64,000 nt of DNA from Nitrospira defluvii (lineage in GTDB: Bacteria > Nitrospirota > Nitrospiria > Nitrospirales > Nitrospiraceae): the NCBI GenBank assembly GCA_011525625.1, contig WYAX01000016.1, positions 248,001 through 312,000 of the forward strand, in the 5' to 3' direction. The translations under genes were made by a program, and so were the position numbers. Below, piece by piece: positions 1-64,000 of this stretch (position 1 is the stretch's first letter; every line of letters starts with the position of its first letter). The notes beneath the pieces are model-generated. The model ran no database searches and had not been told where the DNA came from. It worked only from the letters and a program-made list of their open reading frames with translations.

Positions 1-223
1 ACTTCGCGGGCCGATCGCCGGTCGCTGCTTCAGGGGACGAGCTGGTATCGGTCTGCCGCACCAGCACGGAGCCGATGACGATACCCCAGTCGGAGTCGGG
101 TGCGGCCAGCCGTCTACTCGACATATCGAGGGAAGAGGCGCAGGCGGAGAGTGCCAGTGCCAGCGATGCGAGCAGGACGGAGCACACATGCATACGCAGG
201 CGGGTGTGGTGAACAGACAGCAT
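1..223 (-). CDS. Putative lipoprotein, C-terminus cut by window edge
   Basis: An ATG at 223 on the minus strand opens a frame that runs without a stop to the window edge (about 74 codons visible). The N-terminus is basic, followed by a hydrophobic run ending in the lipobox LALSAC, so the mature protein should be lipid-anchored at Cys. A second in-frame ATG eleven codons in, at 193, is an alternative start and gives a more typical signal length. After the Cys comes SDWGIVIGSVLV, which looks like the start of a soluble beta-rich domain that I cannot name. The upstream neighbour (VOC protein) is on the same strand. Function unknown; the lipoprotein call is fairly secure, the family is not. Confidence 0.6.
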   Translation of the reverse strand, partial: MLSVHHTRLRMHVCSVLLASLALALSACASSLDMSSRRLAAPDSDWGIVIGSVLVRQTDTSSSPEAATGDRPAK

Positions 224-278
224 GCTCCGCACTATCGCCGGTTGGGTGTCTCCAGTCAAGAGACGGCCGCCCATTCCG

Positions 279-767
279 TCACGATGGTTGATCGTAGGCT
301 CGTCCGATCGCAGCAAGATCCGGCTTAGACATGGTCAGGATGGCCTGCATGACCCGTTCCGCCCTGGCGGCATCGTTGTCGCGCAACATGTCGTTCCAGT
401 CCGGCGACACGATTTGCCAGGAGAGGCCGAACCGATCCTTCAGCCACCCGCAAGGGCCCTCTTCTCCGCCCTCCGACAGTTGTGCCCACATCTCGTCGAT
501 CTCCGCCTGGTTCTGACACTTCACCATCATCGAGATGGCTTCGGAAAATGTGAAGAGCGGGCCGCCATTGAGCGCGACAAATTCCTGGCCGTCTAACTCA
601 AACGTCACGGTCATCACCGATCCCTGTGCCAGGCCGGCCACCCGAGCGCCCGCTTCTCCATAGTACGTGACGGGGCCCATCTTCGAGTGTTTGAAAATCG
701 ATACATAGAACGTCGCGGCTGCTTCGGCTTGGTTGTCAAACCAGAGGCAAGGGGTAATACGATTCAT
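279..767 (-). CDS. VOC-superfamily protein, PhnB/3-demethylubiquinone-methyltransferase-like
   Basis: 162 residues. The start MNRITPCLWFDNQAEAAATF and the later QIVSPDWNDML are typical of the PhnB-type glyoxalase/bleomycin-resistance fold annotated as 3-demethylubiquinone-9 3-methyltransferase domain proteins. These are usually single-domain cytoplasmic proteins of unknown substrate. GGAGG sits 8 bases before the ATG and supports this start. The length matches the family. No pathway partner is next to it. The family is clear; the biochemical role is not. Confidence 0.85.
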   Translation of the reverse strand: MNRITPCLWFDNQAEAAATFYVSIFKHSKMGPVTYYGEAGARVAGLAQGSVMTVTFELDGQEFVALNGGPLFTFSEAISMMVKCQNQAEIDEMWAQLSEGGEEGPCGWLKDRFGLSWQIVSPDWNDMLRDNDAARAERVMQAILTMSKPDLAAIGRAYDQPS

Positions 768-957
768 GGGTGGTCCCTCCGCACATAGGGGTGGATGATC
801 CTGGGATTGGCTTCTACCATGTAGTCGAACGGGCGGCGGGAAATCGACATCGAGACCGAATGGCTTGATCGGGTCATGGGCGTGCTACTGAGGGGATCAG
901 GCGATCGAGTCTCGGCAAGCTGTCACGGAGTGAACGCTGCGATCGAGCCGCTCATCC

Positions 958-1698
958 TTATCGCGTCATCCGCCCGGCCCGGAGATTCGCCGGAACGGCG
1001 ACATCGATTTGTGCCGGCTTGGGCTGCCTTCGCTGATGCATCAATTCGATGAAGCTGTCCCGATCAATCGAGAGATTGAGCCGTTCGTTGTAGCGCTTCT
1101 CCTCGCCGATGGTGGAGGAGACCCTGCCATGATAGTCGTGGCCGGGATAGACGACCGTGTCGTCCGGCAGCGCAAAGAGCCTGTGACGTACCGATTCGAA
1201 GAGTCTGGCTGCGGAACCCCCTTGGAGATCCGTTCGACCATTGCTTCGAATAAACAATGTGTCTCCCGTGAAGACTGCCCCGGGCAGGACATAACTGGTG
1301 CAGCCGTCCGTGTGACCGGGCGTGGCGAGTGCGTGCAAGGCGGTATTGCCGATACGGAGTTCCTGTCCGTCAGGAAGAAACAGATCGGCTCCCGTCACCG
1401 CGCCCGCCGCGCCGCCGCCATAGACGATGTGCGCGCCTGTGCGATCTTTGAGGAGCGACGCCCCGGTGATGTGGTCGGCATGCACGTGGGTTTCGACCGC
1501 AAAGCGTAGGGTGAGGCCGAGCTCCTTCAGGATTCTGGCATCGCGTTCGACATTCTCGATCACGGCATCGATGATGACGGCCTGTCCGGACTCACGATCG
1601 GCCACAATGTAGCTGCGGCTTTCCGCCCGATCGTCGACATCTTGCGTTTCGTTCACGTCCAGCAGAACGGTCACGGCATAGGTCTGGCTTGTTGCCAT
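958..1698 (-). CDS. MBL-fold hydrolase, persulfide dioxygenase (ETHE1)-like
   Basis: 246 residues from the ATG at 1698, which has GGAG just upstream; an in-frame TTG at 1716 would add six residues. The metal motif THVHADH lies near residue 78, followed by ATPGHTDG, FTGDTLFIRSNGRTD and YPGHDYHG. This is the His/Asp pattern of the ETHE1 branch of metallo-beta-lactamases rather than glyoxalase II. Members oxidise glutathione persulfide to sulfite with mononuclear Fe(II). The RTDLQGGSAARLFESV segment also fits that branch. No rhodanese partner is adjacent, so a sulfur-oxidation context is not shown by neighbours. Confidence 0.85.
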   Translation of the reverse strand: MATSQTYAVTVLLDVNETQDVDDRAESRSYIVADRESGQAVIIDAVIENVERDARILKELGLTLRFAVETHVHADHITGASLLKDRTGAHIVYGGGAAGAVTGADLFLPDGQELRIGNTALHALATPGHTDGCTSYVLPGAVFTGDTLFIRSNGRTDLQGGSAARLFESVRHRLFALPDDTVVYPGHDYHGRVSSTIGEEKRYNERLNLSIDRDSFIELMHQRRQPKPAQIDVAVPANLRAGRMTR

Positions 1699-1838
1699 GG
1701 ATGGACTCCGGTTCAAGAGGGTATGCCTGCGCAGGACCCGCGCATTGTAGGGCGACCGCGCCGGCCCGGTCTATGGTTTTGTGCGGGGCGAGGTCCGAGC
1801 GGGAGTCGGTCGTTATGGGCGCGTGCGGACAGGTCGGC

Positions 1839-2357
1839 TCATTCGCGCACCCGTTCGGGTTTGAGCAGGGGGCGACCTTGTTGTAACAGGAACCAGACGT
1901 ACAGGAGCAACAGCAGCGTAAAATTCGGAATGAGAATGGCCGACTGGCTCCATTGCCACCCATCGAACTTCCAATCGGAGAGCGGCCAGAGAAACGGGGT
2001 CGGGAAAAACGCGAAGGAATGAGTCGGAATGTCGATCAGGACGTGCAGGCCCCAGGCGCCCAATTCCCAGACCGGCCGCTTCAGCAACAGCCACAGTAGG
2101 GCGAACAGGGCGAGAACGACCATGAGGCTATGCGTCACATCGTAGAGCCGATGCACATAGAGCGGAATGGTGGACTCCGGCGGGGTGCCATGACTGAAAT
2201 CAGGCATCGGAGACAGGCCCAGAGTGGCGGCGATCCACAGGACGCCGAACGAACACAGATCCGGCGCCAATCCGATTCCGAACGCCAGCCAGAAACTCGT
2301 ACGACTCCTGCGACCGAAGGCCAAGGCGCCCCACAGACCATGAGAAATAATATCCAC
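1839..2357 (-). CDS. Membrane protein, YdjM/metal-dependent-hydrolase-like family
   Basis: 172 residues from a GTG at 2357 preceded by GAGGG. The frame continues upstream but that part is basic and unlike the family. The protein begins VDIISHGLWGALAFGRR and carries the conserved HSLMVV and HVLIDIPTHS motifs between about four hydrophobic segments. This matches integral membrane proteins loosely annotated as metal-dependent hydrolases (the YdjM/DUF457-type group). The conserved His and Asp residues may bind metal. The biochemical role is unknown. It is co-directional with the DCC-family gene upstream, 28 bases away, and may be cotranscribed with it. Confidence 0.7.
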   Translation of the reverse strand: MDIISHGLWGALAFGRRSRTSFWLAFGIGLAPDLCSFGVLWIAATLGLSPMPDFSHGTPPESTIPLYVHRLYDVTHSLMVVLALFALLWLLLKRPVWELGAWGLHVLIDIPTHSFAFFPTPFLWPLSDWKFDGWQWSQSAILIPNFTLLLLLYVWFLLQQGRPLLKPERVRE

Positions 2358-2385
2358 GCGACATTTCCCTCGATGCGACGAATCG

Positions 2386-2814
2386 TTACACGAACCGGCT
2401 TCGTTCCTCTGCGGTGGGGATGCGGCAGGTCTCGCTCTTGCCCATGAAGCGGTATCGGTGGCGTGCCACAGAGTCGTACAGGATATCCCGCAACGGGCGG
2501 GGCACGAGAATGCAGCCATACAGCAGAGGCCAACAGCCTGAGAGTTGTCTGGCGATTCTCAAGGCCGCGGTGGATTTCGTATACACATGGCCCCGCTCCA
2601 GCACAAGAAACGTCTCGAATTCCTGTGCGGGCAAGTCGAGCAGTCTGAGCAGCTGCTGCCCCTTGTCGGATTGCAGTGTGGCGAACCGAAACCGTCCACG
2701 GTCGCGGGCCATCGTGAAATCGACCCAGGCATTGCACCAGTTGCAGATGCCGTCAAAGACAATCACCCGCTCAAGCCCTGCCCATTCATGCGTGCTGGGA
2801 TCGATCGATGTCAT
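2386..2814 (-). CDS. DCC-family thiol-disulfide oxidoreductase-like protein (DUF393)
   Basis: 142 residues from the ATG at 2814, which follows AGAGGCAG; longer in-frame starts exist. The DxxCxxC signature is present as FDGICNWCNAW near residue 20. The downstream LQSDKGQQLL and the C-terminal LRDILYDSVARHRYRF match the DCC family, predicted to have a thioredoxin-like fold and redox activity through the CxxC pair. Family members are often encoded next to membrane proteins, as here. The substrate is not known. Confidence 0.85.
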   Translation of the reverse strand: MTSIDPSTHEWAGLERVIVFDGICNWCNAWVDFTMARDRGRFRFATLQSDKGQQLLRLLDLPAQEFETFLVLERGHVYTKSTAALRIARQLSGCWPLLYGCILVPRPLRDILYDSVARHRYRFMGKSETCRIPTAEERSRFV

Positions 2815-2956
2815 CGACTGCCTCTGGTTGCCCTTTTCATGAACGGTATTGTGAGTCGCGGCGGGAAAGAATACCACTGGAGAATCGATGTCGGCGGTAT
2901 GACACCGCGCCTGCCCTGCGCTAGAATGCGCCAGAACGTGTATGGGGAGGTGCCGT

Positions 2957-3259
2957 ATGGCATTTAATCAAGTCGGAGATTTCTGGCTGGCGCCCGGTGA
3001 ATCCACCAGGATCCATCTTGCCCTCGGGGGTCTGATCAATGAGGTGGAGTGGGGTGGGCACGATTTCGGTGCCCAGTGGATCATGGCCGATGGTGTCGGG
3101 ATCAACCCGGTACGGCTGATGGTCAGCGAGCACACCAAGGAAAAAAAGCCCATTCGCCGGCGTCCCGGCTCACCGAGTCCGATCGTCTATTCGGTGACGG
3201 TGACCAATATCGGCGAGGAACTGGCACATTTTACGATACAGGGTGGCGGAAATGTGTAA
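2957..3259 (+). CDS. Hypothetical beta-rich protein, 100 aa
   Basis: The start is the ATG at 2957, preceded by GGGGAGG at good spacing; an in-frame ATG at 2942 lacks this. The sequence (WLAPGESTRIHLALGG, then a GAQWIMAD stretch and YSVTVTNIGEE) looks like a small all-beta domain. No signal peptide, Cys pairs or recognised family. The next gene starts 21 bases downstream with its own strong ribosome-binding site, so the two are probably an operon. Function unknown. Confidence 0.65.
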   Translation: MAFNQVGDFWLAPGESTRIHLALGGLINEVEWGGHDFGAQWIMADGVGINPVRLMVSEHTKEKKPIRRRPGSPSPIVYSVTVTNIGEELAHFTIQGGGNV

Positions 3260-3280
3260 GTGTTTCGAAGGAGGTCGCAC

Positions 3281-3544
3281 GTGAACGCGAAACGGACCAT
3301 GCATGTGCTGACGAATTCGAAGGGCGCAATTGTGGGGGGAGGCATTCTTGCTCCCGGCAAAGATCATAAGGGCAAGCCGGTCCATATCCAGATCGAGCCG
3401 ATGAAAGGGCAATCGTTGAAGGAGGTCGCGATCCCGGCTGAGCTCGTTCGGCTGAAAGGCGCAGACTTCTTCAGCCGGTTGATGGGCGAGTATCATCTGC
3501 CGCGGGGAAAGAAAGAACTGGTGCGGAAAAGGAGCAAACGGTAG
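3281..3544 (+). CDS. Hypothetical small basic protein, 87 aa
   Basis: A GTG start at 3281 with GAAGGAGGT upstream is better placed than the in-frame ATG at 3260. The protein has a Gly-rich N-terminal part (GAIVGGGILAPG), a central acidic/hydrophobic stretch and a strongly basic tail LPRGKKELVRKRSKR. It lies 21 bases after the preceding hypothetical gene. A decayed copy of its last ~30 codons is found near 6.0-6.1 kb, so it belongs to a small local family. No function can be assigned. Confidence 0.65.
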   Translation: MNAKRTMHVLTNSKGAIVGGGILAPGKDHKGKPVHIQIEPMKGQSLKEVAIPAELVRLKGADFFSRLMGEYHLPRGKKELVRKRSKR

Positions 3545-3676
3545 AGCAGGGAGGCCTGTGATTGTACCCCGGGGACAGGGACAGAAACAGCGCGATCCCG
3601 CCGCGCTGACGGAGAGGGGGCGGGATTGGCACTCACGCCCCGCTCTCCGTCCATACGGCGTCGCTCAGGAGAACAG

Positions 3677-3952
3677 CTAACCGAGTCCCGGCAAAGTGCC
3701 CACACTAGTTTTGGCCTGCTGGCCTCCCTTCTCCAGAGTTCCCAGCATAGACACCTTGAACCCGCTATCCCATTTCACATCAACCGTTACCTTGGACAGC
3801 GTTTTGAGTGTGAGCAGCCAATGGTCCGCAGGAGGACTAAAGTTGAACGTGCTCTCCGTCCAGCCCTTACTCGCGGCGTGTTTGGCCCAATTGGTTTTGA
3901 TCTCATTAAACACTTTGGTCTTGTTCTTGGACTCTGCGATTGAGAGTGGCAT
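3677..3952 (-). CDS. Hypothetical protein, 91 aa
   Basis: The ATG at 3952 has AAGGAG eight bases upstream and is preferred over the longer frame. No signal peptide, Cys or membrane segment. Contents: a charged N-terminal half (KNKTKVFNEIKTNWAKHAA), then alternating hydrophobic residues suggesting beta strands. It is the last of four co-directional small genes between 5518 and 3677, spaced closely enough to form one transcript. Not recognised. Confidence 0.55.
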   Translation of the reverse strand: MPLSIAESKNKTKVFNEIKTNWAKHAASKGWTESTFNFSPPADHWLLTLKTLSKVTVDVKWDSGFKVSMLGTLEKGGQQAKTSVGTLPGLG

Positions 3953-4032
3953 CCTGATGCTCCTTGTGTGGCGTGACTGAGAGGGCGCGCTGCTCACGTT
4001 TGTGAAGCTGCCCATCCAGTCGTGACGCTTAT

Positions 4033-4314
4033 CTATCCTTCTTTCTTATCCGTGAGCCTGACGGTGGCGCCATTCCCTGTGATGCCGGAGATATACATCG
4101 GTTTGGCAAAGGATTTTTCCGGGACCCCCGCATCATGGATGACGACTGTCAGTGTGACGTGCGTTTGAAGACAGTCGATCGGTTGCGACACGGTCCATTT
4201 GATTCCCTTGGTCAGCTTCACCGTGGCCCGATCCGTACTGGCCTCGCCTTCTGTTGCGCTACAAATGGCGCTGGTCCCTTGCTTCAGTTGGATGACCGTC
4301 AATCGATTGGGCAC
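4033..4314 (-). CDS. Hypothetical small beta-rich protein, 93 aa
   Basis: A GTG start follows AAAGGAG with seven bases between. The sequence alternates Thr/Val-rich strands (GATVRLTD at the end) and has two Cys (ICSATEG and DCLQTHV), with no signal peptide. It sits between the tandem-domain exported protein and the 91-residue hypothetical gene on the same strand. Not recognised. Confidence 0.55.
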   Translation of the reverse strand: MPNRLTVIQLKQGTSAICSATEGEASTDRATVKLTKGIKWTVSQPIDCLQTHVTLTVVIHDAGVPEKSFAKPMYISGITGNGATVRLTDKKEG

Positions 4315-4385
4315 ATCAGGCTCCTTTCTGTGTGAGGATGGTGGACACGTGTCAGTTCAGTCCGATGGATCGTCTCTGCTCACAG

Positions 4386-5210
4386 CTACTGAAGTCCAAG
4401 CTTGACGCACTCGACTTCTCTGAGTGGCACAAAGGCGGTGACATCCGCGCTCATGATCCGGAGCGAATCGCCTCGACCTTTCGGGGCCTCGCCCATCTTG
4501 GCCGTGCCGACATGGATGGCAGCGGTCTCGCTCGGCGGCTTGGTATCGCATTTCATATACAGATGAGCCACCAGTGTTGTTTCACCGCGTAACTCCATCA
4601 GCGACGAGAACGTGCCCCGGTATGAGGCGCCAAAACTCTTGGAGTCGGGCTCTCCGATCAAGTTGACCGTTGAGTCCTGGACTGTGATGTCCCTGGCGAT
4701 CTGGATGTCCTTCTCGGTAAAGGTCTTCACGATAAATGGTGGCTTGTCGGATTCGTCGATTCGGATCGCCAGCGATGTGCATGTGATGCTCGCCAGCGGC
4801 ACGAAAGCGGTGGCCTCTCCGGTCGCCATCACCGCGGGAGCGGGCTGTGCAGGTTTGAGCGCACCCAGGTCTACTGTGCCAACAGTGATGCGACGTCCGG
4901 GTTCCTGGCCGTCGCATTTGATGTACAGCAACGCGATGAGCTTCTCTTTGCCGGTCAGTCTCGCGGAAGAGGTCAAGGTCCCATTGAATGAGACGCCGAA
5001 GGTCTTTGAATCCGCTTCGCCGATCAAGCTGACCGTGCCACCGCCAAGCGGGCTTGGTAACGCATCGCTTCCGTGAACGGATGAAAAGGATCGTACGGTG
5101 AAGGGCGGCTTGACATCCGGTTCGGCAGGCACGTCTTGAGCTCGCCCGGACCCGAATGAGAGCAGGAGCGCCAATGTGCCAACTGCCGTCAGCAGGATGT
5201 GTGGAATCAT
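4386..5210 (-). CDS. Exported protein with two tandem copies of an unknown domain
   Basis: 274 residues. A signal peptide (ILLTAVGTLALLLSFGSGRAQ) ends with a probable cleavage after GRA. The mature part is an internal duplication. Residues ~34-145 and ~157-274 share PPF.V..F, then TVSLIGEADSKTFG against TVNLIGEPDSKSFG, then LYIKCD against LYMKCD, IxVGTxxxG, and xAFVPL...C. Each copy has one conserved Cys after K and one near its end, so an intradomain disulfide is possible. It lies 2 bases after the upstream small gene on the same strand. Likely periplasmic or secreted; the domain is not recognised. Confidence 0.75.
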   Translation of the reverse strand: MIPHILLTAVGTLALLLSFGSGRAQDVPAEPDVKPPFTVRSFSSVHGSDALPSPLGGGTVSLIGEADSKTFGVSFNGTLTSSARLTGKEKLIALLYIKCDGQEPGRRITVGTVDLGALKPAQPAPAVMATGEATAFVPLASITCTSLAIRIDESDKPPFIVKTFTEKDIQIARDITVQDSTVNLIGEPDSKSFGASYRGTFSSLMELRGETTLVAHLYMKCDTKPPSETAAIHVGTAKMGEAPKGRGDSLRIMSADVTAFVPLREVECVKLGLQ

Positions 5211-5212
5211 AG

Positions 5213-5518
5213 TTATTGCCTCTTGAAAAAGACCCAGAATTCGAGTGCCCTGACCTTGAAAGATTTCGCGCTTTTTTTCTTCACGTCCTGTTCTTTGGTC
5301 AGGTCGAGTCCTCCATCCAGCGTTAAGGTGATCTCGGAGGTGAAGCCCGGCCGATGTTCCTGTAGCGTTTTCGCATCGCCTTCTGTTCCCGGTTTGTATT
5401 CACGCAATAGAAACTGAACGATCTGGTCGTCTTTGACCTGTTCATCTAACGAGATCGTCTGCGAGCCTCCCCCGCGTTGTAGACCATCCGCCAGGAAATG
5501 GGTTGATCGCTGACCCAT
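5213..5518 (-). CDS. Hypothetical protein, 101 aa (start uncertain)
   Basis: The convincing part is the C-terminal ~85 residues (SQTISLDEQVKDDQIVQFLL onward, with a GLDLTKEQDVKKKSAKSF segment and a hydrophobic end). The frame stays open upstream to 5635, but that stretch has poor, Arg/Ser-rich composition. I placed the start at an ATG at 5518 without a good ribosome-binding site. It is the first gene of the four-gene minus-strand cluster and nearly touches the exported tandem-domain gene. No family recognised. Confidence 0.45.
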   Translation of the reverse strand: MGQRSTHFLADGLQRGGGSQTISLDEQVKDDQIVQFLLREYKPGTEGDAKTLQEHRPGFTSEITLTLDGGLDLTKEQDVKKKSAKSFKVRALEFWVFFKRQ

Positions 5519-6012
5519 TGCTTGGTTGTTGATCCGTCCTGCGCTTCGATCGGATATTGTCGGGAGTCGGGTTGACCGCGCCATGCCACCGGCTATTCCC
5601 GAGAGCCTCGGCCACGGCGTAGACAGCGGCGTCACGTCAAGAAGGTTCGTGAGGAAGTGCTCGTGCCGGTCGAAAGCCTGACCGGAAAGGCCCGGAGCTT
5701 GCTCTGAAGCGGGGAGAGAGAGTAATCAGCCGCCGCTGATCTCCGGGAGCGGTGTGCCCATGGTCCAAGGCCGCTGGCCTGACTGAGCGATGCCTGTGAG
5801 AGAAGAGGCTGCCGGAACTGTTCATCCGCACATCACGGCGACTACAGTGCCGTTGGTCACGCTAAAATACGTAACAAAACAGAAACCCATTCGGTCGGGG
5901 GCCACAAGATACTTAAAGCCCAGTCTGATTGCAGGTCTCTCGGTGAAATGCAGGGCGTGGATGCGGCCTGGCTATCCCTGTTTGATCCCTCACCCATGTT
6001 CTGGTTCGATAA
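5519..6012. other. Gene-poor stretch with decayed sequence
   Basis: No open frame here has a credible start and protein-like composition. A short frame near 5850-5910 reads VTLKYVTKQKPIRSG. It faintly resembles VRLMVSEHTKEKKPIRRR of the hypothetical gene at 2957, so this may be the remains of a duplicated copy of that two-gene unit. The resemblance is weak. Confidence 0.35.
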
Positions 6013-6123
6013 GCCGGCGCAGTGGATCGCGCAGACGTCTTTTGCCGCTTGATGCGTGACGTCCATCTTCCGCGGGAGAAGAAAAAATTGGTGCGCAAAG
6101 GGAGGAAGCGGGGGCAGCGATGA
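6013..6123 (+). pseudogene. Fragment paralogous to the C-terminus of the 87-aa gene at 3281
   Basis: Reading in the frame that ends with TGA at 6121-6123 gives RADVFCRLMRDVHLPREK followed by KKLVRKGRKR. The C-terminus of the 3281 gene reads GADFFSRLMGEYHLPRGKKE followed by LVRKRSKR. The match is collinear and gap-free over about 28 residues. An in-frame TAA at 6010-6012 closes the frame upstream and no start with a ribosome-binding site exists, so this is a remnant and not a gene. It directly abuts the stop codon of the convergent PAP2 gene. Confidence 0.7.
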
Positions 6124-6834
6124 TCAGTGAGCGGCGGCGGCTTTCACGAGGTGCCAGAGACTCTCGGCAAGCCACCGTGAGTCCTTGAACAGGTGCGCCA
6201 ATTCAGAGGTCAATATGAATAATGCGGGATAGAACAGGTGAGGACTGGAATGGCTCCACTTCAGGATGCCGTCAAGTAACGGTCGGGCCAGGCCGCGGCT
6301 CTTCCAGACGATGACCACCGCGGTCACCCCCAGCAGCGCTCCCGATAGGATGTCGGTCGGGAAGTGGAGCCCGACATAGATGCGCGGAAAGGAAACCAGC
6401 ACGGTCGCGTGGAGAAACCCGAACAGTCCGAGAAGCGGAGAGACGAGCCACAGTCCCGCGGCGAGCGCAAAAAACAGGGAGGCATGGTCGCTGGGGAACG
6501 AACTCCACCCATCCAGGAAATCGGGCGGCATCGAATAGGGGATGGTGAACTGCAGGCCGGCCGTGTGAATCGGTCTGGATCGAAAGGGCAGACTGAGTTG
6601 AAGCAGGCGGGCCACCGCCACTGCCGACAGGGCACCCACGATGGTGAGTAAGACCGTTCGTCGATCCTCGTCCTGCCGGGGGCCACGAAACCAGGCCCAC
6701 CAGAGCAGCGGCAGGCTGAGATAGCCCTTCAGCAGGTCGCTGTCGCTGATGGTCATGATCAGAGTGTCGACCGTCCATGAGTGCTGGGCGAATCGATTGA
6801 AGAGGCTGATAATAGTCTGGTCGAAGCTGTTCAT
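6124..6834 (-). CDS. PAP2-family phosphatase (undecaprenyl-diphosphatase-like)
   Basis: 236 residues from the ATG at 6834; the frame extends upstream but the added residues are not family-like. About five or six membrane segments. The three phosphatase motifs are present: LPFRSRP (motif 1, Arg in place of the usual first Lys), SSFPSDHAS (motif 2) and PRIYVGLHFPTD (motif 3). Such membrane enzymes dephosphorylate lipid pyrophosphates such as undecaprenyl-PP at the periplasmic face. The C-terminal ~50 residues after the last motif form an extra hydrophobic tail. The substrate is inferred only from the family. Confidence 0.85.
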   Translation of the reverse strand: MNSFDQTIISLFNRFAQHSWTVDTLIMTISDSDLLKGYLSLPLLWWAWFRGPRQDEDRRTVLLTIVGALSAVAVARLLQLSLPFRSRPIHTAGLQFTIPYSMPPDFLDGWSSFPSDHASLFFALAAGLWLVSPLLGLFGFLHATVLVSFPRIYVGLHFPTDILSGALLGVTAVVIVWKSRGLARPLLDGILKWSHSSPHLFYPALFILTSELAHLFKDSRWLAESLWHLVKAAAAH

Positions 6835-7154
6835 CGGCCCATCATAACGCGCAGTACCCTGTGGATGAAGAGAACGTATGTACTCAGCCGTGACCAGGCC
6901 GCGAGGAATGTGGCCTGGGAGGGACAACATACGCGAGGCGGGATGTGATTGTAAATGCTTACTGGGAAGATGAGACGGAAACCGTGCTCAATGTCTGCGG
7001 CCACAGCGTTGAATGGAAGGGGCGCCGGCTCGGTGCAGCGACAATCTCTTGTGCGGTTACGTAGTACGTGCTACAAGGGTGCCCATCTTGAACCGCCTGG
7101 CGAGAGCCAGGCCCCTGACTCTTCGTATCGACCTCTTAAAGGAATTCGCCGATC

Positions 7155-7859
7155 ATGACGCACCTCACGTTGTTCCGAATCGTCGTGGGTATGGCCTGTG
7201 CCGTGTTGTGGATGGAATCGGGGATGGTACCCGTAAGGGCGGCTCCCGTGACATTCTATTTTTCCGGCGAAATCACTACTGTCACGACGACGCTCGGGAC
7301 TGCACGAGGCTTTAACCCCGGTCAACCCTTCTTTGGGGCCTATACCTTCGACACGGCAACACCGGATGTGGTGTCCTCACCCAGCACAGGCGGCTATCGT
7401 GGACTCACATCCTTCAGTGTGAACATAGCGGGGCAAGCCATCGTACCTCCTCAGCAGCCGATCGGTCTAAGCGATGGAATATTTGTCTTCAATAACGAAG
7501 GGGCGATTCGGGACCGGTACTCAGTGTCGGGACTTGGAACAGGACCCGAAGTTGCGGGTTGGCAATTCCGGCAAATGAGCGTGCTGTTAGCAGACCCGTC
7601 TCAGAGCGCCTTTAGCGATGACGCGTTGCCAAGCATTCCCCCGAGTCTCAGTGCATTCGCAGAACGGTCGGCGAGTTTCGCGTTCACGAATCGAGATGCC
7701 TTGGGCAATGTGTTGGGCTTCGGTTCCGTGAACGGTAGGCTCACGTCGCTCTCCCTTGTGCCCGTCCCACCGACCGTCCTCTTGTTCGGTACCGGCGTCA
7801 CCTTGCTGGCCGCGCTGCGGGCAGCCGGTCGACGCTGCCGCGCCAGCGCTAATCCCTGA
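7155..7859 (+). CDS. Exported protein with PEP-CTERM-like sorting tail
   Basis: 234 residues. AAAGGA precedes the ATG. The N-terminal signal ends near VRAAP. The C-terminus has VPVPPTVLLFGTGVTLLAAL followed by a basic end (RAAGRRCR), the architecture of PEP-CTERM/exosortase substrates with VPLPPT-type anchors. The central part starts with VTFYFSGEITTV and GQPFFGAYTFDTATPD, a beta-rich pattern common in PEP-CTERM proteins. It is probably anchored, cleaved by an exosortase and placed on the cell surface. No exosortase is in this window. Confidence 0.8.
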   Translation: MTHLTLFRIVVGMACAVLWMESGMVPVRAAPVTFYFSGEITTVTTTLGTARGFNPGQPFFGAYTFDTATPDVVSSPSTGGYRGLTSFSVNIAGQAIVPPQQPIGLSDGIFVFNNEGAIRDRYSVSGLGTGPEVAGWQFRQMSVLLADPSQSAFSDDALPSIPPSLSAFAERSASFAFTNRDALGNVLGFGSVNGRLTSLSLVPVPPTVLLFGTGVTLLAALRAAGRRCRASANP

Positions 7860-7880
7860 GCGGGCCTGACGTACGAATGT

Positions 7881-8570
7881 CTAGGCGTTCTCTTTTTCCA
7901 TCGAGGCGATAAAGGTATCCGCTTCCTGAATCGAGGCGTTGAGATCCTTGATCAATGCATCGACGTTGCCTTCGACGGTGACCAATTCGCTCTTCAGCGA
8001 GGCGATCGCCTGCGCGTTCAAGTTATGCTTGAGGAACAGGACGTGATCCTTCAGCTTCGCCAGTACCGGGTCCATTTTCGCTTCCGCCCGTTTCATCGCC
8101 TTGATCAACTGTGCGTATTGCCCACGCGTCTGGGTGAGTTGTTTCTGACTCTTCTGGCGGAGCGCGGCGTTGGAATACTGCTTCAGTTCGGCTGTCCATT
8201 CATCGAAGAGCGCGTCGGATACGTTCTCCACGGACGCAATGCGGTCTCGCACGGCTTGTGCACGCTTTTCGCTTCGTTCGTATTCGCCGTTCAAGACCTC
8301 GTATTTCTCCTGTAACTCGCCGCCCTGGATATTGAGGGTTTTGGTGAAGCGGTCGAGCGCGGACTTGAATTGTTCCTTTGCCTCCTGTTGCGCATCCCGG
8401 GCCTTCTTCACGTCGCTTACCATGAGGTCGCGCTTGTGGTACCCGAGTTTCTCCATGGTTTCATAATAGGCGGTTTGGCAGCCGGCTCCGGCCAGGCCGA
8501 CGAGCAGCAGGGCCGAGGTCAGCGAGAGCGAAAGGACGCCGCGAATGCGAAGCGGACTCGAACAGTTCAT
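7881..8570 (-). CDS. DUF2959 family protein
   Basis: 229 residues from the ATG at 8570 with AAGGATGG upstream; the frame runs a further 250 codons upstream but that is not family-like. A signal segment is followed by GAGCQTAYYETMEKLGYHKR. The Cys may be lipidated, although the -3 residue is atypical. The rest is long, charged, alpha-helical and coiled-coil-like (ARDAQQEAKEQFKSALDRF, LFDEWTAELKQYSN, VLFLKHNLNAQAIASLK), a near-consensus match to DUF2959. Probably periplasmic. Function unknown for the family. Confidence 0.85.
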   Translation of the reverse strand: MNCSSPLRIRGVLSLSLTSALLLVGLAGAGCQTAYYETMEKLGYHKRDLMVSDVKKARDAQQEAKEQFKSALDRFTKTLNIQGGELQEKYEVLNGEYERSEKRAQAVRDRIASVENVSDALFDEWTAELKQYSNAALRQKSQKQLTQTRGQYAQLIKAMKRAEAKMDPVLAKLKDHVLFLKHNLNAQAIASLKSELVTVEGNVDALIKDLNASIQEADTFIASMEKENA

Positions 8571-8737
8571 GGTGCCATCCTTGTCTGAGCGGTTGATGCG
8601 GCCGGTCGACAGGACGGAAGATAACGTTCCGACCGGCGCCGGTGGCTTTGTCGGTACTCTAGCAGACCGGAGAGGCGTGTTCCATGCTTCCTGCGCGTCA
8701 ACGATCTTCTTCCGCCGCGTCGCCTGAACACCATGCG

Positions 8738-9370
8738 TCAGGCGTTTTGTGTGGAGGTCAAGGGCGCAGTTGGGCGCGCACGATCGATCAGCGACTGCGA
8801 GGACGATTTGGCCTGGCTGCGGAAGCGGGCCGGGGGGAGGCCGAACTCGCGTGTGAACGCGCGGTTGAAGGAGGGCTCGGACTCGTAGCCGATATCGCCG
8901 GCGACTTAGGTCGCGCTCTTCGACGTGGAGCTCAACAGTCGCGCTGCGAGGTGTAACCGCCAACGGGTGAGGTAGCCGATCGGTGTGTCTGCGAGGAAAT
9001 GCTGAAACCGTTCGGCGAGCACTGAACGGGAGATTCCGACTTCGGCAGCCAGCGTCGCGATGGTCCAGGGGCGCGCCGGTTCTCGGTGCAGGAGTGCCAG
9101 CGTTTTGCCCACATCCGGAGCGCGAACTCCGGCCAGCCATCCGGTTTGGGTGTGCGGCAACTGCGCGATATACCGTCGCAATGTTTCCACGAACAATGCT
9201 TCGGATAACTTGGCGATGACCGCCGCGCCTCCCGGGCCGGAGGCCTCCGCGTGGTGGGGGAGCGATGGGGGGATCGTCCGACTGATGAAGACCCAACGAG
9301 TGCGGCGGGCTTCCAGCTGCCTGCCGCACTCGTCGTCTGTCTGGACCGTGACCTGCAATCCTAGTGGCAC
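8738..9370 (-). pseudogene. Broken AraC-family regulator (cupin_6-type), internal stop and missing N-terminus
   Basis: Residues RPWTIATLAAEVGISRSVLA and HFLADTPIGYLTRWRLHLAA are a typical AraC HTH. Translation meets an in-frame TAA at 8906-8908 just after LLSSTSKSAT. In the same frame it continues VAGDIGYESEPSFNRAFTRE and GLPPARFRSQ, the expected second half of the DNA-binding domain, ending at TGA 8738-8740. Upstream, the AraC-type N-terminal cupin domain is almost absent: only the linker helices (AAVIAKLSEALFVETLRRYI) are recognisable. Both defects argue for an inactive gene, not readthrough. Confidence 0.85.
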
Positions 9371-9704
9371 ACGGACTGTGTGATGTTCAGATGTGGCTCA
9401 GTGTGCGCCGAGTCCACGTCGACGGCCCATCGCTCCTCCAGAGCCCTCTCTTGCTAGTTGCAACGTGTGGAGGATGACTAGCCGCTTGAACATGGCGATA
9501 GGCGGTATCGCGTCTTGCCCTGTTCGATGCAACGACGCGCGACTCGATCCGGTTCTATCGTCCGCCATGCGTGTCTTCCTTGTCTCAATGCCGCCCCGAC
9601 GGCCGGCCGGCTGTGGTGGTGAACATCGTTCTGCCGATCCGAATTGCCAAGGGGTCGGTGGAAACCCCGTAAACCTGCGCGCCGCGAATGAGTCGAATAA
9701 ACGC
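9371..9704. other. No gene seen between the broken regulator and the promoter at 9705
   Basis: Open frames cross this stretch on both strands, but their translations are low-complexity or Arg/Pro-rich and resemble no protein. The lost N-terminal part of the AraC gene should have been here; nothing cupin-like can be read. Confidence 0.5.
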
Positions 9705-9754
9705 TTGACAGAAACGGGCGTATCGATTACATTGATTTTGAGAATTGAAATCAA
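9705..9754 (+). promoter_or_regulatory. Sigma70 promoter with overlapping Fur-like palindrome
   Basis: TTGACA at 9705-9710, a 17-base spacer, then TACATT at 9728-9733. Immediately overlapping the -10 is the perfect inverted repeat TTGATTT (9732-9738) / AAATCAA (9748-9754) with nine bases between. The inner 15 bases TGAGAATTGAAATCA resemble a 7-1-7 Fur box (ten of fourteen positions). Position and symmetry suggest a repressor operator. The first gene start is about 47 bases downstream. The Fur assignment is inference. Confidence 0.6.
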
Positions 9755-9800
9755 CAGTGTGCGCCATGTCGAACGTGCGATGACCAGGAAGGAGTATTCA

Positions 9801-10403
9801 ATGACGCTGCAAGATTCCACAGGGACCAGTAGTGCAGCCCTGCCCACACCGGAGCGGTCTCCGGAAGCTCGATCGCAGGAGATCTCTCGCAAAGCCGCGC
9901 TGGGGAGTCCAGTCCCACGAATGAACCCAGTCGTTTTGGTGCAAGGCCGCCTCATGCCGTTGGGTGTCTCGTCGTTCTCCCACGGATGGGTCGCCTTGTG
10001 TTTTCCGGGCTCGCTCCATTCTGGAATTGTCTCGAGCGTGAATCGGCAAGCCGAGCTGTTGGCTCGCGAGGGAGTCGCGATGGTAGTCGTTCTGACGGAT
10101 GCCCGACTGTTTCGATTGTCCCAGCGTCAGGATCTCTCGTGCATCAACGTACCGATCTTGACGGACCCGTTGCGACGGCTTCACCGATGGTATGGGGTTC
10201 ACCGCCATTCTCCGTTCTCGGACCTTACCACCTTCCTCATCGATCCCGATCGGATCCTCCGATTCGCAGTCGATAGGGCACTCGATGGTACAGACTGCGA
10301 GATCCTGCGCAATCTCCTGAGGAGGACATCGAACACCTCTGGCGGGTATCAGGGCTCAACGCGGAGGAAGGAGGGATCCCATGTCTTGTGTTCATGCTCA
10401 TGA
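9801..10403 (+). CDS. Peroxiredoxin-like (AhpC/TSA-fold) protein lacking the peroxidatic Cys
   Basis: 200 residues from the ATG at 9801 with AGGAAGGAG upstream; the open frame continues about 400 bases upstream without a credible start. The thioredoxin-like core is readable: GWVALCFPG, LLAREGVAMVVVLTD, VPILTDPLRRLHRWYGV and DLTTFLIDPDRILRFAV. These parallel the peroxiredoxin order: strand, helix 2, then the xPLLSDPxRxVxxxYGV and TFLIDPxGxVR motifs. Where the peroxidatic PxxxTxxC loop is expected the sequence reads PGSLHSGIVSS, without Cys. It may be a regulatory or structural homologue. First gene of the Fur-like-box operon. Confidence 0.65.
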   Translation: MTLQDSTGTSSAALPTPERSPEARSQEISRKAALGSPVPRMNPVVLVQGRLMPLGVSSFSHGWVALCFPGSLHSGIVSSVNRQAELLAREGVAMVVVLTDARLFRLSQRQDLSCINVPILTDPLRRLHRWYGVHRHSPFSDLTTFLIDPDRILRFAVDRALDGTDCEILRNLLRRTSNTSGGYQGSTRRKEGSHVLCSCS

Positions 10404-10581
10404 TTCCCCCGTGCTCGAGATGTGTGCGTGCGGACGAATCTATCTCACGTATGGACCGGTCACCGTGGCCTTCAAGTATGCGGAGTTTGTCAGGTTCGCC
10501 CGCAACGTGGCGAGGTTGGCGGACACGGCCATTGAGAAGCATGGAGCGCAGATGCTCGCGGATACACACCAGACACACTGA
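10381..10581 (+). CDS. Small conserved-looking protein, 66 aa, CxCG motif
   Basis: The ATG at 10381 has AAGGAGG upstream and overlaps the preceding gene by 23 bases in another frame, which suggests coupling. The protein reads MCACGRIYLTYGPVTVAFKY then EFVRFARNVARLAD: a compact Cys-containing beta part followed by one helix. Cys at positions 3, 15 and 17 plus His residues could bind metal. No family I can name with confidence. Its place in the Fur-like-box operon suggests a link with iron or redox state. Confidence 0.6.
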   Translation: MSCVHAHDSPVLEMCACGRIYLTYGPVTVAFKYAEFVRFARNVARLADTAIEKHGAQMLADTHQTH

Positions 10582-10599
10582 CACCGAAGGAGACAACCT

Positions 10600-10767
10600 A
10601 TGAAAATTCGAGCTTGTCCGCTGTGCCGTCAAGTCATACTCATCCGTAGCGGTGCAACCGTAACCTGCGGCGCCTGCAGTTTTCCGATCACGGGCCACAG
10701 GCTCAGCATGCCCCGTGAGAACCAAACGGGGGGAGTCAAACGAGTCGCGGATTTTAGAGGACGCTAG
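10600..10767 (+). CDS. Tiny zinc-ribbon-like protein, 55 aa
   Basis: GAAGGAG lies seven bases before the ATG at 10600. Translation begins MKIRACPLCRQVILIRSG, then VTCGACSFPITGHRL: two CxxC pairs 17 residues apart, as in rubredoxin- or zinc-ribbon-type knuckles. It ends at TAG 10765-10767. It is 18 bases after the 66-residue gene and clearly part of the same operon. It may bind Zn or Fe. Function unknown. Confidence 0.6.
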   Translation: MKIRACPLCRQVILIRSGATVTCGACSFPITGHRLSMPRENQTGGVKRVADFRGR

Positions 10768-10812
10768 TCTGGCTTGCAGGAAGGTGAGGAAGGCCTGGAA
10801 GGAGCTGAGCCG

Positions 10813-10905
10813 ATGCGGGACGAGATGTCGATTGTGATCAGTCTGTCGATTTCCTTGGGACTGGTCCTCCTTGCGGTCGTACACGAATGGCAACGACTTC
10901 CCTAA
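10813..10905 (+). CDS. Candidate 30-aa single-membrane-span protein
   Basis: ATG at 10813 with AAGGAG upstream. The peptide is MRDEM, a hydrophobic stretch SIVISLSISLGLVLLAVV, then HEWQRLP and stop. That is one predicted transmembrane helix with a short tail. It follows the zinc-ribbon gene by 45 bases on the same strand. The ribosome-binding site and amphipathic ends are suggestive, but a frame this short could be chance. Confidence 0.4.
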   Translation: MRDEMSIVISLSISLGLVLLAVVHEWQRLP

Positions 10906-11511
10906 GTGCGAGACCGCCCTTGCGGAGGGTGCCGCTGCTGAAGAGGCGAGGCCCGCGAAGTCACGCCGTGGACAGAGTCTCTTCCCCTCGTTGAACCGTG
11001 CACGCAGAGAACAGGACCTGCAGTTGGTACGATCCGCGTCATCAGGTGAAAAACGAGCGATCTCCTATGCCTGACTTCCGTTTTTCCTGACGGGTGCCTG
11101 GTCGTCTCGGCCGTTTCAATCTCCGCGAATGCTCCCATCGTGTTCGAGACTCCCACAAGTATGTCCGCATGATGCTCGCTCTCATGTGTCTCGCCCGCTG
11201 TCGGGTCTTCCGTCAAGCAACAGCACGGCCCGTAGCGTGTTCTCCAGGAGAGTAGAGCAGCGAAGTCGATGAGGGAAAGCAGCTGCAGGAGCCCGATCCA
11301 GAGGCGATACAATTGCCCGCCGGAAAGACTGGAGTTTCGAGGATCGTGATAGGCTCCTCTCCTCGCAGCAATGAACGATGCGACTGTCACACCGGCACAT
11401 GAGGCACTCCACCCGAGCCAACCATCGCGATCCGTCGTTTCCCGACAGAAAGGCTGTCACCATTCGCTCGATGGACATCGTGTTGCAGCCGGTTTGAGGC
11501 GACACCTCAGT
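10906..11511. other. No supported gene
   Basis: A 162-codon frame on the minus strand (11390 to 10902) starts with an unsupported GTG, and most of its translation has shadow-like composition. One stretch (LYRLWIGLLQLLSLIDFAAL) looks membrane-like and could be a remnant. No RNA gene, clear repeat or terminator was recognised. Confidence 0.4.
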
Positions 11512-12819
11512 TCATCCCTTCTGCTTTCCATCCAGCAGGCAACTCACATTCATGTCACCCATGACATTGATCGCCGTCCGGCAGCGATCGAGAAACCAGT
11601 CCACCGTGAGCAAAACAGGGATGAACTCTACGGGGAGGCCCACGGCCGTGAAGACCATGGTCATGGTGACAAGACCGGCCTCGGGAATGCCGGCTGCACC
11701 CACTGAGGCGATGATGCTCGTCAGGACGATCATCAATTGTTGGTGCATGCTCAGATCCATTCCGATCATTTGCGCGATGAACAGGGCCGCCATGGCTTCG
11801 TAGAGCGCAGTGCCGTCGTTGTTAAAATTCGCCCCGACCAATGCGCCCATGCTGGCAGACTGGTCGCGCAGGCCTATGCGATCTTTGAGCGCCGCATAAG
11901 TCACCGGCATCGTAGCCGTCGAACTCGCCGTGGAGAACGCCATGACCAGCGCATCACGTCCGCCGCGAAGCAACTCACCCGGGCGTACCCATGACCCGAA
12001 ACGGATGCGGATCAGATAATAGGCGGCCTGAATCGTCAGCGCGAGCAGCACGCTGAGCACAAAGACGCCCAGCGCCTGGAACTGCGCGAAGCCCTCCGTC
12101 CCTATAATGCTCGCCACGATACCGAAAACGGCCAGGGGCACCACCGCAACGATCCAGTGCAAAATCTTGATCAGCGAGTCCACAACAAGTTGGACCAGGT
12201 GCTCAACCGTTCCAAGCGGGCGGTGACGTTCCTTGCGCAGGGCCATACCGAAGGCCACTGCGACGAAAATCACCCCGATCACCTTCCCATCGTCACCCAG
12301 CGGTCCCAGCAGGCTCTTGGGCACATTTTCGATAAATGCCACGAGCGGATTGGCTGTGTGTGGGGTTTCGACGGCGGGCTCTGAAGGCGCGAGCCCCGCA
12401 CCTCGCCCTGGTTGAATGACGTTGGCGACGGTCAGCCCAACGGTGATCGCTACCAGCGTATTCATCAGCAGCAATCGCGGGAGACGTGCGGCAAGCGGAC
12501 CACCGAGATGTGTCGTCATGAAGGTGTGCACAATCGCGGCAAGGATCAACGGCGGCGCGAGCGCGCCGAGGAGGCGAAGCACCAACTTACCGGGTGTTGA
12601 CAGGAAGGCGGCCTGGCTTCCCAACGCAAGGCCTGCCGCGACGCCCAGTACCACGCCGATGACGATGCGTCCATACAGCGGGATCTGCTGCCACGTGGCG
12701 ATCAGGTCGGCGCGAGGCGCCGGGCGAGTCGTTTTTGCTAAGACATGCTCATCCACAGGGCATAACTCCGATTGTTCCGTCTCGCCCGTGCAAGGCACAG
12801 GACCTACCGACGGTACCAT
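11512..12819 (-). CDS. Dicarboxylate/amino acid:cation symporter (DAACS/GltP-DctA family)
   Basis: 435 residues, usual family length, multi-span. The diagnostic motifs of the Na+/H+-dependent glutamate/C4-dicarboxylate carriers are present: the serine-rich AFSTASSTATMPVT (hairpin 1), GANFNNDGTALYEA (the NMDGT-like cation site, here NNDGT), GAAGIPEAGLV (hairpin 2) and DWFLDRCRTAINVMGD (substrate-binding TM8, Asp and Arg). The Arg suits acidic substrates. The N-terminal ~35 residues before IPLYGRIVIG are extra and weakly supported, so the true start may lie downstream of 12819. It is divergent from the giant gene. Confidence 0.9.
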   Translation of the reverse strand: MVPSVGPVPCTGETEQSELCPVDEHVLAKTTRPAPRADLIATWQQIPLYGRIVIGVVLGVAAGLALGSQAAFLSTPGKLVLRLLGALAPPLILAAIVHTFMTTHLGGPLAARLPRLLLMNTLVAITVGLTVANVIQPGRGAGLAPSEPAVETPHTANPLVAFIENVPKSLLGPLGDDGKVIGVIFVAVAFGMALRKERHRPLGTVEHLVQLVVDSLIKILHWIVAVVPLAVFGIVASIIGTEGFAQFQALGVFVLSVLLALTIQAAYYLIRIRFGSWVRPGELLRGGRDALVMAFSTASSTATMPVTYAALKDRIGLRDQSASMGALVGANFNNDGTALYEAMAALFIAQMIGMDLSMHQQLMIVLTSIIASVGAAGIPEAGLVTMTMVFTAVGLPVEFIPVLLTVDWFLDRCRTAINVMGDMNVSCLLDGKQKG

Positions 12820-12987
12820 ATTCTGACAGGGTACGGTATGAGGTTGTGAATGGCGCCGTTGTCGATTCAGTGCCGACGAAATAGAACGACGACGAAAGAT
12901 TTGTCGAAGACAGACCGAAGCTGGAGGCAGGTGGAGTACGTGATGAGTCGCACCCTTTTTTACCTACGTGCAGACCACCCTATTGGT

Positions 12988-12993
12988 TATAAT
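12988..12993 (+). promoter_or_regulatory. Possible -10 element (TATAAT) before the giant gene
   Basis: A perfect TATAAT lies 91 bases before the chosen start of the 1705-residue protein. No convincing -35 hexamer is found 16-18 bases upstream. Confidence 0.35.
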
Positions 12994-13083
12994 GCGCCCG
13001 AACGCGTGAGGCGGAACATTCCGGTTGGCCGCTATGTCTGTGATGCGAGCATGAGCCATTCGATTCAGAGGAGGAACCCGAGG

Positions 13084-16000
13084 ATGTCCACTCATTCTTT
13101 TCAGGGAAATAGGGCGCACCGCGATCTGCATTTCGATCTTCGTTGGTGTGGTCCGACCCATACGACGGAAGACTACACGCTGCACGTGGGCGGCCGGTCG
13201 CATCGCCTGGCCAGGCACACTCCGGACACGCTGGCCGCTTGTTCAGTAACGGGTACGCCGACGCACTTTGCGATGCAGGTGGCGGTACAGACCGACGCAC
13301 CCCAGTTCATCTATGTGACCGTCCCTCCCAAGGTCCCCAACGGTTTTCCCACGTTGTCGTCGGTCTGTATTCACACGGCGGACGACGCCGGCAGTTATGC
13401 CGTCGACGACGTGGCAAAAGCCGTGGTGTTCATGAATCCCTCGCTGACCATGCTGACCACCGCTCCGGCGCAAACGGTGCTTGGGTATATCGGCAACAAC
13501 AACAATCTCGAACCGCTGTCGTTTCTGATCTCAACCCTGGGGTCCGCATGGTGTCAAACAGTGGGAGTGGTTGATGCCGCCGGCCAACCCGTCCTCAAGC
13601 CGAACGGGACGCAGTTTTATACCTATGATCTACACCCGTCGATCATCACCGCGAGCGCGATGCCGAGCCGGCAGAGCAAGGCGCTGATCTACAGCGATGC
13701 GGCGCTTCAAGGCACGCGCTGGACAGTGCTGCCGGGAGTAAGTGTGCTCGACATGAACGCGCAGAACACCACCGCGGAAGCGTGGCCAAGGGCGAAGCCG
13801 GCCGGACCGGCCGGCAGGCAGCCACCCGGGAACCGCGACGGATACCACGTAGCGGTCCAGGACGGAGGCCCGAATTACGGTCTGTCCGTCGCGGTGAAAT
13901 CCTTGAGCGAGAACAATGGCAACATCGTCATCGATCTGACGGTCAGCAACAGCTACATTCGTCACACGTCAGTGTTCGTGAGTTTCTTACAGGCCGACGG
14001 TGGCACGCCTATTCCGGTGACGAACGACGCGTGGCTCAAACAGGTATTCGGCCTGTGCGCACCGTGGATCAGCGATTGTTTAAATTGGTTGCTGCAGAAC
14101 GGCCTGGACAGCAGCGCGTTGTTGGGCACCAACACGCTCAAGTTTCTGGGTTCGGTGGGTGCGGAGAGCACGTTTCTGGGCATTCCGGTCAAAGCGGCCA
14201 ACACGGAGTTCACCTTTGCCTTACCGAATAACGGCTCCGCGGGCAAGATCCGTATTCTGGTGGGGAGCCTTGGTGTGACGTCCGGCAACGACTGCGATCC
14301 GGTGGCGGCGTGGTTCGGGTTATCGCTGACCGCATTTATCGACCTGGCAGTTCCGACATTCGCACTGTTGCTTGCGGCGGGTGTGCAGACGAACGCTCTC
14401 TTCGACAAGATGTTCAAGGACGTGAGTGTCCTGTTGCCCATCGCCAGCAACGTGTATGCCTCGATCAAGGATCTCTTCACGGACCCATCCAAGGTGGGCA
14501 AGGACATCTCTTCGTTGGTTCTCACCCTCGGGAATGTCCTGGTGAAAAGTGTGCTCACGAAGCCGGACGTGCTCGCGTCGCTGGCAGCGTATTTCGGCAC
14601 CGAGGAGGCCGAGGAAGCCATTCCTTTCGTGGGTTGGGGCTTCAAGGTGCTGGCCATCGAGGCCACGGTGGAGCAGCTCGCACAGACTGTGGGCGAGGTC
14701 GTCGGCTCCCCGCGGGTGGTTGAATTCGATCTGCAGGTAACCATGGACGCGCAGATCACCGTGGCGCCGGAACAGGCGTTTCCGGACAATGCGAGTTCGT
14801 TCACGATCACGGCACAGTACACCGGAACTACGACGCGTACCTACTCCGGCACCATGCCACGCGACAAAGTGCCCGGCATCGTCGTGGACTGGAAAGACGT
14901 GCCGGTAGGCGGCAAGGTCAGCTTTGTGGTCGCGATGTTCGATACAAACGGATGGGGCGTGGGCAAGGGGCAGGCCGGTCCGTTCGACAACGTACTCGGC
15001 GGACACCCGGTCTTTACTGCCACCGTGACGGTGAAGCAGGAGTTGTATCCGTTGACGGCCGATACCATCTATCAACATAGGCAGCTGCTTCAATATCAGG
15101 GGGGATATCAGTGGGTGCCGGAAGCGCAGGCGCCCACTCAGACGGCGGCAAACTTGGGTACGGGGTCCGACGGCGGATTGGAGGGCCTAGGGAACATTAC
15201 GCTGACCGATGATCTCGGGGTGTTGGGATATGTCTGGGAGGCCTCGGGGCAGGGGATGCCGCCCCCCATGGGCGGCGGCGGGGGCACGCCTGAGCTCTAC
15301 ACTATGAGCAATCTCGGGTACCGACCGATTCCAGGCGGCGACCCCACACACTGGCCGGATGCTGGATACATGACCGCACCGGAGGGGTACTCCGGGGCGC
15401 CGATTCCGCTCTACGTGCGCACGGCGCCAGGCGCCGGGTCCAGCGCGCCGAGGTTTCTGTATCTCGATCCCAGCGGAGATAAGGACGGGGGCTATCACTT
15501 GCGCGAAGTCACGCCGGTAACGGATCAAGCGGTGCCCATGGGCGATGCTCGACGGCAATTCAACCTTGCCACAGGCAGGAGCTGGGGCCGGTTCGCGATA
15601 CTGCCCACCTCGATGGCGATTCACTCCAACGGGTATGTGGTCGCCGTGAATTCAAGCTGCGACCACTTGCTGATTCTCGCCCTGCCGACAGGGAGTTCAG
15701 CCGATGCCGATGCACCCTGGGCATCGGCTCCGCTCCAACCGGGCACGGCGCCGGGGAGACTGCTGGCGCCGGCTCTGGTGGCCATCCGTCCGGATCAAAC
15801 GATGCTGGTGCTGGAAGCAGGCAATCAACGCATCCAGGCGTTCAGCCGTGGAGGTCACCCCGTGCCGGTATTTTCTGCTAGGAAGCCGTCTTTCTGGTTC
15901 CCGCTCATCTCCCATGCCGCGCCGAATAAAACCCTGTACCTCTCCATGAGCGTGGATGTCGCCAATTACGCATTCGTTCTCAGTCAAGTCGGCAATGGGT

Positions 16001-18201
16001 ATGACGCCGGAGATTTCTATCTCGATGTCTACACCCCCACCGGTACGATTCTGTTCTCCCAGCAAGGCCTGAATGCCGCCGGCCTGACCGTGGATCTCTG
16101 GCGCAATCTGTACACGCTCAATTATCAACAAATCGCCGGACCGAGCGGCCGCCCGGAGCCGTCAATCAGCGAATACATTCCGTCGACTCCGAAAGTCGAG
16201 CCGCGAGCCTTGCAAGGAGACGCGGTGGCCGACCCGCCGCAAGTCGCCAGGTGGCGATTTTGGACGGAGGGTACCGGGTACGTGCAGCAGTTTCCTAATG
16301 GGTCAACAGGCGAATACGGTCCGGCCATTGTGGGGCTTTCGGACAAAGTCGACTACTGGGATATCTTCGATCTCGGCGGCGGGAATATCGCGCTGGGGAT
16401 CCAGCTGACCGACTCCGATGGCAAACTGGTCATGGCGTACTGGAATTCGCATTACGCCATGCCGGGCGGGGAAACCAAGGGCGGCATGCTCTTGTGGGAA
16501 AACGACATGGGCTTTGCCTCCAACAAGATTGGAGACGTACAAACGTTCAAGTTGATCAATATGGGGGCCGGGCGGTTCGCGCTTCAAATCACCGCAGGTC
16601 CGAATGCCGGCCAGTATCTCATGGGCCAGCAGGGCGGGTGGTATGTCTATGAATGGGGGTTTGGAAGCGGAAGCCTCTTCGCGATGCCACACGATGGGCC
16701 GCCATTGTCATTCGGGCTCTTGGCAGATTGCGATCAGCTTCCGATGCTGAAGATTACGCAGTCCGGCTACTTCCTTCAGCTTGGGGGCAAGGACCTCACC
16801 GGCTGCATGTTGAAAGACATGCGCCATTGCACGCTCGATGGCGCGACGCTGAGCGGAATCGCCACCCTGGCGCAGGCCGACTTTACCAGCGCCTCCCTTA
16901 AGAAAGCCGTCCTGTCCGGCCTGGACCTCAGCCACGCGCTGACCTGGAAGCAGGCTGACTTCACGGGCACGGATCTGAGCACGATCAAGAGCGCCGCGGG
17001 CGCGCATCTGGAAGGCGCCATCTTCAACGCCGCCACGCTTGGCCTGGTGTCCTACGCGGGTGCGCATCTTGCGGCGGCAAAATTCACGGTTGCCGGTGGA
17101 ATACCCGCCAACCTGACCGGCACAATCTTCACCGGCGCCGATCTCACCGGGGCTGATTTCACGGGCGCCACTCTCGTGGGTACCGACTTCCGCGGCGCCA
17201 TTCTGCATGGGACGATGTTCGATGGCTGCGATCTGACGCACGCCTTATTTGACAATGAACCGAACTTCACGCGTGCGACGACAGGGCGGACGACGTTCCA
17301 TGCGGCCGTGGTGCCGTTCTCCATCTTAGGAACAAACTGGACGTATTTGGACTTAACGTCAGCGACCATCACGGGCCTTCCCGATGCGATCCCCAAGTTG
17401 GTGGCCGATCAGGCGTTGCTTCCCGACGACTTCAATCTGCGCAATAAAGACTTCACCTGTTCCGGCGGCCCCGGCGCCTCGTTCCGAGGCACTCGCATGT
17501 ATGGTATTCAGCTGCAAGGCGCCAACCTGCAGGGAGCCCAGTTGCAAGGCGCGCTGCTCAAAAGCGCCAAGCTCGATGGGGCCAACCTGACCATGGCGGA
17601 CCTGACCGCCGCCTGGCTGATCGTTGAAACCGCCACACCGAGCACGCCGAAAGGTAAACTCGAGGCGGCCTCCCTCATTCAAACATTTTTGTTCAATACG
17701 GTGTTGGATCAAGCCCACTGCGACGGGGTGGATTTCACCGGTGCCATGTTCGCGACGAGTCTAGTCAGTACACAACCGGCCAGCGCCGAGAAGGCGTTCA
17801 TGAACGATGCCAAGTTTAATGATGCCTGGGTACTGGCGACGAATTTCAACGGCGCTCAGCTTTCAGGGGCTAATTTTGCCAACGCGCATCTGATCGGTGC
17901 CACGTTTCAGAACAGCGGATCGGTGCAAACCCAGTTGACTCCGTCGAATCGAGACGGGAGCGATGCGAGTAGCGCGCACGCCGACATCAGAGGGACCGAT
18001 TTCACCGGCGCCAACATGGACGGAATCGACATGATCGGGGCTATTGTCGGGGCCTCAGGCGGTTTCTTCGAGAGAAAATGTACAGGATATGACCACGTGA
18101 GTATCCCCGTGGCGTTCAACTACGGCCCGACACTGTTCGGCAATACGACGCCCAACACCAAGTGCCCCGACGGCAATTCCGGCCCCTGTCACGTCGCCTA
18201 A
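13084..18201 (+). CDS. Giant multidomain protein: unknown N-terminal region, NHL-like propeller, pentapeptide repeats (1705 aa)
   Basis: The start is the ATG at 13084 with GAGGAGG upstream; the frame extends back to 12850 but that part is unlike protein. No signal peptide. Residues 1-~230: unknown beta-rich domain. ~440-560: long hydrophobic/helical stretch (SLTAFIDLAVPTFALLLAAG). ~560-670: beta domain. ~830-1010: NHL/propeller-like repeats (RLLAPALVAIRPDQTMLVLE, GNQRIQAFSRGG). ~1080-1230: a beta region with FALQITAGPNAGQYLMG. ~1235-1650: many pentapeptide A(D/N)LxX units (TGADLTGADFTGATL, LQGANLQGAQLQGALL), interrupted twice by irregular segments. The C-terminal end has two Cys. The right-handed beta-helix of pentapeptide repeats usually mediates protein contacts. 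Role unknown. Confidence 0.8.
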   Translation: MSTHSFQGNRAHRDLHFDLRWCGPTHTTEDYTLHVGGRSHRLARHTPDTLAACSVTGTPTHFAMQVAVQTDAPQFIYVTVPPKVPNGFPTLSSVCIHTADDAGSYAVDDVAKAVVFMNPSLTMLTTAPAQTVLGYIGNNNNLEPLSFLISTLGSAWCQTVGVVDAAGQPVLKPNGTQFYTYDLHPSIITASAMPSRQSKALIYSDAALQGTRWTVLPGVSVLDMNAQNTTAEAWPRAKPAGPAGRQPPGNRDGYHVAVQDGGPNYGLSVAVKSLSENNGNIVIDLTVSNSYIRHTSVFVSFLQADGGTPIPVTNDAWLKQVFGLCAPWISDCLNWLLQNGLDSSALLGTNTLKFLGSVGAESTFLGIPVKAANTEFTFALPNNGSAGKIRILVGSLGVTSGNDCDPVAAWFGLSLTAFIDLAVPTFALLLAAGVQTNALFDKMFKDVSVLLPIASNVYASIKDLFTDPSKVGKDISSLVLTLGNVLVKSVLTKPDVLASLAAYFGTEEAEEAIPFVGWGFKVLAIEATVEQLAQTVGEVVGSPRVVEFDLQVTMDAQITVAPEQAFPDNASSFTITAQYTGTTTRTYSGTMPRDKVPGIVVDWKDVPVGGKVSFVVAMFDTNGWGVGKGQAGPFDNVLGGHPVFTATVTVKQELYPLTADTIYQHRQLLQYQGGYQWVPEAQAPTQTAANLGTGSDGGLEGLGNITLTDDLGVLGYVWEASGQGMPPPMGGGGGTPELYTMSNLGYRPIPGGDPTHWPDAGYMTAPEGYSGAPIPLYVRTAPGAGSSAPRFLYLDPSGDKDGGYHLREVTPVTDQAVPMGDARRQFNLATGRSWGRFAILPTSMAIHSNGYVVAVNSSCDHLLILALPTGSSADADAPWASAPLQPGTAPGRLLAPALVAIRPDQTMLVLEAGNQRIQAFSRGGHPVPVFSARKPSFWFPLISHAAPNKTLYLSMSVDVANYAFVLSQVGNGYDAGDFYLDVYTPTGTILFSQQGLNAAGLTVDLWRNLYTLNYQQIAGPSGRPEPSISEYIPSTPKVEPRALQGDAVADPPQVARWRFWTEGTGYVQQFPNGSTGEYGPAIVGLSDKVDYWDIFDLGGGNIALGIQLTDSDGKLVMAYWNSHYAMPGGETKGGMLLWENDMGFASNKIGDVQTFKLINMGAGRFALQITAGPNAGQYLMGQQGGWYVYEWGFGSGSLFAMPHDGPPLSFGLLADCDQLPMLKITQSGYFLQLGGKDLTGCMLKDMRHCTLDGATLSGIATLAQADFTSASLKKAVLSGLDLSHALTWKQADFTGTDLSTIKSAAGAHLEGAIFNAATLGLVSYAGAHLAAAKFTVAGGIPANLTGTIFTGADLTGADFTGATLVGTDFRGAILHGTMFDGCDLTHALFDNEPNFTRATTGRTTFHAAVVPFSILGTNWTYLDLTSATITGLPDAIPKLVADQALLPDDFNLRNKDFTCSGGPGASFRGTRMYGIQLQGANLQGAQLQGALLKSAKLDGANLTMADLTAAWLIVETATPSTPKGKLEAASLIQTFLFNTVLDQAHCDGVDFTGAMFATSLVSTQPASAEKAFMNDAKFNDAWVLATNFNGAQLSGANFANAHLIGATFQNSGSVQTQLTPSNRDGSDASSAHADIRGTDFTGANMDGIDMIGAIVGASGGFFERKCTGYDHVSIPVAFNYGPTLFGNTTPNTKCPDGNSGPCHVA

Positions 18202-18325
18202 GGACAAGGGCGCGACGGCGCGGACCGGCGTGTCAGCATGATAAACGGGTCGGGAGAAGAACACCCTCATCTCGTGGCTGCGAGCCCACGTGACCGGCGC
18301 GGGGTAGCCCAGATCGCACGCGTTC

Positions 18326-19324
18326 CTACGAAACGGGAAATTTGGGGACATACTGCCGCTCGCCATCGGACGCCCACAAGCCATAGTGCCCTTCGGCGCC
18401 GTTCGGCCCTTGCCAGGGCGCGGCGGGCGGTACCGCCGCATTGCGATTGCTTTTCCACGCTTCATCGATCGCTTCGAAATAGTACGCGACGACTCGTCGC
18501 TGAAGGGACCACTGCCGGACGGCCTCGAAATAGGACCGAGCGTTCTCCACCGTGTTGATCGAATTATTAAAGCTGATCCCGGCCGAGGGCCAGCCGGTTT
18601 CACCGATCATCACGTCGCATTGTGGATTCACGGCGGCGACGGCGGCTGTGATGCGGTCGAACGCCCGGGTGACGCTGAGAAGGCTGTCTTGAATCGTCCC
18701 CGGAGGATTCGGCGGATACAGATTGCACAGAATGAAGTCGCAGTTGCGAACCAGCGTCTGGAGCGGGGCGAGGTACGGAGAGGCGGGATTCGTGAGCTGC
18801 CCAAAGGTCTGCGAGCGCACACCCACTCTCAATCCGAGTGTCTTCGCGGCCGGCTTATGGGCGGTGAGCATGGCCGTGACTGCGTCGGTCGTCGCCGTAT
18901 CGGTGACATATTCGTTCGTGAAGACGAGGGACGTCACGGTGTGTGGAAACACGGCGTTGGCTTCCTGCGCCGCGGTACAGGCCGCGGCGATTTCCGCCTG
19001 CTGCAGTTCAGGAGTCGACTGCTGATACATACCTTGCGAGACTTCGATGACCCGCTGCCCTCGTCGCTGATTCAGGAGCGCGGCCGCGCCGGCGACCCGG
19101 CAATTGGAATCGACCTGATTCCACGGGGTGCCGGGAGGATAATAGCCCGCATAACCCATGCTATAGGTACTGATCTTCTCGAACGAGGAGGCGATGGTCT
19201 CGAGCATGCGCACAATGTCTTCCTGGCTGTATGAATTCCACGGAGGCGTGGACGCGCGAGGCGATGTTCCGCTCCAGGCTCCGACATAGGGGCTGAATGC
19301 GACGCCGAGATAGTTCGTTGGCAT
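18326..19324 (-). CDS. Glycoside hydrolase family 17-like protein (beta-1,3-glucanase fold)
   Basis: 332 residues; GGGAGG precedes the ATG. The start YLGVAFSPYVG, the Asn-Glu acid/base motif in LVFTNEYVT and the nucleophile motif MIGETGWPSAG are the GH17 signatures. They are followed by AYYFEAIDEAWKSN and GHYGLWASDGERQYV, typical of the C-terminal end of the TIM barrel. The fold acts on beta-1,3-glucans by hydrolysis or transglycosylation. No signal peptide is visible, which is unusual for a glucanase. It starts 14 bases after the stop of the serine hydrolase gene, so the two are likely one transcript. Confidence 0.85.
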   Translation of the reverse strand: MPTNYLGVAFSPYVGAWSGTSPRASTPPWNSYSQEDIVRMLETIASSFEKISTYSMGYAGYYPPGTPWNQVDSNCRVAGAAALLNQRRGQRVIEVSQGMYQQSTPELQQAEIAAACTAAQEANAVFPHTVTSLVFTNEYVTDTATTDAVTAMLTAHKPAAKTLGLRVGVRSQTFGQLTNPASPYLAPLQTLVRNCDFILCNLYPPNPPGTIQDSLLSVTRAFDRITAAVAAVNPQCDVMIGETGWPSAGISFNNSINTVENARSYFEAVRQWSLQRRVVAYYFEAIDEAWKSNRNAAVPPAAPWQGPNGAEGHYGLWASDGERQYVPKFPVS

Positions 19325-19338
19325 AAGTCCTCCCTGAG

Positions 19339-20730
19339 TTAGCGGGACGCCGTTCGGGTGAATGTGCCCAATCCTTCCCGATCCAAATTTTCAACCGTTA
19401 CGTGGGTCGCAGCACCCGTTGCGCCGATGGTGAACGTGACACCGCTCAACCCGACGGCGTTTTCACCGGTCGTGGCATAGTAAAACGTGTTGTGGTTATA
19501 GTGGGTCAGCGAAAACTCCGTGGGCGTCAGTCCTTGTCGCATGGTGAGGGCGCGGCCGCGCCTGAGGATGTCGAGCGGCCCGTAGAGATCGTTGAGGTAC
19601 CGGCCTGCGTAACATGTATGTGCCAACGCGTGGACAGGCGCAGGAAGACGTGCGGCGTAGTCGATCGGGCTATGCCCGTCCTGTGCCATTTCTTCAAAGA
19701 TCGGTCGAAACCGAGCGAGCCAATCCTGTGTGACCCTGCCATAGGTCACCAGCTCGACGAAACTCTTTGCCAACGCCTCAGGGACACCGATCGGTTGGCC
19801 GTTGGTGAGGACGACGATTCCCAGCTGCTCGGCAGGCAGGAGAGCGACGGCGGTGGCGGCGCCCAGCTCGAAGGCACCGGAATGTCCGAGGGTGACCCGC
19901 CCCAGTTCGTCGTAATTCACATTCCATCCCAATCCGTAGAACCCGTATCGGGCGTCGATCGGTTGAGACGGGGTATTCACCATATGGGGTCGATAGGTTT
20001 CCGCCAGTGCCTTCTCCGCAATGAGGGGGCGGCCGTTGTAGGTGCCTCGATTCAAATGTAAGCGCATCCATCGCGCCATGTCGGTGACTGTCGAGCTGGC
20101 ACCGCCTGCCGGGGCTTGCGCGTCGGGCCTACGCTGATAGCGAGCCCTCCAGCGGCCGTCGATCAACACATGGCCGCGCGCGCGGTTGGCCCGCGCGAGG
20201 AAGTCGGCCAGACGCGAGCTTGTCGCGTGCATGCCTAATTGTTTATACAACCGTTCCGAGGAGAGCGCTTCCCATGACTGCCCGGCGGCGTTGGCCGCAG
20301 CAACGGCTCCTGCCGTCAAGCCGAAATTCGTGTAGGCGTGCTGCGAACGGAATAGATTGTGTGTGGGAATGTGACGCAAGCGGCGCAGAATTTCCTCACG
20401 ACCATACCCCATGTCTTCGAGCTGGTCGCCCGCATGTTCGGGTAATCCGCTCCGGTGTGAACACATGTCGCGAATGGTGAGCGAGGCCGTGATGGACGCA
20501 TCGTGCATGCGAAAGTCCGGACTGTGATCTACCAGGCGGTCGTCCCACGTCACGATCTTGTCGGAGACCAATCCGGCGATGACGGTGGACGCGAGCGGCT
20601 TGGACAGCGACGCGAGTTGAAACACAGTGTCCGGGTCTACTCTGGCTGGTTTGCCAATTTCCCGGCGGCCAAATCCCTTGGCATCTATCATGCGGTCCTG
20701 GTGGACGACGGCGACGGCTGCTCCCGGCAC
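19339..20730 (-). CDS. Class C beta-lactamase-like serine hydrolase, probably 5'-truncated
   Basis: 463 residues. Catalytic motifs: ASLSKP (SxxK, Ser near residue 42), YTNFG (YxN), and LGHSGAFELG in place of KTG. The C-terminal ~110 residues form an extra domain as in family S12 esterases/peptidases. The reading frame begins at a GTG exactly at VPGAAVAVVHQDR. Family members normally have a ~20-residue helix before this point, often with a signal peptide. Here an in-frame TAA lies six bases upstream, followed almost at once by the end of the foreign-looking neighbour. I infer a lost 5' end; translation from GTG remains possible. Confidence 0.75.
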   Translation of the reverse strand: MPGAAVAVVHQDRMIDAKGFGRREIGKPARVDPDTVFQLASLSKPLASTVIAGLVSDKIVTWDDRLVDHSPDFRMHDASITASLTIRDMCSHRSGLPEHAGDQLEDMGYGREEILRRLRHIPTHNLFRSQHAYTNFGLTAGAVAAANAAGQSWEALSSERLYKQLGMHATSSRLADFLARANRARGHVLIDGRWRARYQRRPDAQAPAGGASSTVTDMARWMRLHLNRGTYNGRPLIAEKALAETYRPHMVNTPSQPIDARYGFYGLGWNVNYDELGRVTLGHSGAFELGAATAVALLPAEQLGIVVLTNGQPIGVPEALAKSFVELVTYGRVTQDWLARFRPIFEEMAQDGHSPIDYAARLPAPVHALAHTCYAGRYLNDLYGPLDILRRGRALTMRQGLTPTEFSLTHYNHNTFYYATTGENAVGLSGVTFTIGATGAATHVTVENLDREGLGTFTRTASR

Positions 20731-20781
20731 GCCATTTTATAGCCTTACAATCGGGCTCTTGCGGCTGGTGCCGCTGGCGTA

Positions 20782-21903
20782 CTAGTCAAAAGTGCTCCAC
20801 AGTTCGCGGCACTCGTCGGAAAGCGCCGCGGACTTAAATTGCCTTTGGATATCGCGATGAGAAATCCACATAGCAGGATCGAAGGGCAAACTCCCAGGTT
20901 GGTAACCGTTAAACTGAGTTGAGCGACTTGGATAATCTCCAGGCCAGTTTGCTTTTGGTTGATTGAGCAATGAGGGGGTGCTCCTCCTCGTTTGCCATGC
21001 CGTTACAAGTTCAGGACAAAGTTTTCTGACAACACTGATGGAGCTGTCCAATGTTCCGCGCATTGTCGCTTCCGCGTGCTCAGTAAGTACTGGCGGTCTG
21101 GTGTTGTCTATGAAAGCCTCAATTTGGGACCGGCAAGGGTCGCTCGGAAGGTGTTCAGCCGTCATCGCCCGCGGGATCACTTTTCCATCTGGCCCTAGCA
21201 GATGGGGCTGACGAGGGATGACTTGGTTTATGTTAATACGTCGACCTCTATGGGTCGCCATGTTCCGAAAGTCAGTGACCCATTCTACCCATCCCAACGG
21301 CCCAGCTTCCGAAATTGCCCGATCTAACATGCCAAGAAACGTGGATTGTATTGGGTGGGTGGCGATTCGAAGCGCTTCTTGGGCACCCTTCAGATCGGCA
21401 TACTGAATATTTTTCGGCAGAGCCAAAACGCCGATGACCGATGCTCCAAGGCAGTCAAGAGCGGCCACCACAGATCGGAAGAACCCTACAGCATGTAGCG
21501 TTGCTAAACGACGTGCAAGATCATCATTTGGGCATTTCCTGGGTGGAACGTTGACAGAAATTTGACCATGCGGCCCAACGTTCACACAATCTGCCAGAAA
21601 GTCACTCTCTTTGTCCCAGTTGTCAATCGCTTCGAGGAGATGAAGCCCAGCCTCACTAAGATTCTGTCGGATGCCTCGGACGCATTCGAGGAGATAGTGA
21701 CTAATCAGTATGCGTCGACTCGTCCCTGGATGAGGTGCCCACCAGCTGACCCCGTAGTTTGTGTCGTCAAGGTCATTGAAAATTTCGCGGTAAAGAGTTT
21801 CAACTTCGGGAACATTGACACCTATTGCTTGCGGAAAGGCCAATTCAGGGTCCTCTCCCGCCCCGAAAGGTCTTGTAAGGCTACCAAGATCAGTCGTCCT
21901 CAT
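20782..21903 (-). CDS. Unknown helical protein with HEPN-like RX4H motif
   Basis: 373 residues from the ATG at 21903, with GGAAGGGAG five bases upstream; a GTG two codons earlier is less likely. The sequence is mostly alpha-helical without signal or membrane segments. The segment WVEWVTDFRNMATHRGRR contains RNMATH, the RX4H pattern of HEPN nucleases, inside a helix-like context and followed by basic residues. HEPN proteins are common in toxin-antitoxin and anti-phage systems. By eye the base composition is more AT-rich than the neighbours, and the gene's 3' end abuts the truncated serine hydrolase, which suggests acquisition. The family assignment is tentative. Confidence 0.55.
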   Translation of the reverse strand: MRTTDLGSLTRPFGAGEDPELAFPQAIGVNVPEVETLYREIFNDLDDTNYGVSWWAPHPGTSRRILISHYLLECVRGIRQNLSEAGLHLLEAIDNWDKESDFLADCVNVGPHGQISVNVPPRKCPNDDLARRLATLHAVGFFRSVVAALDCLGASVIGVLALPKNIQYADLKGAQEALRIATHPIQSTFLGMLDRAISEAGPLGWVEWVTDFRNMATHRGRRININQVIPRQPHLLGPDGKVIPRAMTAEHLPSDPCRSQIEAFIDNTRPPVLTEHAEATMRGTLDSSISVVRKLCPELVTAWQTRRSTPSLLNQPKANWPGDYPSRSTQFNGYQPGSLPFDPAMWISHRDIQRQFKSAALSDECRELWSTFD

Positions 21904-22128
21904 ATGCACTCCCTTCCAAGTTCTTGAGTTATTGTCTCATCGTTTTTTTTCGCGCTAGGTTCATCGTGCCAGGTCTTCTGTTGTTCGCTTGTGAAAGATT
22001 CTAGTATTTCGCACAACGCGAGCACAGGGAATGAGCGGACTTACCCCTCACTCTTGTGTTGCGAGCAAGGAGCGCGACCTGCGTTCTCTTTTTGATTTCT
22101 TGGAAAGTCATTGTCCTAAAGGTCGGGT

Positions 22129-22210
22129 CAGGCCGGTTCCCTACGTGCGCGCGTCCAACGAGGGGAGTCTTGGACCGCGCGTTGCGCGAGCATGGGGAAC
22201 TGCCAGGCCA
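22129..22210. repeat. Hairpin repeat family 1, copy A
   Basis: Core GCGCGCGTCCAACGAGG ... CGCGCGTTGCGCGAGCA with outer arms that pair (GGCCGGTTCCC with GGGGAACTGCC). Imperfect inverted repeat of ~80 bp. It lies just beyond the 3' end of the ynfA remnant, the same relative place as copy B has to intact ynfA. Confidence 0.8.
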
Positions 22211-22234
22211 GCCTTCTTCGTCTTTCCCGTTTAT

Positions 22235-22421
22235 CTACCTCGGCCAATACATCATCACCGCCACACCCACCAGGCACACCGTCGCTCCGATGACATCGAA
22301 TCGATCCGGCTCCACATGATCGACCAGCCCGCCCCAGAGGATCGAGAGAATGATGAACCGGCCGCTGTACGCGGCATAGAACTGGCCGAAGTGCGACGGC
22401 TGATAGGTCGGCACGATGCCG
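22235..22421 (-). pseudogene. 3' remnant of ynfA (UPF0060)
   Basis: The minus-strand translation ([20 protein letters not shown] then [19 protein letters not shown] and [11 protein letters not shown]) matches the last ~62 residues of the intact YnfA at 23907. It has several substitutions and a TAG stop in place of TAA. Upstream of ~22421 the similarity ends abruptly and no start exists. Together with copy A of the hairpin repeat it forms a diverged direct duplicate of the block at 23800-24093. Confidence 0.8.
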
Positions 22422-22607
22422 GTATGAGGATGAGGGGGCAGGGCTGGTAACTAGCATTTGCGCCTGATTTTGCTCGGCCGGAGGGTGCGTTCAGAGATTG
22501 CTCGAACCGCGTCTCGCGAGTCGCGACAGACGGATCCCCGGAGCACGCCAGAGCAGGGGACTCTGCCATCATCTGCAGGGCGCACTCTTCCACATTACTA
22601 GCCATTC

Positions 22608-22635
22608 TGGACAATCTAGCTGGTTTGGGTATATC
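22608..22635 (+). promoter_or_regulatory. Candidate promoter of the toxin-antitoxin pair
   Basis: TGGACA at 22608-22613, 16-base spacer, TATATC at 22630-22635, then GGAGGAG and the antitoxin ATG at 22659. Moderate match to sigma70 consensus. Confidence 0.4.
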
Positions 22636-22658
22636 CTCACCACACATGGAGGAGAGCG

Positions 22659-23060
22659 ATGTCCAAGCTGACTTACAGGAATAGTCAGGGCCAACTGGTG
22701 GATATGTCCACCGTGGCGGCGACGAAAGTGAAGAACGAATTCGGGTCGGTCCTGGAGCAGGCGATCCATGGCGGCGCCGTAGCGATTACCCGTCACGAAC
22801 TCCCGAAGGCCGTGCTCCTGTCCTATGAAGAATTTGTTGCGCTGGTGAAGGACCGTGCGCCTCAGCTCAATGATCTTGCCAACGAGTTCGATGCCTTGCT
22901 GGCCGATATGCAGACGGCGAAATCCAGGCAGGGCATGGCAAAGGCGTTCGAAGCGCCGGCTTCACGATTGGGCCGCGCCGCCGTTTCGGCCGCGCGCAAG
23001 GCACATTCCTCGTCAGCCAAGTCGTCTCGCCGAATGTCTCGTAGCCGCCGCGCCCCATGA
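22659..23060 (+). CDS. Phd/YefM-like antitoxin
   Basis: 133 residues, ribosome-binding site GGAGGAG. The middle part VDMSTVAATKVKNEFGSVLE, then GAVAITRHELPKAVLLSYEEFVAL, is the classic Phd/YefM pattern (S.tea..n.f..vl..a...gpv.ItR....vavlis.eeye.l). This family binds operator DNA through its N-terminal half and neutralises the toxin with its disordered C-terminus. The C-terminal ~45 residues are Ala/Ser/Arg-rich and probably disordered. It overlaps the toxin gene by 4 bases (ATGA), so translation is coupled. Confidence 0.85.
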   Translation: MSKLTYRNSQGQLVDMSTVAATKVKNEFGSVLEQAIHGGAVAITRHELPKAVLLSYEEFVALVKDRAPQLNDLANEFDALLADMQTAKSRQGMAKAFEAPASRLGRAAVSAARKAHSSSAKSSRRMSRSRRAP

Positions 23061-23701
23061 GCGGTATCAGAACGCCACGTTTCTACGTCATTGCCGGGGT
23101 GAACGGCGCAGGCAAGAGCAGCATAGCCGGAGCAACCTTTCGCGCGCTCGGGAGCGATTACTTCAATCCTGATGAAGCCGCGCGTCGTCTCATGGCCGCC
23201 AATTCCGGGCTCAGTCAGAAGGATGCCAATGGCATAGCCTGGAGGCAGGGTGTGCGCTTGTTAACGCGGGCGCTTGAGGAGCGTCTGGATTTCGCGTTCG
23301 AGACGACACTCGGGGGGCATACGATCACGCAACTGCTCGGCCAGGCTGCCTCAGGGGGGATCGAGGTTCATATTTGGTATGTGGGGCTGACCAGCCCGGA
23401 ATTGCATCTTGAACGGGTACGCGCCAGAGTCAGCCGTGGTGGCCACGACATTCCCGAGCGCGACGTCAGGCGTCGTTACGAACATAGTCGTCTCAATCTC
23501 ATTGCACTGCTTCCTCATCTGACGGCCTTGCGGGTCCATGACAATAGCCTGGAGGCGGATCCCGCTGCCGGAAAGGTGCCCTTGCCTCGCTTGGTGCTCC
23601 AGATGGAAAGAGGAGCGATGATCGGCCCGGCTGACCTCTCGCCCACACCGGACTGGGCCAAGCCGATCGTCGCCGCCGCCCTCAAGTTAAGCCGGAGGTG
23701 A
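23057..23701 (+). CDS. Zeta-toxin-like P-loop kinase
   Basis: 214 residues. Walker A AGVNGAGKSS near residues 13-22, then DYFNPDEAARRL, FAFETTLGG, and RVRARVSRGGHDIPERDVRRRY with SRLNLIALL. This series is shared by zeta/PezT-like toxins, which phosphorylate UDP-N-acetylglucosamine or related substrates and so block wall synthesis. The start codon overlaps the antitoxin stop. Pairing a zeta-like toxin with a Phd-type antitoxin (instead of epsilon/PezA) is seen in many chromosomal modules. Substrate not known. Confidence 0.85.
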   Translation: MSGIRTPRFYVIAGVNGAGKSSIAGATFRALGSDYFNPDEAARRLMAANSGLSQKDANGIAWRQGVRLLTRALEERLDFAFETTLGGHTITQLLGQAASGGIEVHIWYVGLTSPELHLERVRARVSRGGHDIPERDVRRRYEHSRLNLIALLPHLTALRVHDNSLEADPAAGKVPLPRLVLQMERGAMIGPADLSPTPDWAKPIVAAALKLSRR

Positions 23702-23799
23702 TTCTCATTGACGGATCTTCCTCCAGGTCTTCCCGCGGTTGTCTCTGCTGCCGAGAGCTGTGATACCTATTCCTTTCCCTCCCATTCTCCTCGCGAGGC

Positions 23800-23883
23800 G
23801 GCCTGGCCGGTTCCCTACGTGCGCGCGTCCAACGAGGGCCTTCTGATGCCGCGCGTTGCACGAGCAGGGGGAACCGCCAGGCC
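23800..23883. repeat. Hairpin repeat family 1, copy B
   Basis: Core GCGCGCGTCCAACGAGG ... CGCGCGTTGCACGAGCA. The outer arms GGCCTGGCCGGTTCCC and GGGGAACCGCCAGGCC are nearly perfectly complementary, giving an ~84 bp hairpin. It lies between the converging zeta toxin and ynfA genes. Confidence 0.85.
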
Positions 23884-23906
23884 AGCCTCTCCCTCTATCC
23901 CTTCTT

Positions 23907-24233
23907 TTACCTCGGCCAATACATCATCACCGCCACGCCCGCCAGGCACACCATCGCCCCGATCACATCGAATCGATCCGGCTCCACGTGATCGACCAGC
24001 CATCCCCAGAGGATCGATAACACGATGAACCAACCGCCGTACGCGGCATAAACCCGGCCGAAGTGCGACGGCTGGTAGGTCGGGACGATGCCGTACAGAA
24101 TCAAAATGACGGCACCCAGCAGGCCGACGCTCCAGTGGCTCCCGTTCCGCCACCATTGCCAAACTAGATATCCACCGCCGATTTCGAACAGACCCGCCAG
24201 CACGAACAAGGCTATGGATTGTGTGATGAGCAT
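23907..24233 (-). CDS. ynfA: YnfA/UPF0060 family small membrane protein
   Basis: 108 residues from the ATG at 24233, the same length as E. coli YnfA; TTGGAG lies upstream. Four predicted membrane spans. The family core is clear: [20 protein letters not shown] and [20 protein letters not shown], then [20 protein letters not shown]. YnfA belongs to the drug/metabolite transporter superfamily and is related to small multidrug resistance pumps; its substrate here is unknown. A truncated, diverged duplicate lies on the other side of the toxin-antitoxin pair. Confidence 0.9.
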
Positions 24234-24353
24234 CTGATTCTCCAATAGGGGATGAGTTCGTGCTCACATAGCACGGTGGCGCGAAGGAGACAAATTCAGA
24301 TGAGCTGCCCGTCGCGTTCTTCTTATCCTTCATGCTCCCTCTCCTAGAGGGAT

Positions 24354-24430
24354 GGCCTGGTCGGTTTCTGCGTGCGCGCGTCCAACGAGGGGAGTCTTCG
24401 ACCGCGCGTCAAGGTTGCGCACGCTGGCGA
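24354..24430. repeat. Hairpin repeat family 1, copy C (degenerate right half)
   Basis: The left half GGCCTGGTCGGTTTCTGCG plus GTGCGCGCGTCCAACGAGG is intact. The right half reads CGCGCGTCAAGGTTGCGCA, so its core is interrupted and the outer arm no longer pairs well. Confidence 0.65.
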
Positions 24431-24482
24431 GACGTGAGCCGGCAGTCTCCTTTTCTTCCCTCCAACCTCCACTGCAAGGGTG

Positions 24483-24564
24483 GGCTTGGTTTGCCCCAAA
24501 CTGCGCGCGTCCAACGAGGGCCTGCTGAGGCCGCGCGTTGCGCGAGCAATGGGGCAATCAAGCC
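24483..24564. repeat. Hairpin repeat family 1, copy D
   Basis: The core is conserved as in A and B, but the outer arms are a different complementary pair (GGCTTGGTTTGCCCC with GGGGCAATCAAGCC). About 82 bp. It lies about 106 bases before the first radical SAM gene. Confidence 0.85.
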
Positions 24565-24670
24565 ACGCTTGCATCTCCATCTTTCCCCCTCGTACAATGT
24601 CGAAACTCCAAGCTAACCCCTTGGCATTCTGACTGTTTCGGAGTGCCGGACCGATACAAGGGCCGTCTAC

Positions 24671-26569
24671 ATGCGGGTTGAGTATACAAAGGGCGAGCGG
24701 GCGTCGCGCGAGCTGATCATGCTCCAGCGCCAATCGTCCGAAGCCGCCGCCGGCCGTAAGATGAAAGTCATGCTCATCTTTCCGCCCGACTGGTTTCCGT
24801 CCGAACCCTACCTGAGTCTTCCCTCCCTCACCGCCGTCCTCCGCCAAGCCGGTCACCAGGTTGTTCAAAAAGACATCAATCTCGAAATGTGGGATTGGTA
24901 CTTCAGCGAAGACTTTCTCAAGAAGGTCTTGCGCAAGGTACCGCAACAGCTCGATCGCCTGAGGAAGTTGGCCAAGAAGCGCGAGTTGGAGGACTGGGAG
25001 CAGGACCTCCAGCTTCAACTGTGCGAGGTGAGCCGCCAGCGGGTCGACGAACTGATCAAGAAGGCAGAAAAGGCCAAGGCGATCATTCGCGGAGAAATAT
25101 TCTACGAAATCGATCAGTTAGAATGGGCTATTCAAGTCTTTCGTGAAGTCACGGCCGTGATCTCCCTGGTGTATGCGCCGGCGCGGATTTGCATGCCGCC
25201 GATGGAGACCAATCTATCCTATAAGGTCTTCGTCTCCAGCGAGGTCATTGAAGCGGTAAACGACACGCAGGTGAATATCTACCGCGATGTGTTCGAGCAG
25301 CTGGTGAAGCCAGCCATCGAGGCGGAGCAGCCGGACGTGATCGGCATCTCCATCGTCTTGCAGCAGCAGATGTTTTCCTCCATGACGTTTTGCGCACTCA
25401 TCAAGCAGCACTTTCCCCACATCCATGTGACGATCGGCGGCAATACGGTCACCCGCTTGCGCGACGTGCTCCCGCAGTCGCCGTTGTTTCAGTATTTCGA
25501 CAGCGCCGTGGTCTACGAAGGGGAGACGGCGTTCGTGCAGCTTGTGTCGGCGGTCGGCGCGAAGCAGAGTTTGGCCGATGTGCCCAATACCCTCTACAAG
25601 GACGCGACCGGGGTGCATGTGTCGTCGACGAGTTTTGCCGAAGACATGCATAGTTTGCCGCCGCCGGATTTCGATGGGTTGCCGTTGGAGAAATATTTTG
25701 TTCCGACCAAGATCCTGCCGTACCTGGCGACGCGCGGCTGCTATTGGGGACGCTGCGAATTCTGCGACCATGGCGAAGGCTACACGGCCGGTTACCGGAG
25801 CAAGAAGATTCAGGACATTCTGGGTGAGATCACCCATCTGCGCGATAAGTACGGGGCGAGACATTTTCATTTCACCGATGAGTCCTATCCACCGGCCTTG
25901 TTTCGCAAGCTGACGCGTGGGTTGATCGACAGCAACATGGGCATCGCCTGGACCACGCACATGCGGTTCGAGAAGAGTTTGTTGGAGGACCAGGTCTGGC
26001 AGGATGCGAAGGAGTCCGGCTGCAAGTATCTCCACTTCGGTTATGAGTCAGGCAACGAGCGGGTGCTCAGGCTGATGGACAAGGCCACGACGACGGCCAT
26101 CATGACCGAGCATCTCAAACGCACCGCCGAAGCCGGTATCTGGAACCACTGCATGGGGTTTTTCGGCTTTCCCGGCGAGACGCGGGAGGAAGCCTGGTCG
26201 TCGGTGCAGTTCCTGGAGCAGAACAAGGAGCACGTCCATTCGTTGGGTTTCGGCACGTTCGATCTGGGGCGGCACAATCCGGTTGCCAAGAATCCGGAGA
26301 AGTTCGGCGTCACGGCGTACCAGAATCCCGAGTGGGACCTCGCGCTGGATTACTACTTTACGGTGAAGCAAGGCTTGAGCATCGAGGAAGCGGAGCGGGT
26401 GTTCGAAGAGTTCGAGCGGAATCACCATCCCGGCTGGGATTTGCGGCTGTTCATCCGCGAATATATTTTCCTCTACATCGCACGCTTTGGATTGCAGAAG
26501 TTGCCGGATCTGCAGTATGGATCGGCGAAAATTACTGGAGCGTCGCCCACGCTGGCGGGGAAAATGTGA
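24671..26569 (+). CDS. Cobalamin-type radical SAM protein, paralogue 1
   Basis: 632 residues. N-terminal B12-binding-like Rossmann part: VMLIFPPDWFPSEPYLSLPS, TAVLRQAGHQVVQKDINLEM, then after a helical insert (~residues 80-170) VIGISIVLQQQMFSS and HVTIGGNTVTRL. The cobalamin His motif DxHxxG is absent, as in many B12-radical SAM enzymes. The radical SAM part has YLATRGCYWGRCEFCDHGEG: the Cys spacing is CX4CX2C, not the usual CX3CX2C. Later come FTDESYPPALF, YLHFGYESGNERVL and HCMGFFGFPGETREEA. Start uncertain (ATG also at 24719 and 24761). Substrate unknown. Confidence 0.8.
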   Translation: MRVEYTKGERASRELIMLQRQSSEAAAGRKMKVMLIFPPDWFPSEPYLSLPSLTAVLRQAGHQVVQKDINLEMWDWYFSEDFLKKVLRKVPQQLDRLRKLAKKRELEDWEQDLQLQLCEVSRQRVDELIKKAEKAKAIIRGEIFYEIDQLEWAIQVFREVTAVISLVYAPARICMPPMETNLSYKVFVSSEVIEAVNDTQVNIYRDVFEQLVKPAIEAEQPDVIGISIVLQQQMFSSMTFCALIKQHFPHIHVTIGGNTVTRLRDVLPQSPLFQYFDSAVVYEGETAFVQLVSAVGAKQSLADVPNTLYKDATGVHVSSTSFAEDMHSLPPPDFDGLPLEKYFVPTKILPYLATRGCYWGRCEFCDHGEGYTAGYRSKKIQDILGEITHLRDKYGARHFHFTDESYPPALFRKLTRGLIDSNMGIAWTTHMRFEKSLLEDQVWQDAKESGCKYLHFGYESGNERVLRLMDKATTTAIMTEHLKRTAEAGIWNHCMGFFGFPGETREEAWSSVQFLEQNKEHVHSLGFGTFDLGRHNPVAKNPEKFGVTAYQNPEWDLALDYYFTVKQGLSIEEAERVFEEFERNHHPGWDLRLFIREYIFLYIARFGLQKLPDLQYGSAKITGASPTLAGKM

Positions 26570-26571
26570 GG

Positions 26572-26715
26572 ACGTGAGACGTGAAAGGTGAAATGTGAAA
26601 GGTAATAGTTTGTGAAACGAACACCGTCACACCCAACGCGTAACACGTGCGATAAGAGCCACTCGGCGAGCATTCTCCTCGGGCGTTTCACGTTTTACGT
26701 CTCACGTTTCACGAA
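26572..26715. repeat. Imperfect inverted repeat between the two radical SAM paralogues
   Basis: GACGTGAGACGTGAAAGGTG on the left and GTTTTACGTCTCACGTTTCA on the right are built of the same GTGAAA/GACGTGAGA units in opposite orientation, about 90 bases apart. It fills most of the intergenic gap. It could be a hairpin or a mobile repeat remnant. Confidence 0.55.
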
Positions 26716-26723
26716 AGATTTTC

Positions 26724-28682
26724 ATGAGTAGTAACGGTCTCGTTCAAATCGATGGCCTCACGCCGATCAAGAAAGAAGATCGGAAGCAGTCGAAGGTCAT
26801 GTTGTTGTTCCCGCCGGAGTGGGTGCCGACGGCGCCGTACCTGGCCTTGCCGATGTTGACGGCTGTGTTGCGCGAAGCGGGACATACCGTGGTGCAGCGT
26901 GACATCAACATCGAGATGTACGACCACTTCTTCAGCATGGAATTTTTGATCTGGGTGAAGGGCCGCCTGGGCATGCATCTCAAGCCGCTCCAGGACAAGG
27001 AGAAGGCCGGGACGCTGACCGACCAGGAAGCCAGCCAGAAAGCGGTGCTGGAAGATGCCTACGCCGTGGATGTCTTCGACCTCGCGGAGCGGGCCGAAGA
27101 TGCCAAACTGGTCGTGCGCGGTGAACGGTTCTACGATGCGGAGAAGCTGGAGCGCGCGCTCAATACGTTCCGCGAAGCGATGCAGTATATCTCCGCCGCC
27201 TACTATCCGGCCTCGCTCGTGTTCTACCCGATGGAAAGCAACCTGGGCTACCGGCCAGGCGTGTCGAAGGAAGTGTTCGCCTGCCTCGACGATGAGCAGG
27301 TGAACGTCTATCGCGACATCTGCAATCAGTTAGTGCTGCCCAGCGTGAGCAAGGAAAAGCCGACGGTGATCGGTATCTCCATCGGTACGCAAATGCAGCT
27401 GATGGCCGGCCTGACGTTCTGCAAGATGATCAAGGAAAGTTTTCCGGAGATCCGTGTCGTGGTCGGCGGGAACGTCGTGACTCGCTTGCAGGAAGAATGG
27501 GCGCACCACGAGCGGTTCTTCACCGAGGTGTTCGACGCGGCGATTTTGTATGAGGGCGAACATGCGCTGCTCTGGTATCTTGAGGCGGTGAACGGTCAGC
27601 GGTCGATGGAGCAGGTGCCCAATCTCATGTATCGCGACGCGGACGGTGTGAAGCAGAGCAAAGAAGTTTACACGGAGAAAACGTCGGCCCTGCCGCTGCC
27701 GGACTTTGACGGCTTGCCGCTGGATCGGTATTTCGTCCCTGAGCGGATCATTCCCTACCTCGCCACGCGCGGCTGCTACTGGGGCCGTTGCACGTTCTGC
27801 GATCACGGGCAGGGCTACTTCGATCAGTACCGCGGGATGAGCGCACAGCATGTGGTGGATCAGGTCACGGCGTTGCGGGATAAATACAATTGCCGCCACT
27901 TCCTGTTTTCGGACGAATCCTATCCGCCCGCGTTGTTCAAGAAGGTGTCGCAGCTGCTTGTGGATCGGAACGTCGGCATCAAGTGGACGACGTTGATCCG
28001 CTTCGAGGAGACCTTGCAGGATCAGGCGATTTGGGACCTCGCGGCGAAGGCCGGCTGCTGCACGTTGTACTACGGTATGGAGTCGGCGAACGAGCGCGTG
28101 TTGAACCTCATGGACAAACATGCGCGGAAGAGCGTGATCCAGAACAATCTACATCAAGCAGCCAAAGCGGGGATCTGGAACCACGTGATGGCGTTTTACG
28201 GGTTTCCGGGCGAGACGCGCGACGAGGCGCTGGAGACGCGGCAGTTCGTCATCGACAATCAGCCGGTAATTCACTCGGTGGAGCTGTTTTATTTCGTGGC
28301 CTACCGCCACACGCCGATGGTGCGTAATCCGGATAAGTTCGGCATCACGATCCATAAGCAGGAGGAATACGACCTGCCGTTGGATTACTACTACACGCTG
28401 AACGAGCCGGTGGGTATTTCGTGCCTCGACGCAATGCAGCTCTGCGAGGAGTTCTATAAGAACGACTTTCAGCCCTGGGCGGTGCGGGTGAATAGTCGCG
28501 AACACGTGTTCCTGTACATCTCCAAATTCGGTACGAATAAGCTGCCTCAGATCTACGCGGCGACGAAGGATGGCGCAGCAGCGGAAGGTGTATCGGGATT
28601 GGTGACCTGGCCCGTGGCAATGGGAGAAGGGGATGAAGGCAAAGAAGGAATGAGCCGCGTCGTCTCCCACGGCTTGGGATAA
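26724..28682 (+). CDS. Cobalamin-type radical SAM protein, paralogue 2
   Basis: 652 residues, collinear with the preceding protein throughout: VMLLFPPEWVPTAPYLALPM, TAVLREAGHTVVQRDINIEM, the same helical insert, VIGISIGTQMQLMAGLTF, VVVGGNVVTRL, then LATRGCYWGRCTFCDHGQGY (again CX4CX2C), FSDESYPPALF, LYYGMESANERVLNLMDKHA and MAFYGFPGETRDEALE. A longer acidic C-terminal tail distinguishes it. The two genes are a tandem duplication with substantial divergence, probably acting on related substrates or as partners. The inverted repeat lies between them. Substrate unknown. Confidence 0.8.
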   Translation: MSSNGLVQIDGLTPIKKEDRKQSKVMLLFPPEWVPTAPYLALPMLTAVLREAGHTVVQRDINIEMYDHFFSMEFLIWVKGRLGMHLKPLQDKEKAGTLTDQEASQKAVLEDAYAVDVFDLAERAEDAKLVVRGERFYDAEKLERALNTFREAMQYISAAYYPASLVFYPMESNLGYRPGVSKEVFACLDDEQVNVYRDICNQLVLPSVSKEKPTVIGISIGTQMQLMAGLTFCKMIKESFPEIRVVVGGNVVTRLQEEWAHHERFFTEVFDAAILYEGEHALLWYLEAVNGQRSMEQVPNLMYRDADGVKQSKEVYTEKTSALPLPDFDGLPLDRYFVPERIIPYLATRGCYWGRCTFCDHGQGYFDQYRGMSAQHVVDQVTALRDKYNCRHFLFSDESYPPALFKKVSQLLVDRNVGIKWTTLIRFEETLQDQAIWDLAAKAGCCTLYYGMESANERVLNLMDKHARKSVIQNNLHQAAKAGIWNHVMAFYGFPGETRDEALETRQFVIDNQPVIHSVELFYFVAYRHTPMVRNPDKFGITIHKQEEYDLPLDYYYTLNEPVGISCLDAMQLCEEFYKNDFQPWAVRVNSREHVFLYISKFGTNKLPQIYAATKDGAAAEGVSGLVTWPVAMGEGDEGKEGMSRVVSHGLG

Positions 28683-28761
28683 TCGGAGACGAGCCGATAG
28701 CAAAGGCGGAAGGAAAGTCTACGCAAGCGGACTTCTTGTGATGTGCGGACGCTTGACGCCA

Positions 28762-29004
28762 TCAACTCCTCTCCTGCCCGAGGGTGACAGTGAGCAGGAG
28801 ATAGGCCTCCTCGATCTTACGGGTCATCTCCTCGGCCTTTGTGTAGGCCTGCATGTATTTCTTGGGGTTGTTCGTGAGGTTGGCAAAGCGGCGGGGTGTC
28901 CAAGTGTGCAGCAGGGCGTCGCGCTGCTCATTGAGTTGCTCGAGGGTATAGGGTTGCGAGAGTGCGAAGAGCGCCAGAGCCTGTGCCAGCCGGTCGTCGG
29001 TCAT
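28762..29004 (-). CDS. Small J-domain-like protein without HPD, 80 aa
   Basis: From the ATG at 29004: RLAQALALFALSQPYTLEQL, then RDALLHTWTPRRFANLTNNP, then AYTKAEEMTRKIEEAYLLL. The helix-loop-helix pattern and the EEMTRKIEEAYLLL end resemble a DnaJ J-domain, with TPR where HPD would be. It could not then stimulate DnaK normally. It is divergent from the third radical SAM gene and convergent with the second. Weak ribosome-binding site. Function unknown. Confidence 0.55.
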   Translation of the reverse strand: MTDDRLAQALALFALSQPYTLEQLNEQRDALLHTWTPRRFANLTNNPKKYMQAYTKAEEMTRKIEEAYLLLTVTLGQERS

Positions 29005-29084
29005 AACGGAAGTTTCCCGGTTCGATCCCGATATTGTCAATGAGCGCTGGTCGCCACCCGGCGATAGGCAAGGGATGTTTACCC

Positions 29085-30326
29085 GTGGCCACCACCCTCC
29101 CGATTTTTCAGCCGACCCCGATCTTCAAAGACCGCACCGACTATCGTCAGGTGCTCATCAGGGAAATGGACGCGGGGAAAATTCCCCTGAGTCTCGGCCG
29201 GGACTGTCCGGTCAAATGCGAGTTCTGCTACGAGCTCGACCACTCCTACCGCGAAACGCTCGATCCACCCAAGACCAGTGACGAGGATTGGAAGTTCATC
29301 CTCGACTACATCAGCCGGAAACCGACCGACCCGACGCAGTTCTGGTGTCTCGGGGGCAATGAGTTTATGGAATGGACCGATTTGTTCCTCCATCCCAAGG
29401 CGATGGAGTGGGTCGAAGACTTTCTCAAATATACCGACAAGAGCATTCAGTTTTTTACCGTCGGCTTTGTGCATGTGCCCAAGATCCATCAACTGGTGGC
29501 GCAGTATCCCGGTCGGATCAACTTCGAGCTCTCGGTCATCACGCTCAGCGACTACCGTCAACGACTGATGCCGCATGCGCCGTCGGTCAAGCATCTGATG
29601 AAGGTGTTGGATGGCCCCGCCGTGTCGTCTGCCAACTTCTATGCGTTCGATCAGCACACAATGTCGAAGGATGCGGCGACGATTTCCGCGATCAACCAGC
29701 AATGTGTGCTCTGGATGGGGACGCTCACCCCGGTGCGTGGACTGAAGGAAGAGACGGCCTCGCTCATGCGGCAGGGGCGGAAGTTCCTGCCGGAGGAAGC
29801 GACGCGGATTTATCAGTTGGGGTTGCCGAATCTGCAGACCATTCACACCGAGTCCTATACGACGGCATTTTTGAGCCGCCGCCGCATCGTCAGCCTGTTC
29901 GACTCGTTGGAGCTAGAAAAGAAGGATACGGTGGTGATGGCGGGGAGCGTCCACAAGATCCTGACCATGTTCCGAAAGAATCGCGCGAAGTTTCTCTCTG
30001 TGCCGAATGCGTTGCTCAGCGGAGATTCCGATTGCACGGTGCTCCTGACCTTCGATGACATTGCGCGGCGGCTGACGAAAGAGAAGGTCATTCACGTGCC
30101 GAAATGCATCATGCAGTCGGGTCGTGGCCCCTATACCGATATTACGGGCGTGAGTCTGGAACAGTTCACCAAGAAGACCGGTGTGCGTGTGAAGGTGCTG
30201 CACAAGATCGATACCCGCTTCGCCAATCAACAGCTCTACCGGCACGGCTCGTTGCAGAACTATGTTGAGCAATACCTCAACAATCCGTTGAGGCCTGCGT
30301 ATGAGGCCATTCCCCGGCCCGTCTAG
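29085..30326 (+). CDS. Radical SAM protein, unassigned subfamily
   Basis: 413 residues from a GTG at 29085 with AAGGGA upstream; an ATG at 29040 would add 15 residues. The cluster motif is canonical CX3CX2C: LGRDCPVKCEFCYELD. Further features are QFWCLGGNEFMEWTDLFLHP (a GGxE-like SAM-binding strand), INFELSVITLSDYRQRLMPH and a C-terminal half of mixed alpha/beta without extra Cys clusters. It is unrelated in detail to the two cobalamin-type paralogues upstream but shares strand and proximity. Substrate unknown. Confidence 0.75.
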   Translation: MATTLPIFQPTPIFKDRTDYRQVLIREMDAGKIPLSLGRDCPVKCEFCYELDHSYRETLDPPKTSDEDWKFILDYISRKPTDPTQFWCLGGNEFMEWTDLFLHPKAMEWVEDFLKYTDKSIQFFTVGFVHVPKIHQLVAQYPGRINFELSVITLSDYRQRLMPHAPSVKHLMKVLDGPAVSSANFYAFDQHTMSKDAATISAINQQCVLWMGTLTPVRGLKEETASLMRQGRKFLPEEATRIYQLGLPNLQTIHTESYTTAFLSRRRIVSLFDSLELEKKDTVVMAGSVHKILTMFRKNRAKFLSVPNALLSGDSDCTVLLTFDDIARRLTKEKVIHVPKCIMQSGRGPYTDITGVSLEQFTKKTGVRVKVLHKIDTRFANQQLYRHGSLQNYVEQYLNNPLRPAYEAIPRPV

Positions 30327-30450
30327 CCGGCTCGTGAAAACGACCTCCAACTTCGTTCTCGGCTCGCCACAATCCTCAACGTACCCCTAAGGGTACGCCT
30401 CCGGTTCTGGCTTGCCTGCGGCCTCGTTGGATGCCGTTTTGACCAGCCGG
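30327..30450. repeat. Palindromic element family 2, copy 1
   Basis: The ends CCGGCTCGTGAAAACG and CGTTTTGACCAGCCGG are inverted. The centre AACGTACCCCTAAGGGTACG is itself palindromic. It begins immediately after the radical SAM stop codon. Confidence 0.8.
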
Positions 30451-30462
30451 CGGGAATCGAAA

Positions 30463-30587
30463 CTGGCTACCGAAAATCGCATCTGCCGGCGTTCTCGGTC
30501 GCGTGTCTCCCCGCGATGTACCGCAAGGGTACACCTCAGTCACCACCCTCCCTGCGGCCTAGGCACAGGCCATTTTGACCAGCCTGG
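30463..30587. repeat. Palindromic element family 2, copy 2 (diverged)
   Basis: The ends CTGGCTACCGAAAAT and ATTTTGACCAGCCTGG are inverted; the centre is GTACCGCAAGGGTAC. Adjacent to copy 1 with a 12-base gap. Confidence 0.7.
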
Positions 30588-30728
30588 CAACATCAATTGG
30601 AGAGCGTGGAATGTAGTCCTCCCTCCTGTGTACGGAATTCCTACCTGCTGCTCCGTATAACCCTGTCACCCTCTTGCAAAAAATACCGGCTCGGGGCAAC
30701 ATGCCGCCAGCCTTACAGTGAGGAGGTT

Positions 30729-31658
30729 ATGCCCGGGCAGCGGCGATTGCAGTTTTATCAAGCCGACGTATTCACCGATGCACCCTTCGGCGGAAACCCG
30801 GTGGCGGTATTTCCCGACGCCGACGGATTGACCGACGTCGAGCTGCAGCAGATCGCCCGTGAGATGAATCTCTCCGAAACGGTCTTTGTCTTTCCGCCGA
30901 CCGATCAGGCGGCGGTGGTCAAGATGCGCATTTTTACCCCGACTCAGGAAATTCCCTTCGCCGGCCATCCGGTCATCGGAACGTTTTTCGTGCTGGGCAC
31001 GTTGGATCGTTTCGCGCTCCGGGAGCCGGTTACGCGGGTGCTCCAGGAATGCAATCTCGGGCTGTTTCCCGTCGATATCCATTCCCACGACGGGGTGATC
31101 GAACGCGTGGTCATGGCGCAACCGAGCCCCGAGTTTCTGGATGTGATCGAGGAACCGGAGGCGCTCTTCGCCATCGCCCGCTCGCTGGGCATCACGAAGT
31201 CCGCGATTACCGAAACCCGTTTTCCCGTACAGGTGGTGTCGACGGGGTTGCCGGTGATCATCGTACCGGTGCGTACGCTCACCGCGGTGCGGTCGATCGT
31301 TCCCGATGTGGCGGCCATCGCTGAGCTGTCTCAGCAATATGGCGCGAACGGCATGATGGTGTTCAGCACCATGACGGTCGAACAATCCTCCACCGTCCAT
31401 ACGCGTATGTTCGCGCCGTTGATCGGCATCGTGGAAGATCCTGCGACAGGAAGCGCGAGCGGCGCGTTGGGCGCCTATCTGGTGCAGCACGGGGTGGTCG
31501 ATATCAGGCCGGAAACTGAGATCACCGCCGAGCAGGGGTACGAGATCGACCGCCCCTCGCGCATCCTCATTCAAGTGAACTCGGACGACGATGCGATTCA
31601 GGGGGTCATGGTCGGTGGGGAAGCGGTGATGGTGGTGGAGGGGACGCTGAATTTCTAG
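30729..31658 (+). CDS. PhzF-family isomerase
   Basis: 309 residues from the ATG at 30729, which follows a strong AGGAGG; the frame extends upstream without support. Signature segments: [27 protein letters not shown] (containing the catalytic Glu), [20 protein letters not shown], and [15 protein letters not shown]. The fold is the duplicated diaminopimelate-epimerase-like barrel. PhzF isomerises a dihydro-hydroxyanthranilate, but most genomic members have unknown substrates, and no phenazine genes are present here. Confidence 0.9.
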
Positions 31659-31907
31659 CAGGATCATGAACACGCCTTCTCACGGCGCTCAGTCGTTCGG
31701 CTCTCTGTGACGTGAGGAATCCAAAACGTGTAGGAAGGGGCTATTCGTGAGCCGGGAGTATCAGGGGGGAGGCGAGCGGCCTTGTGACAGGGCTTGCTGA
31801 TCATCCGGTGAAGAATGGACCGAGGGCGAACAGGTGGTCACGAGTCGCGCGATGGAAATGAATTGAGACCGACGCGCTTGGGAAACGGGAACTCAGGAAT
31901 CACGACG

Positions 31908-31927
31908 CAACACTCGACATAGTGTTG
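31908..31927. promoter_or_regulatory. Candidate operator: perfect 7-bp inverted repeat
   Basis: CAACACT and AGTGTTG separated by CGACAT, ending 15 bases before the alcohol dehydrogenase start codon. A repressor bound here would cover the ribosome-binding site region or the transcription start. No regulator gene is adjacent. Confidence 0.4.
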
Positions 31928-31942
31928 TTACGCTGAGGTGTT

Positions 31943-32974
31943 ATGAACGCGGTTGTCTTTCATGAGCATGGCGGGCCGGGCAAGTTGCAGTATCAGGAGA
32001 TGCCGATGCCGACCATCGGTGTCGATGAGGTGCTGGTGCGGGTCAAGGCCTGCGCCCTGAATCACCTGGACATTTGGATCCGGCAGGGGAGTCCGGCTTA
32101 TCCGATGCCGCTCCCGCATATCCTCGGTTCTGACATCTCCGGGGTGGTGCAGCAGATCGGCGCTCACGTGGAAGGGGTGGCCGAAGGCGAACGGGTTTTC
32201 GTGTCGCCGGGTGTCGGGTGTGGTCGATGCGAGCAGTGTCTTGGCGGTCGTGACAATATGTGTCGGTCCTATGGATTGATTGGGGCCATGTGCCATGGCG
32301 GGTATGCAGACTATGTGAAGGTACCTGCGCGAAATGTGCATCCGATTCCCGGCACCTTGTCTTTCGAGCAGGCCGCGGCCTTTCCCCTGGTGTCCGTGAC
32401 TGCCTGGCATATGTTGTTCGGACTGGCCGACCTGCGACCGGGCGAAGACGTGTTGATCATGGGGGCGGGCAGCGGAGTCGGGCATATGGCGATCCAAATG
32501 GCGAAACTGGGCGGGGCCCGCGTGTTCACCACCGTGGGCAGCGATGATAAAATTGCCAAGGCCAAGGCGCTGGGTGCCGATGAGGTGATTCATCACGGAC
32601 GTGAACAGGTCAATCAGCGGGTGCGTGAATTGACGCATCGACGCGGCGTAGATGTGGTGATCGAACACATCGGACCGGACGTGTGGCCGCAGTGCATCGA
32701 TTCACTCGCCAAGGGCGGGCGGCTGGTCACGTGCGGCGCGACGACGGGTGCGGAGGTTAGGCTCGACCTCCGCTACATCTATTCACGCCAACTCACGATC
32801 AAGGGCTCATATATGGGCACTCAGAGTGAGTTGCTGAAGGCCGCTCACCTGGTCGGCGAGGGCCGATTGCGGCCGGTCATCGATCGGACGTTTCCGCTGT
32901 CCGACGCGAAGGCCGCGCAAGAATATCTTTTGAATCGGAAATTTTTTGGTAAGATCGTGCTGACCGTTTCGTAA
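31943..32974 (+). CDS. Zinc-type alcohol dehydrogenase/quinone oxidoreductase family protein
   Basis: 343 residues, standard MDR length. The GroES-like domain has NHLDIWIRQG and HILGSDISGVV. The structural-zinc loop is present (VGCGRCEQCLGGRDNMC, four Cys). Nucleotide binding: VLIMGAGSGVGHMAIQMAKL. The catalytic-zinc Cys of classical ADHs is replaced (CALNHLD), so the active site resembles the quinone oxidoreductase-like branch. Cytoplasmic NAD(P)H oxidoreductase; substrate unknown. Confidence 0.85.
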   Translation: MNAVVFHEHGGPGKLQYQEMPMPTIGVDEVLVRVKACALNHLDIWIRQGSPAYPMPLPHILGSDISGVVQQIGAHVEGVAEGERVFVSPGVGCGRCEQCLGGRDNMCRSYGLIGAMCHGGYADYVKVPARNVHPIPGTLSFEQAAAFPLVSVTAWHMLFGLADLRPGEDVLIMGAGSGVGHMAIQMAKLGGARVFTTVGSDDKIAKAKALGADEVIHHGREQVNQRVRELTHRRGVDVVIEHIGPDVWPQCIDSLAKGGRLVTCGATTGAEVRLDLRYIYSRQLTIKGSYMGTQSELLKAAHLVGEGRLRPVIDRTFPLSDAKAAQEYLLNRKFFGKIVLTVS

Positions 32975-33024
32975 GTCTCGTCTTTATCGGTTTTCATGTC
33001 CCAACGGGCAGAAAGGTATGTGGT

Positions 33025-33459
33025 ATGGCAACAGTTGCACAAATCATGAACAAGAAACCTCAAAGCGTCGGTCCCACGACGTCCCTTCGCGGTGCGGCGA
33101 AGAAGATGCGCACTCTGCGGGTGAGTTCTCTGCTGATCAAGAAGGGGAAGAATCATGTCGGGATCGTGACCGATACGGATCTCGTCCGAAAAGGGTTGGC
33201 GACCAATCAAGACCTGGGCAAGCTGACCGTCGAACATGTGATGACCTCGCCGCTCTGCACCATCGAGAGCAATCAGGATGTCGATGATGCCCAAGACATG
33301 ATGGGCGATCTCGGTGTGCGGCATCTCGCGGTCACCAAGGGCGGGGCGATTGTCGGCGTGGTGTCGGTTCGCGATCTGCTGATGCATTACAAGCGATACG
33401 CGCAATCGAAACTGGCGGATAGGCAGGTGTACTCCGAACCAAAAATCGGCCAAGACTAA
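33025..33459 (+). CDS. Two-CBS-domain protein, 144 aa
   Basis: Contains a CBS pair: MNKKPQSVGPTTSLRGAAKK to HVGIVTDTDLVRKGL (CBS1) and VMTSPLCTIESNQDVDDAQD to GAIVGVVSVRDLLMHY (CBS2). Such stand-alone Bateman modules usually sense adenine nucleotides and regulate a partner. A second, similar CBS protein lies in the haem cluster at 56895. The gene follows the alcohol dehydrogenase by 50 bases. Confidence 0.9.
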   Translation: MATVAQIMNKKPQSVGPTTSLRGAAKKMRTLRVSSLLIKKGKNHVGIVTDTDLVRKGLATNQDLGKLTVEHVMTSPLCTIESNQDVDDAQDMMGDLGVRHLAVTKGGAIVGVVSVRDLLMHYKRYAQSKLADRQVYSEPKIGQD

Positions 33460-33460
33460 A

Positions 33461-33581
33461 GGATGTTGAAAACGGCTTCCAGCAGCGTTCTCGGCTCATC
33501 AAAATCCTCAACGTACCCCTGCGGGTACGCCTCCGGTTTTGCTTCGCCTGCGGCTTTGCTGGAAAGTCGTTTTGAACATCC
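33461..33581. repeat. Palindromic element family 2, copy 3
   Basis: The ends GGATGTTGAAAACGGCTTCC and GGAAAGTCGTTTTGAACATC(C) are inverted; the centre is AACGTACCCCTGCGGGTACG. 121 bp, starting just after the CBS gene stop. First of three head-to-tail copies. Confidence 0.85.
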
Positions 33582-33591
33582 TTCACTGGGC

Positions 33592-33712
33592 GGATGCTGA
33601 AAACGGGCTCCAACTTCGTTCTCGGTCGCGCATCTCCCTGCGACGTATCACAAGAATACGCCTCAGTCGCTGTGCTTCCTGCGGCCTTGTTGGCGGACTG
33701 TTTTGAGCATCC
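33592..33712. repeat. Palindromic element family 2, copy 4
   Basis: The ends GGATGCTGAAAACGG and CTGTTTTGAGCATCC are inverted; the centre has changed (GACGTATCACAAGAATACGC) but is still partly palindromic. 121 bp. Confidence 0.75.
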
Positions 33713-33720
33713 TTGATCAA

Positions 33721-33850
33721 CCGGCTGGCGAAAACGGCTTCCGGTTACCTTCCCGTTTCATCAAAATCCTGAATGCACTCCTGCGGGTACGCTCTCGCTG
33801 TGCTTCCCCTGTGGCTCTGCTTGAAAGTCATTTCGAATCTCCTCGGCCGG
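33721..33850. repeat. Palindromic element family 2, copy 5 (most diverged)
   Basis: Begins CCGGCTGGCGAAAACGGCTT and ends near CTCCTCGGCCGG; the central CTCCTGCGGGTACGC retains half of the family palindrome. Confidence 0.6.
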
Positions 33851-33940
33851 ACTAGCCGCTAGCGACCAACACCCATCATCAGCTCGCAGCATTCAGTACT
33901 GGACAATCCCAACCGCTGAAGGCTGATTGCTGAGGCCGCT

Positions 33941-34453
33941 CTACTTCGTGAGTTCTTTGACCAGGTGACCGAGTTCGGGGAGGATAAGTTTTTCCATCGC
34001 CAGGCGTACGGCGTTTTCTGAGCCTGGGGTGGAGAAGAGGATGCGGCCCTTGATGATCCCGGCCGTGGCCCGGCTCATGATGGCCGGTGAGCCGATCTCT
34101 TGATAGGTCAGGTAGCGGAATACTTCACCGAATCCATCCAGCCGTTTTTCCAGCATCGCATCGACAGCTTCAAACGTGGAGTCCCGCCGGGAAATGCCCG
34201 TTCCACCGTTGATGATGATGGCCTGTACCGAGTCTGTGGCGACACCGTCCGAGATCCGGGCCTTGATCTGTGCCGGCTCGTCTTTGACGAGATGATAGGC
34301 CGCGATCGTATGACCATTCTCCTTCAATAGTTGCTGGATCAATTGGCCGCTGGTGTCGGTCTCCGGCGTGCGCGTATCGCTGCAGGTGATGATCATGCAG
34401 CCGACGGAGCGGGGAGCGTGGTGTTTGTGTTCTTTGTGGCTTGGGGTGGACAT
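33941..34453 (-). CDS. moaB: Molybdopterin adenylyltransferase MoaB
   Basis: 170 residues. The MoaB/MogA fold motifs are present: VGCMIITCSDTRTPETDTSG, IIINGGTGISRRDSTFEAV and FRYLTYQEIGSPAIMSRATA, with the end region ILFSTPGSENAVRLAM. The enzyme adenylates molybdopterin before Mo insertion. No other moa/moe gene is adjacent. Between this gene and the next on its strand lies a family 2 element. Confidence 0.95.
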   Translation of the reverse strand: MSTPSHKEHKHHAPRSVGCMIITCSDTRTPETDTSGQLIQQLLKENGHTIAAYHLVKDEPAQIKARISDGVATDSVQAIIINGGTGISRRDSTFEAVDAMLEKRLDGFGEVFRYLTYQEIGSPAIMSRATAGIIKGRILFSTPGSENAVRLAMEKLILPELGHLVKELTK

Positions 34454-34460
34454 GGCAATC

Positions 34461-34581
34461 GGATGATGAACATGCCTTCCAGCATCGTTCTCAGCTCCTC
34501 ACACTCCGCAACGTACCCCTGAGGGTACGCCTCCGGGTCTGAGTCGACTGCGGCCTTGCCGGCAAGGCATGTTCATGATCC
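34461..34581. repeat. Palindromic element family 2, copy 6
   Basis: The ends GGATGATGAACATGCCTT and AAGGCATGTTCATGATCC are inverted; the centre is AACGTACCCCTGAGGGTACG. 121 bp. It lies 7 bases upstream of the moaB start. Confidence 0.85.
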
Positions 34582-34605
34582 TCAACACAACAAGAAGATT
34601 CGGAG

Positions 34606-34932
34606 TTACTTCCAGATACTATCCGGATTTAACTTTTCTGCCGGTTTCCCGCCCTTGATATGCTCATCGAGAATCGTGGCGACGTCGACTTCCGTCACCT
34701 TGGAATACCACGTGCCTTCGGGATAGACGACGACCGTCGGGCCCTGCTCGCAAGGACCCAGGCAGGACGAGCCTGTCACCAGCACTTCGCCCGGCATGAT
34801 GCCGCGCTGCATCAGCCCCATGTTGAAGGTCATCAGCAATTGCGCGGAACCTTGACCACCGCAGGATGGTTTTGGGTGTCCAGGCGGACGGGCGTTGGTG
34901 CAGACAAGAATATGATGTTTCGGTTTCGGCAT
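34606..34932 (-). CDS. Thioredoxin-like [2Fe-2S] ferredoxin
   Basis: 108 residues. The pattern ILVCTNARPPGHPKPSCGGQ followed by SSCLGPCEQGPTVVVYPEG gives the C-x(10-12)-C ... C-x3-C cluster ligands of the NuoE/Aquifex-type 2Fe-2S ferredoxin fold. Single domain and soluble. It may serve as an electron carrier; no partner is adjacent except moaB upstream of it in the chromosome. Confidence 0.9.
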   Translation of the reverse strand: MPKPKHHILVCTNARPPGHPKPSCGGQGSAQLLMTFNMGLMQRGIMPGEVLVTGSSCLGPCEQGPTVVVYPEGTWYSKVTEVDVATILDEHIKGGKPAEKLNPDSIWK

Positions 34933-34980
34933 CGTGACCTCGACTCTATATATGGGAAAATTGATGATGTGTCGAATGCG

Positions 34981-35424
34981 TCAGGCTGGCTTATAGGCCT
35001 TCCACTGTTCAATGCATTCTTCGGGCAACTTCCACTGCTTGAGGCCCTTGAGGACCCAATCGATATAATGTTCCTTCGGCTTGAACTTGCCGATGGGATT
35101 GGCCGCATGAGTGGTGACCAGTAATTTTTCACCCTCTTCCGTGATGACGGTGACCGGCAAATGCCGGTAGGCGCCTTGCGGGACGTCGTTTTCGAATTCG
35201 TCGAGGATCTTGAGATCTTCGTCGGTGATCTCGAAGACGGCTCCCCAGACCTTTTCTCCCGGCGAAGGCACGACGCTCGCCAGGCCGCAACGCCACTGCG
35301 TCGACCAGCGGCAGAACTGCACGCTGTGGTCTGGCAGATAGGCCGTGAAGAGAAACTTGTGTTCTGGGGCGCGACGTTTGAGCTGAGACGGGTTCAAATT
35401 GTCTGCGTAAAAGAAGAACTTCAT
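34981..35424 (-). CDS. Gamma-glutamylcyclotransferase-fold protein
   Basis: 147 residues from the ATG at 35424 with GGAG upstream; the longer frame lacks family similarity. The start MKFFFYADNLNPSQLKRRAP, GEKVWGAVFEITDEDLKILD and the acidic EFENDVPQGAYRHLPVTV fit the GGCT/AIG2 family, in which a Glu after the first half is catalytic. The YGSNL motif is present as YADNL. The substrate is probably a gamma-glutamyl amine, but members vary. Confidence 0.8.
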   Translation of the reverse strand: MKFFFYADNLNPSQLKRRAPEHKFLFTAYLPDHSVQFCRWSTQWRCGLASVVPSPGEKVWGAVFEITDEDLKILDEFENDVPQGAYRHLPVTVITEEGEKLLVTTHAANPIGKFKPKEHYIDWVLKGLKQWKLPEECIEQWKAYKPA

Positions 35425-35625
35425 TGAACGGTGAGGCTCCAGGGTGTCTCGTCGGTTGACCGGTACTTGTACCATAGCGTTGCGCGGCCTTGTCAAGCGC
35501 GGCGACCATCGCTCGCGGGCGCATGCAGCGGCCGGGCCGATCCTTCTCTGATTGACAGAGAAATCGCAGGCCACCTATAGTGATGAGTTCAGTCATCTCT
35601 CACCAACGACGGTTCGTGACAACTT

Positions 35626-36081
35626 ATGAGTAAAGTCATCCATTACGCGGTGCTGCTGCTTTTGCTGGGCGGTGTGTTGGTGTATTGGTGGATGAAGCCG
35701 CCCACTCTCAATCCGATCACCGACCCGCGCGCGGCCGAGGCGTTGGCGCTGGTGCAGACCCATCGAGCCGCCGGCTATCCGACCATTCTCCAGGCCTTTA
35801 ATGAGCGGGCGCGTATTCAGGAGGCGCGCAAGTTGGGGCTCCGCTTGGGTGAGTGGCAGGTGATCAAGCAGGATGAGCAGCGGTATGAAGTCCGGATCTA
35901 CATGCGGGAGCAGGGCACGACGCAGTGGTTTGAGCGGGACTTTATCTGGCATGTCGACCTGGCGACGAAGCATGTGAATGCCGCGTCGTTGCCGGCCGAC
36001 GGTTTGATGCCGGAAGGGCCTGAGGCCGGTCGTCCCGGTCGACCGCCTGGTGGTGCGCCTCCGTTTCCTCCTACAATGTAA
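35626..36081 (+). CDS. Hypothetical single-span membrane protein, 151 aa
   Basis: An N-terminal hydrophobic helix (YAVLLLLLGGVLVYWWM) is followed by a soluble domain with DPRAAEALALVQTHRA, RYEVRIYMREQGTTQWFERD and VDLATKHVNAASLPAD, then a Pro/Gly-rich tail. Probably anchored in the inner membrane with a periplasmic domain. It overlaps the convergent Rieske gene by 11 bases at the 3' end. No family recognised. Confidence 0.7.
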   Translation: MSKVIHYAVLLLLLGGVLVYWWMKPPTLNPITDPRAAEALALVQTHRAAGYPTILQAFNERARIQEARKLGLRLGEWQVIKQDEQRYEVRIYMREQGTTQWFERDFIWHVDLATKHVNAASLPADGLMPEGPEAGRPGRPPGGAPPFPPTM

Positions 36082-36397
36082 GCGGGACCTTCACCTGCAC
36101 ATTCGAGCCCTGAACTCTCACCTCGATGCAGGCCACGCGAATCTCGGGATTCTCCCGGCGCTCGCCGGTGTGGACGTTGAATCGCCATCCGTGCCACGGG
36201 CATACGATCAGGTCACCATTCAGACAGCCTTCGCCCAACGGTCCGCCTGCATGGGGGCAGGTGTTGTCGACGGCCCGAAACGTCCCGTTTACATTGCAGA
36301 GCGCGAGAAAGATCCCGTCGACTTCAACGGTGCGGCAGGTCCCGGGCGGGACGTGATCCACTTGGGCGACGGTGACGTAGTCGGCGTCCGAATTCAT
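36071..36397 (-). CDS. Rieske [2Fe-2S] ferredoxin
   Basis: 108 residues. Cluster ligands are in the two Rieske boxes: NTCPHAGGPLGEG (CxH) and VCPWHGWRFN (CxxH). The size and absence of membrane segments match soluble ferredoxins of the NirD/dioxygenase-ferredoxin type. It carries electrons, but no oxygenase or nitrite reductase is adjacent. Convergent with the membrane protein gene. Confidence 0.92.
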   Translation of the reverse strand: MNSDADYVTVAQVDHVPPGTCRTVEVDGIFLALCNVNGTFRAVDNTCPHAGGPLGEGCLNGDLIVCPWHGWRFNVHTGERRENPEIRVACIEVRVQGSNVQVKVPLTL

Positions 36398-36595
36398 GGA
36401 ATCCCTTCACAGATCACAGGAAAGTCTGGCTTGACTCAGGGTGACGCAACATTGTGGGCACAAACACCTAAGCGCTTGATTTCATTAGCGGCATATGGCA
36501 TAGATGAATCAGGTTTCTTGCAAGGAAGGATCGTCACCGCGCCGCCATTTGCTATTCTGTAAATAGTGCACTCATAGGAGATCGCCGGAGCCACT

Positions 36596-37141
36596 ATGGA
36601 AATGACCTTGTTGCTCAACTCCACCTATGAACCGCTGCGTGTTCTGCATTGGCAAAAAGCCATTACCTTGCTCTGGCAAGGGAAGGTCGAAGTCCTCGAA
36701 GTCTACGACCGCCAAATCCACGGGATCTCGATTTCCATCAAGCTGCCTTCGGTGATGCGGCTGCTCAAGCTGGTGAAACTGAAGGACGCCCATCGCGCGG
36801 TGAAGTTTTCCCGCATCAATATTTTTACACGCGACGGGTATTGCTGTCAGTATTGCCGGCACAAGTTCCGCACGGAAGAACTGACGTTCGACCATGTCGT
36901 GCCCATTGCCAAGGGCGGTCGCAAGACCTGGGAGAACATCGTGACGGCCTGCTGGCGTTGCAACAACCGGAAGAGCGGACGAACGCCGGAAGAAGCCAAC
37001 ATGCGTCTGATGAAGAAGCCGGTGAAGCCTCGCTGGAGTCCCACGGTGACAATCACCATCGGCATCAGGAATACGCCGGAAAGTTGGCGGGATTACCTGT
37101 ATTGGAATCTGGAGTTGGATGCCGATCCAGCCGAGCCGTAG
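36596..37141 (+). CDS. HNH endonuclease family protein
   Basis: 181 residues. The N-terminal ~75 residues (LLNSTYEPLRVLHWQKAITL then LWQGKVEVLE) and the HNH core with zinc Cys (CCQYCRHKF...TFDHVVPIAKGG...ENIVTACWRCNNRKSG) define a common bacterial HNH family found across many phyla. Four Cys hold the structural zinc, and the HNH residues would bind catalytic metal. These proteins are chromosomal housekeeping-like genes of unknown target. No integrase or restriction partner is present. Confidence 0.9.
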   Translation: MEMTLLLNSTYEPLRVLHWQKAITLLWQGKVEVLEVYDRQIHGISISIKLPSVMRLLKLVKLKDAHRAVKFSRINIFTRDGYCCQYCRHKFRTEELTFDHVVPIAKGGRKTWENIVTACWRCNNRKSGRTPEEANMRLMKKPVKPRWSPTVTITIGIRNTPESWRDYLYWNLELDADPAEP

Positions 37142-37218
37142 AGTGTTCGGTGTTGAGTCGAGGGTGCTGAGGTCACATGCTCACTCAGCGCTCAGCATTC
37201 ACCACTCAAATCCCGTGG

Positions 37219-37671
37219 TCAGTACACCTTATCGATGGTGATCGTCAGATCGCGACCGCCGGGTAGCGTCGGATTCTTCGCATACCGCCCTTCCATATCT
37301 CCCGGTTGTGGTTGACCGGCCTGGCCGTCACGATCGAGGCGGGCAATCACGTCGACCATGCCCTTGAGCTCACTGCCTTTGACCATCACGTCCTCGTTCG
37401 TAATGTCGAACTGCACCGGAAACTTCGGTCCATCGAATCGTTTCGCCGCGATGGGGCGCGGAGGACCGGTGGGACGGCGCACGATGACGAAGAGCACATC
37501 CGTCGGTTTGACCTGATCAGCCAGGTGTGGTGCGATCTGGACCTGCCCGGCAATCGATCCGCCGCCCTGGTCCGGCTCCCCGATATGCGCCACGCCGAAG
37601 TATGCCGCCAATGCCGCCACGCCGATGATTCCGCCGGCCATCGCCAGGGACCGTACTGTATATCCAGCCAC
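37219..37671 (-). CDS. CcmI/CycH C-terminal-domain-like protein (membrane-anchored)
   Basis: 150 residues: an N-terminal membrane helix (MAGGIIGVAALAAYFGVA) and a soluble domain. IAGQVQIAPHLADQVKPTDV, VIVRRPTGPPRPIAAKRFDG and KGMVDVIARLDRDGQA then QPGDMEGRY match the C-terminal Ig-like domain of cytochrome c biogenesis protein CcmI/CycH. The TPR part of CcmI is missing and no other ccm gene is near. It may be a stand-alone apocytochrome-handling domain. Confidence 0.75.
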   Translation of the reverse strand: MAGYTVRSLAMAGGIIGVAALAAYFGVAHIGEPDQGGGSIAGQVQIAPHLADQVKPTDVLFVIVRRPTGPPRPIAAKRFDGPKFPVQFDITNEDVMVKGSELKGMVDVIARLDRDGQAGQPQPGDMEGRYAKNPTLPGGRDLTITIDKVY

Positions 37672-37773
37672 ATTAGACTCCTTTGCTAATCCATGACGGG
37701 CCTCAGGGCTCTCGCATTCCGCTGCGGGCGCATTATACGCAGCTCACGGCGGAAAGGGGAATGGTGGTGCCGG

Positions 37774-37803
37774 TTTACCCTGTGAAATCGCCTGTTGTAT
37801 GAT
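37774..37803 (+). promoter_or_regulatory. Candidate promoter of the precorrin-2 dehydrogenase gene
   Basis: TTTACC at 37774-37779, 18-base spacer, TATGAT at 37798-37803; the start codon is 41 bases on, after GGGAGG. Confidence 0.4.
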
Positions 37804-37844
37804 ACGCCTTTACGTTATTGTGGGCTTCTGGGAGGACGATTATT

Positions 37845-38501
37845 ATGGCGGCAAATCCTGGGTTTCAAATTTCACTCGATGTGCGTGGCTGGCCGGTGCT
37901 GGTTATCGGTGGCAACGAAGAAGCGGCGGACAAGGTACAGCGGCTGTTGGATGCCGGCGCCAAGGTGACGGTCATCAGCCCGACGCTGCACGAGGTGCTC
38001 CGCAAACTTGCGGCCTCGGCAAAGATTATTCATCGGGGGCGGCATTTTCGCGCGAACGATCTCGAGAGCGTCATTCTGGTGTTGAATACCTTGCGCGACG
38101 ATCGCGAACTCGCGCACTCGCTGATCCGGTTGGCTCGAGAACAGAAATTCCTGCTCTGGTCCGTCGACCAGCCCGATGTCTCCAACGTCGTGATGCCGGC
38201 CGTGGTCAGTTCCGGGCATATGCGCGTGGCGATCAGTTCGAGCGGACAGGCGCCGGCGCTGTCTGGATTCATGAAGGAGGATCTGGAGCGTATTCTGGAT
38301 GGAGAATTCGCCGCTTTTGTCGATTGGCTGAGCGAACTGCGCGAGCAAGCCAAGGCCAATGAACCCGATGCCGAGAAGCGCCGGGCGCTCTTGCGTGAAG
38401 CGTTGGACGGGTTTCGCCTGTTGGGGAAAGTACAGTACCCGAAAGTCTGGACCGAGCAACGTGCGAAACAGCAGACCGCCGCATCGCCGGCCACGTCATA
38501 G
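37845..38501 (+). CDS. Precorrin-2 dehydrogenase / sirohydrochlorin ferrochelatase (CysG N-terminal type)
   Basis: 218 residues from the ATG at 37845 with GGGAGG. The N-terminal NAD-binding part reads ISLDVRGWPVLVIGGNEEAA then VQRLLDAGAKVTVISP, and LLWSVDQPDVSNVVMPAVV and GHMRVAISSSGQAPALS follow: the SirC/Met8/CysG-N pattern. It oxidises precorrin-2 to sirohydrochlorin with NAD+. Whether it also chelates iron is not certain. The SUMT step is supplied by the CobA-HemD fusion at 55277. The next gene is 17 bases downstream. Confidence 0.9.
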   Translation: MAANPGFQISLDVRGWPVLVIGGNEEAADKVQRLLDAGAKVTVISPTLHEVLRKLAASAKIIHRGRHFRANDLESVILVLNTLRDDRELAHSLIRLAREQKFLLWSVDQPDVSNVVMPAVVSSGHMRVAISSSGQAPALSGFMKEDLERILDGEFAAFVDWLSELREQAKANEPDAEKRRALLREALDGFRLLGKVQYPKVWTEQRAKQQTAASPATS

Positions 38502-38518
38502 GAAGGATGGACAGAGAC

Positions 38519-38827
38519 ATGGTGTTATTGGAATTCAGTATGTCGCCGCTGGGCAAAGGCGAGAGTGTCAGTCAGTATGTCGCGCGTTCGCTGGACATCA
38601 TCGACAAGAGTGGAGTGGACTATCGATTGAACCCGATGGGGACGGTGCTGGAAGGCGAGTGGGATGAGGTCATGGCGGTGGTCAAGAAATGCTACATGCG
38701 CATGCGCAAGGACTGTAATCGCATTTCCTGCAGTATCAAGATCGACTATCGCAAGGGTCCGAAAGGACGGCTGGCCGGCAAAGTGTCCAGCGTGGAACAG
38801 CAACTCAAGCGGAAGTTAAAGGTGTAG
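38519..38827 (+). CDS. MTH1187-family thiamine-binding-like protein (DUF77)
   Basis: 102 residues from the ATG at 38519, placed at normal distance from AGGAAGG; an ATG at 38507 directly abuts the Shine-Dalgarno sequence. LEFSMSPLGKGESVSQYVAR, DYRLNPMGTVLEGEWDEVM and SIKIDYRKGPKGRL are the family hallmarks. Family members bind thiamine-like molecules; physiological role unclear. Probably cotranscribed with the precorrin-2 dehydrogenase. Confidence 0.9.
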   Translation: MVLLEFSMSPLGKGESVSQYVARSLDIIDKSGVDYRLNPMGTVLEGEWDEVMAVVKKCYMRMRKDCNRISCSIKIDYRKGPKGRLAGKVSSVEQQLKRKLKV

Positions 38828-38834
38828 CCGTCCG

Positions 38835-40256
38835 TCATGGCGCGGCGACGTCGGCGCGGGCGTCGTAGCGCAGTGTGCCCTCTGTCTTGAATCGGACCGA
38901 CAGACTCTCGGCCTGCACTGTCAGGTCTTCCAGCGACAGCCGCCGGACCGTTCCTCGCAACCGTCCACCGGTCAACTCGCGGTTGAGTCCCTTCTCGAGC
39001 GCCTGACGCATCAGATCCAATTCCTCACGAATCGGCAATGACAGCCTGCCGGCCAACTCTTCCCGCAGCGGTTCGTGCAACCATTCCTCCGCCAGGTCGG
39101 TCGCGGGCGTGCGTTCCTTGATGGTGTAATCGACTTCCCGGAACAGGATGCGCCCGGACGATTCATCATAGGCCGGCGTGCCCTTCAGGCGCAGGGTCAA
39201 CGGCAGGAGTCCTCGGAGGATCAGTTCGACTCCCACCTGGTTGCCTAATGGATACAGCGTCGCGTTGACGATTTTGATCGTTCCGACGCCCAGTGACCAT
39301 TCCTGCCCGATGACGGCCTCACGCAGACGTTGATTCGCTTCTTCGATCGGCACCTGCAGCGCGTAATCGACATGGAACCCGTCGTTCTGGAACTGGTCGA
39401 GCGGTTCGGGGAGCGGCCGGTGACGCGATGGGGGTTTGGTGCCTCGCACGACTGAGGGCCGTGCGAGGACCCCATAGCCGGCAGCGGGCGTGCCCGAAAG
39501 GGGTTCGATGCCGGCCGCAGCAGTGGTCTCCGGGTTCAGCAACAGCCACAGTTGTTCCGTCTCATCCAGCAGCAACGGCTCCTGGAGATCATTCCAGATG
39601 CGGGCGATCGCCGGTTTGAGAGTGACGAGGCCGGCTGCCTTACGATCGACCGCTGGCAGGACCTCCTGCAAATCACTTCGGTAGACTTGCGCCATCAATG
39701 GGCTGGCGTCCACCCCTTGCTCGGACAACAGGCAGGATTGAGCGGATTGCACGGCGCTGACCTGACTGGCGGGAAGCACCGTATAGCTGCGACCTTGCTT
39801 GAACATCGTCGCCACTGTGACCGAAAGCCGCCCCGTACCTGTGGCTGCATCGCGCTGTCCGCACTCGGCGATTTTTGTGATCGATCCTTTCATTTGCTTG
39901 GCATATTCCACACCGAAGGGCACGGTGCTGCGGGACAGTAGCCGGTCTGCTGCTGTGGTCGAATTCTGTTCGTCGGGCCAGAGTCGATACTTGAGAAACC
40001 CGCTCCCGCCGCCCAAGGTGATCCATTCGCGTCCGTGGCTGTGATGTGTCGCAAGATGTTGGTTGATGTTCCCGTACAACTCCGCGAGTGGTGTCACCGG
40101 AATCGGGACATGGACAGTCATGGCGGACGGCTTCACAACGGCTGGTCCCGGGACCTGTGGGTTTACGGCCATGGCTGGTGTGATCGGGATTGCAAGCAGG
40201 ATGAGGGCGCACGCTCGAATCAGCGGGTGCTGCGTCAACGGGATCCAGCGGCTCAT
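38835..40256 (-). CDS. DUF4403 family exported protein
   Basis: 473 residues from the ATG at 40256 with AAGGACA upstream. A signal peptide (LILLAIPITPAMA) is followed by VHVPIPVTPLAELYGNINQH, then WNDLQEPLLLDETEQLWLLL, DYALQVPIEEANQRLREAVI and a C-terminal AELAxRLSxPI-type segment (LREELAGRLSLPIREELD). This order and length match DUF4403, which resembles lipid-binding tubular TULIP-like proteins. Probably periplasmic. Function unknown. Confidence 0.85.
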   Translation of the reverse strand: MSRWIPLTQHPLIRACALILLAIPITPAMAVNPQVPGPAVVKPSAMTVHVPIPVTPLAELYGNINQHLATHHSHGREWITLGGGSGFLKYRLWPDEQNSTTAADRLLSRSTVPFGVEYAKQMKGSITKIAECGQRDAATGTGRLSVTVATMFKQGRSYTVLPASQVSAVQSAQSCLLSEQGVDASPLMAQVYRSDLQEVLPAVDRKAAGLVTLKPAIARIWNDLQEPLLLDETEQLWLLLNPETTAAAGIEPLSGTPAAGYGVLARPSVVRGTKPPSRHRPLPEPLDQFQNDGFHVDYALQVPIEEANQRLREAVIGQEWSLGVGTIKIVNATLYPLGNQVGVELILRGLLPLTLRLKGTPAYDESSGRILFREVDYTIKERTPATDLAEEWLHEPLREELAGRLSLPIREELDLMRQALEKGLNRELTGGRLRGTVRRLSLEDLTVQAESLSVRFKTEGTLRYDARADVAAP

Positions 40257-40402
40257 GCTCGTGTCCTTCTGCGGTGTGCGTGAGGGATTGTGATCAAACT
40301 GCGCTCTCGAGACTACGTATGGACTATGCGGGAACAAGGCAGCGAAGACAAGAGGATGCCGAGTCGACTTATGGCACAGACCTGTGCGCAGGGCCGTAGG
40401 CG

Positions 40403-41566
40403 TCAGCTGGATTGAGACGCTGAGCCGGCGGGCGAGTCGAGCGGGAGATACCGACGCGGCACGCGGGGGCCGATGGCGCAGAGAATTTCATACGGAACGG
40501 TTTGCTGCCAGGCGGCCAGGTCGGATGCGGTGATGCGCTCGGACCTCTGTTGTCCGATCAGAATCGCCTCCTCTCCCACCTGCACGCCGGGCACGTCCGT
40601 GACGTCGACCATCGTCATGTCCATGCAGACCCGTCCGATCACCGGCACTCGTCGTCCGCCGATCAGTACCTGTCCGCGATTCGAAAGCAGCCGGTTGTAC
40701 CCGTCGGCATACCCGACCGGAAGCACGGCCACACGCGTCTGCCGCGACGCGATGAAGGTCCGGTTGTAACTCACGCTGCTTCCAGGTGAAATCGTATGCA
40801 CATGCGCGACGGTCGTCTTCCAGGTCAGGATCGGCCGCAATTCGGGAGCCTGCGTGTCGTTCGAGAGCGTATGGTAGCCATAGAGCATGATCCCCGGCCG
40901 TACGAGGGAATGGATGCTGGTGGGATATTTGATGATACCTGCGCTATTGGCCACGTGAATCAGCGGAATCGCCAGGCCGCGTTCTTGTACGTGATGGAGA
41001 GCCTGCTGAAATCGCGTGAGTTGTTCCTCCGTCTGTCCTGCATCCCGATTGTCTGCGTCAGCCAGATGCGTCATCAGGCCTTCAAGGCGCAGAGAGCCGC
41101 GTAGTTCCGACCTAGCAAGGAGTTCAAGCAGGTCGTTCGGCGACACCCCCAATCGTCCCATGCCGGTCTCGACTTTGATATGGACGGGGTAGGGAGTTGG
41201 GGGGGTTCGGGCATGGGCAGCGAAGGTCGGAATCAGGTCCGCTCTGTACAGCACGGGCGTTAGGCGATGGGCCACCAGCTCCGCAAATTGTGCAGGAACG
41301 GTTGCGCCCATGACCAGGATCGTGTCCTGAATGCCTGCCTGGCGCAGAGCGATGCCCTCGTCCGGGGTGGCCACACCGAACCGGCGGACGGCCAGTTTTT
41401 GCAGTGCGCGGCTAATTTCAATGGCGCCGTGTCCGTAGGCATTGGCCTTCACGACGGCCAGCACATCGGCGCGCGGGGCCAGTCGCCGCACGTGGGCCAC
41501 ATTCTGAGCAAGGGCGGTCAGATCGACGGAGGCTGAGGTTGGGGAGGATTCGGACGGCTGGTACAC
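40403..41566 (-). CDS. alr: Alanine racemase
   Basis: 387 residues. The PLP-lysine motif is VVKANAYGHGAIEISRAL; VETGMGRLGV, RPGIMLYGY, SVSYNRTFIA (catalytic Tyr) and GRVCMDMTMVDVTD are all present. It makes D-alanine for peptidoglycan. It is on the same strand as the translation-factor genes upstream (27 bases after frr), so it may be transcribed with them. Confidence 0.97.
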   Translation of the reverse strand: MYQPSESSPTSASVDLTALAQNVAHVRRLAPRADVLAVVKANAYGHGAIEISRALQKLAVRRFGVATPDEGIALRQAGIQDTILVMGATVPAQFAELVAHRLTPVLYRADLIPTFAAHARTPPTPYPVHIKVETGMGRLGVSPNDLLELLARSELRGSLRLEGLMTHLADADNRDAGQTEEQLTRFQQALHHVQERGLAIPLIHVANSAGIIKYPTSIHSLVRPGIMLYGYHTLSNDTQAPELRPILTWKTTVAHVHTISPGSSVSYNRTFIASRQTRVAVLPVGYADGYNRLLSNRGQVLIGGRRVPVIGRVCMDMTMVDVTDVPGVQVGEEAILIGQQRSERITASDLAAWQQTVPYEILCAIGPRVPRRYLPLDSPAGSASQSS

Positions 41567-41593
41567 GCAGTGTCTGACAACAGAATTGCGGCG

Positions 41594-42157
41594 CTAGACT
41601 TCCAAGATTTCGCCTTCTTTTTTCTTCATCATGTCGTCAATCTTCTGCACATACTGGTCGGTGAATTTTTGAATCTCTGTTTCCGACTTTCGTAGCTCAT
41701 CTTCGGTGAGCTTGGCATCTTTCTGCAGCTTCTTCAGTTCTTCATTTCCGTCCCGCCGAAAGCCACGAATTTGAACCTTCATTTCTTCACCGTGCTTCTT
41801 GCAAACCTTGATGAGGTCCTTGCGGCGCTCTTCGGTCAGCGGAGGAAGCGGAATGCGAATCACCTTGCCGTCGTTCGACGGCGTCAGTCCAAGGTCGGAC
41901 ATTTGAATCGCTTTCTCGATTTCCCGGATCAGGTTCTGCTCCCACGGCTGAATCGTGAGCAGGCGGGCTTCCGGTGTGGCCACGTTTGACACCTGCTTTA
42001 AGGGCGTCAGCGTACCGTAATAATCGACTTTGATGCCGTCGAGGAGCGCCACCGAAGCGCGACCGGTCCGGATTCCGGCCAAGTCGCGTTTCAGATGCTC
42101 GATTGCATGGTCCATTTTTTCGGTGACACGCTGTTTGACTTCCTGCGCCGTCGACAT
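41594..42157 (-). CDS. frr: Ribosome recycling factor
   Basis: 187 residues, usual length. LAGIRTGRASVALLDGIKVD, VATPEARLLTIQPWE, GLTPSNDGKVIRIPLPPLTE and ERRKDLIKVCKKHGEEMKV are diagnostic. With EF-G it splits post-termination ribosomes. It follows pyrH by 11 bases in the rpsB-tsf-pyrH-frr order. Confidence 0.98.
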   Translation of the reverse strand: MSTAQEVKQRVTEKMDHAIEHLKRDLAGIRTGRASVALLDGIKVDYYGTLTPLKQVSNVATPEARLLTIQPWEQNLIREIEKAIQMSDLGLTPSNDGKVIRIPLPPLTEERRKDLIKVCKKHGEEMKVQIRGFRRDGNEELKKLQKDAKLTEDELRKSETEIQKFTDQYVQKIDDMMKKKEGEILEV

Positions 42158-42168
42158 CGGTCTCTCCC

Positions 42169-42894
42169 TTAGCGGCTTTCCACGGTGACCAGGGTTCCGA
42201 TCGGATCGCCCTGGACGACACGTTTAAAGTTTCCCTTTTCTTTCAAGTTGAACACGATCAACGGCAACCGGTTGTCCATGCACAGGCTGATGGCGGTCGA
42301 ATCCATGACTTTGAGATTCTGGGTCAGAATCGAGAGAAAGGGAATCTCATTGTACTTTTTGGCTTGGGGATTTTTGACCGGATCACTGTCGTAGATGCCG
42401 TCGACCTTGGTGCCCTTCATGATGACCTGCGCGCCGATTTCCATTGCCCTGAGCGATGCCGCGGTGTCGGTGGAGAAATAGGGGTTCCCCGTTCCTCCGG
42501 CAAAGATCACCACGCGCTTCTTTTCCAGGTGCCGGATGGCGCGCCGCCGAATGTAGCCTTCGGCCAACTGTCGCATTTCAATCGCCGATTGGACACGAGT
42601 ACTGACGCCCTTGCCTTCCAGCGCATTCTGGAGGGCCAAGGCATTCAGCACGGTGGCGAGCATGCCCATGTAGTCGGCTGATGCCCGCTCCATACCGCGG
42701 GCGCTGGCGGCCAACCCGCGAAAGATATTGCCGCCGCCGATCACAACGGCGACTTCAACGTCCATTGCGACGACGTCGGCAATCTCCTCTGCGAGCCCCT
42801 CAAGGATCGAGGGTTGAATGCCATAACCCTGCTCACCGGCCAGCATTTCTCCGCTGACTTTCAGCAGGATGCGGCGGTAGTGGGCAGAACTCAT
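42169..42894 (-). CDS. pyrH: UMP kinase
   Basis: 241 residues from the ATG at 42894, which overlaps the tsf stop (ATGA); the frame extends upstream inside tsf but is not coding. [38 protein letters not shown] and [19 protein letters not shown] are the UMPK signatures. It phosphorylates UMP to UDP. Confidence 0.97.
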
Positions 42895-43487
42895 GCTTGG
42901 CCTAACTGGAATCTCGTGAATCGGCGGATATTCATGTTCTCGCCGATCGTGGCAATTTGTTGTGCCAGGAGATCCTTGATGACGACTGAGGGATCCTTGA
43001 TGAAGCCCTGCTCGAGCAGGCAGTTCTCTTGATAAAACTTTTCGAGCTTGCCCTCGACGATCTTGGGCCATGCCGCCGGCGGTTTGCCCAGTTCCTTGGC
43101 TTGAGCCTCGTAGATGCTGCGCTCCTTCTCTACGATGTCAGCAGGAATCTCTTCCCGTCGAACATAGGAGGGGCTGGAGGCGGCCACTTGCAGCGCCAAG
43201 TCGTTTACGAAGGCCTTGAATTGCTCATTCCGTGCGACGAAATCGGTCTCGCAGTTCACTTCGATGAGTACGCCGATCTTTCCACCCGCATGGATGTAGG
43301 CGTGGATCAGTCCTTGGTTGGTTTCGCGGCCGGCCTTCTTCTGCGCTGCGGCCAAGCCTTTCTGTCGGAGATAGTCGATGGCCTTGTCGATGCTGTTTCC
43401 GTTCTCCATCAGGGCCTTCTGACAATCGAGAATGCCGGCCCCGGTCTTTTCACGTAACTCTTTCACCAGTTCACTCAAACTTGCCAT
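42891..43487 (-). CDS. tsf: Elongation factor Ts
   Basis: 198 residues, the short form of EF-Ts. [40 protein letters not shown] and [20 protein letters not shown] are diagnostic. Guanine-nucleotide exchange factor for EF-Tu. 4-base overlap with pyrH. Confidence 0.98.
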
Positions 43488-43538
43488 GGGTTCCTCAGTT
43501 GATCGAATAGAGCAATACAGTCGTCTCAGATGGGATGG

Positions 43539-44312
43539 TTAGGACGCGGATACGCCGGCCAGATTCGCCGCCGGTTTTGCGCCGCCACCGGCCGGCGCCG
43601 AGGCAAATTCCGTTTCTTCCTGCTGAGCCCGGAGATGCGCGCCTTCAAGGCAGGCGTCCGCGATCCGGGAAATGATCAGCTTGATGGAACGAATCGCGTC
43701 ATCGTTGCCGGGAATCGGGTACTGGATGTGATCAGGATCGCAATTCGAATCCACGATGGCAATGACCGGGATTTCCAGCCGGCTGGCTTCGAGGATGGCG
43801 ATGTGTTCGATGCGCGTATCCAGAATAAAAACGGCTCCTGGCAGGGCGCGCATGTTACGGATGCCCGACAAGTTCTTTTGCAGTTTGACGACTTCCTTCT
43901 GCATCTGTCCGAGCTCTTTTTTTGTGTGGCCTTGGTGGCTCGGATCGGCGAGGGTCGCTTCCATTTTCTTCATTTTGTCGATGCTGCGGCGAATGGTCTG
44001 GAAATTGGTCAGCATGCCGCCCAACCAGCGTTGATTGATGTAGAACTGGTTGGCCCGCTTGGATTCTTCTTCCAGAATTTCGGCCGCTTGGCGCTTCGTA
44101 CCGACGAACAGGACGGAGTCACCGGCTGCCACGGTGTCGCGAGCGAAGGCATAGGCCTGCTCCATGCGCTCGACCGTCTGTTGAAGGTCGATAATGTAGA
44201 CGCCGTTGCGTTCCCCGAACAGGAACCGCTTCATCTTGGGATTCCAACGGTTGGTCTGGTGTCCGAAATGGACGCCAGCTTCCAGTAATTCCTTAATCGC
44301 AACTACTCCCAT
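43539..44312 (-). CDS. rpsB: Ribosomal protein S2
   Basis: 257 residues. [27 protein letters not shown]-like helix ([19 protein letters not shown]), [19 protein letters not shown] and [19 protein letters not shown] are typical. GGAGGGAGGTG precedes the ATG. An Ala-rich C-terminal tail is lineage-specific. The 228 bases upstream hold a possible hairpin (AGGGGGATCTCCCCCT) without a T-run. Confidence 0.98.
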
Positions 44313-44540
44313 ACCTTCACCTCCCTCCGAAGCCTGCAGAGCGCCTGGCGAACGCCAACGACGAGGGGGAGATCCCCCTTATTCTCAGGCTGCGCAGCGT
44401 GCGCATCACGCTGGTGTGGATTTAAATAAGATGTCCCTGGTTTTGAATGCCGCGCGGTGAACGATGGGACCGACCGTGCATTGCGCGAAACGCCCGAACG
44501 CTAGCATAGTGGCCAATATTTTGCAACCGCGCGAGGTCAC

Positions 44541-45752
44541 TTATGAGCGATAACTCGCGTTGATCCGCACGTATTCGTAAGACAAATCGGTAGTCCACAT
44601 GTGCGCCTCGGCTTTGCCCTGAGCCAGATCGATGAGAATGGTGAACTCTTTGGTTTTGAAGACCTTGGTCAGGTCCTGTTCGGCAGCGCGTCCGAGTCCT
44701 AGGCCCTTACGCACCATTGGAACACCTCCAAATTGCAAGCTGATGCGAGAGGGGTCAAGGGGCACTCCCGCACGTCCAAGCGCCGCCATAACGCGGCCCC
44801 AATTGGCGTCGCCGCCGAAGAGCGCGGTTTTCACGAGATTGGAGGTCGCGACTGTTTGGGCGACCTGTTTGGCCGCTTTTGTGGACGTCGCTCCGGTGAC
44901 TTCTACTCGGACGACTTTGGTCACGCCTTCGCCGTCCCAGCAAATTTTCAGCGCCAACGTGCGGCAGACCGTTTCGAGCATCGCGCAAAAGCGCGCGAAG
45001 TCAGAGGAGCCCGGTGTGATGGGACGATTGCCGGCCATCCCGTTGGCCAAACAGAGTACCGTATCGTTGGTGCTGGTGTCGCCGTCGACCGTGATGCAAT
45101 TGAACGATTGATCGACCGCCTGTTTGAGTGCTGATTGGAGGGCGCGTTGTCCGATGGCTGCGTCGGTGGTCAGGTACCCTAGCATGGTGGCCATGTTGGG
45201 ATGAATCATGCCCGAGCCCTTGGCCATCCCACCGACAGTCACCATTGTGCCGCCGAGTTGAGCACGAACGGCGACGTGCTTGGGCTTAAGGTCGGTCGTC
45301 ATGATCGCCGCGGCCGCGTCAGCTCCGCCCCGGCGTGTTACACGAGCGGCCAGGGCCGGGAGCGCTTTTCGGATGCACGCAATGGGGAGTGGTTGACCGA
45401 TGACTCCAGTCGAGCCAACGAAGATGGTATGCGGGGCACAGTTGAGAGCTGTTGCCGCCAGTTGTGCCATTTCTTGGGCAGCCTTCATGCCTTCCGACCC
45501 GGTACAGGCGTTGGCGTTTCCGCTATTGACGAGGAAGGCGCGGCCGATGCCCTGCTTGAGGTGGAGACGATCGAGGATGACCGGTGCGGCCACAACTTGA
45601 TTGGTCGTGAACACGCCGGCTATCGGACCTTCGTGGTCCGAGACGACTAAGGCCAGGTCGAGTTGCTGTTTTTTTTTCTTTTTGATTCCGCTGTAGACTC
45701 CGGCGGCCCGAAATCCGATCGGCGCGGTCACGCCTCCAGGGATAATCTTCAT
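44541..45752 (-). CDS. argJ: Bifunctional ornithine acetyltransferase / N-acetylglutamate synthase
   Basis: 403 residues. GFRAAGVYSGIKKKKKQQLD, FLVNSGNANACTGSEG and GMIHPNMATMLGYLTTDAAI (the self-cleavage site is before the Thr of MATML) are diagnostic, as is INASYRS at the end. It transfers acetyl from N-acetylornithine to glutamate. It follows argC by 57 bases. Confidence 0.97.
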   Translation of the reverse strand: MKIIPGGVTAPIGFRAAGVYSGIKKKKKQQLDLALVVSDHEGPIAGVFTTNQVVAAPVILDRLHLKQGIGRAFLVNSGNANACTGSEGMKAAQEMAQLAATALNCAPHTIFVGSTGVIGQPLPIACIRKALPALAARVTRRGGADAAAAIMTTDLKPKHVAVRAQLGGTMVTVGGMAKGSGMIHPNMATMLGYLTTDAAIGQRALQSALKQAVDQSFNCITVDGDTSTNDTVLCLANGMAGNRPITPGSSDFARFCAMLETVCRTLALKICWDGEGVTKVVRVEVTGATSTKAAKQVAQTVATSNLVKTALFGGDANWGRVMAALGRAGVPLDPSRISLQFGGVPMVRKGLGLGRAAEQDLTKVFKTKEFTILIDLAQGKAEAHMWTTDLSYEYVRINASYRS

Positions 45753-45809
45753 CGCTCGTCCTCTGTGATGTGAAGTTAGTCCGGTCCGACATGCGCATGC
45801 ATGTGCGGG

Positions 45810-46883
45810 CTAGGGGTAGATCCCCGGAGCCACGAGTCCCGATTCCTCCGGATAGCCCAGCATGAGGTTCATGGCCTGAATGGCCTGTCCGGCCGCTCCC
45901 TTGATCAGATTGTCGATAGCCGACACGGTGACGACCCAACCGGCCCGCCGGTCGAGGTGGACGGCGATATCACAATAGTTGGCACCGCGCACGTGGCGGG
46001 GATTCGGCATGGCCCCTTCGAGCAGTCGCACAAATCGTTCACCCTTATAGAACTCTCGATAGAGAGTCCGTAACTCGGCGACGTCGAGCTGCCCCTTCAT
46101 TCGTGCATACGCGGTGCTGAGGATGCCTCGGTTCATGGGTACCAGGTGCGGCGTGAAGGCGACGGTCACGGGGCCGACTTCACCGCGAGTCGCTTGGGTT
46201 CTTGTGCCTGCTAGTCCGGTGAGTTCCTGTTCGATTTCAGGGATGTGCCGATGCTGGCCGATCTTATAGGGCTCCAATGATTCATGAGCTTCAGGGAAAT
46301 GATAGGGCAGGGCGGGGCTTCTTCCTGCGCCTGAGATGCCGGATTTCGCGTCAATCACTATGCTGTCCGTTGTCACCAACCCGTGGGCGATCAAGGGTGC
46401 CAACTGGAGAATTGCGGCCGTCGGATAACAGCCCGGCGAGGCCACGAGTCGGGCCTGTTTAATGGCAGACCGGTGAAGTTCTGGTAGGCCATACACGGCA
46501 TCCTTGATGAGTTGGGGATGGGCATGGACGGTCTGGTACCAGGTTTCATACGTGGCGGGATTCTTCAAGCGGAAGTCGGCGCTCAAATCGATGACACATT
46601 TGCCGGCTTTCAAGCCGCTCGCCACGGGATCCATGGATTTGGTGTGCGGGAGTGCGAGAAACAGGACATCGGCCCGCTCCGCGAGGGCTTCCGGTGCCAA
46701 CGCTTCAAATGAGAGCGACACGATCCCTTGAAGATGGGGATACACGGTGGAGATGGCCGCACCGGCTGACTTCTCCGAAGTGACCGCTGTGAGTTGTACG
46801 TGGGGATGTTGAGACAGGAGCCGCACTAGTTCGGCTCCGGTATATCCGCTGGCCCCCGCTACCGCGACTCGTATCGACGTCAT
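45810..46883 (-). CDS. argC: N-acetyl-gamma-glutamyl-phosphate reductase
   Basis: 357 residues. The Rossmann motif VAVAGASGYTGAELVRLLSQ, catalytic Cys in VASPGCYPTAAIL, and SGISGAGRSP, HRHIPEIEQEL and GAAGQAIQAMNLMLG are present. NADPH-dependent third step of arginine synthesis. It is separated from rpsI by a terminator. Confidence 0.97.
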   Translation of the reverse strand: MTSIRVAVAGASGYTGAELVRLLSQHPHVQLTAVTSEKSAGAAISTVYPHLQGIVSLSFEALAPEALAERADVLFLALPHTKSMDPVASGLKAGKCVIDLSADFRLKNPATYETWYQTVHAHPQLIKDAVYGLPELHRSAIKQARLVASPGCYPTAAILQLAPLIAHGLVTTDSIVIDAKSGISGAGRSPALPYHFPEAHESLEPYKIGQHRHIPEIEQELTGLAGTRTQATRGEVGPVTVAFTPHLVPMNRGILSTAYARMKGQLDVAELRTLYREFYKGERFVRLLEGAMPNPRHVRGANYCDIAVHLDRRAGWVVTVSAIDNLIKGAAGQAIQAMNLMLGYPEESGLVAPGIYP

Positions 46884-47024
46884 CTTGCGCCTCCCGGCCC
46901 ATTACAAGTTGTGGCATGCTGCGCGCTGCGAAAGGCACCGTGGGTGTCTTGCCGGCAGCCCAAAATGGCGATCGTACCGCCCTAGGTGATCTCGCAATTG
47001 TCTGCTGCCCTGCGGCAGGCCAAT

Positions 47025-47060
47025 AAAAAAAGGGGAAGGCTGCGGAGCCTTCCCCTTTGG
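47025..47060 (-). terminator. Rho-independent terminator after rpsI
   Basis: Read on the minus strand: AAAGGGGAAGGCT, loop CCGC, AGCCTTCCCC, then TTTTTTT. The 12-13 bp stem and T-run end the rplM-rpsI transcript 23 bases after the rpsI stop. Confidence 0.9.
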
Positions 47061-47082
47061 ACCCTGTTGCTCCAGTCGATCG

Positions 47083-47475
47083 TTACCGCTTCGAGTATTG
47101 GAAGCGTTTTCTGGCACCCTTCTGGCCGTACTTCTTACGTTCTTTGACGCGAGAATCACGGGTCAGCAGGCCTTCCTTCTTGATCGGGGCGCGGAATGCC
47201 GCGCTCATGATGACCAGCGCCTTCGAGATGGCATGGCGCAATGCTCCGGCCTGGCCGGCTGGGCCACCACCATAGACGGTGGCACGAACAGAATACTTAC
47301 CCGTCACTCCGGCCAGCTCAAACGGAAATTGAATCACATTCCGTAGGGTCGGGCGGGGAAACGCTTGTTCCAGCGGCTTCTCGTTGACGACGATGTCACC
47401 GGCTGCTGCGGTGACCCATGCGCGCGCAATCGCGCTCTTTCTCTTTCCGGTTGCGTACTGCGTCATTGCTGCCAT
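47083..47475 (-). CDS. rpsI: Ribosomal protein S9
   Basis: 130 residues. YATGKRKSAIARAWVTAAAG, GGGPAGQAGALRHAISKAL and the end KKYGQKGARKRFQYSKR are diagnostic. It follows rplM by 42 bases. Confidence 0.98.
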   Translation of the reverse strand: MAAMTQYATGKRKSAIARAWVTAAAGDIVVNEKPLEQAFPRPTLRNVIQFPFELAGVTGKYSVRATVYGGGPAGQAGALRHAISKALVIMSAAFRAPIKKEGLLTRDSRVKERKKYGQKGARKRFQYSKR

Positions 47476-47517
47476 ATCGGGCGGTCTCCTTCACTGATCG
47501 AATTCGAAGAATAAGAA

Positions 47518-47949
47518 TTACAATGAGAGTGGTTCCAGTTTTTGTGCTTGGTGCGGATGCGTTGCGCCGGCATACACGCGCAACTTCTTGGCCATGTGGT
47601 TGCCGAGTGGGTTCTTGGGCAACATGCCTTCGATGGCCTTCGTCAACAATTTGGTCGGATCCTTTCGGTGAATATGCTCTGCCGTGAGCGTCTTCAGGCC
47701 GCCAGGAAATCCGCTGTGAGTTGAGTAGGTCTTATTCTCCATTTTGTTGCCGGTGAGCACGACCTTCTCCGCGTTGACAATGACGACATGATCACCCGTA
47801 TCGACATGGGGGGTGAAGGTCGGTTTATGTTTGCCTCGCAACAAGGTGGCGACTTTCGCCGCCAGGCGGCCAAGGGTTTTGCCCTCGGCGTCCACGAGGT
47901 ACCATTTGCGTTGTACATTTGCGGGCTTCTCGAGATACGTTTTTGTCAT
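47518..47949 (-). CDS. rplM: Ribosomal protein L13
   Basis: 143 residues from the ATG at 47949 (TGGAG four bases upstream); another ATG three codons earlier, at 47958, has AGGAG and cannot be excluded. [38 protein letters not shown] and [20 protein letters not shown] are diagnostic. Head of the L13-S9 operon. Confidence 0.97.
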
Positions 47950-47999
47950 GGTCTCCATCTACTCCTGCACGATAGGATTCTAATGTGAGGTATCAGGCC

Positions 48000-48488
48000 T
48001 CACGCCTGTTGGGTTTCTGTATTGGTGGTGTCGAGTCGATTGATCCAGGCATCCAAATGAACCGCGGTTCGTCGGTTCAGGACGTCCTGGGTGGCATAAA
48101 TCGGGCAGCCGGCTCTGAGCGCCAGCGCGATGGCATCGCTAGGGCGCGCATCCAGGGTCCGATGGAGCCCCTTCGAGGCGAAGGCGATGCTGGCATAGTA
48201 GGTACTACTCTTGACATCTGTAATCACGACCCGTTCGATGCGAACATCTAGGTGATCCGCAAAGCTTCGGATCAGATCGTGGCTCATCGGGCGAGGTGTG
48301 ACCACATGGTCCATGGCCAGGCGAATTGCGTTCCCTTCAGCGGACCCAACCCAGATCGGCAAGGTGACGCCGGCATCGTCACTCCTCAGCACGACGATCC
48401 GCGTGTCGGTGTTGCCGTCGTCCAGCACCTGCTTCACCGACAGCGCTACGAGTTCGGAGGAAGCGTCCTGTTGCTTGGCGGCATCCAT
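48000..48488 (-). CDS. Bifunctional-nuclease-family protein (DUF151), copy 2
   Basis: 162 residues from an ATG just after the stop of the upstream DUF151 gene. RIVVLRSDDAGVTLPIWVGS, EGNAIRLAMDHVVTPRPMSH, DARPSDAIALALRAGCPIYA match DUF151, the family of the plant bifunctional nuclease and Thermotoga TM0160. The C-terminal UVR domain seen in some members is absent. Tandem paralogue of the next entry. Confidence 0.88.
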   Translation of the reverse strand: MDAAKQQDASSELVALSVKQVLDDGNTDTRIVVLRSDDAGVTLPIWVGSAEGNAIRLAMDHVVTPRPMSHDLIRSFADHLDVRIERVVITDVKSSTYYASIAFASKGLHRTLDARPSDAIALALRAGCPIYATQDVLNRRTAVHLDAWINRLDTTNTETQQA

Positions 48489-48490
48489 GT

Positions 48491-48958
48491 CTAGGTATCC
48501 AGCTTTCCGAAGTCTTCGGGTTTGAGATTTTCGAGCCACTGCTCAAGCTCTTCGGACGATTGCTTTTTAATGACCTTCTCGCTTGCGAAAATCGGCGCGC
48601 TGCTTCGAAGGGCCAGTGCAATGGCGTCGCTGGGACGAGAATCGACCGTATACTCGGAATCTTCGTACATGAGGTGAATCGTGGCGAAGTAGGTATTGTC
48701 ATTCAAGTCCGTAATGACCACGCTGATGATCTTGGCATCGAAAGTATCAAGAAAGGATTTCATTAGGTCATGCGTCATGGGGCGCGGGGCAGTCACACTT
48801 TCCAATGCCAGGCCGATGGCGCTTGCTTCTGATTTTCCCACCCAGATCGGCAGCATGTCCGAATTGTCCTCGTCTCGCAACACCACTATATAGGCGTTGT
48901 TGTAGGGGTCGAAGATCAGACCCTTGACCCGCATTTGTGTAATCACGGCGGGGAGCAT
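48491..48958 (-). CDS. Bifunctional-nuclease-family protein (DUF151), copy 1
   Basis: 155 residues. YIVVLRDEDNSDMLPIWVGK, EASAIGLALESVTAPRPMTH and DSRPSDAIALALRSSAPIFA are family hallmarks. Its stop is 2 bases before the second copy, so the two are cotranscribed and perhaps translated together. Function in bacteria is not settled. Confidence 0.9.
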   Translation of the reverse strand: MLPAVITQMRVKGLIFDPYNNAYIVVLRDEDNSDMLPIWVGKSEASAIGLALESVTAPRPMTHDLMKSFLDTFDAKIISVVITDLNDNTYFATIHLMYEDSEYTVDSRPSDAIALALRSSAPIFASEKVIKKQSSEELEQWLENLKPEDFGKLDT

Positions 48959-49199
48959 CCTTCCCGATGTCGGCTGAAAACCTCAAGAATAGGGCACTCT
49001 AGCACTTCCGAAATCAGAGTGTCAATGAATTCAACGGGCTCACGGCTGCATGAGGGCGGTCGAGAACGGTGCATTGGACCGACACGGTTTCGACGATGGG
49101 GGCAGTCACCGTGGCGAGGAAGCATCATCCGGCCGATTGTAATGTGCCCCGTGCGCCTCTACCAAGGTGAGGGTGCGACGCACGGGCGAGTTCGCCACG

Positions 49200-49481
49200 T
49201 TACGTGCCAGCAGGCCGGTAGTTCTGGTCGATTTTCGAGGTGTCGGCCTGTTCCCCGAGTTTGAGGAAGGCTTTCATCTGTTTCTTGACCAGCTCTCTGC
49301 CGCTCTCATCGCCCAAATTGACTTGATACTCGTTGATGACCATGACCCGCATCCCTTCCCATTTCTTCCAGCAGGGCTTACAGACCTTGGCCTTGATCTC
49401 CGCTTCCAGTTTTCCCAGGAATAACATCTCCGTGATTGCTTCGCCTGCCTGGCCACAGGTGACACACTGCACATCTGCCAT
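49200..49481 (-). CDS. YggX-like Fe(2+)-trafficking family protein with extra Cys pairs
   Basis: 93 residues. The part CWKKWEGMRVMVINEYQVNL then KQMKAFLKLGE follows the YggX pattern (W..W...Q..LINE..LN.....R..L...M..FL). Unlike E. coli YggX it has CVTCG at the start and CKPC before the conserved Trp, a plausible zinc or iron site. YggX protects iron-sulfur enzymes from oxidative damage. I infer the same theme here with lower certainty. Confidence 0.7.
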   Translation of the reverse strand: MADVQCVTCGQAGEAITEMLFLGKLEAEIKAKVCKPCWKKWEGMRVMVINEYQVNLGDESGRELVKKQMKAFLKLGEQADTSKIDQNYRPAGT

Positions 49482-49663
49482 AGTTGCCTCCGTGAATCTG
49501 TCGAAACGAGTCGTCTCCTGATAGATGTCGGCATTCTAGCACCGGAGACGCGGGGAAAAAAGGGTGGGCAGCGCCGTTGACGCCTTTCTTGATTAATGTT
49601 ACAACTGCGTCCCTTCGCTCGCGCATCAGGCGGGGAGATGCATAGGTGTGTGATGGAATCTGT

Positions 49664-49750
49664 GCCCGGATGGCGGAACTGGCAGACGCGCCGGACTCAA
49701 AATCCGGTTCTCGCAAGAGAGTGGGAGTTCGACCCTCCCTCTGGGCACCA
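49664..49750 (+). tRNA. tRNA-Leu (anticodon CAA)
   Basis: Acceptor stem GCCCGGA pairs with TCTGGGC, followed by an encoded CCA. The D-arm is GCGGAACTGGCAGACGC. The anticodon stem CCGGA/TCCGG has loop CTCAAAA, giving CAA. A long variable arm (CTCGCAAGAGAG) and GTTCGA T-loop follow. The long variable arm and anticodon identify Leu (UUG). Confidence 0.97.
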
Positions 49751-49908
49751 TCACCATCCACCCGCATCGCGAGATGGTGGAACCTCCCTTCGATGCCTTC
49801 ACGCAACAAGGTGCGGAATGTGTAGCTCAGGACGCATCAGATTACGGATGAGTAGGGCGGGTGAATGCGGGACAACACTATATGGTGGATGTCGCGACCG
49901 AAAACATC

Positions 49909-49937
49909 TTGACATGATGTGGGGCTTAGCCTATAGT
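49909..49937 (+). promoter_or_regulatory. Strong sigma70-type promoter
   Basis: Perfect TTGACA at 49909-49914, 17-base spacer, TATAGT at 49932-49937. The start codon of the exported protein is about 95 bases downstream, after AGGAGG, leaving a leader of about 90 bases. Confidence 0.75.
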
Positions 49938-50032
49938 TCGCCCGAATTTGCTTTGGAATACGTATGACTCGTTTAGTTTATCGCCGTCCATCATCAATCT
50001 CTTATCAATTCCATTCACTAAGGAGGCAGCAC

Positions 50033-50815
50033 ATGCGTAACGTGTTGGCACTTGGAGCTGCGGTGCTTTTCATCAGCTCCGTTGGTGTTGCAGGCGCTCA
50101 AGAGCGTTTGCCACAGTCCTCGTCGGGATCAGGGTTCGGTGTCGGCACCGGAGTCGGGGATGTGTCGGGTAATTCCGGCCGTACGGCAGCATTTGACCGG
50201 ACCGCATTTATGGAGCGTCTCGCTCAACCGGAGACAATTTACGGGCGTGTCTTGGCGATCGATATTCCCGGTGGAAAGCTTCACCTGGAGACCGGTGGCA
50301 GCTCACATGATGAAGGTCGGGCTGGTCAGGGGGCCATCAGCTCTCTGACAACCTACCTTGATAATCACACGAACATGGATCAGATCAAGGTGCTGAACGC
50401 CGGTGACGACATTTCCCTGCAGGTTGTGGAAGCCCCCAACCAGCGCGCTGACATCGGAGTCTACGGAACCGGTCGTAAGATGGTCCGTGAGGTGTATCTG
50501 TTGCGCGGCAACGAGAAGTTGGCTGGTTTCGGTGGCCTTGGCCAACGTCCTGCCCCTGCAACCGAACGGGGTATCGAGACGAATTCAGGATCGAACACCG
50601 GTGGCCCGGTCGGCGGAGTATTCCCTGGCACAGTGACCACTGGGGTGGTCACCACGACGGTGGGTGAATTCACTGGAACCGCGCCGTGCTGGAACTGCGA
50701 ACCGCAGCCGGGATGGGGTTATCAGACCGTCGCTCCGGAAACCAAAGTCCAGAATAAGTCTGACTATGGAACGGACAGCGCCAAGCCTAACCTCCAAAAG
50801 GGGTTGTCCAACTAA
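50033..50815 (+). CDS. Exported hypothetical protein, 260 aa
   Basis: The ATG at 50033 has AGGAGG upstream. The signal peptide (LALGAAVLFISSVGVAGA) is cleaved near AGAQE. The mature part holds TIYGRVLAIDIPGGKLHLET, a small domain through NADIGVYG-like segments and VREVYLLRGN, then a Gly/Thr-rich region (PGTVTTGVVTTTVGEF) with a CWNC pair and a polar tail. The TVxGxVxxID pattern resembles small beta-barrel periplasmic domains. It has its own strong promoter and terminator, so is probably well expressed. Not recognised. Confidence 0.75.
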   Translation: MRNVLALGAAVLFISSVGVAGAQERLPQSSSGSGFGVGTGVGDVSGNSGRTAAFDRTAFMERLAQPETIYGRVLAIDIPGGKLHLETGGSSHDEGRAGQGAISSLTTYLDNHTNMDQIKVLNAGDDISLQVVEAPNQRADIGVYGTGRKMVREVYLLRGNEKLAGFGGLGQRPAPATERGIETNSGSNTGGPVGGVFPGTVTTGVVTTTVGEFTGTAPCWNCEPQPGWGYQTVAPETKVQNKSDYGTDSAKPNLQKGLSN

Positions 50816-50847
50816 GGCATAAGGCCGGCTCGATGGCCGATTGCTGA

Positions 50848-50883
50848 GCGGGGTGCTTCTTCCGAAGCACCCCGCTTTTTTTG
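50848..50883 (+). terminator. Rho-independent terminator
   Basis: Perfect 12 bp stem GCGGGGTGCTTC/GAAGCACCCCGC with loop TTCC and a run of eight T. It ends the transcript of the exported protein. Confidence 0.95.
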
Positions 50884-50964
50884 CACTTGATGCGTTGCCC
50901 GTCGTTGCAACATCAGGAATGGCTTGGTACGATCAGCTATCAACAACAGAGAGTACATCGCGAC

Positions 50965-51225
50965 ATGTCTCAGTCATCTACACACCTGCATGTTCCAGAT
51001 GAAGAGTTAGATCTTCGAGGGGTGATTTGTCCCTATAATTTCGTGAAGACCAAGCTCAAGCTGGAAAGCATGGCTCCCGGTCAACTCCTGCTCGTTCATC
51101 TTGATGACGGCGACCCCATCCGGAACGTCCCGCGCAGCGTATCCGATGATGGCCATGATGTCGTGTCGCAGGAGCGCGCCGACGAATCCTTTCGTGTCAT
51201 GATACGAAAGCGCCTCGACGACTAA
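50965..51225 (+). CDS. TusA/SirA-family sulfur carrier-like protein
   Basis: 86 residues from the ATG at 50965. DEELDLRGVICPYNFVKTKL and ESMAPGQLLLVHLDDGDPIR then NVPRSVSDDGHDV follow the TusA fold. The catalytic Cys is kept but the CPxP motif reads CPYN, lacking the second Pro that normally caps the helix. TusA-like proteins pass persulfide sulfur to partners. No dsr/hdr genes are adjacent. Confidence 0.85.
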   Translation: MSQSSTHLHVPDEELDLRGVICPYNFVKTKLKLESMAPGQLLLVHLDDGDPIRNVPRSVSDDGHDVVSQERADESFRVMIRKRLDD

Positions 51226-51228
51226 TTT

Positions 51229-51981
51229 TCACTCCTTCTTCCTGCCGAGTCTCTTCCCTCTCCTCGCGCCTTCCACAATCAGCACCGCGCGCGAGGCTTT
51301 CGTAAAAGTTACTTCCTTTGCGAGCAAGGCTCGAACACGTCCCCGCAGCACGTGCTGACCAGGGTGTGTGAGGTCGAGTCCCAACACGACTCGTCGATTG
51401 CCGAGCGTGGTGAGGAGTGTGGTGAGCATGAGCGGGAGCGTTGGCACCGGAGGCAATAGAATGAGGGGCCTCGACTCATGCTGCAATGATTGGAGACGAC
51501 GCGCGAAGTTGTGCGTGCCGCCGGCGCAGCGACCTTCGAAGACGAATGCGTTGGCATCCATGCCGCAGAGCGTGGCTGCTGTGGCGACTATGGATGGTCC
51601 GGGAATCACTTCCACCGTCAGGCCAGCCTTCGCCGCAGCCGTAATAAGTAATCGCCCCGGATCGTACAGGGCCGGCATGCCACAATCGGAGACGAGTGCA
51701 ATACACTGGTTCTGTCGCAACCGATCCAATATTATGGGCGTCTTTTCTGCCGCATTGTCACGATCGTAGGTGGTGAGGGGGGCGCAAATGCCATGGTACG
51801 ACAGCAGCGACTGGGTCAGTTGGGGATTTTTGGCTGCAATGAGGTCGACGCGACGGAGTGTCGCCAGGGCGCGGATCGTGAGATCATCCGGATGTCCGAT
51901 GGGCACGCCGACAAGGAATAGTGTGCCTGAAGACGGGCCGGATTGTGCGCCTGTTCCTTGACTCTGTTCTTTCGGCATCAT
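51229..51981 (-). CDS. RsmI-like tetrapyrrole-methylase-fold protein
   Basis: 250 residues from adjacent ATGs at 51981/51978. GTLFLVGVPIGHPDDLTIRA and LRRVDLIAAKNPQLTQSLL align with GTLYIVATPIGNLxDITLRA and AEDTR of RsmI, with AKNPQ replacing AEDTR. ALVSDCGMPALYDPG and EVIPGPSIVATAATLCGMDA continue the match. RsmI 2'-O-methylates C1402 of 16S rRNA. The altered motif suggests a diverged function or substrate. Divergent from the ccs/hem operon. Confidence 0.75.
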   Translation of the reverse strand: MMPKEQSQGTGAQSGPSSGTLFLVGVPIGHPDDLTIRALATLRRVDLIAAKNPQLTQSLLSYHGICAPLTTYDRDNAAEKTPIILDRLRQNQCIALVSDCGMPALYDPGRLLITAAAKAGLTVEVIPGPSIVATAATLCGMDANAFVFEGRCAGGTHNFARRLQSLQHESRPLILLPPVPTLPLMLTTLLTTLGNRRVVLGLDLTHPGQHVLRGRVRALLAKEVTFTKASRAVLIVEGARRGKRLGRKKE

Positions 51982-52042
51982 TATAATTTCCAGTTCAAAA
52001 AAACAGTGACTTTGCGCTGAAATGTTGCGAGGATAGGCCGAG

Positions 52043-52849
52043 ATGTCATCAGTGTTTTTTATGCTCACGATGGGCCTCTATTTCGTGAGCACCGTGTGTT
52101 ACCTGGCCTACCTGCTGCGGCGGGCTGAGACGCTGTCAAAGGTCTCGCTCGGGATCACCGCTGCCGGGTTCGCCACCCATACCGTAGCGCTGCTAGCGAG
52201 GATGGCAGACACTAGCCAGGCCCAACTGCCCACCTTCCACGAAGCCCTCTCATTTTTTTCCTGGATGCTGATTTTGGTGTTTCTTGCCGTGGAGTTCCGT
52301 CGGCAACTCCACGTACTTGGGTCTTTTATCGTCCCGTTGGCGCTGATCTCGCTGGTCACCGCCGCGGCGTTCCGGTCGGATGAGGCCTCCACTCTTCAGC
52401 CCGTATTCAAGACCTTGTGGGTGCATGTCACCCTGAGCATGTTAGGAACGGTCGGGTTTGCCGTGGCATTCGTTGCGGGGGTGATGTACCTCATTCAAGA
52501 CGGTCTTCTCAAGTCCAAGCGGTTCAATGTGCTCTACGCAAAACTCCCGGCGCTGGACTATCTTGATCATTTGAACCAGCAGTCCATCGTGATGGGATTT
52601 CCGCTGTTGACGCTTGGAATCATCAGCGGCGCGTTTTCCGCGGAAATCGTCCGGGGCACCTATGTCAACTGGAATCCTGAACAGACCTGGGCCATGGTGA
52701 CATGGGGCTTCTACTTTGCCGTCCTGGTCGGTCGGTTGACCATCGGCTGGCGTGCCAAGCGAGCGGCCTATCTGACGATCATCGGTTTTGCCGGTGTGAT
52801 TCTGACCCTGATCGGCGTGGTCTTGAAAAGTCACGGGTCGGTGTCCTGA
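52043..52849 (+). CDS. Cytochrome c assembly protein CcsA/HemX family
   Basis: 268 residues with about eight membrane helices. TFHEALSFFSWMLILVFLAV, LWVHVTLSMLGTVGFAVAFV, MGFPLLTLGIISGAFSAEIV and WNPEQTWAMVTWGFYFAVLV (the WWD-like, here WNPEQTW, segment) mark the CcsA/HemX haem-handling family. The TGA overlaps the hemA ATG by one base (TGATG), so they are translationally coupled. In Bacillus HemX modulates glutamyl-tRNA reductase levels; a similar role or a cytochrome c role is possible. Confidence 0.88.
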   Translation: MSSVFFMLTMGLYFVSTVCYLAYLLRRAETLSKVSLGITAAGFATHTVALLARMADTSQAQLPTFHEALSFFSWMLILVFLAVEFRRQLHVLGSFIVPLALISLVTAAAFRSDEASTLQPVFKTLWVHVTLSMLGTVGFAVAFVAGVMYLIQDGLLKSKRFNVLYAKLPALDYLDHLNQQSIVMGFPLLTLGIISGAFSAEIVRGTYVNWNPEQTWAMVTWGFYFAVLVGRLTIGWRAKRAAYLTIIGFAGVILTLIGVVLKSHGSVS

Positions 52850-54255
52850 TGCATGTCATTGTTGTTGGTCTGAGTCATAAGACCGCCCCGGTCGAGATTC
52901 GCGAGAAGCTCGCCGTCCCCGAAAGTCGTCTGCGCGAAGCACTCACTCGGCTCTGTACCTATCCCGGTGTTCGTGAGGGATTGCTGCTTTCCACCTGTAA
53001 TCGGGTCGAAGTGTATGCCGTGGTCGAAGACTTGGAAAGCGGCTATGGTCGAGTTCAGGAGTTCCTGGCGGATACTCATCTGTCCCTGTCCTCTGAACAT
53101 CTGACCCCGCATCTGTACTGGCATGCCGGCGACCGCGCGATCGGCCATCTCTTCCGCGTGGCTTCTAGTCTCGATTCGATGATCGTCGGTGAGTCCCAAA
53201 TTCTCGGCCAAATCAAGGATGCGTTCGAGGTCGCCTTGACGCACAAGGCCTCGGGTTTATTGCTGAACAAAATCGTCAAGAAGGCCATTTCGGTCGCCAA
53301 ACGCGTCCGGACCGAAACCAAAATTGCGGAGACGGCTGTCTCGGTGAGTTACGCCGCCGTCGAATTGGCGAAGAAAATTTTCTCGAACCTCACCGAAAAG
53401 ACCGTACTCCTGATCGGGGCGGGTGAAATGGCCAAATTGGCGGCCCGTCACCTGATCGCCAACGGCGTGCGTCAGGTGAGAATTACGACCAGGAACTTTC
53501 AGCACGGCTTGGAAGTAGCTCAGAAATTCAATGGCACCGCCGTACCGTTCGAGGACTACAAGACAGAACTGGCCGGGGCGGATATCGTGCTGGTGTCCAC
53601 GGGAGCGTCGCACTATTTGGTCACGGCCGACGATGTGCAGCGGGCGATGCGACAACGGATGAGTCGCCCCATGTTTCTGATCGACATCTCCGTGCCACGC
53701 AATATCGACCCCGCCGTCCGGCCGATCGACGATGCCTTCCTCTTCGATATCGATGATTTGCATATGCGAGTGGAGCAAAACCGCGAGGACCGGTTGCGTG
53801 AAGCGGCGAAGGCTGAGCAGATGGTGGTGGAAGAAGTGGCCGTGCTCGGACAGTGGTTGCAATCTCTCGAAGTCACGCCGACCATTGTGGCGTTGCGCAG
53901 CCGAGCCGAAGACATCAAACGACGTGAGGTGGAGAAGGTCCTTGCGCGATTAACGCACCTGACCAGCGAAGACCGTGCCGCCGTGGAGGCGCTGGCCTCC
54001 GCCATCGTCAATAAAATGGTGCATGGCACGATGGTGACCTTGAAGACCGAAGCGACGTCTTCCAGCGGCGCGGCCTATGTCGATGCCGCTCGTCGCTTCT
54101 TTAATTTGGAGGAGGCGCAGCCTGCGTATCCATCCGGGCAGGCAGAGGGGCAGGAAATACCCGAGAGGAACGGGCCTGGTCACGAAGCCACAGGATTTTC
54201 CGAGCCCTCATTGGTCCAGCATACAACGAAGGAGCCTGGCCGGCGGGGTCGCTAA
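52849..54255 (+). CDS. hemA: Glutamyl-tRNA reductase
   Basis: 468 residues. VVGLSHKTAPVEIREKLAVP, the active-site Cys in LLSTCNRVEVYA, GESQILGQIKDAFEVAL, VLLIGAGEMAKLAARHLI and FLIDISVPRNIDPAV are diagnostic. It reduces glutamyl-tRNA to glutamate-1-semialdehyde, the first step of C5 tetrapyrrole synthesis. The C-terminal ~50 residues beyond the dimerisation domain (PAYPSGQAEGQEIPERNG) are an unconserved tail. Confidence 0.97.
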   Translation: MHVIVVGLSHKTAPVEIREKLAVPESRLREALTRLCTYPGVREGLLLSTCNRVEVYAVVEDLESGYGRVQEFLADTHLSLSSEHLTPHLYWHAGDRAIGHLFRVASSLDSMIVGESQILGQIKDAFEVALTHKASGLLLNKIVKKAISVAKRVRTETKIAETAVSVSYAAVELAKKIFSNLTEKTVLLIGAGEMAKLAARHLIANGVRQVRITTRNFQHGLEVAQKFNGTAVPFEDYKTELAGADIVLVSTGASHYLVTADDVQRAMRQRMSRPMFLIDISVPRNIDPAVRPIDDAFLFDIDDLHMRVEQNREDRLREAAKAEQMVVEEVAVLGQWLQSLEVTPTIVALRSRAEDIKRREVEKVLARLTHLTSEDRAAVEALASAIVNKMVHGTMVTLKTEATSSSGAAYVDAARRFFNLEEAQPAYPSGQAEGQEIPERNGPGHEATGFSEPSLVQHTTKEPGRRGR

Positions 54256-54344
54256 ACAGACCACCGGTCACACATCATAATGAACAACGTGTTGTTGACA
54301 GGCAATCGGTCACCGTCGGTGAATCTGCCGGGGCGTGGTCGTCG

Positions 54345-55280
54345 ATGAGTCGTTCGACGTTGATTCTCGGTACGCGCGGCAGCAAGTTGGCCGTCCATCA
54401 AAGTCAGTGGGTTCAGGCGCGTCTCCAGGAACTGGCGCCCGGTCTTACCATCTCACTGAAACGCATCCAAACCTCGGGCGACAAGATCCTCGATGTCCCG
54501 CTCGCGAAGATCGGCGGCAAGGGGCTGTTCGTCAAAGAAATTGAAGATGCGCTTCTGAGCGGGGAGATCGACCTCGCGGTTCACAGCATGAAAGATGTCC
54601 CGACCGCATTACCGGAAGGGCTGGAGATCCTTTGCGTGCCGCCTCGTGAGGATGCGCGCGATGCGTTGATCACGCGGGATGGGTGCGGGCTGGATCAGCT
54701 GAAGCCCGGTGCCCGCATCGGGACCAGCAGCTTACGACGGCAAGCCCAGTTGCTGCACCATCGTCCCGATTTTGTGATCGAGATGCTGCGCGGCAATCTG
54801 GACACCCGCCTCAGAAAGTTGCGCGAGGGACAATTCGATGCCATTGTGCTGGCTGCTGCGGGATTGCGGCGGTTGGAGTGGGACGCGGAAATTTCGGAAT
54901 ACCTGCCGGTTCATCTCAGCCTGCCTGCCATCGCGCAGGGAGCACTGGGCATCGAGGCGCGCAGCAATGACAGCGTCGTGCGCGATGTGCTCAGTCGTTT
55001 CGAGCATCGTCCCACTCGCATGACCGTGACAGCGGAACGTGCCTTGCTGCACCGGCTTGAAGGCGGCTGTCAAGTTCCCATCGCGGCGTATGCCGTGCTG
55101 GAGGGCGAGACCCTGACCCTGGACGGCCTGGTGGCGACGGTCGATGGGCGGCGTGTCATTCGTCATCAGATTCAAGGCCCGGCAGTCGATGCTCAGCAGC
55201 TGGGGACGACATTGGCCGAGCGATTGTTGGCTGATGGGGCGGATGTCATCCTCAAGGACATCTACGGACGGGCGTCATGA
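54345..55280 (+). CDS. hemC: Hydroxymethylbilane synthase
   Basis: 311 residues. LILGTRGSKLAVHQSQWVQA, KEIEDALLSGEIDLAVHSMK and the cofactor Cys in LEGGCQVPIAAYA are diagnostic. It polymerises four porphobilinogens on a dipyrromethane cofactor. It overlaps cobA-hemD by 4 bases. Confidence 0.98.
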   Translation: MSRSTLILGTRGSKLAVHQSQWVQARLQELAPGLTISLKRIQTSGDKILDVPLAKIGGKGLFVKEIEDALLSGEIDLAVHSMKDVPTALPEGLEILCVPPREDARDALITRDGCGLDQLKPGARIGTSSLRRQAQLLHHRPDFVIEMLRGNLDTRLRKLREGQFDAIVLAAAGLRRLEWDAEISEYLPVHLSLPAIAQGALGIEARSNDSVVRDVLSRFEHRPTRMTVTAERALLHRLEGGCQVPIAAYAVLEGETLTLDGLVATVDGRRVIRHQIQGPAVDAQQLGTTLAERLLADGADVILKDIYGRAS

Positions 55281-56845
55281 CCACGACGACGCGCACAGGG
55301 AGAGTCTTCTTGGTCGGGGCGGGCCCGGGCGATCCGAAACTGCTTACGTTGCGCGGGAAAGAATGCCTCGAGCAGGCCGATGTCATCCTGTACGATTATC
55401 TCGCCAACGAAGCCCTGCTGCAGCATACCGCACCGCAGGCCGAACGTCTCTATGTCGGGCGTCGTGGCCGTGGCCAGTATCGAGACCAAATGGAGATCAA
55501 TCGTCTCCTGATCGATCATGCGCGGTCGGGGAAATACGTTGTCCGCCTGAAGGGTGGCGATCCGTTTGTATTTGGTCGGGGCGGGGAAGAGGCTGAGGCG
55601 GTTGCCGCTGCAGGGTTGGATTTTGAAGTGGTGCCGGGAGTGACGGCGGCCGTGGCTGCGCCGGCTTATGCGGGGATTCCCGTCACGCACCGCACCATGG
55701 CCTCGACCGTGACCTTCGTCACCGGTCACGAAGACCCTACCAAAGATCGTAGTCGTATCGAGTGGACGCGGCTGGCGACGGTGCATGGCACCTTGGTGTT
55801 TCTCATGGGCATGACCAACTTGCCGAAAATCGTGCAATGCCTCAAGGCCGAAGGCAAAGAGGGCGCCACACCCGTGGCCGTCATTCGTTGGGGGACTCGG
55901 GTTTCTCAACGAACCGTCGTCGGGACGCTGGACGACATTGTGGAGAAAGCGGCGGCAGCGCAGATGGAGCCACCGACCGTGATCGTCGTCGGTGAGGTGG
56001 TGCGCTTGCGGTCGCAGTTGAATTGGTTCGAACGCCGTCCGCTGTTTGGCACACGCGTACTGGTGACAAGACCGAAACCTCAGGCGGCAGAGTTTTCCAA
56101 TTTGATTCAGGCGCAGGGCGGCGAGGCCGTGGAGTGCCCGACGATCGAAATAGCGCCTCCTGAAGACTGGGATCCGTTGGATGCCGCACTGGCGAGGTTG
56201 TCTACCTACGGATGGTTGATGTTTACCAGTGTGAACGGTGTCGCGCCCTTCATGGCGCGATTGCTTGAAACCGGGCGGGACGTGCGTGCCCTGGCCGGTA
56301 TGACGATCTGCTGTATCGGCCCGCGCACCGCAGAAACGCTGGCTGACTACGGACTGCGGGCGGATGTGATTCCGGAGCAGTTTCAGGCGGAGGGGATCCT
56401 CGATGCCCTGGCCGGTCGGCAGATGCGTGGCGCAAAAGTTTTGATTCCGCGCGCGCTGGTCGCTCGAGAGCTCTTGCCCGAGCAATTGCGCGCTCAGGGC
56501 GCGGAGGTCGATGTGGTGCCGGTGTATCGGACGATTCGCCCGGTTGTGGCGACGGATCGGCTTGTCGAGCAACTCAACGCCGGCGAGATTGATGTGATTT
56601 CGTTTACCAGTTCGTCGACGGTGCGAAACTTTGTCGAGTTGTTCGCCACACGGGACGAATTGTTGCAGCTGGTCGGATCAACGACGGTCGCCTGCATCGG
56701 TCCGATTACCGCGGACACTGCCCGGGAAGCGGGTCTGACGGTGCACGTCATGGCTGCGCAAAACACCATTCCCGCGCTCGCGGAGGCCATCGTTCAGCAT
56801 GTTGACAGTCGACGCGCTCGTCACCCCACGTCGGCGGCGAGTTGA
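55277..56845 (+). CDS. Fused uroporphyrinogen-III C-methyltransferase and uroporphyrinogen-III synthase
   Basis: 522 residues. Residues ~1-255 are CobA-type SUMT: VFLVGAGPGDPKLLTLRGKE, VRLKGGDPFVFGRGGEEAEA, VVPGVTAAVAAPAYAGIPVT. Residues ~262-510 are HemD: LFGTRVLVTRPKPQAAEFSN, WLMFTSVNGVAPFMARL, VISFTSSSTVRNFVELF. The fusion closes hydroxymethylbilane to uroporphyrinogen III and methylates it toward sirohaem or B12. This fusion is known in several lineages. It overlaps hemC by ATGA. Confidence 0.95.
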   Translation: MTTTTRTGRVFLVGAGPGDPKLLTLRGKECLEQADVILYDYLANEALLQHTAPQAERLYVGRRGRGQYRDQMEINRLLIDHARSGKYVVRLKGGDPFVFGRGGEEAEAVAAAGLDFEVVPGVTAAVAAPAYAGIPVTHRTMASTVTFVTGHEDPTKDRSRIEWTRLATVHGTLVFLMGMTNLPKIVQCLKAEGKEGATPVAVIRWGTRVSQRTVVGTLDDIVEKAAAAQMEPPTVIVVGEVVRLRSQLNWFERRPLFGTRVLVTRPKPQAAEFSNLIQAQGGEAVECPTIEIAPPEDWDPLDAALARLSTYGWLMFTSVNGVAPFMARLLETGRDVRALAGMTICCIGPRTAETLADYGLRADVIPEQFQAEGILDALAGRQMRGAKVLIPRALVARELLPEQLRAQGAEVDVVPVYRTIRPVVATDRLVEQLNAGEIDVISFTSSSTVRNFVELFATRDELLQLVGSTTVACIGPITADTAREAGLTVHVMAAQNTIPALAEAIVQHVDSRRARHPTSAAS

Positions 56846-56894
56846 TCGAGCGGCAGTGTGTGAGCCCATTCACTAGCAAGAGGGGAGGAGCGGC

Positions 56895-57287
56895 ATGGTT
56901 CCAGTCAAGTCATTCATGGTTCCCAAAGACAAGTTCATCACCGTGGAGCGGGATACGGATGTGCGTACCGCGGGGCGAGTCATGCGCGACCGCAACATCG
57001 GGAGCCTGTTCGTGACCAACGGGAAGGATGTCATCGGCATCATTACCGATACCGATATGGTGCGGCGGGTGGTCGCCACCGGAGCGGATATGACGAAGAC
57101 GACCGTCGAACAGATCATGTCGGCGCCGCTCGTGACGATTGAGGAACACAAGACCCTGCTGGATGCGAACGACCTGATGGCTCAAACGCACCTCCGCCAT
57201 CTTGGGGTGACGAAAGACGGGCAGCTCGTCGGTATGATCTCTGTGCGGGATTTGGTGGTGTTTCTGACCAATTTGCCGAGGAAGTGA
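56895..57287 (+). CDS. Two-CBS-domain protein in the haem operon, 130 aa
   Basis: Two CBS motifs: [20 protein letters not shown] with [16 protein letters not shown], and [19 protein letters not shown] with [16 protein letters not shown]. It lies between cobA-hemD (50 bases) and hemB (8 bases) on the same strand, so it is almost certainly cotranscribed. It may sense a nucleotide and regulate a haem enzyme. That is inference. Confidence 0.9.
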
Positions 57288-57294
57288 GCGAACC

Positions 57295-58278
57295 ATGGCC
57301 TTTCCGATGCAGCGCATGCGTCGAACGCGGGAAACAGAACCGCTACGGCGACTGGTTCGGGAAACGAATCTCACGCCGAATGACTTGATCTATCCCGTGT
57401 TCGTCACCGAGGGGCAGGGGCGCCGTGAGCCGATCGCGTCGATGCCGGGACAATCGCGCCTGTCCATCGATCTATTGATCAAGGAAGCGCATGAGGTCAA
57501 GGCGCTCGGCATTCCCGCCATGATCCTGTTCGGGATTCCGGATCGGAAAGACGAGCGTGGCAGCTCGGGCTTCGACCCGGATGGAATCGTGCAGCGCGCG
57601 ATACGGGCTCTCAAGGACCAGGTTCCCGACCTGGTGGTGATCACGGATGTCTGCATCGATGAGTACACCAGTCACGGGCATTGCGGCATCGTGAAGGAGG
57701 GCCGGATCCTGAACGATGAAACGCTGGATTGCCTCAGAGCCATGGCCAAGACGCATGCGCAAGCCGGGGCCGACATGGTTGCTCCCTCAGACATGATGGA
57801 TGGACGAGTGGCCGCCATTCGTGACGAACTGGATAAGGCCGGATTTGTGGATATCCCTATCATGGCCTATGCCGCGAAATTCGCATCCTGCTTTTATGCT
57901 CCGTTTCGCGATGCCGCCAATTCCAGCCCGCAGTTCGGCGACCGTCAGTCCTATCAGATGGACCCGGCCAATCGACGCGAGGCCTTGCGAGAGATCGACC
58001 TGGATGTCGAAGAAGGCGCCGACATTGTCATGGTCAAACCGGCCATGCCCTATTTGGACATCATCAGTGCGGCGCGAGATCGGACGCTGTTGCCGATTGC
58101 CGCCTATCAGGTGAGCGGCGAATACAGCATGGTCAAGGCGGCCGCGCAGGCAGGATGGTTGGATGAGCGTCGTGCCATGATGGAGTCCTTGCTGGCGATC
58201 AAGCGCGCCGGTGCGGACATCATCCTGACCTATTTTGCAAAGGAAGCCGCCAGGCTTCTTCAGTCACGGCACGCATGA
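57295..58278 (+). CDS. hemB: Delta-aminolevulinic acid dehydratase (porphobilinogen synthase)
   Basis: 327 residues. [60 protein letters not shown] (Schiff-base Lys) and [17 protein letters not shown] (second active-site Lys) are diagnostic. The metal-site loop reads C-I-D, where zinc-type enzymes have C-x-C, so one of the three Zn Cys is Asp. It condenses two ALA molecules. 4-base overlap with ribF. Confidence 0.97.
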
Positions 58279-59237
58279 AGATTTTTCGGGGACTCACCCC
58301 ATCCGTGTCCCGGCCCTATTCGGTGGTGACCATCGGTAATTTTGACGGGCATCATCACGGCCACCGGGCGCTCCTGAATCAAGTGGTGACGACTGCGAGC
58401 CGGGAGGCTGGCACGGCGTTAGTCTTGACGTTTGATCCGCATCCGGTGAAGATCCTCGCCCCTCACGTCAACCTCAGGTTCCTGACGTCGCCTGAGGAGA
58501 AGCTGGCCCGCTTCGAGGCCGCCGGTATCGATGAGGTCGTGTTCTTGGAATTTACCCCTGCGTTCGCCGCATTGAACCCGCTGCAGTTTGCTACACAGGT
58601 GTTGCGTGATGGGATCGGCACACGGGAGCTGTTCATCGGGGAACATTTCGCCTTCGGTCGAGGACGTGCCGGACGGATCGCGGACTTGCTGGAATTCGGT
58701 GCGCAGTTCGGTTTTCGCGTGCACCCCATGCCGCCGGTCACCATCGACGGGGAGGTCGTGAGTTCCACACGGATCCGCCAGATGATTCAAGCCGGAGAAT
58801 TGCAGAAGGCTGTGCGGTTTCTCGGCAGACCCTATGGCATCGAGGGAACGGTCATTCCCGGGGCTCAGCGCGGGACGGAACTCGGCTGGCCGACCGCCAA
58901 TCTCACACTTCCTGAGGGACGTGTCATTCCGCCTGACGGAGTCTATGCCGCACGGGTGCTTTGGAGAGGGCGTCGGCTCGATGCCGTCGTCTACATTGGA
59001 ACCAGGCCGACGTTCGGGGCCGGAGAACGGTTGCTTGAAGTGTCGATTCTGGATGAACGCCTGGAATTGTACGGTGAAACCATTCGTGTTGAGCTGATCG
59101 GATTTGTTCGCGAAGACCGTGTCTTCCCTTCTGCAGAGGCGTTGACCACACAGATTGAGTCGGATGTGGCCGTTACCCGCGCACAGTTGCGTGAGGCGAT
59201 ACCAGACCCGGTCGTGCCCCTCCATTCCCAGTCATGA
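58275..59237 (+). CDS. ribF: Bifunctional riboflavin kinase / FAD synthetase
   Basis: 320 residues. The adenylyltransferase part has [20 protein letters not shown] and [30 protein letters not shown] and [20 protein letters not shown]. The kinase part has [15 protein letters not shown] and GVYAARV. It makes FMN then FAD. The canonical FDGVHLGH is FDGHHHGH here. Confidence 0.96.
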
Positions 59238-59240
59238 GCG

Positions 59241-60734
59241 ATGGCAGGTTCTCCCACAGCGGTGCCTCACCTGCTTCATAATCACGTTGTCCGCGCGATC
59301 CGCTCGCGCGCATTACTCCAACCGGGTCAGTCTGTCCTGGTGGCCGTGTCCGGTGGGCCGGATTCGGTGGCCTTGCTCTCGATTCTGCATGACCTGGCCC
59401 CAGCTTGGAAATTGTCTTTGACCGTGGTGCATGGCAACTACGGTCTACGGGGTGTCGAGTCGGATGAGGATGCCACGTTTGTCACCGCCCTGTGCCGCCG
59501 GCTCAATGTCCCGTGCCTTGTGCGGCCGCTCCACGTTCGTGAACGTGAGCCGGGGGCGTCGAGCTCGTTACAGGCACGCGCCAGGGAGGTGCGCTATCGC
59601 CTGTTCCACGACTTGGCACAAGCGCTGCCGGTCGACCGTGTGGCGCTCGGGCACACGGCGGACGATCAGGCCGAAACCGTCCTTCTGCGGATGCTGCGCG
59701 GCGCAGGCTTACGGGGCCTGGCCGGAATGCCCTACACTCGTGAACGTCTCTTTATACGACCGCTCTTGGGTGTGACCAGGCGGGAGATCCTGTCGTATCT
59801 TGCCGCAGTCGGATTGTCCTATCGGAGCGATTCCAGTAATGCCAAATCTGTGTATCTTCGCAATCGTGTGCGGCAGGAGGTCCTTCCGGTACTGACATCA
59901 CTGACTCCGTCGGTCACCCGGCTGCTTGCCCGTCAGGCGGACATTGTGCGAGCAGATGATGAGCTGCTCGATCGCCTTGCCGCACGGCGCTTGCGGCGAG
60001 TCATGCGACGAGGGGATCCGAACACGATCGTCCTGGATCGGGCCGCATTCCGTCGGCATCCGACGGCCTTGCAGCGTCGGATGCTCAGGTTGGCGATTCG
60101 CGGCCTGGCGCCGGCGTCGGCCGGGCCGCGCAGTGACCAGGTCTTGTCGATTCTGGCGTCGCTTGCAACCAACCGGTCAGGTGCCGCATGGACCATCGGG
60201 CAATTGATAGTACGCAGTGGCCAAGGCACGGTCGAGGTCACCGTGAGGTCCGGGCGGGCGCCTGTGCCGGAACCGGATGGTGTTTCCCGAAAGGACGCGA
60301 CGGTAGCGGCTTCCGAGGTGGTCACGTGCGGGTCCCTGCCGTCGGTTGCGTCCTGGTCGCCGACAGGGGAGGTGGTTCGACTGCGTCCGGTCACGCAGGC
60401 ACGAGGTCGGGCATTGCTCAAACACCCGTCATCCGCCACCGCCCTGTTCGATGCGGATCACCTCTTGTTGCCCCTGACCATCCGGTCGTGGCAGCCGGGG
60501 GATTGGTTTGTCCCCGTCGGTATGGGCGGTCGACGAAAGAAATTGCAAGATTACTTCACAGATGCAAAACTGAGCCGGTCTGTGCGAGAACACATACCGT
60601 TGCTGCTGTCGCAAGAACAGATCGCGTGGATCGTCGGGCAACGCATCGATGCCAGATTTGCCGCTACCGCTTCGACAACCCGGTTCGTGTTGGCCAGTGT
60701 GACAGGTCCTGTGCGTCGGAAAGGAGTTTGTTAG
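59241..60734 (+). CDS. tilS: tRNA(Ile)-lysidine synthase
   Basis: 497 residues. The PP-loop VLVAVSGGPDSVALLSIL, VHGNYGLRGVESDEDATFV, ALGHTADDQAETVLLRMLRG and RPLLGVTRREILSYL identify TilS. The C-terminal substrate-binding domain includes SWQPGDWFVPVGMGGRRKKL. It converts C34 of tRNA-Ile(CAU) to lysidine. It precedes hpt by 2 bases, as in many bacteria. Confidence 0.95.
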   Translation: MAGSPTAVPHLLHNHVVRAIRSRALLQPGQSVLVAVSGGPDSVALLSILHDLAPAWKLSLTVVHGNYGLRGVESDEDATFVTALCRRLNVPCLVRPLHVREREPGASSSLQARAREVRYRLFHDLAQALPVDRVALGHTADDQAETVLLRMLRGAGLRGLAGMPYTRERLFIRPLLGVTRREILSYLAAVGLSYRSDSSNAKSVYLRNRVRQEVLPVLTSLTPSVTRLLARQADIVRADDELLDRLAARRLRRVMRRGDPNTIVLDRAAFRRHPTALQRRMLRLAIRGLAPASAGPRSDQVLSILASLATNRSGAAWTIGQLIVRSGQGTVEVTVRSGRAPVPEPDGVSRKDATVAASEVVTCGSLPSVASWSPTGEVVRLRPVTQARGRALLKHPSSATALFDADHLLLPLTIRSWQPGDWFVPVGMGGRRKKLQDYFTDAKLSRSVREHIPLLLSQEQIAWIVGQRIDARFAATASTTRFVLASVTGPVRRKGVC

Positions 60735-60736
60735 GA

Positions 60737-61288
60737 ATGGAACGCATTTTTGGTCGCCCCATTGTGACGCAAGAGCAGATGCGGACTCGAATCCGTGAAC
60801 TGGGTCGGCAGATTGCGTCCGACTATGCCGGGAAGGAATTGGTGCTTGTCGGGGTCCTCAAAGGGGCCTATGCGTTTTATGCCGACCTGGCGCGAGCCAT
60901 CCGGATACCCATGCGTGTGGAGTTCATCGTGGTCACGAGTTATGGCGCGCGGAGGAAAACGTCCGGCAAGGTCAAGCTGGTGTCGGATCTGACAGAACCG
61001 ATCGCCGGGAAGGATGTCCTGCTGGTGGAAGACATCGTCGACTCAGGCCTCACCGTTCAGTATCTGATGAAGACCCTGTCTCGGCGCAAACCTCGATCGC
61101 TAAAAGTCTGCACTCTGCTCAGCAAACCGGAACGGCGATTGGTCGAGGTGGATCTGGAGTATGTGGGGTTCAAAATTCCCAACAAGTTCGTCGTCGGGTA
61201 TGGGCTTGATTACCGCCAGGAGTATCGGAACCTTCCGTACCTTGCCGCGCTCGATCAAGGCGACGAAGGGGAGCAAGAGTCTGCGTGA
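60737..61288 (+). CDS. hpt: Hypoxanthine phosphoribosyltransferase
   Basis: 183 residues from the ATG at 60737; the frame extends back inside tilS without meaning. ELVLVGVLKGAYAFYADLA, the PRPP loop VLLVEDIVDSGLTVQYLM and VDLEYVGFKIPNKFVVGYGL are diagnostic. It salvages hypoxanthine/guanine. Confidence 0.96.
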   Translation: MERIFGRPIVTQEQMRTRIRELGRQIASDYAGKELVLVGVLKGAYAFYADLARAIRIPMRVEFIVVTSYGARRKTSGKVKLVSDLTEPIAGKDVLLVEDIVDSGLTVQYLMKTLSRRKPRSLKVCTLLSKPERRLVEVDLEYVGFKIPNKFVVGYGLDYRQEYRNLPYLAALDQGDEGEQESA

Positions 61289-61376
61289 AAGGTTGTTCCC
61301 CTCGCGGAACCTATGGTAACATTCTGCACGATCAGCTAATTTTTTGGTCTGCCTAATATCCTCAAAGGAGAGGTGG

Positions 61377-63191
61377 ATGAATTCACGGGTAAAGAATTTA
61401 TTGTTCTGGGTCGTCGTCGGCCTGTTCATGATTCTGTTGTTCAACTTATTCAGTGTGCCGACTCATGCGCCGGAGGACGAAGTCATATTTAGCGATTTTA
61501 TGGCCAAGCTGGATAAGGGCGAGGTCATGAAGGTCACGATCAAGGCCAACCATATCAGCGCGATTTTGAAGGACCAAAGCCGGATCAGGACCTATACGGC
61601 CGAATATCCGGAGTTGGTGAAGCATTTGCGTGAGAAGGATGTCCAGATCGAAGCCCGCCCGCCTGATGAAAGTCCCTGGTATATCACGTTCTTAGTCACG
61701 TGGGGACCCTTCATTTTGTTCCTCGGACTGTGGTTTTTTCTCATGCGCCAGATGCAAATCGGCGGCAACAAGGCGTTGTCCTTCGGGAAGAGCCGCGCGC
61801 GCATGTTGACGGAGGAGCGCAAGAAGGTCACATTCTCAGATGTTGCCGGGATTGAAGAAGCCAAGGAAGAAGTCCTTGAGATCATCGAGTTCTTGAAGGA
61901 CCCGAGAAAGTTCCAGAAATTGGGCGGTCGAATCCCCAAGGGCGTCCTGATCGTCGGTCCTCCGGGCACGGGCAAAACCCTGCTGGCCAAGGCGATTGCC
62001 GGCGAGGCCGGAGTGCCGTTCTTCAGCATCAGCGGCTCGGATTTCGTTGAAATGTTCGTCGGCGTCGGAGCGTCACGGGTGCGTGATCTGTTCGAACAAG
62101 GGAAAAAACACGCGCCCTGTATTATCTTCATCGACGAAATCGACGCCGTCGGTCGGTTGCGGGGTGCGGGTCTTGGTGGCGGCCATGACGAGCGAGAGCA
62201 AACCCTGAACCAGTTGCTTGTAGAAATGGATGGGTTCGACACGACCGAAGGGGTCATCCTAATCGCGGCGACCAACCGGCCCGATGTTCTCGACCCGGCG
62301 TTGTTGCGCCCGGGCCGTTTCGATCGCCAGGTCGTGGTGAATCGGCCGGACTTGCGTGGCCGATCGGAAATTCTGAAAGTCCACACCAAGAAGGTTCCGC
62401 TGGCCTCAGATGTGGAACTCGAGAAGATCGCCCGGGGGACACCTGGGTTCTCTGGCGCCGATCTTGAGAATCTCGTGAACGAGGCCGCGTTGTGGGCGGC
62501 CCGGCTGAACAAGAAGGAAGTTGAGTTCATTGATTTCGAAATGGCGAAAGACAAGGTCCTCATGGGTGCAGAACGGAAGAGCATGGTCCTCACGGATGAG
62601 GAGAAGCGCACCACGGCGTATCATGAGGCCGGCCATGCACTCATGGCCAAGCTTTTGCCTGGGACGGATCCAGTTCATAAGGTCACGATTATCCCGCGAG
62701 GTCGGGCGCTCGGTGTGACCATGCAGCTTCCCACCGATGATCGGCACAACTACTCAAAGGACTTCCTCTACAACAATCTCGCGATTCTCATGGGCGGGCG
62801 AGTCGCTGAGGAGTTGGTCCTGCACGATGTCACGACCGGAGCGGGAAATGACCTGGAGCGTGCCACAGATCTTGCGAGAAAGATGGTGTGTGAGTGGGGC
62901 ATGAGCGAAAAACTGGGTCCGTTAACCTTTGGCCGCAAGGAAGAAGAAATATTCCTTGGTCGGGAAATTGGCTCGAAACGTGACTTCAGTGAGCAGGTTG
63001 CGATTGAAATCGATCACGAAGTGAAGCGTCTGGTCACTGAGAACTACGAGCGTGCGAAACGCATCTTGACAGATAACATGACCAGCCTGAAGGCCCTTGC
63101 CGAGGCCTTGCTGGAAAAGGAAGTGTTGGATGCGTTGGAGATTGATCAGATCCTGATTCAGGGGTCTTCATCACAGACGGTTCCTGCCTAA
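61377..63191 (+). CDS. ftsH: ATP-dependent zinc metalloprotease FtsH
   Basis: 604 residues from the ATG at 61377 with AAAGGAGAGG. Two membrane spans ([34 protein letters not shown]) flank a periplasmic loop. AAA+ motifs follow: Walker [15 protein letters not shown], Walker [35 protein letters not shown]. The zinc protease site is [13 protein letters not shown], with the third ligand Asp in [14 protein letters not shown]. Membrane-protein quality control. It sits in the tilS-hpt-ftsH-folP order. Confidence 0.98.
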
Positions 63192-63205
63192 GCTGTACAC
63201 GACCG

Positions 63206-63242
63206 GCTTCGCAGGGGCCCCGAACCGGGGCTCCTGCGAAGC
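63206..63242 (+). terminator. Hairpin after ftsH, possible terminator
   Basis: GCTTCGCAGGGGCCCC, loop GAACC, GGGGCTCCTGCGAAGC: a 16 bp stem with one mismatch, 15 bases after the ftsH stop. The following bases (AGATGTCTTCC) are not a clean T-run, so termination may be partial or the hairpin may stabilise the mRNA. Confidence 0.6.
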
Positions 63243-63378
63243 AGATGTCTTCCATACGTTTCATGCCAGTGGTTGGGAAAAGGTTGGGTTCGTGTCGTCC
63301 TGTGCCTCCCTTTTCCTTCCGTAGCCGGGTCACATTGTTCCAAGGCCCGGCTCCTCGCAGTTACTCTACGGACTCGCC

Positions 63379-64000
63379 GTGACCCTCACGAACACAACCT
63401 CGCGTAAACCGTTGGTCCTCATGGCCGGCTCTCGAACCATCACCTTCGACCCTCGGCCGCTCATCATGGGAGTCCTCAATGTGACTCCTGACTCCTTTTC
63501 TGATGGGGGTGCCTTCCTAACGGTTGCTCGAGCGGTCAGCCATGCCAAACAGATGCAGGACGAGGGGGCCGATATCATCGACCTTGGTGCGGAATCGTCG
63601 AGGCCGGGTGCACAGCCTATCGACGAACAGGAAGAGCTGAGCCGACTGATGCCTGTATTGGAAGCCGTGCGTCAGGCAGTGTCGCTTCCCCTGTCTGTCG
63701 ATACGACGAAGGCTGCCGTGGCCCGTCGTGCGATTCAGGCCGGTGCATCCATCGTCAATGATATCTCGGCATTGCGCAGTGATTCCTTGATGGCCGGCCT
63801 GGTGGCTGAAACCGGAGTTGCCGTGGTGCTGATGCATATGCAAGGCACTCCGCGCACCATGCAGCGGGCGCCTCACTATGTGGATGTCGTGGACGAGGTG
63901 TGTGCCTTTCTACGGGAACGGATTCAGGCGGCGCTGGGTGCCGGCATCCAGGCAAGTCAAATCATCCTTGACCCCGGCTTCGGTTTTGGTAAGCTCCAAG
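63379..64000 (+). CDS. folP: Dihydropteroate synthase, C-terminus cut by window edge
   Basis: About 207 codons are visible. The start is a GTG at 63379 or the in-frame ATG at 63421. RPLIMGVLNVTPDSFSDGGA, GADIIDLGAESSRPGAQPID, LSVDTTKAAVARRAIQAGAS, NDISALRSD, VVLMHMQGTPRTMQ and LDPGFGFGK are the complete series of DHPS motifs in order. It joins pABA to the pterin pyrophosphate in folate synthesis. Not disrupted within the window. Confidence 0.97.
   Translation, partial: MTLTNTTSRKPLVLMAGSRTITFDPRPLIMGVLNVTPDSFSDGGAFLTVARAVSHAKQMQDEGADIIDLGAESSRPGAQPIDEQEELSRLMPVLEAVRQAVSLPLSVDTTKAAVARRAIQAGASIVNDISALRSDSLMAGLVAETGVAVVLMHMQGTPRTMQRAPHYVDVVDEVCAFLRERIQAALGAGIQASQIILDPGFGFGKLQ

Follow-up and report, generated by a model that had tools for sequence, protein, structure and literature searches.

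The genus Nitrospira has a key place in nitrification and relies strongly on iron enzymes. Bfd-type ferredoxins free iron from bacterioferritin, and their CxC and a second CxxC are the ligands of a [2Fe-2S] cluster. As described in the accessible part of PMC7760384, the Bfd-bacterioferritin system of Pseudomonas is Fur-regulated and of the iron-starvation type. Bacillus subtilis places both an RNA and tiny proteins under Fur control, namely the small RNA FsrA and the small proteins FbpA, FbpB and FbpC, and the Fbp proteins have been proposed to act as regulators in the iron-sparing response (accessible part of PMC7430163). We found no description of the operon or the box treated below in the accessible parts of these two papers or of PMC8115632, PMC12542776 and PMC12903955, the last of which names Bfd once elsewhere in its text. 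A search of titles and the beginnings of abstracts in the open-licence literature found no paper with the Fur regulon of Nitrospira as its topic.

Here we analysed a 64-kb stretch of Nitrospira defluvii DNA (hereafter the window), which contains what is probably a Fur-repressed iron-starvation operon for small metal-binding proteins and a peroxiredoxin (Prx) derivative that is not a peroxidase. Its predicted sigma70-type promoter (TTGACA-17-TACATT, 9705-9733, plus strand) agrees with the consensus at 10 of 12 positions; as promoter-like sites number two in 3.5 kb against 0.8 expected, this match is weak by itself. The end of the -10 element is overlapped by the Fur-like box TTGATTTTGAGAATTGAAATCAA (9732-9754, plus strand), a 7-9-7 palindrome (TTGATTT-N9-AAATCAA) with 100% complementary arms. 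Four closely packed genes follow on the same strand. The prx-like gene (9801-10403; Shine-Dalgarno site read from the sequence at 9786-9794) encodes a 200-aa protein derived from AhpC/Prx1, with a conserved Cys67 and no peroxidatic Cys. Its end is overlapped by 23 nt by the start of p2 (10381-10581; Shine-Dalgarno 10368-10375), which encodes a 66-aa CxCG protein. The next gene, p3 (10600-10767; Shine-Dalgarno 10586-10592), encodes a 55-aa zinc-ribbon-like protein with two CxxC motifs, and p4 (10813-10905; Shine-Dalgarno 10797-10804) a hydrophobic peptide of 30 aa. The initial annotation had read this region as a promoter overlapped by a perfect palindrome at 9705-9754, followed by the peroxiredoxin homologue, an overlapping 66-aa CxCG gene, a 55-aa two-CxxC gene and a 30-aa membrane peptide, each with its own Shine-Dalgarno site. 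Promoter, palindrome and tiny genes are all in place, and by eye an AAGGAG-type Shine-Dalgarno site stands ahead of all four genes. An Rfam scan of the 64-kb window returned one tRNA and no other match. Elsewhere in the window we noted, by eye, a very long ORF of 1783 aa (12850-18201, plus strand) whose C-terminal part resembles pentapeptide repeats, and a 154-aa frame (8906-9370, minus strand) that resembles the end of an AraC-type regulator and is possibly a remnant.

Inverted pairs are frequent in such DNA (10 were reported in 1.5 kb), and because short palindromes are common it is conservation, not symmetry, that raises the box above chance. Aligned upstream regions have a 23-mer in common, with the consensus ATGATATTGAGAATTGATATCAT, and by eye the central 19 bases of this 23-mer agree at 14 of 19 positions with the E. 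coli Fur consensus. Using a matrix built without the window sequence, and with the identical site of locus L002 also excluded, the window box scored 37.3 bits; the next-best site in the window (the reverse strand of the box excepted) scored 4.8 bits, and the best score in 30 Markov-simulated 64-kb windows was 17.5. We then define the genus set as the genome of the window plus 28 others. An 8-site matrix gave more than 25 bits at 27 of 43 loci of the genus, a count that includes its own training sites, and at 16 of them there was no box above this score; the best score in shuffled DNA of equal length was 16.9. A pattern search allowing up to three mismatches found 46 box sites in 27 of the 29 genomes, and its reversed control found none.

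The genes behind these sites point to the regulator. By position, genes of the same unit (the cassette) stand directly behind 27 of the 46 sites. The form TGATATTGAGAATTGCTATCA is present at 11 sites, and the seven of those that were fetched all precede a TonB_C protein; the box site of L122 also precedes a TonB protein, and a TonB gene lies behind all eight non-cassette sites checked for TonB. One genome, G014, has two boxes, the first before an ECF sigma gene and the second before a TonB receptor of the siderophore type with SbnA behind it, the SbnA match passing its curated cut-off. Beside the box of genome G002 (L116) no recognisable iron gene was found, and four of the 46 sites, all with three mismatches, have no assigned target (L123 and L124 were fetched, the former with no clear target). 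The genome of the window itself has two boxes at up to three mismatches, namely those of the operon described here and of a sister locus on contig C3. As both stand at members of the cassette family, the connection with iron genes is drawn from relatives. With TonB, siderophore-receptor/sbnA and ECF-sigma genes as partners of the box, the regulator is most likely Fur, and we think it very probable that Fur is the protein that binds it. A Fur-type box lies over the promoter of the operon and is common to iron genes, those of relatives, by which comparison iron control of the operon is well supported. The genome of the window has four Fur-family genes, and a Fur homologue (G000:C32:703563-703916) adjoins a gene for a solute-binding protein of the iron-ABC type. 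Matches to the E. coli-type Fur consensus were also sought in this genome; the three places found lie inside genes, judging by the ORFs, and were set aside.

The initial annotation had left the choice between iron and peroxide control open. The iron half is well supported by the partners of the box in relatives, and it also fits the Bfd-like and fecI/fecR genes in the cassette gene run of some of them. The peroxide half gained no supporting site: no peroxide-defence gene was seen behind the box among the sites examined, of which this genome contributes two, with four three-mismatch sites lacking a target. It would be quite improbable, in our judgement, for the box to be read by PerR or Zur and for the operon to answer peroxide or zinc. 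Either signal would go with zinc-ribbon products and a relative of Prx, and one of the four Fur-family genes is PerR-like; it has a rubrerythrin-like gene behind it and is separated from the sister locus by about 4 kb. However, no further box scoring over 11 bits occurs in the stretch with these two genes, and the TonB, siderophore receptor/sbnA and ECF sigma genes that partner the box in relatives speak for Fur.

Within the genus set, p3 is present in 27 of 29 genomes and p2 in 23, while 14 have a prx-like match, the weaker matches including true AhpC (e.g. at L081). The 43 loci of the genus combine these genes in several ways: prx-like, p2 and p3 (13 loci), p2 and p3 (13, three with a truncated p2), p3 alone (12), prx-like and p3 (2), p2 alone (2) and a true AhpC (1). 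Many loci have an extra front gene, p0, encoding a ribbon of the form CxxC...CxxC, and a hydrophobic ORF like p4 follows p3 at 24 of 40 loci scanned (excluding a 25th, at L093, which lies much further off). The window-type cassette occurs in Nitrospira sp. CR1.2, UBC2, S0bin1_add and MAG_266. The tiny genes, whose lack of conservation would have spoken against the initial annotation, are conserved in the genus as well as in the relatives described below, and the same gene order, sought in other Nitrospira, was found as a conserved unit. Three species (L083, L084 and L085) share one truncation of p2 in their p2-p3 pair, lack a box and have near-identical surroundings, which suggests recent transfer.

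The members of the cassette are not equally constrained. In the single genome pair compared (G000, the genome of the window, and G010), and for genes as short as these, dN/dS was 0.06 for both p2 and p3, 0.24 for p4 and 0.42 for prx-like. Taken with the locus counts, this gives p2 and p3 the look of a conserved core, with prx-like as the loosest member: constraint is strong on p2 and p3 and slack on prx-like, a gene that many loci have lost. In Nitrospira sp. UBC2 (G015, locus L101, counted above among the loci with all three genes), prx-like is frameshifted, alongside an intact box and intact p2, p3 and p4. Such figures could mean that prx-like is a decaying passenger and that p2-p3(-p4) does the work, for instance as zinc-ribbon regulators that bind RNA or protein in iron sparing. 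We regard this as rather unlikely. The dN/dS values of prx-like against p2 and p3, the 13 loci with p2 and p3, the 12 with p3 alone, the frameshift at L101 and weak zinc-ribbon matches of p3 to ribosomal and transcription proteins would all suit a passenger, but prx-like with the same Cys67 is found at 12 of 20 loci outside the genus, and this recurrence implies that the gene has been kept for long.

These 20 loci come from a wider search, in which the p2 profile was compared with 245 genomes of the phylum and matched 38, from 11 genera with that of the window counted. The order p0-prx-p2-p3 recurs in them, whole or in part, and 12 of the 20 have a box of at least 23 bits on the gene strand. 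In relatives the unit reads box-(bfd)-p0-prx-like-p2-p3-p4. Bfd-like ORFs (CxC...CCGxC) stand ahead of the cassette at seven loci, two of them in the genus of the window; three of the seven pass Pfam Fer2_BFD and four have no Pfam match at E <=0.001. An eighth ORF picked up with them is a p2 and was not counted. At L172 the run ends with ECF sigma and FecR genes (fecI/fecR) after p3, an arrangement seen once. The site TTGATATTAATAATGATTATCAA of L182, a locus from another family, seems by eye to resemble a classical Fur box more closely. Mobile cargo was considered and rejected, as p2 had no match in 72,556 plasmid records or in viral contigs.

The conserved residues of p2 and p3 include candidate metal ligands. 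Ten columns are invariant in 16 aligned p2 proteins, including both Cys of the CxC. A Cys-His pair ends 18 of the 20 p2 proteins outside the genus at the extreme C-terminus, as it does most p2 of the p0-type loci of the genus; the window-type p2 has no Cys-His end and has an N-terminal CxH (MSCVH) instead. A metal site formed by the CxC plus C/H residues is possible. We also considered p2 as a Bfd and rejected this, since it has a single CxC, lacks a second CxxC and matches nothing in Pfam. Nine of 16 p2 proteins weakly match DUF6686 (PF20391; best E 2.1e-4); the window p2 is unmatched, and that of L076 scores 17.2 bits, short of the cut-off of 23.9. A literature search found no paper on DUF6686. 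In p3, C6, C9, C23 and C26 are invariant in 22 aligned proteins and form the two CxxC knuckles by which a zinc ribbon is recognised. For p3 there are zinc-ribbon matches to ribosomal and transcription proteins, all of them weak. From these motifs we infer that p2 and p3 would bind metal through their conserved Cys/His.

Peroxiredoxins have their peroxidatic Cys in a PxxxTxxC motif. The prx-like protein of the window matches AhpC-TSA (PF00578) with E 2.3e-5 and 24.8 bits, 1.2 bits short of the cut-off of 26, and all 13 members used for a prx-like profile match PF00578 at E <=0.1. Run against the PDB, this profile retrieves typical 2-Cys peroxiredoxins, with peroxiredoxin-2 (7kj1) as the best match (E 2.5e-13). 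Ancestry in the peroxiredoxins is thus indicated by profile similarity to the AhpC/Prx1 domain. An AlphaFold run on three sequences gave a mean pLDDT of 37 and an unusable model, so the fold assignment rests on sequence profiles.

We aligned 26 prx-like proteins, with the AhpC of the window's own genome as the column reference. None of the 26 has a Cys at the peroxidatic column, where there is a gap instead (the placement is ambiguous for L179, which has a Cys beside the gap), and all of them lack the loop that carries the TxxC motif. In contrast, the column of the window's Cys67, which lies in the preceding strand, has Cys in 25 of 26 (Ser in L079), and 15 have a Cys within the last 12 residues. 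The label "Cys-less" given in the initial annotation was wrong, as by eye the window protein has five cysteines (67, 113, 166, 197 and 199) and lacks the peroxidatic one alone; the broader claim of a peroxiredoxin homologue without this residue agrees with both the profiles and the alignment. Judged from that alignment, prx-like cannot be a classical peroxidase and is a derivative of a former peroxidase whose active site has been lost. "Non-enzymatic", as the protein was also called, fits as far as peroxidase activity is concerned and is less secure beyond it, for the conserved relocated Cys could allow another activity. In our view Cys67 would be a point of binding or of redox contact. That prx-like is still a thiol enzyme, in which Cys67, with or without the C-terminal Cys, replaces the site (as a relocated peroxidase, a reductase or a disulfide partner), strikes us as unlikely: the occupancy of the Cys67 column and the frequency of a Cys near the C-terminus would favour it, although the TxxC loop is missing throughout and prx-like is the least constrained member of the cassette, absent or broken at many loci. 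We found no paper that pairs "peroxiredoxin-like" with "lacks the peroxidatic cysteine", and none joining "peroxiredoxin", "peroxidatic cysteine" and "pseudoenzyme".

In the p0-type loci, the box and p0 are separated by R1, a structured RNA that is conserved and about 175 nt long. It is present in 25 of the 29 genomes of the genus set, with one strong copy in each; that of the window's genome is at the sister locus (L080:2594-2768, equal to G000:C3:171093-171267). The window has no R1, merely a chance-level match of 17 nt elsewhere. With 49 pairs evaluated on 25 sequences, pairing is seen in 94.1% of cells, a value that falls to 36-44% when the partners are slid, and 19 pairs show two-sided changes against a shuffled mean of 9.4, with 0 of 500 shuffles as high; the structure was drawn partly from the same 25 sequences, which favours structure in these figures. 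With stricter filters in a 118-genome sample of the phylum, R1 was found in five of the six listed members of the genus, and the rest of the sample gave one weak match (G061, E 0.002). G014 has a second copy (47 bits) behind a box and ahead of the ECF sigma gene; this stretch (L117:1-7000, G014:C25) represents a Nitrospira siderophore locus. No Rfam match was found for the R1 leaders, and R1 could act either as a small RNA under Fur control or as a leader. The 10 kb around the sister locus (L118, G000:C3:170000-180000) hold PerR-like, rubrerythrin-like and Fe-S protein genes about 4 kb from it, and its p0 appears degraded.

Other elements were noted near the cassettes. Rfam families above threshold were tRNAs alone, and sub-threshold matches (microRNA and a few other families) were judged to be chance. 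Genes for tRNA-Arg(CCG) and tRNA-Lys(CTT) lie upstream at six of seven loci scanned, and the seventh has tRNA-Lys only. By eye, most p0-type loci (e.g. L089, L063 and L098) have a conserved element resembling GGAAAGTAAACATTCC near the -35, 25-40 nt before the box, which is possibly an activator site. In another genus (L170, L171, L172, L174, L176, L177 and L178), a different conserved leader element of the approximate form GAGGCCAGAGGTC...GACCGGAGCCCAAGG...CCTTGGGCTTT lies between the box and p0; by eye it looks like a terminator or attenuator, and six of these loci (L177 excluded) gave no Rfam match for it.

We propose that, when iron is ample, Fur would occupy the box at 9732-9754, covering the -10 element and the likely transcription start, and would block transcription. 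When iron is low, the box would be freed, and prx-like, p2, p3 and p4 would be expressed from one mRNA, with prx-like and p2 coupled by their 23-nt overlap. The small Cys proteins would then act on intracellular iron or Fe-S, along with the membrane peptide and, at loci that retain it, the Prx-derived protein. Handling of intracellular iron or Fe-S clusters in starvation is the likeliest function of the cassette proteins, and we put it forward tentatively, because the biochemical role is read solely from the company they keep (Bfd-like, TonB, FecI/FecR) and from their motifs. The wider idea of a lineage-specific, Fur-controlled programme for sparing or mobilising iron, with a genus-core RNA, a tiny Cys/His kit (p0/p2/p3/p4) and a Cys-relocated peroxiredoxin, and with no described counterpart, is doubtful at present.

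The box offers a handle on the Nitrospira Fur regulon, and the operon draws attention to conserved small proteins, to a peroxiredoxin that is not a classical peroxidase and to a structured RNA at sister loci. With FsrA and the Fbp proteins of Bacillus, the likeness (an RNA and tiny proteins under Fur control) is a functional analogy alone, with no sequence relation seen; here, R1 lies in the leader region of the sister loci and is absent from the window operon. With the Fur-regulated bfd/fecIR operons, the cassette has in common a Fur-like box and, in some relatives, Bfd-like and FecI/FecR genes. However, we found no described counterpart for the cargo of p0, p2, p3, p4 and prx-like, and the window operon has no bfd. 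For the typical 2-Cys peroxiredoxins AhpC/Prx1, the profile match of prx-like covers most of the domain; the difference is that prx-like lacks the loop of the peroxidatic Cys and has conserved a Cys in the preceding strand instead.

Follow-up and report, generated by a model that had tools for sequence, protein, structure and literature searches.

What protein results when a propeller and a long pentapeptide array are carried on one chain of 1705 residues, and how might such a chain have arisen? This question is raised by a gene of Nitrospira defluvii located at 13084-18201 (+) of the window, by which we mean the whole stretch of 64,000 nucleotides of DNA analysed here. An earlier note on this DNA described a single open frame and proposed a scaffold or a non-classically exported surface protein. 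Below we describe the two halves of the protein, their separate counterparts in other bacteria, and the genes that surround them.

Reading frame and composition of the protein

The gene translates without interruption over 1705 codons plus a stop, as the earlier note had stated. The same frame stays open in the 5' direction as far as an ATG at 12850, an alternative longer start that would give 1783 aa. We consider the ATG at 13084 to be the likelier start because a Shine-Dalgarno-like AGGAGG (13069-13074, +) is found 9 nt ahead of it and because leaderless relatives start at the same LHFDL motif that lies near the start of the window protein. We looked for an N-terminal signal in the window protein and found none, in agreement with the earlier claim that the signal peptide is absent. 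The idea that a signal peptide had been missed through a wrong start was rejected: proteins of the leaderless clade share this starting motif and have no signal, and none is present in the extended upstream frame.

Residues 1-1035, which we call the core, comprise an N-terminal domain, beta-sandwiches, a hydrophobic helical middle and a six-bladed NHL-type propeller. The structure of residues 1-1049 was predicted from an alignment of 33 sequences (mean pLDDT 75.8, pTM 0.76); this alignment spans the full length of the core, and its members share the N-terminal, middle and propeller parts of the window protein. The prediction starts with an alpha/beta domain at residues about 10-210 that includes LHFDL (13111-13713, +; pLDDT mostly 75-93) and has no family model. 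It is followed by a beta-sandwich (residues 255-395) and the hydrophobic helical middle (residues 406-541), the two together at 13846-14706 (+), and by a second beta-sandwich at residues 545-650 (14716-15033, +). The middle is poorly modelled, with a pLDDT of about 50. The hydrophobic character that had been ascribed to it holds: the window protein has a single TM-like peak in its core, at residues about 406-541, and all 33 homologues are hydrophobic there. Likewise, the N-terminal domain that could not be named before continues to lack a name, as residues 1-655 of the 33 members gave no Pfam or NCBIfam model except for Tat signals and single odd matches.

The last part of the core, residues 656-1036 (15049-16191, +), is the predicted propeller. 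A fold search with the whole core model returned a list filled by propeller matches, and the predicted structure of residues 656-1036 matches solved NHL six-bladed propellers with Z of 18-22. The family profile matches NHL structures at 3e-23 (Thin NHL). At the level of single-family models, PF01436 from Pfam has no match in the window protein and reaches E 0.01 or better in 4 of the 33 relatives, and the ScyF model is matched at this threshold by 12 of 33 family members. The NHL-like repeats reported earlier are thus upheld by fold (Z about 21) and by family profile, but not by Pfam, which makes no call in the window protein. The six-bladed propeller is shared with Brat, Thin, TRIM2/3/71, the PknD sensor domain and ScyF; in contrast to these NHL proteins, the propeller here forms the end of a protein of 1000 residues, of which the first 650 have no model match.

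Residues about 1054-1705 correspond to a separate protein type consisting of a beta domain and a long pentapeptide beta-helix. The beta-rich domain (residues 1054-1220; 16243-16743, +) is delimited by alignment and by a predicted structure of low model confidence. The beta-helix (residues 1221-1705; 16744-18198, +) ends in a conserved CPDG..GPC motif. PF00805 is the only Pfam family found in the window protein, with seven stretches at 3.7e-35 and 119.5 bits against a cut-off of 20.2. We count 19 tandem steps of five residues; 2000 shuffles gave 0.9 on average and 5 at most. In the predicted structure, residues 1221-1705 form a single long square beta-helix, most of which has a pLDDT over 90, and Foldseek places HetL, MfpA, AlbG, Qnr, other pentapeptide repeat proteins and designed pentapeptide solenoids among its likenesses. 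The array had been described as broken by non-repeat segments. The Pfam match and the shuffle test bear out the array itself, and the interruptions are real and conserved in relatives; the modelled helix continues, at high confidence, across almost all of them. The window protein is therefore a member of the pentapeptide repeat superfamily as defined by PF00805, at least eight contiguous repeats and a square beta-helix. A second pentapeptide-rich frame of 502 aa is located elsewhere in the same genome (G000:C3:455704-456774, L002-L004).

The right-handed square beta-helix of five-residue repeats is common to the PF00805 proteins HetL, Qnr, MfpA and HglK. What sets the window protein apart is the length of about 485 residues, the conserved insertions, the conserved C-terminal motif and the junction to a core protein, and no known member fits the whole. 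Matches in sequence and fold include Qnr, MfpA and AlbG and raise the idea of a gyrase-protecting DNA mimic of this type fused to a sensor. We find this very improbable, since all NCBIfam Qnr and MfpA models score far under their cut-offs (Qnr 44.4 against 240 bits, MfpA 37.7 against 360), the rod is more than twice the length of Qnr, and a large clade of relatives exports the pentapeptide partner out of reach of gyrase.

The two-gene cassette and its fused form

To find relatives, we scanned the core alignment against 84,980 species genomes, resulting in 42 loci of which about 39 are true relatives. They are distributed over Bacillota, Pseudomonadota, Myxococcota, Acidobacteriota, Thermodesulfobacteriota, Nitrospirota, Bacteroidota and Cyanobacteriota. 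At least seven phyla contribute to the 32 relatives with long enough flanks, and in every one of these relatives a long pentapeptide ORF is found no more than about 3 kb from the core ORF and on its strand; the cyanobacterial copy lies at a contig end and is outside the 32 judged for adjacency. The pentapeptide ORF may come before or after the core ORF, and some lineages have one to three small genes between the two. We define this pair as the core/pentapeptide cassette. The window protein contains a core by the same definition, with its partner fused instead of adjacent.

The core ORFs of the relatives end after the propeller, save for tails of up to about 75 residues, while the window protein continues for 667 residues. 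Its closest relatives are five Paenibacillus, 44-46 % identical in both halves, and residues 1054-1705 are up to 46 % identical to pentapeptide partners. The cassettes of P. kobensis, P. curdlanolyticus, P. lupini and P. glycanilyticus resemble the window gene in this identity, in the order of the halves and in the absence of signal peptides, but consist of two genes overlapping by a few bases where the window has one. The overlap is 4 nt (ATGA) or 1 nt (TAATG) in L039, L047, L050 and L051; in the fifth Paenibacillus (L040) the pentapeptide start is ambiguous. Gene overlaps of a few nucleotides are a usual sign of coupled translation. Both P. kobensis and P. curdlanolyticus carry a further, more distant cassette as the second in the genome (L072/L073). 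Separately, 415-aa proteins of Paenibacillus look Gly-rich (GGNGG) rather than like enzymes.

The fusion joint is at residues 1034-1053 (16183-16242, +), where the alignment has the end of the core running into the start of the pentapeptide protein and where Paenibacillus has a stop and a start. Every other relative keeps two genes, and the earlier note had named an assembly fusion of two genes as a finding that would overturn its reading. Two genes are indeed fused, but an ORF of the sister species G001 (L010:6275-8434), whose genome was assembled independently into a single contig, continues across this joint as well, at 80 % nucleotide identity. Because this is an independent genome of another species, we give an assembly artefact almost no probability. 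Instead, two neighbouring genes, translationally coupled, have fused naturally and in frame, a state seen only in the window and in G001. In G001 the copy is broken: codons 1-480 are lost, with a transposase gene in their place (L010:9281-10471, -), and single-base indels shift the frame. Sequencing errors may account for some of these indels, but hardly for the missing 5' part. Between the window and G001, dN/dS is about 0.2 (0.13 for the core, 0.35 for the joint domain and 0.23 for the pentapeptide part), and the fused gene carries the mark of past purifying selection.

In a tree of cores, the window core groups with those of Paenibacillus at 100/100, apart from the other Nitrospira copies. 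By the tree and the alignments, the window gene is the fusion of a cassette that moved between distant lineages; this transfer was not recent, judging by the long branch of the window core.

The architecture as a whole had not been recognised in the earlier note and this impression stands. We found no matching model for it in Pfam, NCBIfam, PHROGs or PADLOC, the last three adding nothing beyond the repeats, and a search of the literature available to us for a propeller plus pentapeptide gene pair returned no report. A phage origin was rejected, as no relative is present in viral contigs and PHROGs matches the repeats only. An anti-phage defence system was also rejected, with no PADLOC match at E 0.01 for seven proteins.

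Neighbouring genes and localisation

Two genes face the fusion. The nearer one (18326-19324, -) encodes a GH17 protein of 332 aa with 39.4 bits to PF00332 against a cut-off of 28.2 and both catalytic-type glutamates: the one in GE242TGWPS was aligned to a GH17 glucanosyltransferase structure, and that of NE138 was seen in sequence only. On the Pfam score and the two glutamates, we assign the gene to GH17. The next gene (19339-20730, -) encodes a serine hydrolase of the beta-lactamase/esterase family (PF00144 plus DUF3471). Directly upstream of it is a 375-aa ORF (20782-21909, -) with no Pfam or NCBIfam match. By eye, similar-looking N-termini (DLQRA.E..E.ALKRGDARA) are present in L084:6290-8140 (+), beside a hydrolase gene in another genome of the family (G180), and in L024:3754-5031 (+), beside an acidobacterial core gene.

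The earlier note had supposed a link between the long gene and this facing pair. The same two genes enclose a cassette in the congener G007, where the order on one strand is hydrolase, Gly-rich beta-helix lipoprotein, pentapeptide protein, core and GH17. Compared to the window, the G007 hydrolase is 66 % and the GH17 73 % identical, while the cassettes are only about 28 % alike and belong to different subfamilies. We followed the co-occurrence of the GH17 gene, as the earlier note had suggested: of 175 genomes in the family, 3 have a close GH17, which always adjoins the hydrolase and in two cases an intact cassette as well. The third, G180, lacks the cassette, and its hydrolase has an internal deletion. 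In G001 we found no GH17, and a different beta-lactamase-family gene adjoins the broken fusion copy. The supposed link thus holds, and gene order ties the cassette to the hydrolase and GH17 genes in Nitrospira. Compared to its G007 orthologue, the window hydrolase lacks about 219 residues at the N-terminus, which hold the lipoprotein signal and the beginning of the domain. A hydrolase without a lipoprotein signal fits a leaderless cassette and equally fits decay.

It is conceivable that the fusion is a relic, namely a cassette acquired horizontally that has lost the stop codon and stands under no present selection beside a decaying hydrolase-GH17 pair. The core is found in only 3 of the 29 genomes of the genus; the sister copy with its lost codons, adjoining transposase gene and frameshifts, the 5'-truncated window hydrolase and the state of G180 all agree with this idea. 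We nonetheless judge it unlikely, given that the window frame is open over all its codons, the joint is in frame in both species, the dN/dS values are low in all three parts and the AGGAGG ribosome site is still present. The truncated hydrolase and the broken sister copy may mean that the locus is decaying.

Localisation signals divide the relatives into two groups. The core of one large clade is marked for export by a Tat or lipoprotein signal, and its pentapeptide partner by a Sec or lipoprotein signal. The window protein belongs to the other clade, where neither of the two has a signal. Our signal rule is simple: it missed evident Tat signals in L023 and L049, which were read by eye, and flags internal stretches in L027, L038 and L055. 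Wherever the signals are readable, both products appear to share a compartment, and leaderless cores pair with leaderless partners in both Gram-positive and Gram-negative hosts.

This pairing bears on the surface protein proposed earlier. A leaderless protein exported by an unrecognised route, as a surface adhesin or matrix protein, would be in keeping with the export of the other clade by Tat, by Sec or as lipoproteins and with glycan hydrolases as neighbours. The consistent absence of signals from both partners in hosts of either Gram type argues the other way, and no secretion gene was seen recurring beside leaderless cassettes. We hold such export to be improbable, and the claim of a non-classically exported surface protein finds no support, the clade of the window protein being without signals in both partners.

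A putative binding scaffold

Matching localisation signals, adjacency and the fusion together make a physical partnership likely, and we think that the core and pentapeptide proteins are very probably partners working as one unit. The fusion would then be the one-chain version of a complex formed by the two products. We take the core as a binding protein and not an enzyme because its invariant residues are mainly Gly, Pro and aromatic; a search of the core alignment for an invariant His or Cys found none. The complex would be a non-enzymatic binding scaffold, with the propeller and the beta-helix as binding surfaces and the hydrophobic helices of the core making acyl or membrane contact. We consider this scaffold role an even call; as a guess from the earlier note it was fair, while its surface export is the part that did not hold. 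Overall, the explanation that we favour, with some confidence, is the natural fusion of a two-gene cassette into a two-part binding scaffold.

We hypothesize that the neighbouring enzymes make or trim an acylated or glycan product and that the complex handles it. Single-module type I polyketide synthases (PKS, about 1530-1870 aa) are found directly beside leaderless cassettes or cores in L065, L067, L068, L071 and L076, from Paenibacillus, Mucilaginibacter and the cyanobacterium Hormoscilla, and thus from three phyla. In a clostridial MAG, a gene for a lipid-binding protein of the LBP/BPI/CETP (TULIP) type (L056:11440-13101, +) is located between the core and pentapeptide genes. A GH16 enzyme faces the cassette in two Paenibacillus (L039:12582-13832, -, with a ricin-type lectin, and L051:12363-13607, -), an arrangement that parallels the facing GH17 of the window. 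Across lineages, the enzymes beside cassettes vary from hydrolase and GH17 to PKS, GH16, amide hydrolase or nothing obvious. This variation counts against our proposal and makes the ligand guesswork; an acyl or glycan product, suggested by the neighbour genes, is possible but doubtful.

A PKS makes the lipid of heterocyst glycolipids. The placement of these glycolipids in heterocyst walls depends on the pentapeptide protein HglK (PMC8145042). The likeness to our cassettes, by description only, is a pentapeptide protein in both and the single-module PKS that adjoins some cassettes. We know of no propeller partner for HglK. More doubtful still than the ligand is a wider idea, in which the cassette would be an undescribed, phylum-crossing two-protein machine, in exported and cytoplasmic forms, that receives and deposits acyl or polyketide-glycan products, with the window gene as its one-chain form.

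Pentapeptide repeat proteins number some 39,000 sequences, nearly all of unknown function (2021 review, PMC8145042). Here a long branch of these proteins is tied to a fixed partner by consistent adjacency and one natural fusion, and the first 650 residues of this partner represent a protein family without a Pfam or NCBIfam model. The pair is a concrete object for expression, co-purification and structure, by which the ligand question of a pentapeptide protein becomes directly testable. The fusion suggests that the two partners, one shaped like a propeller and the other a long square rod, are very probably one working unit.
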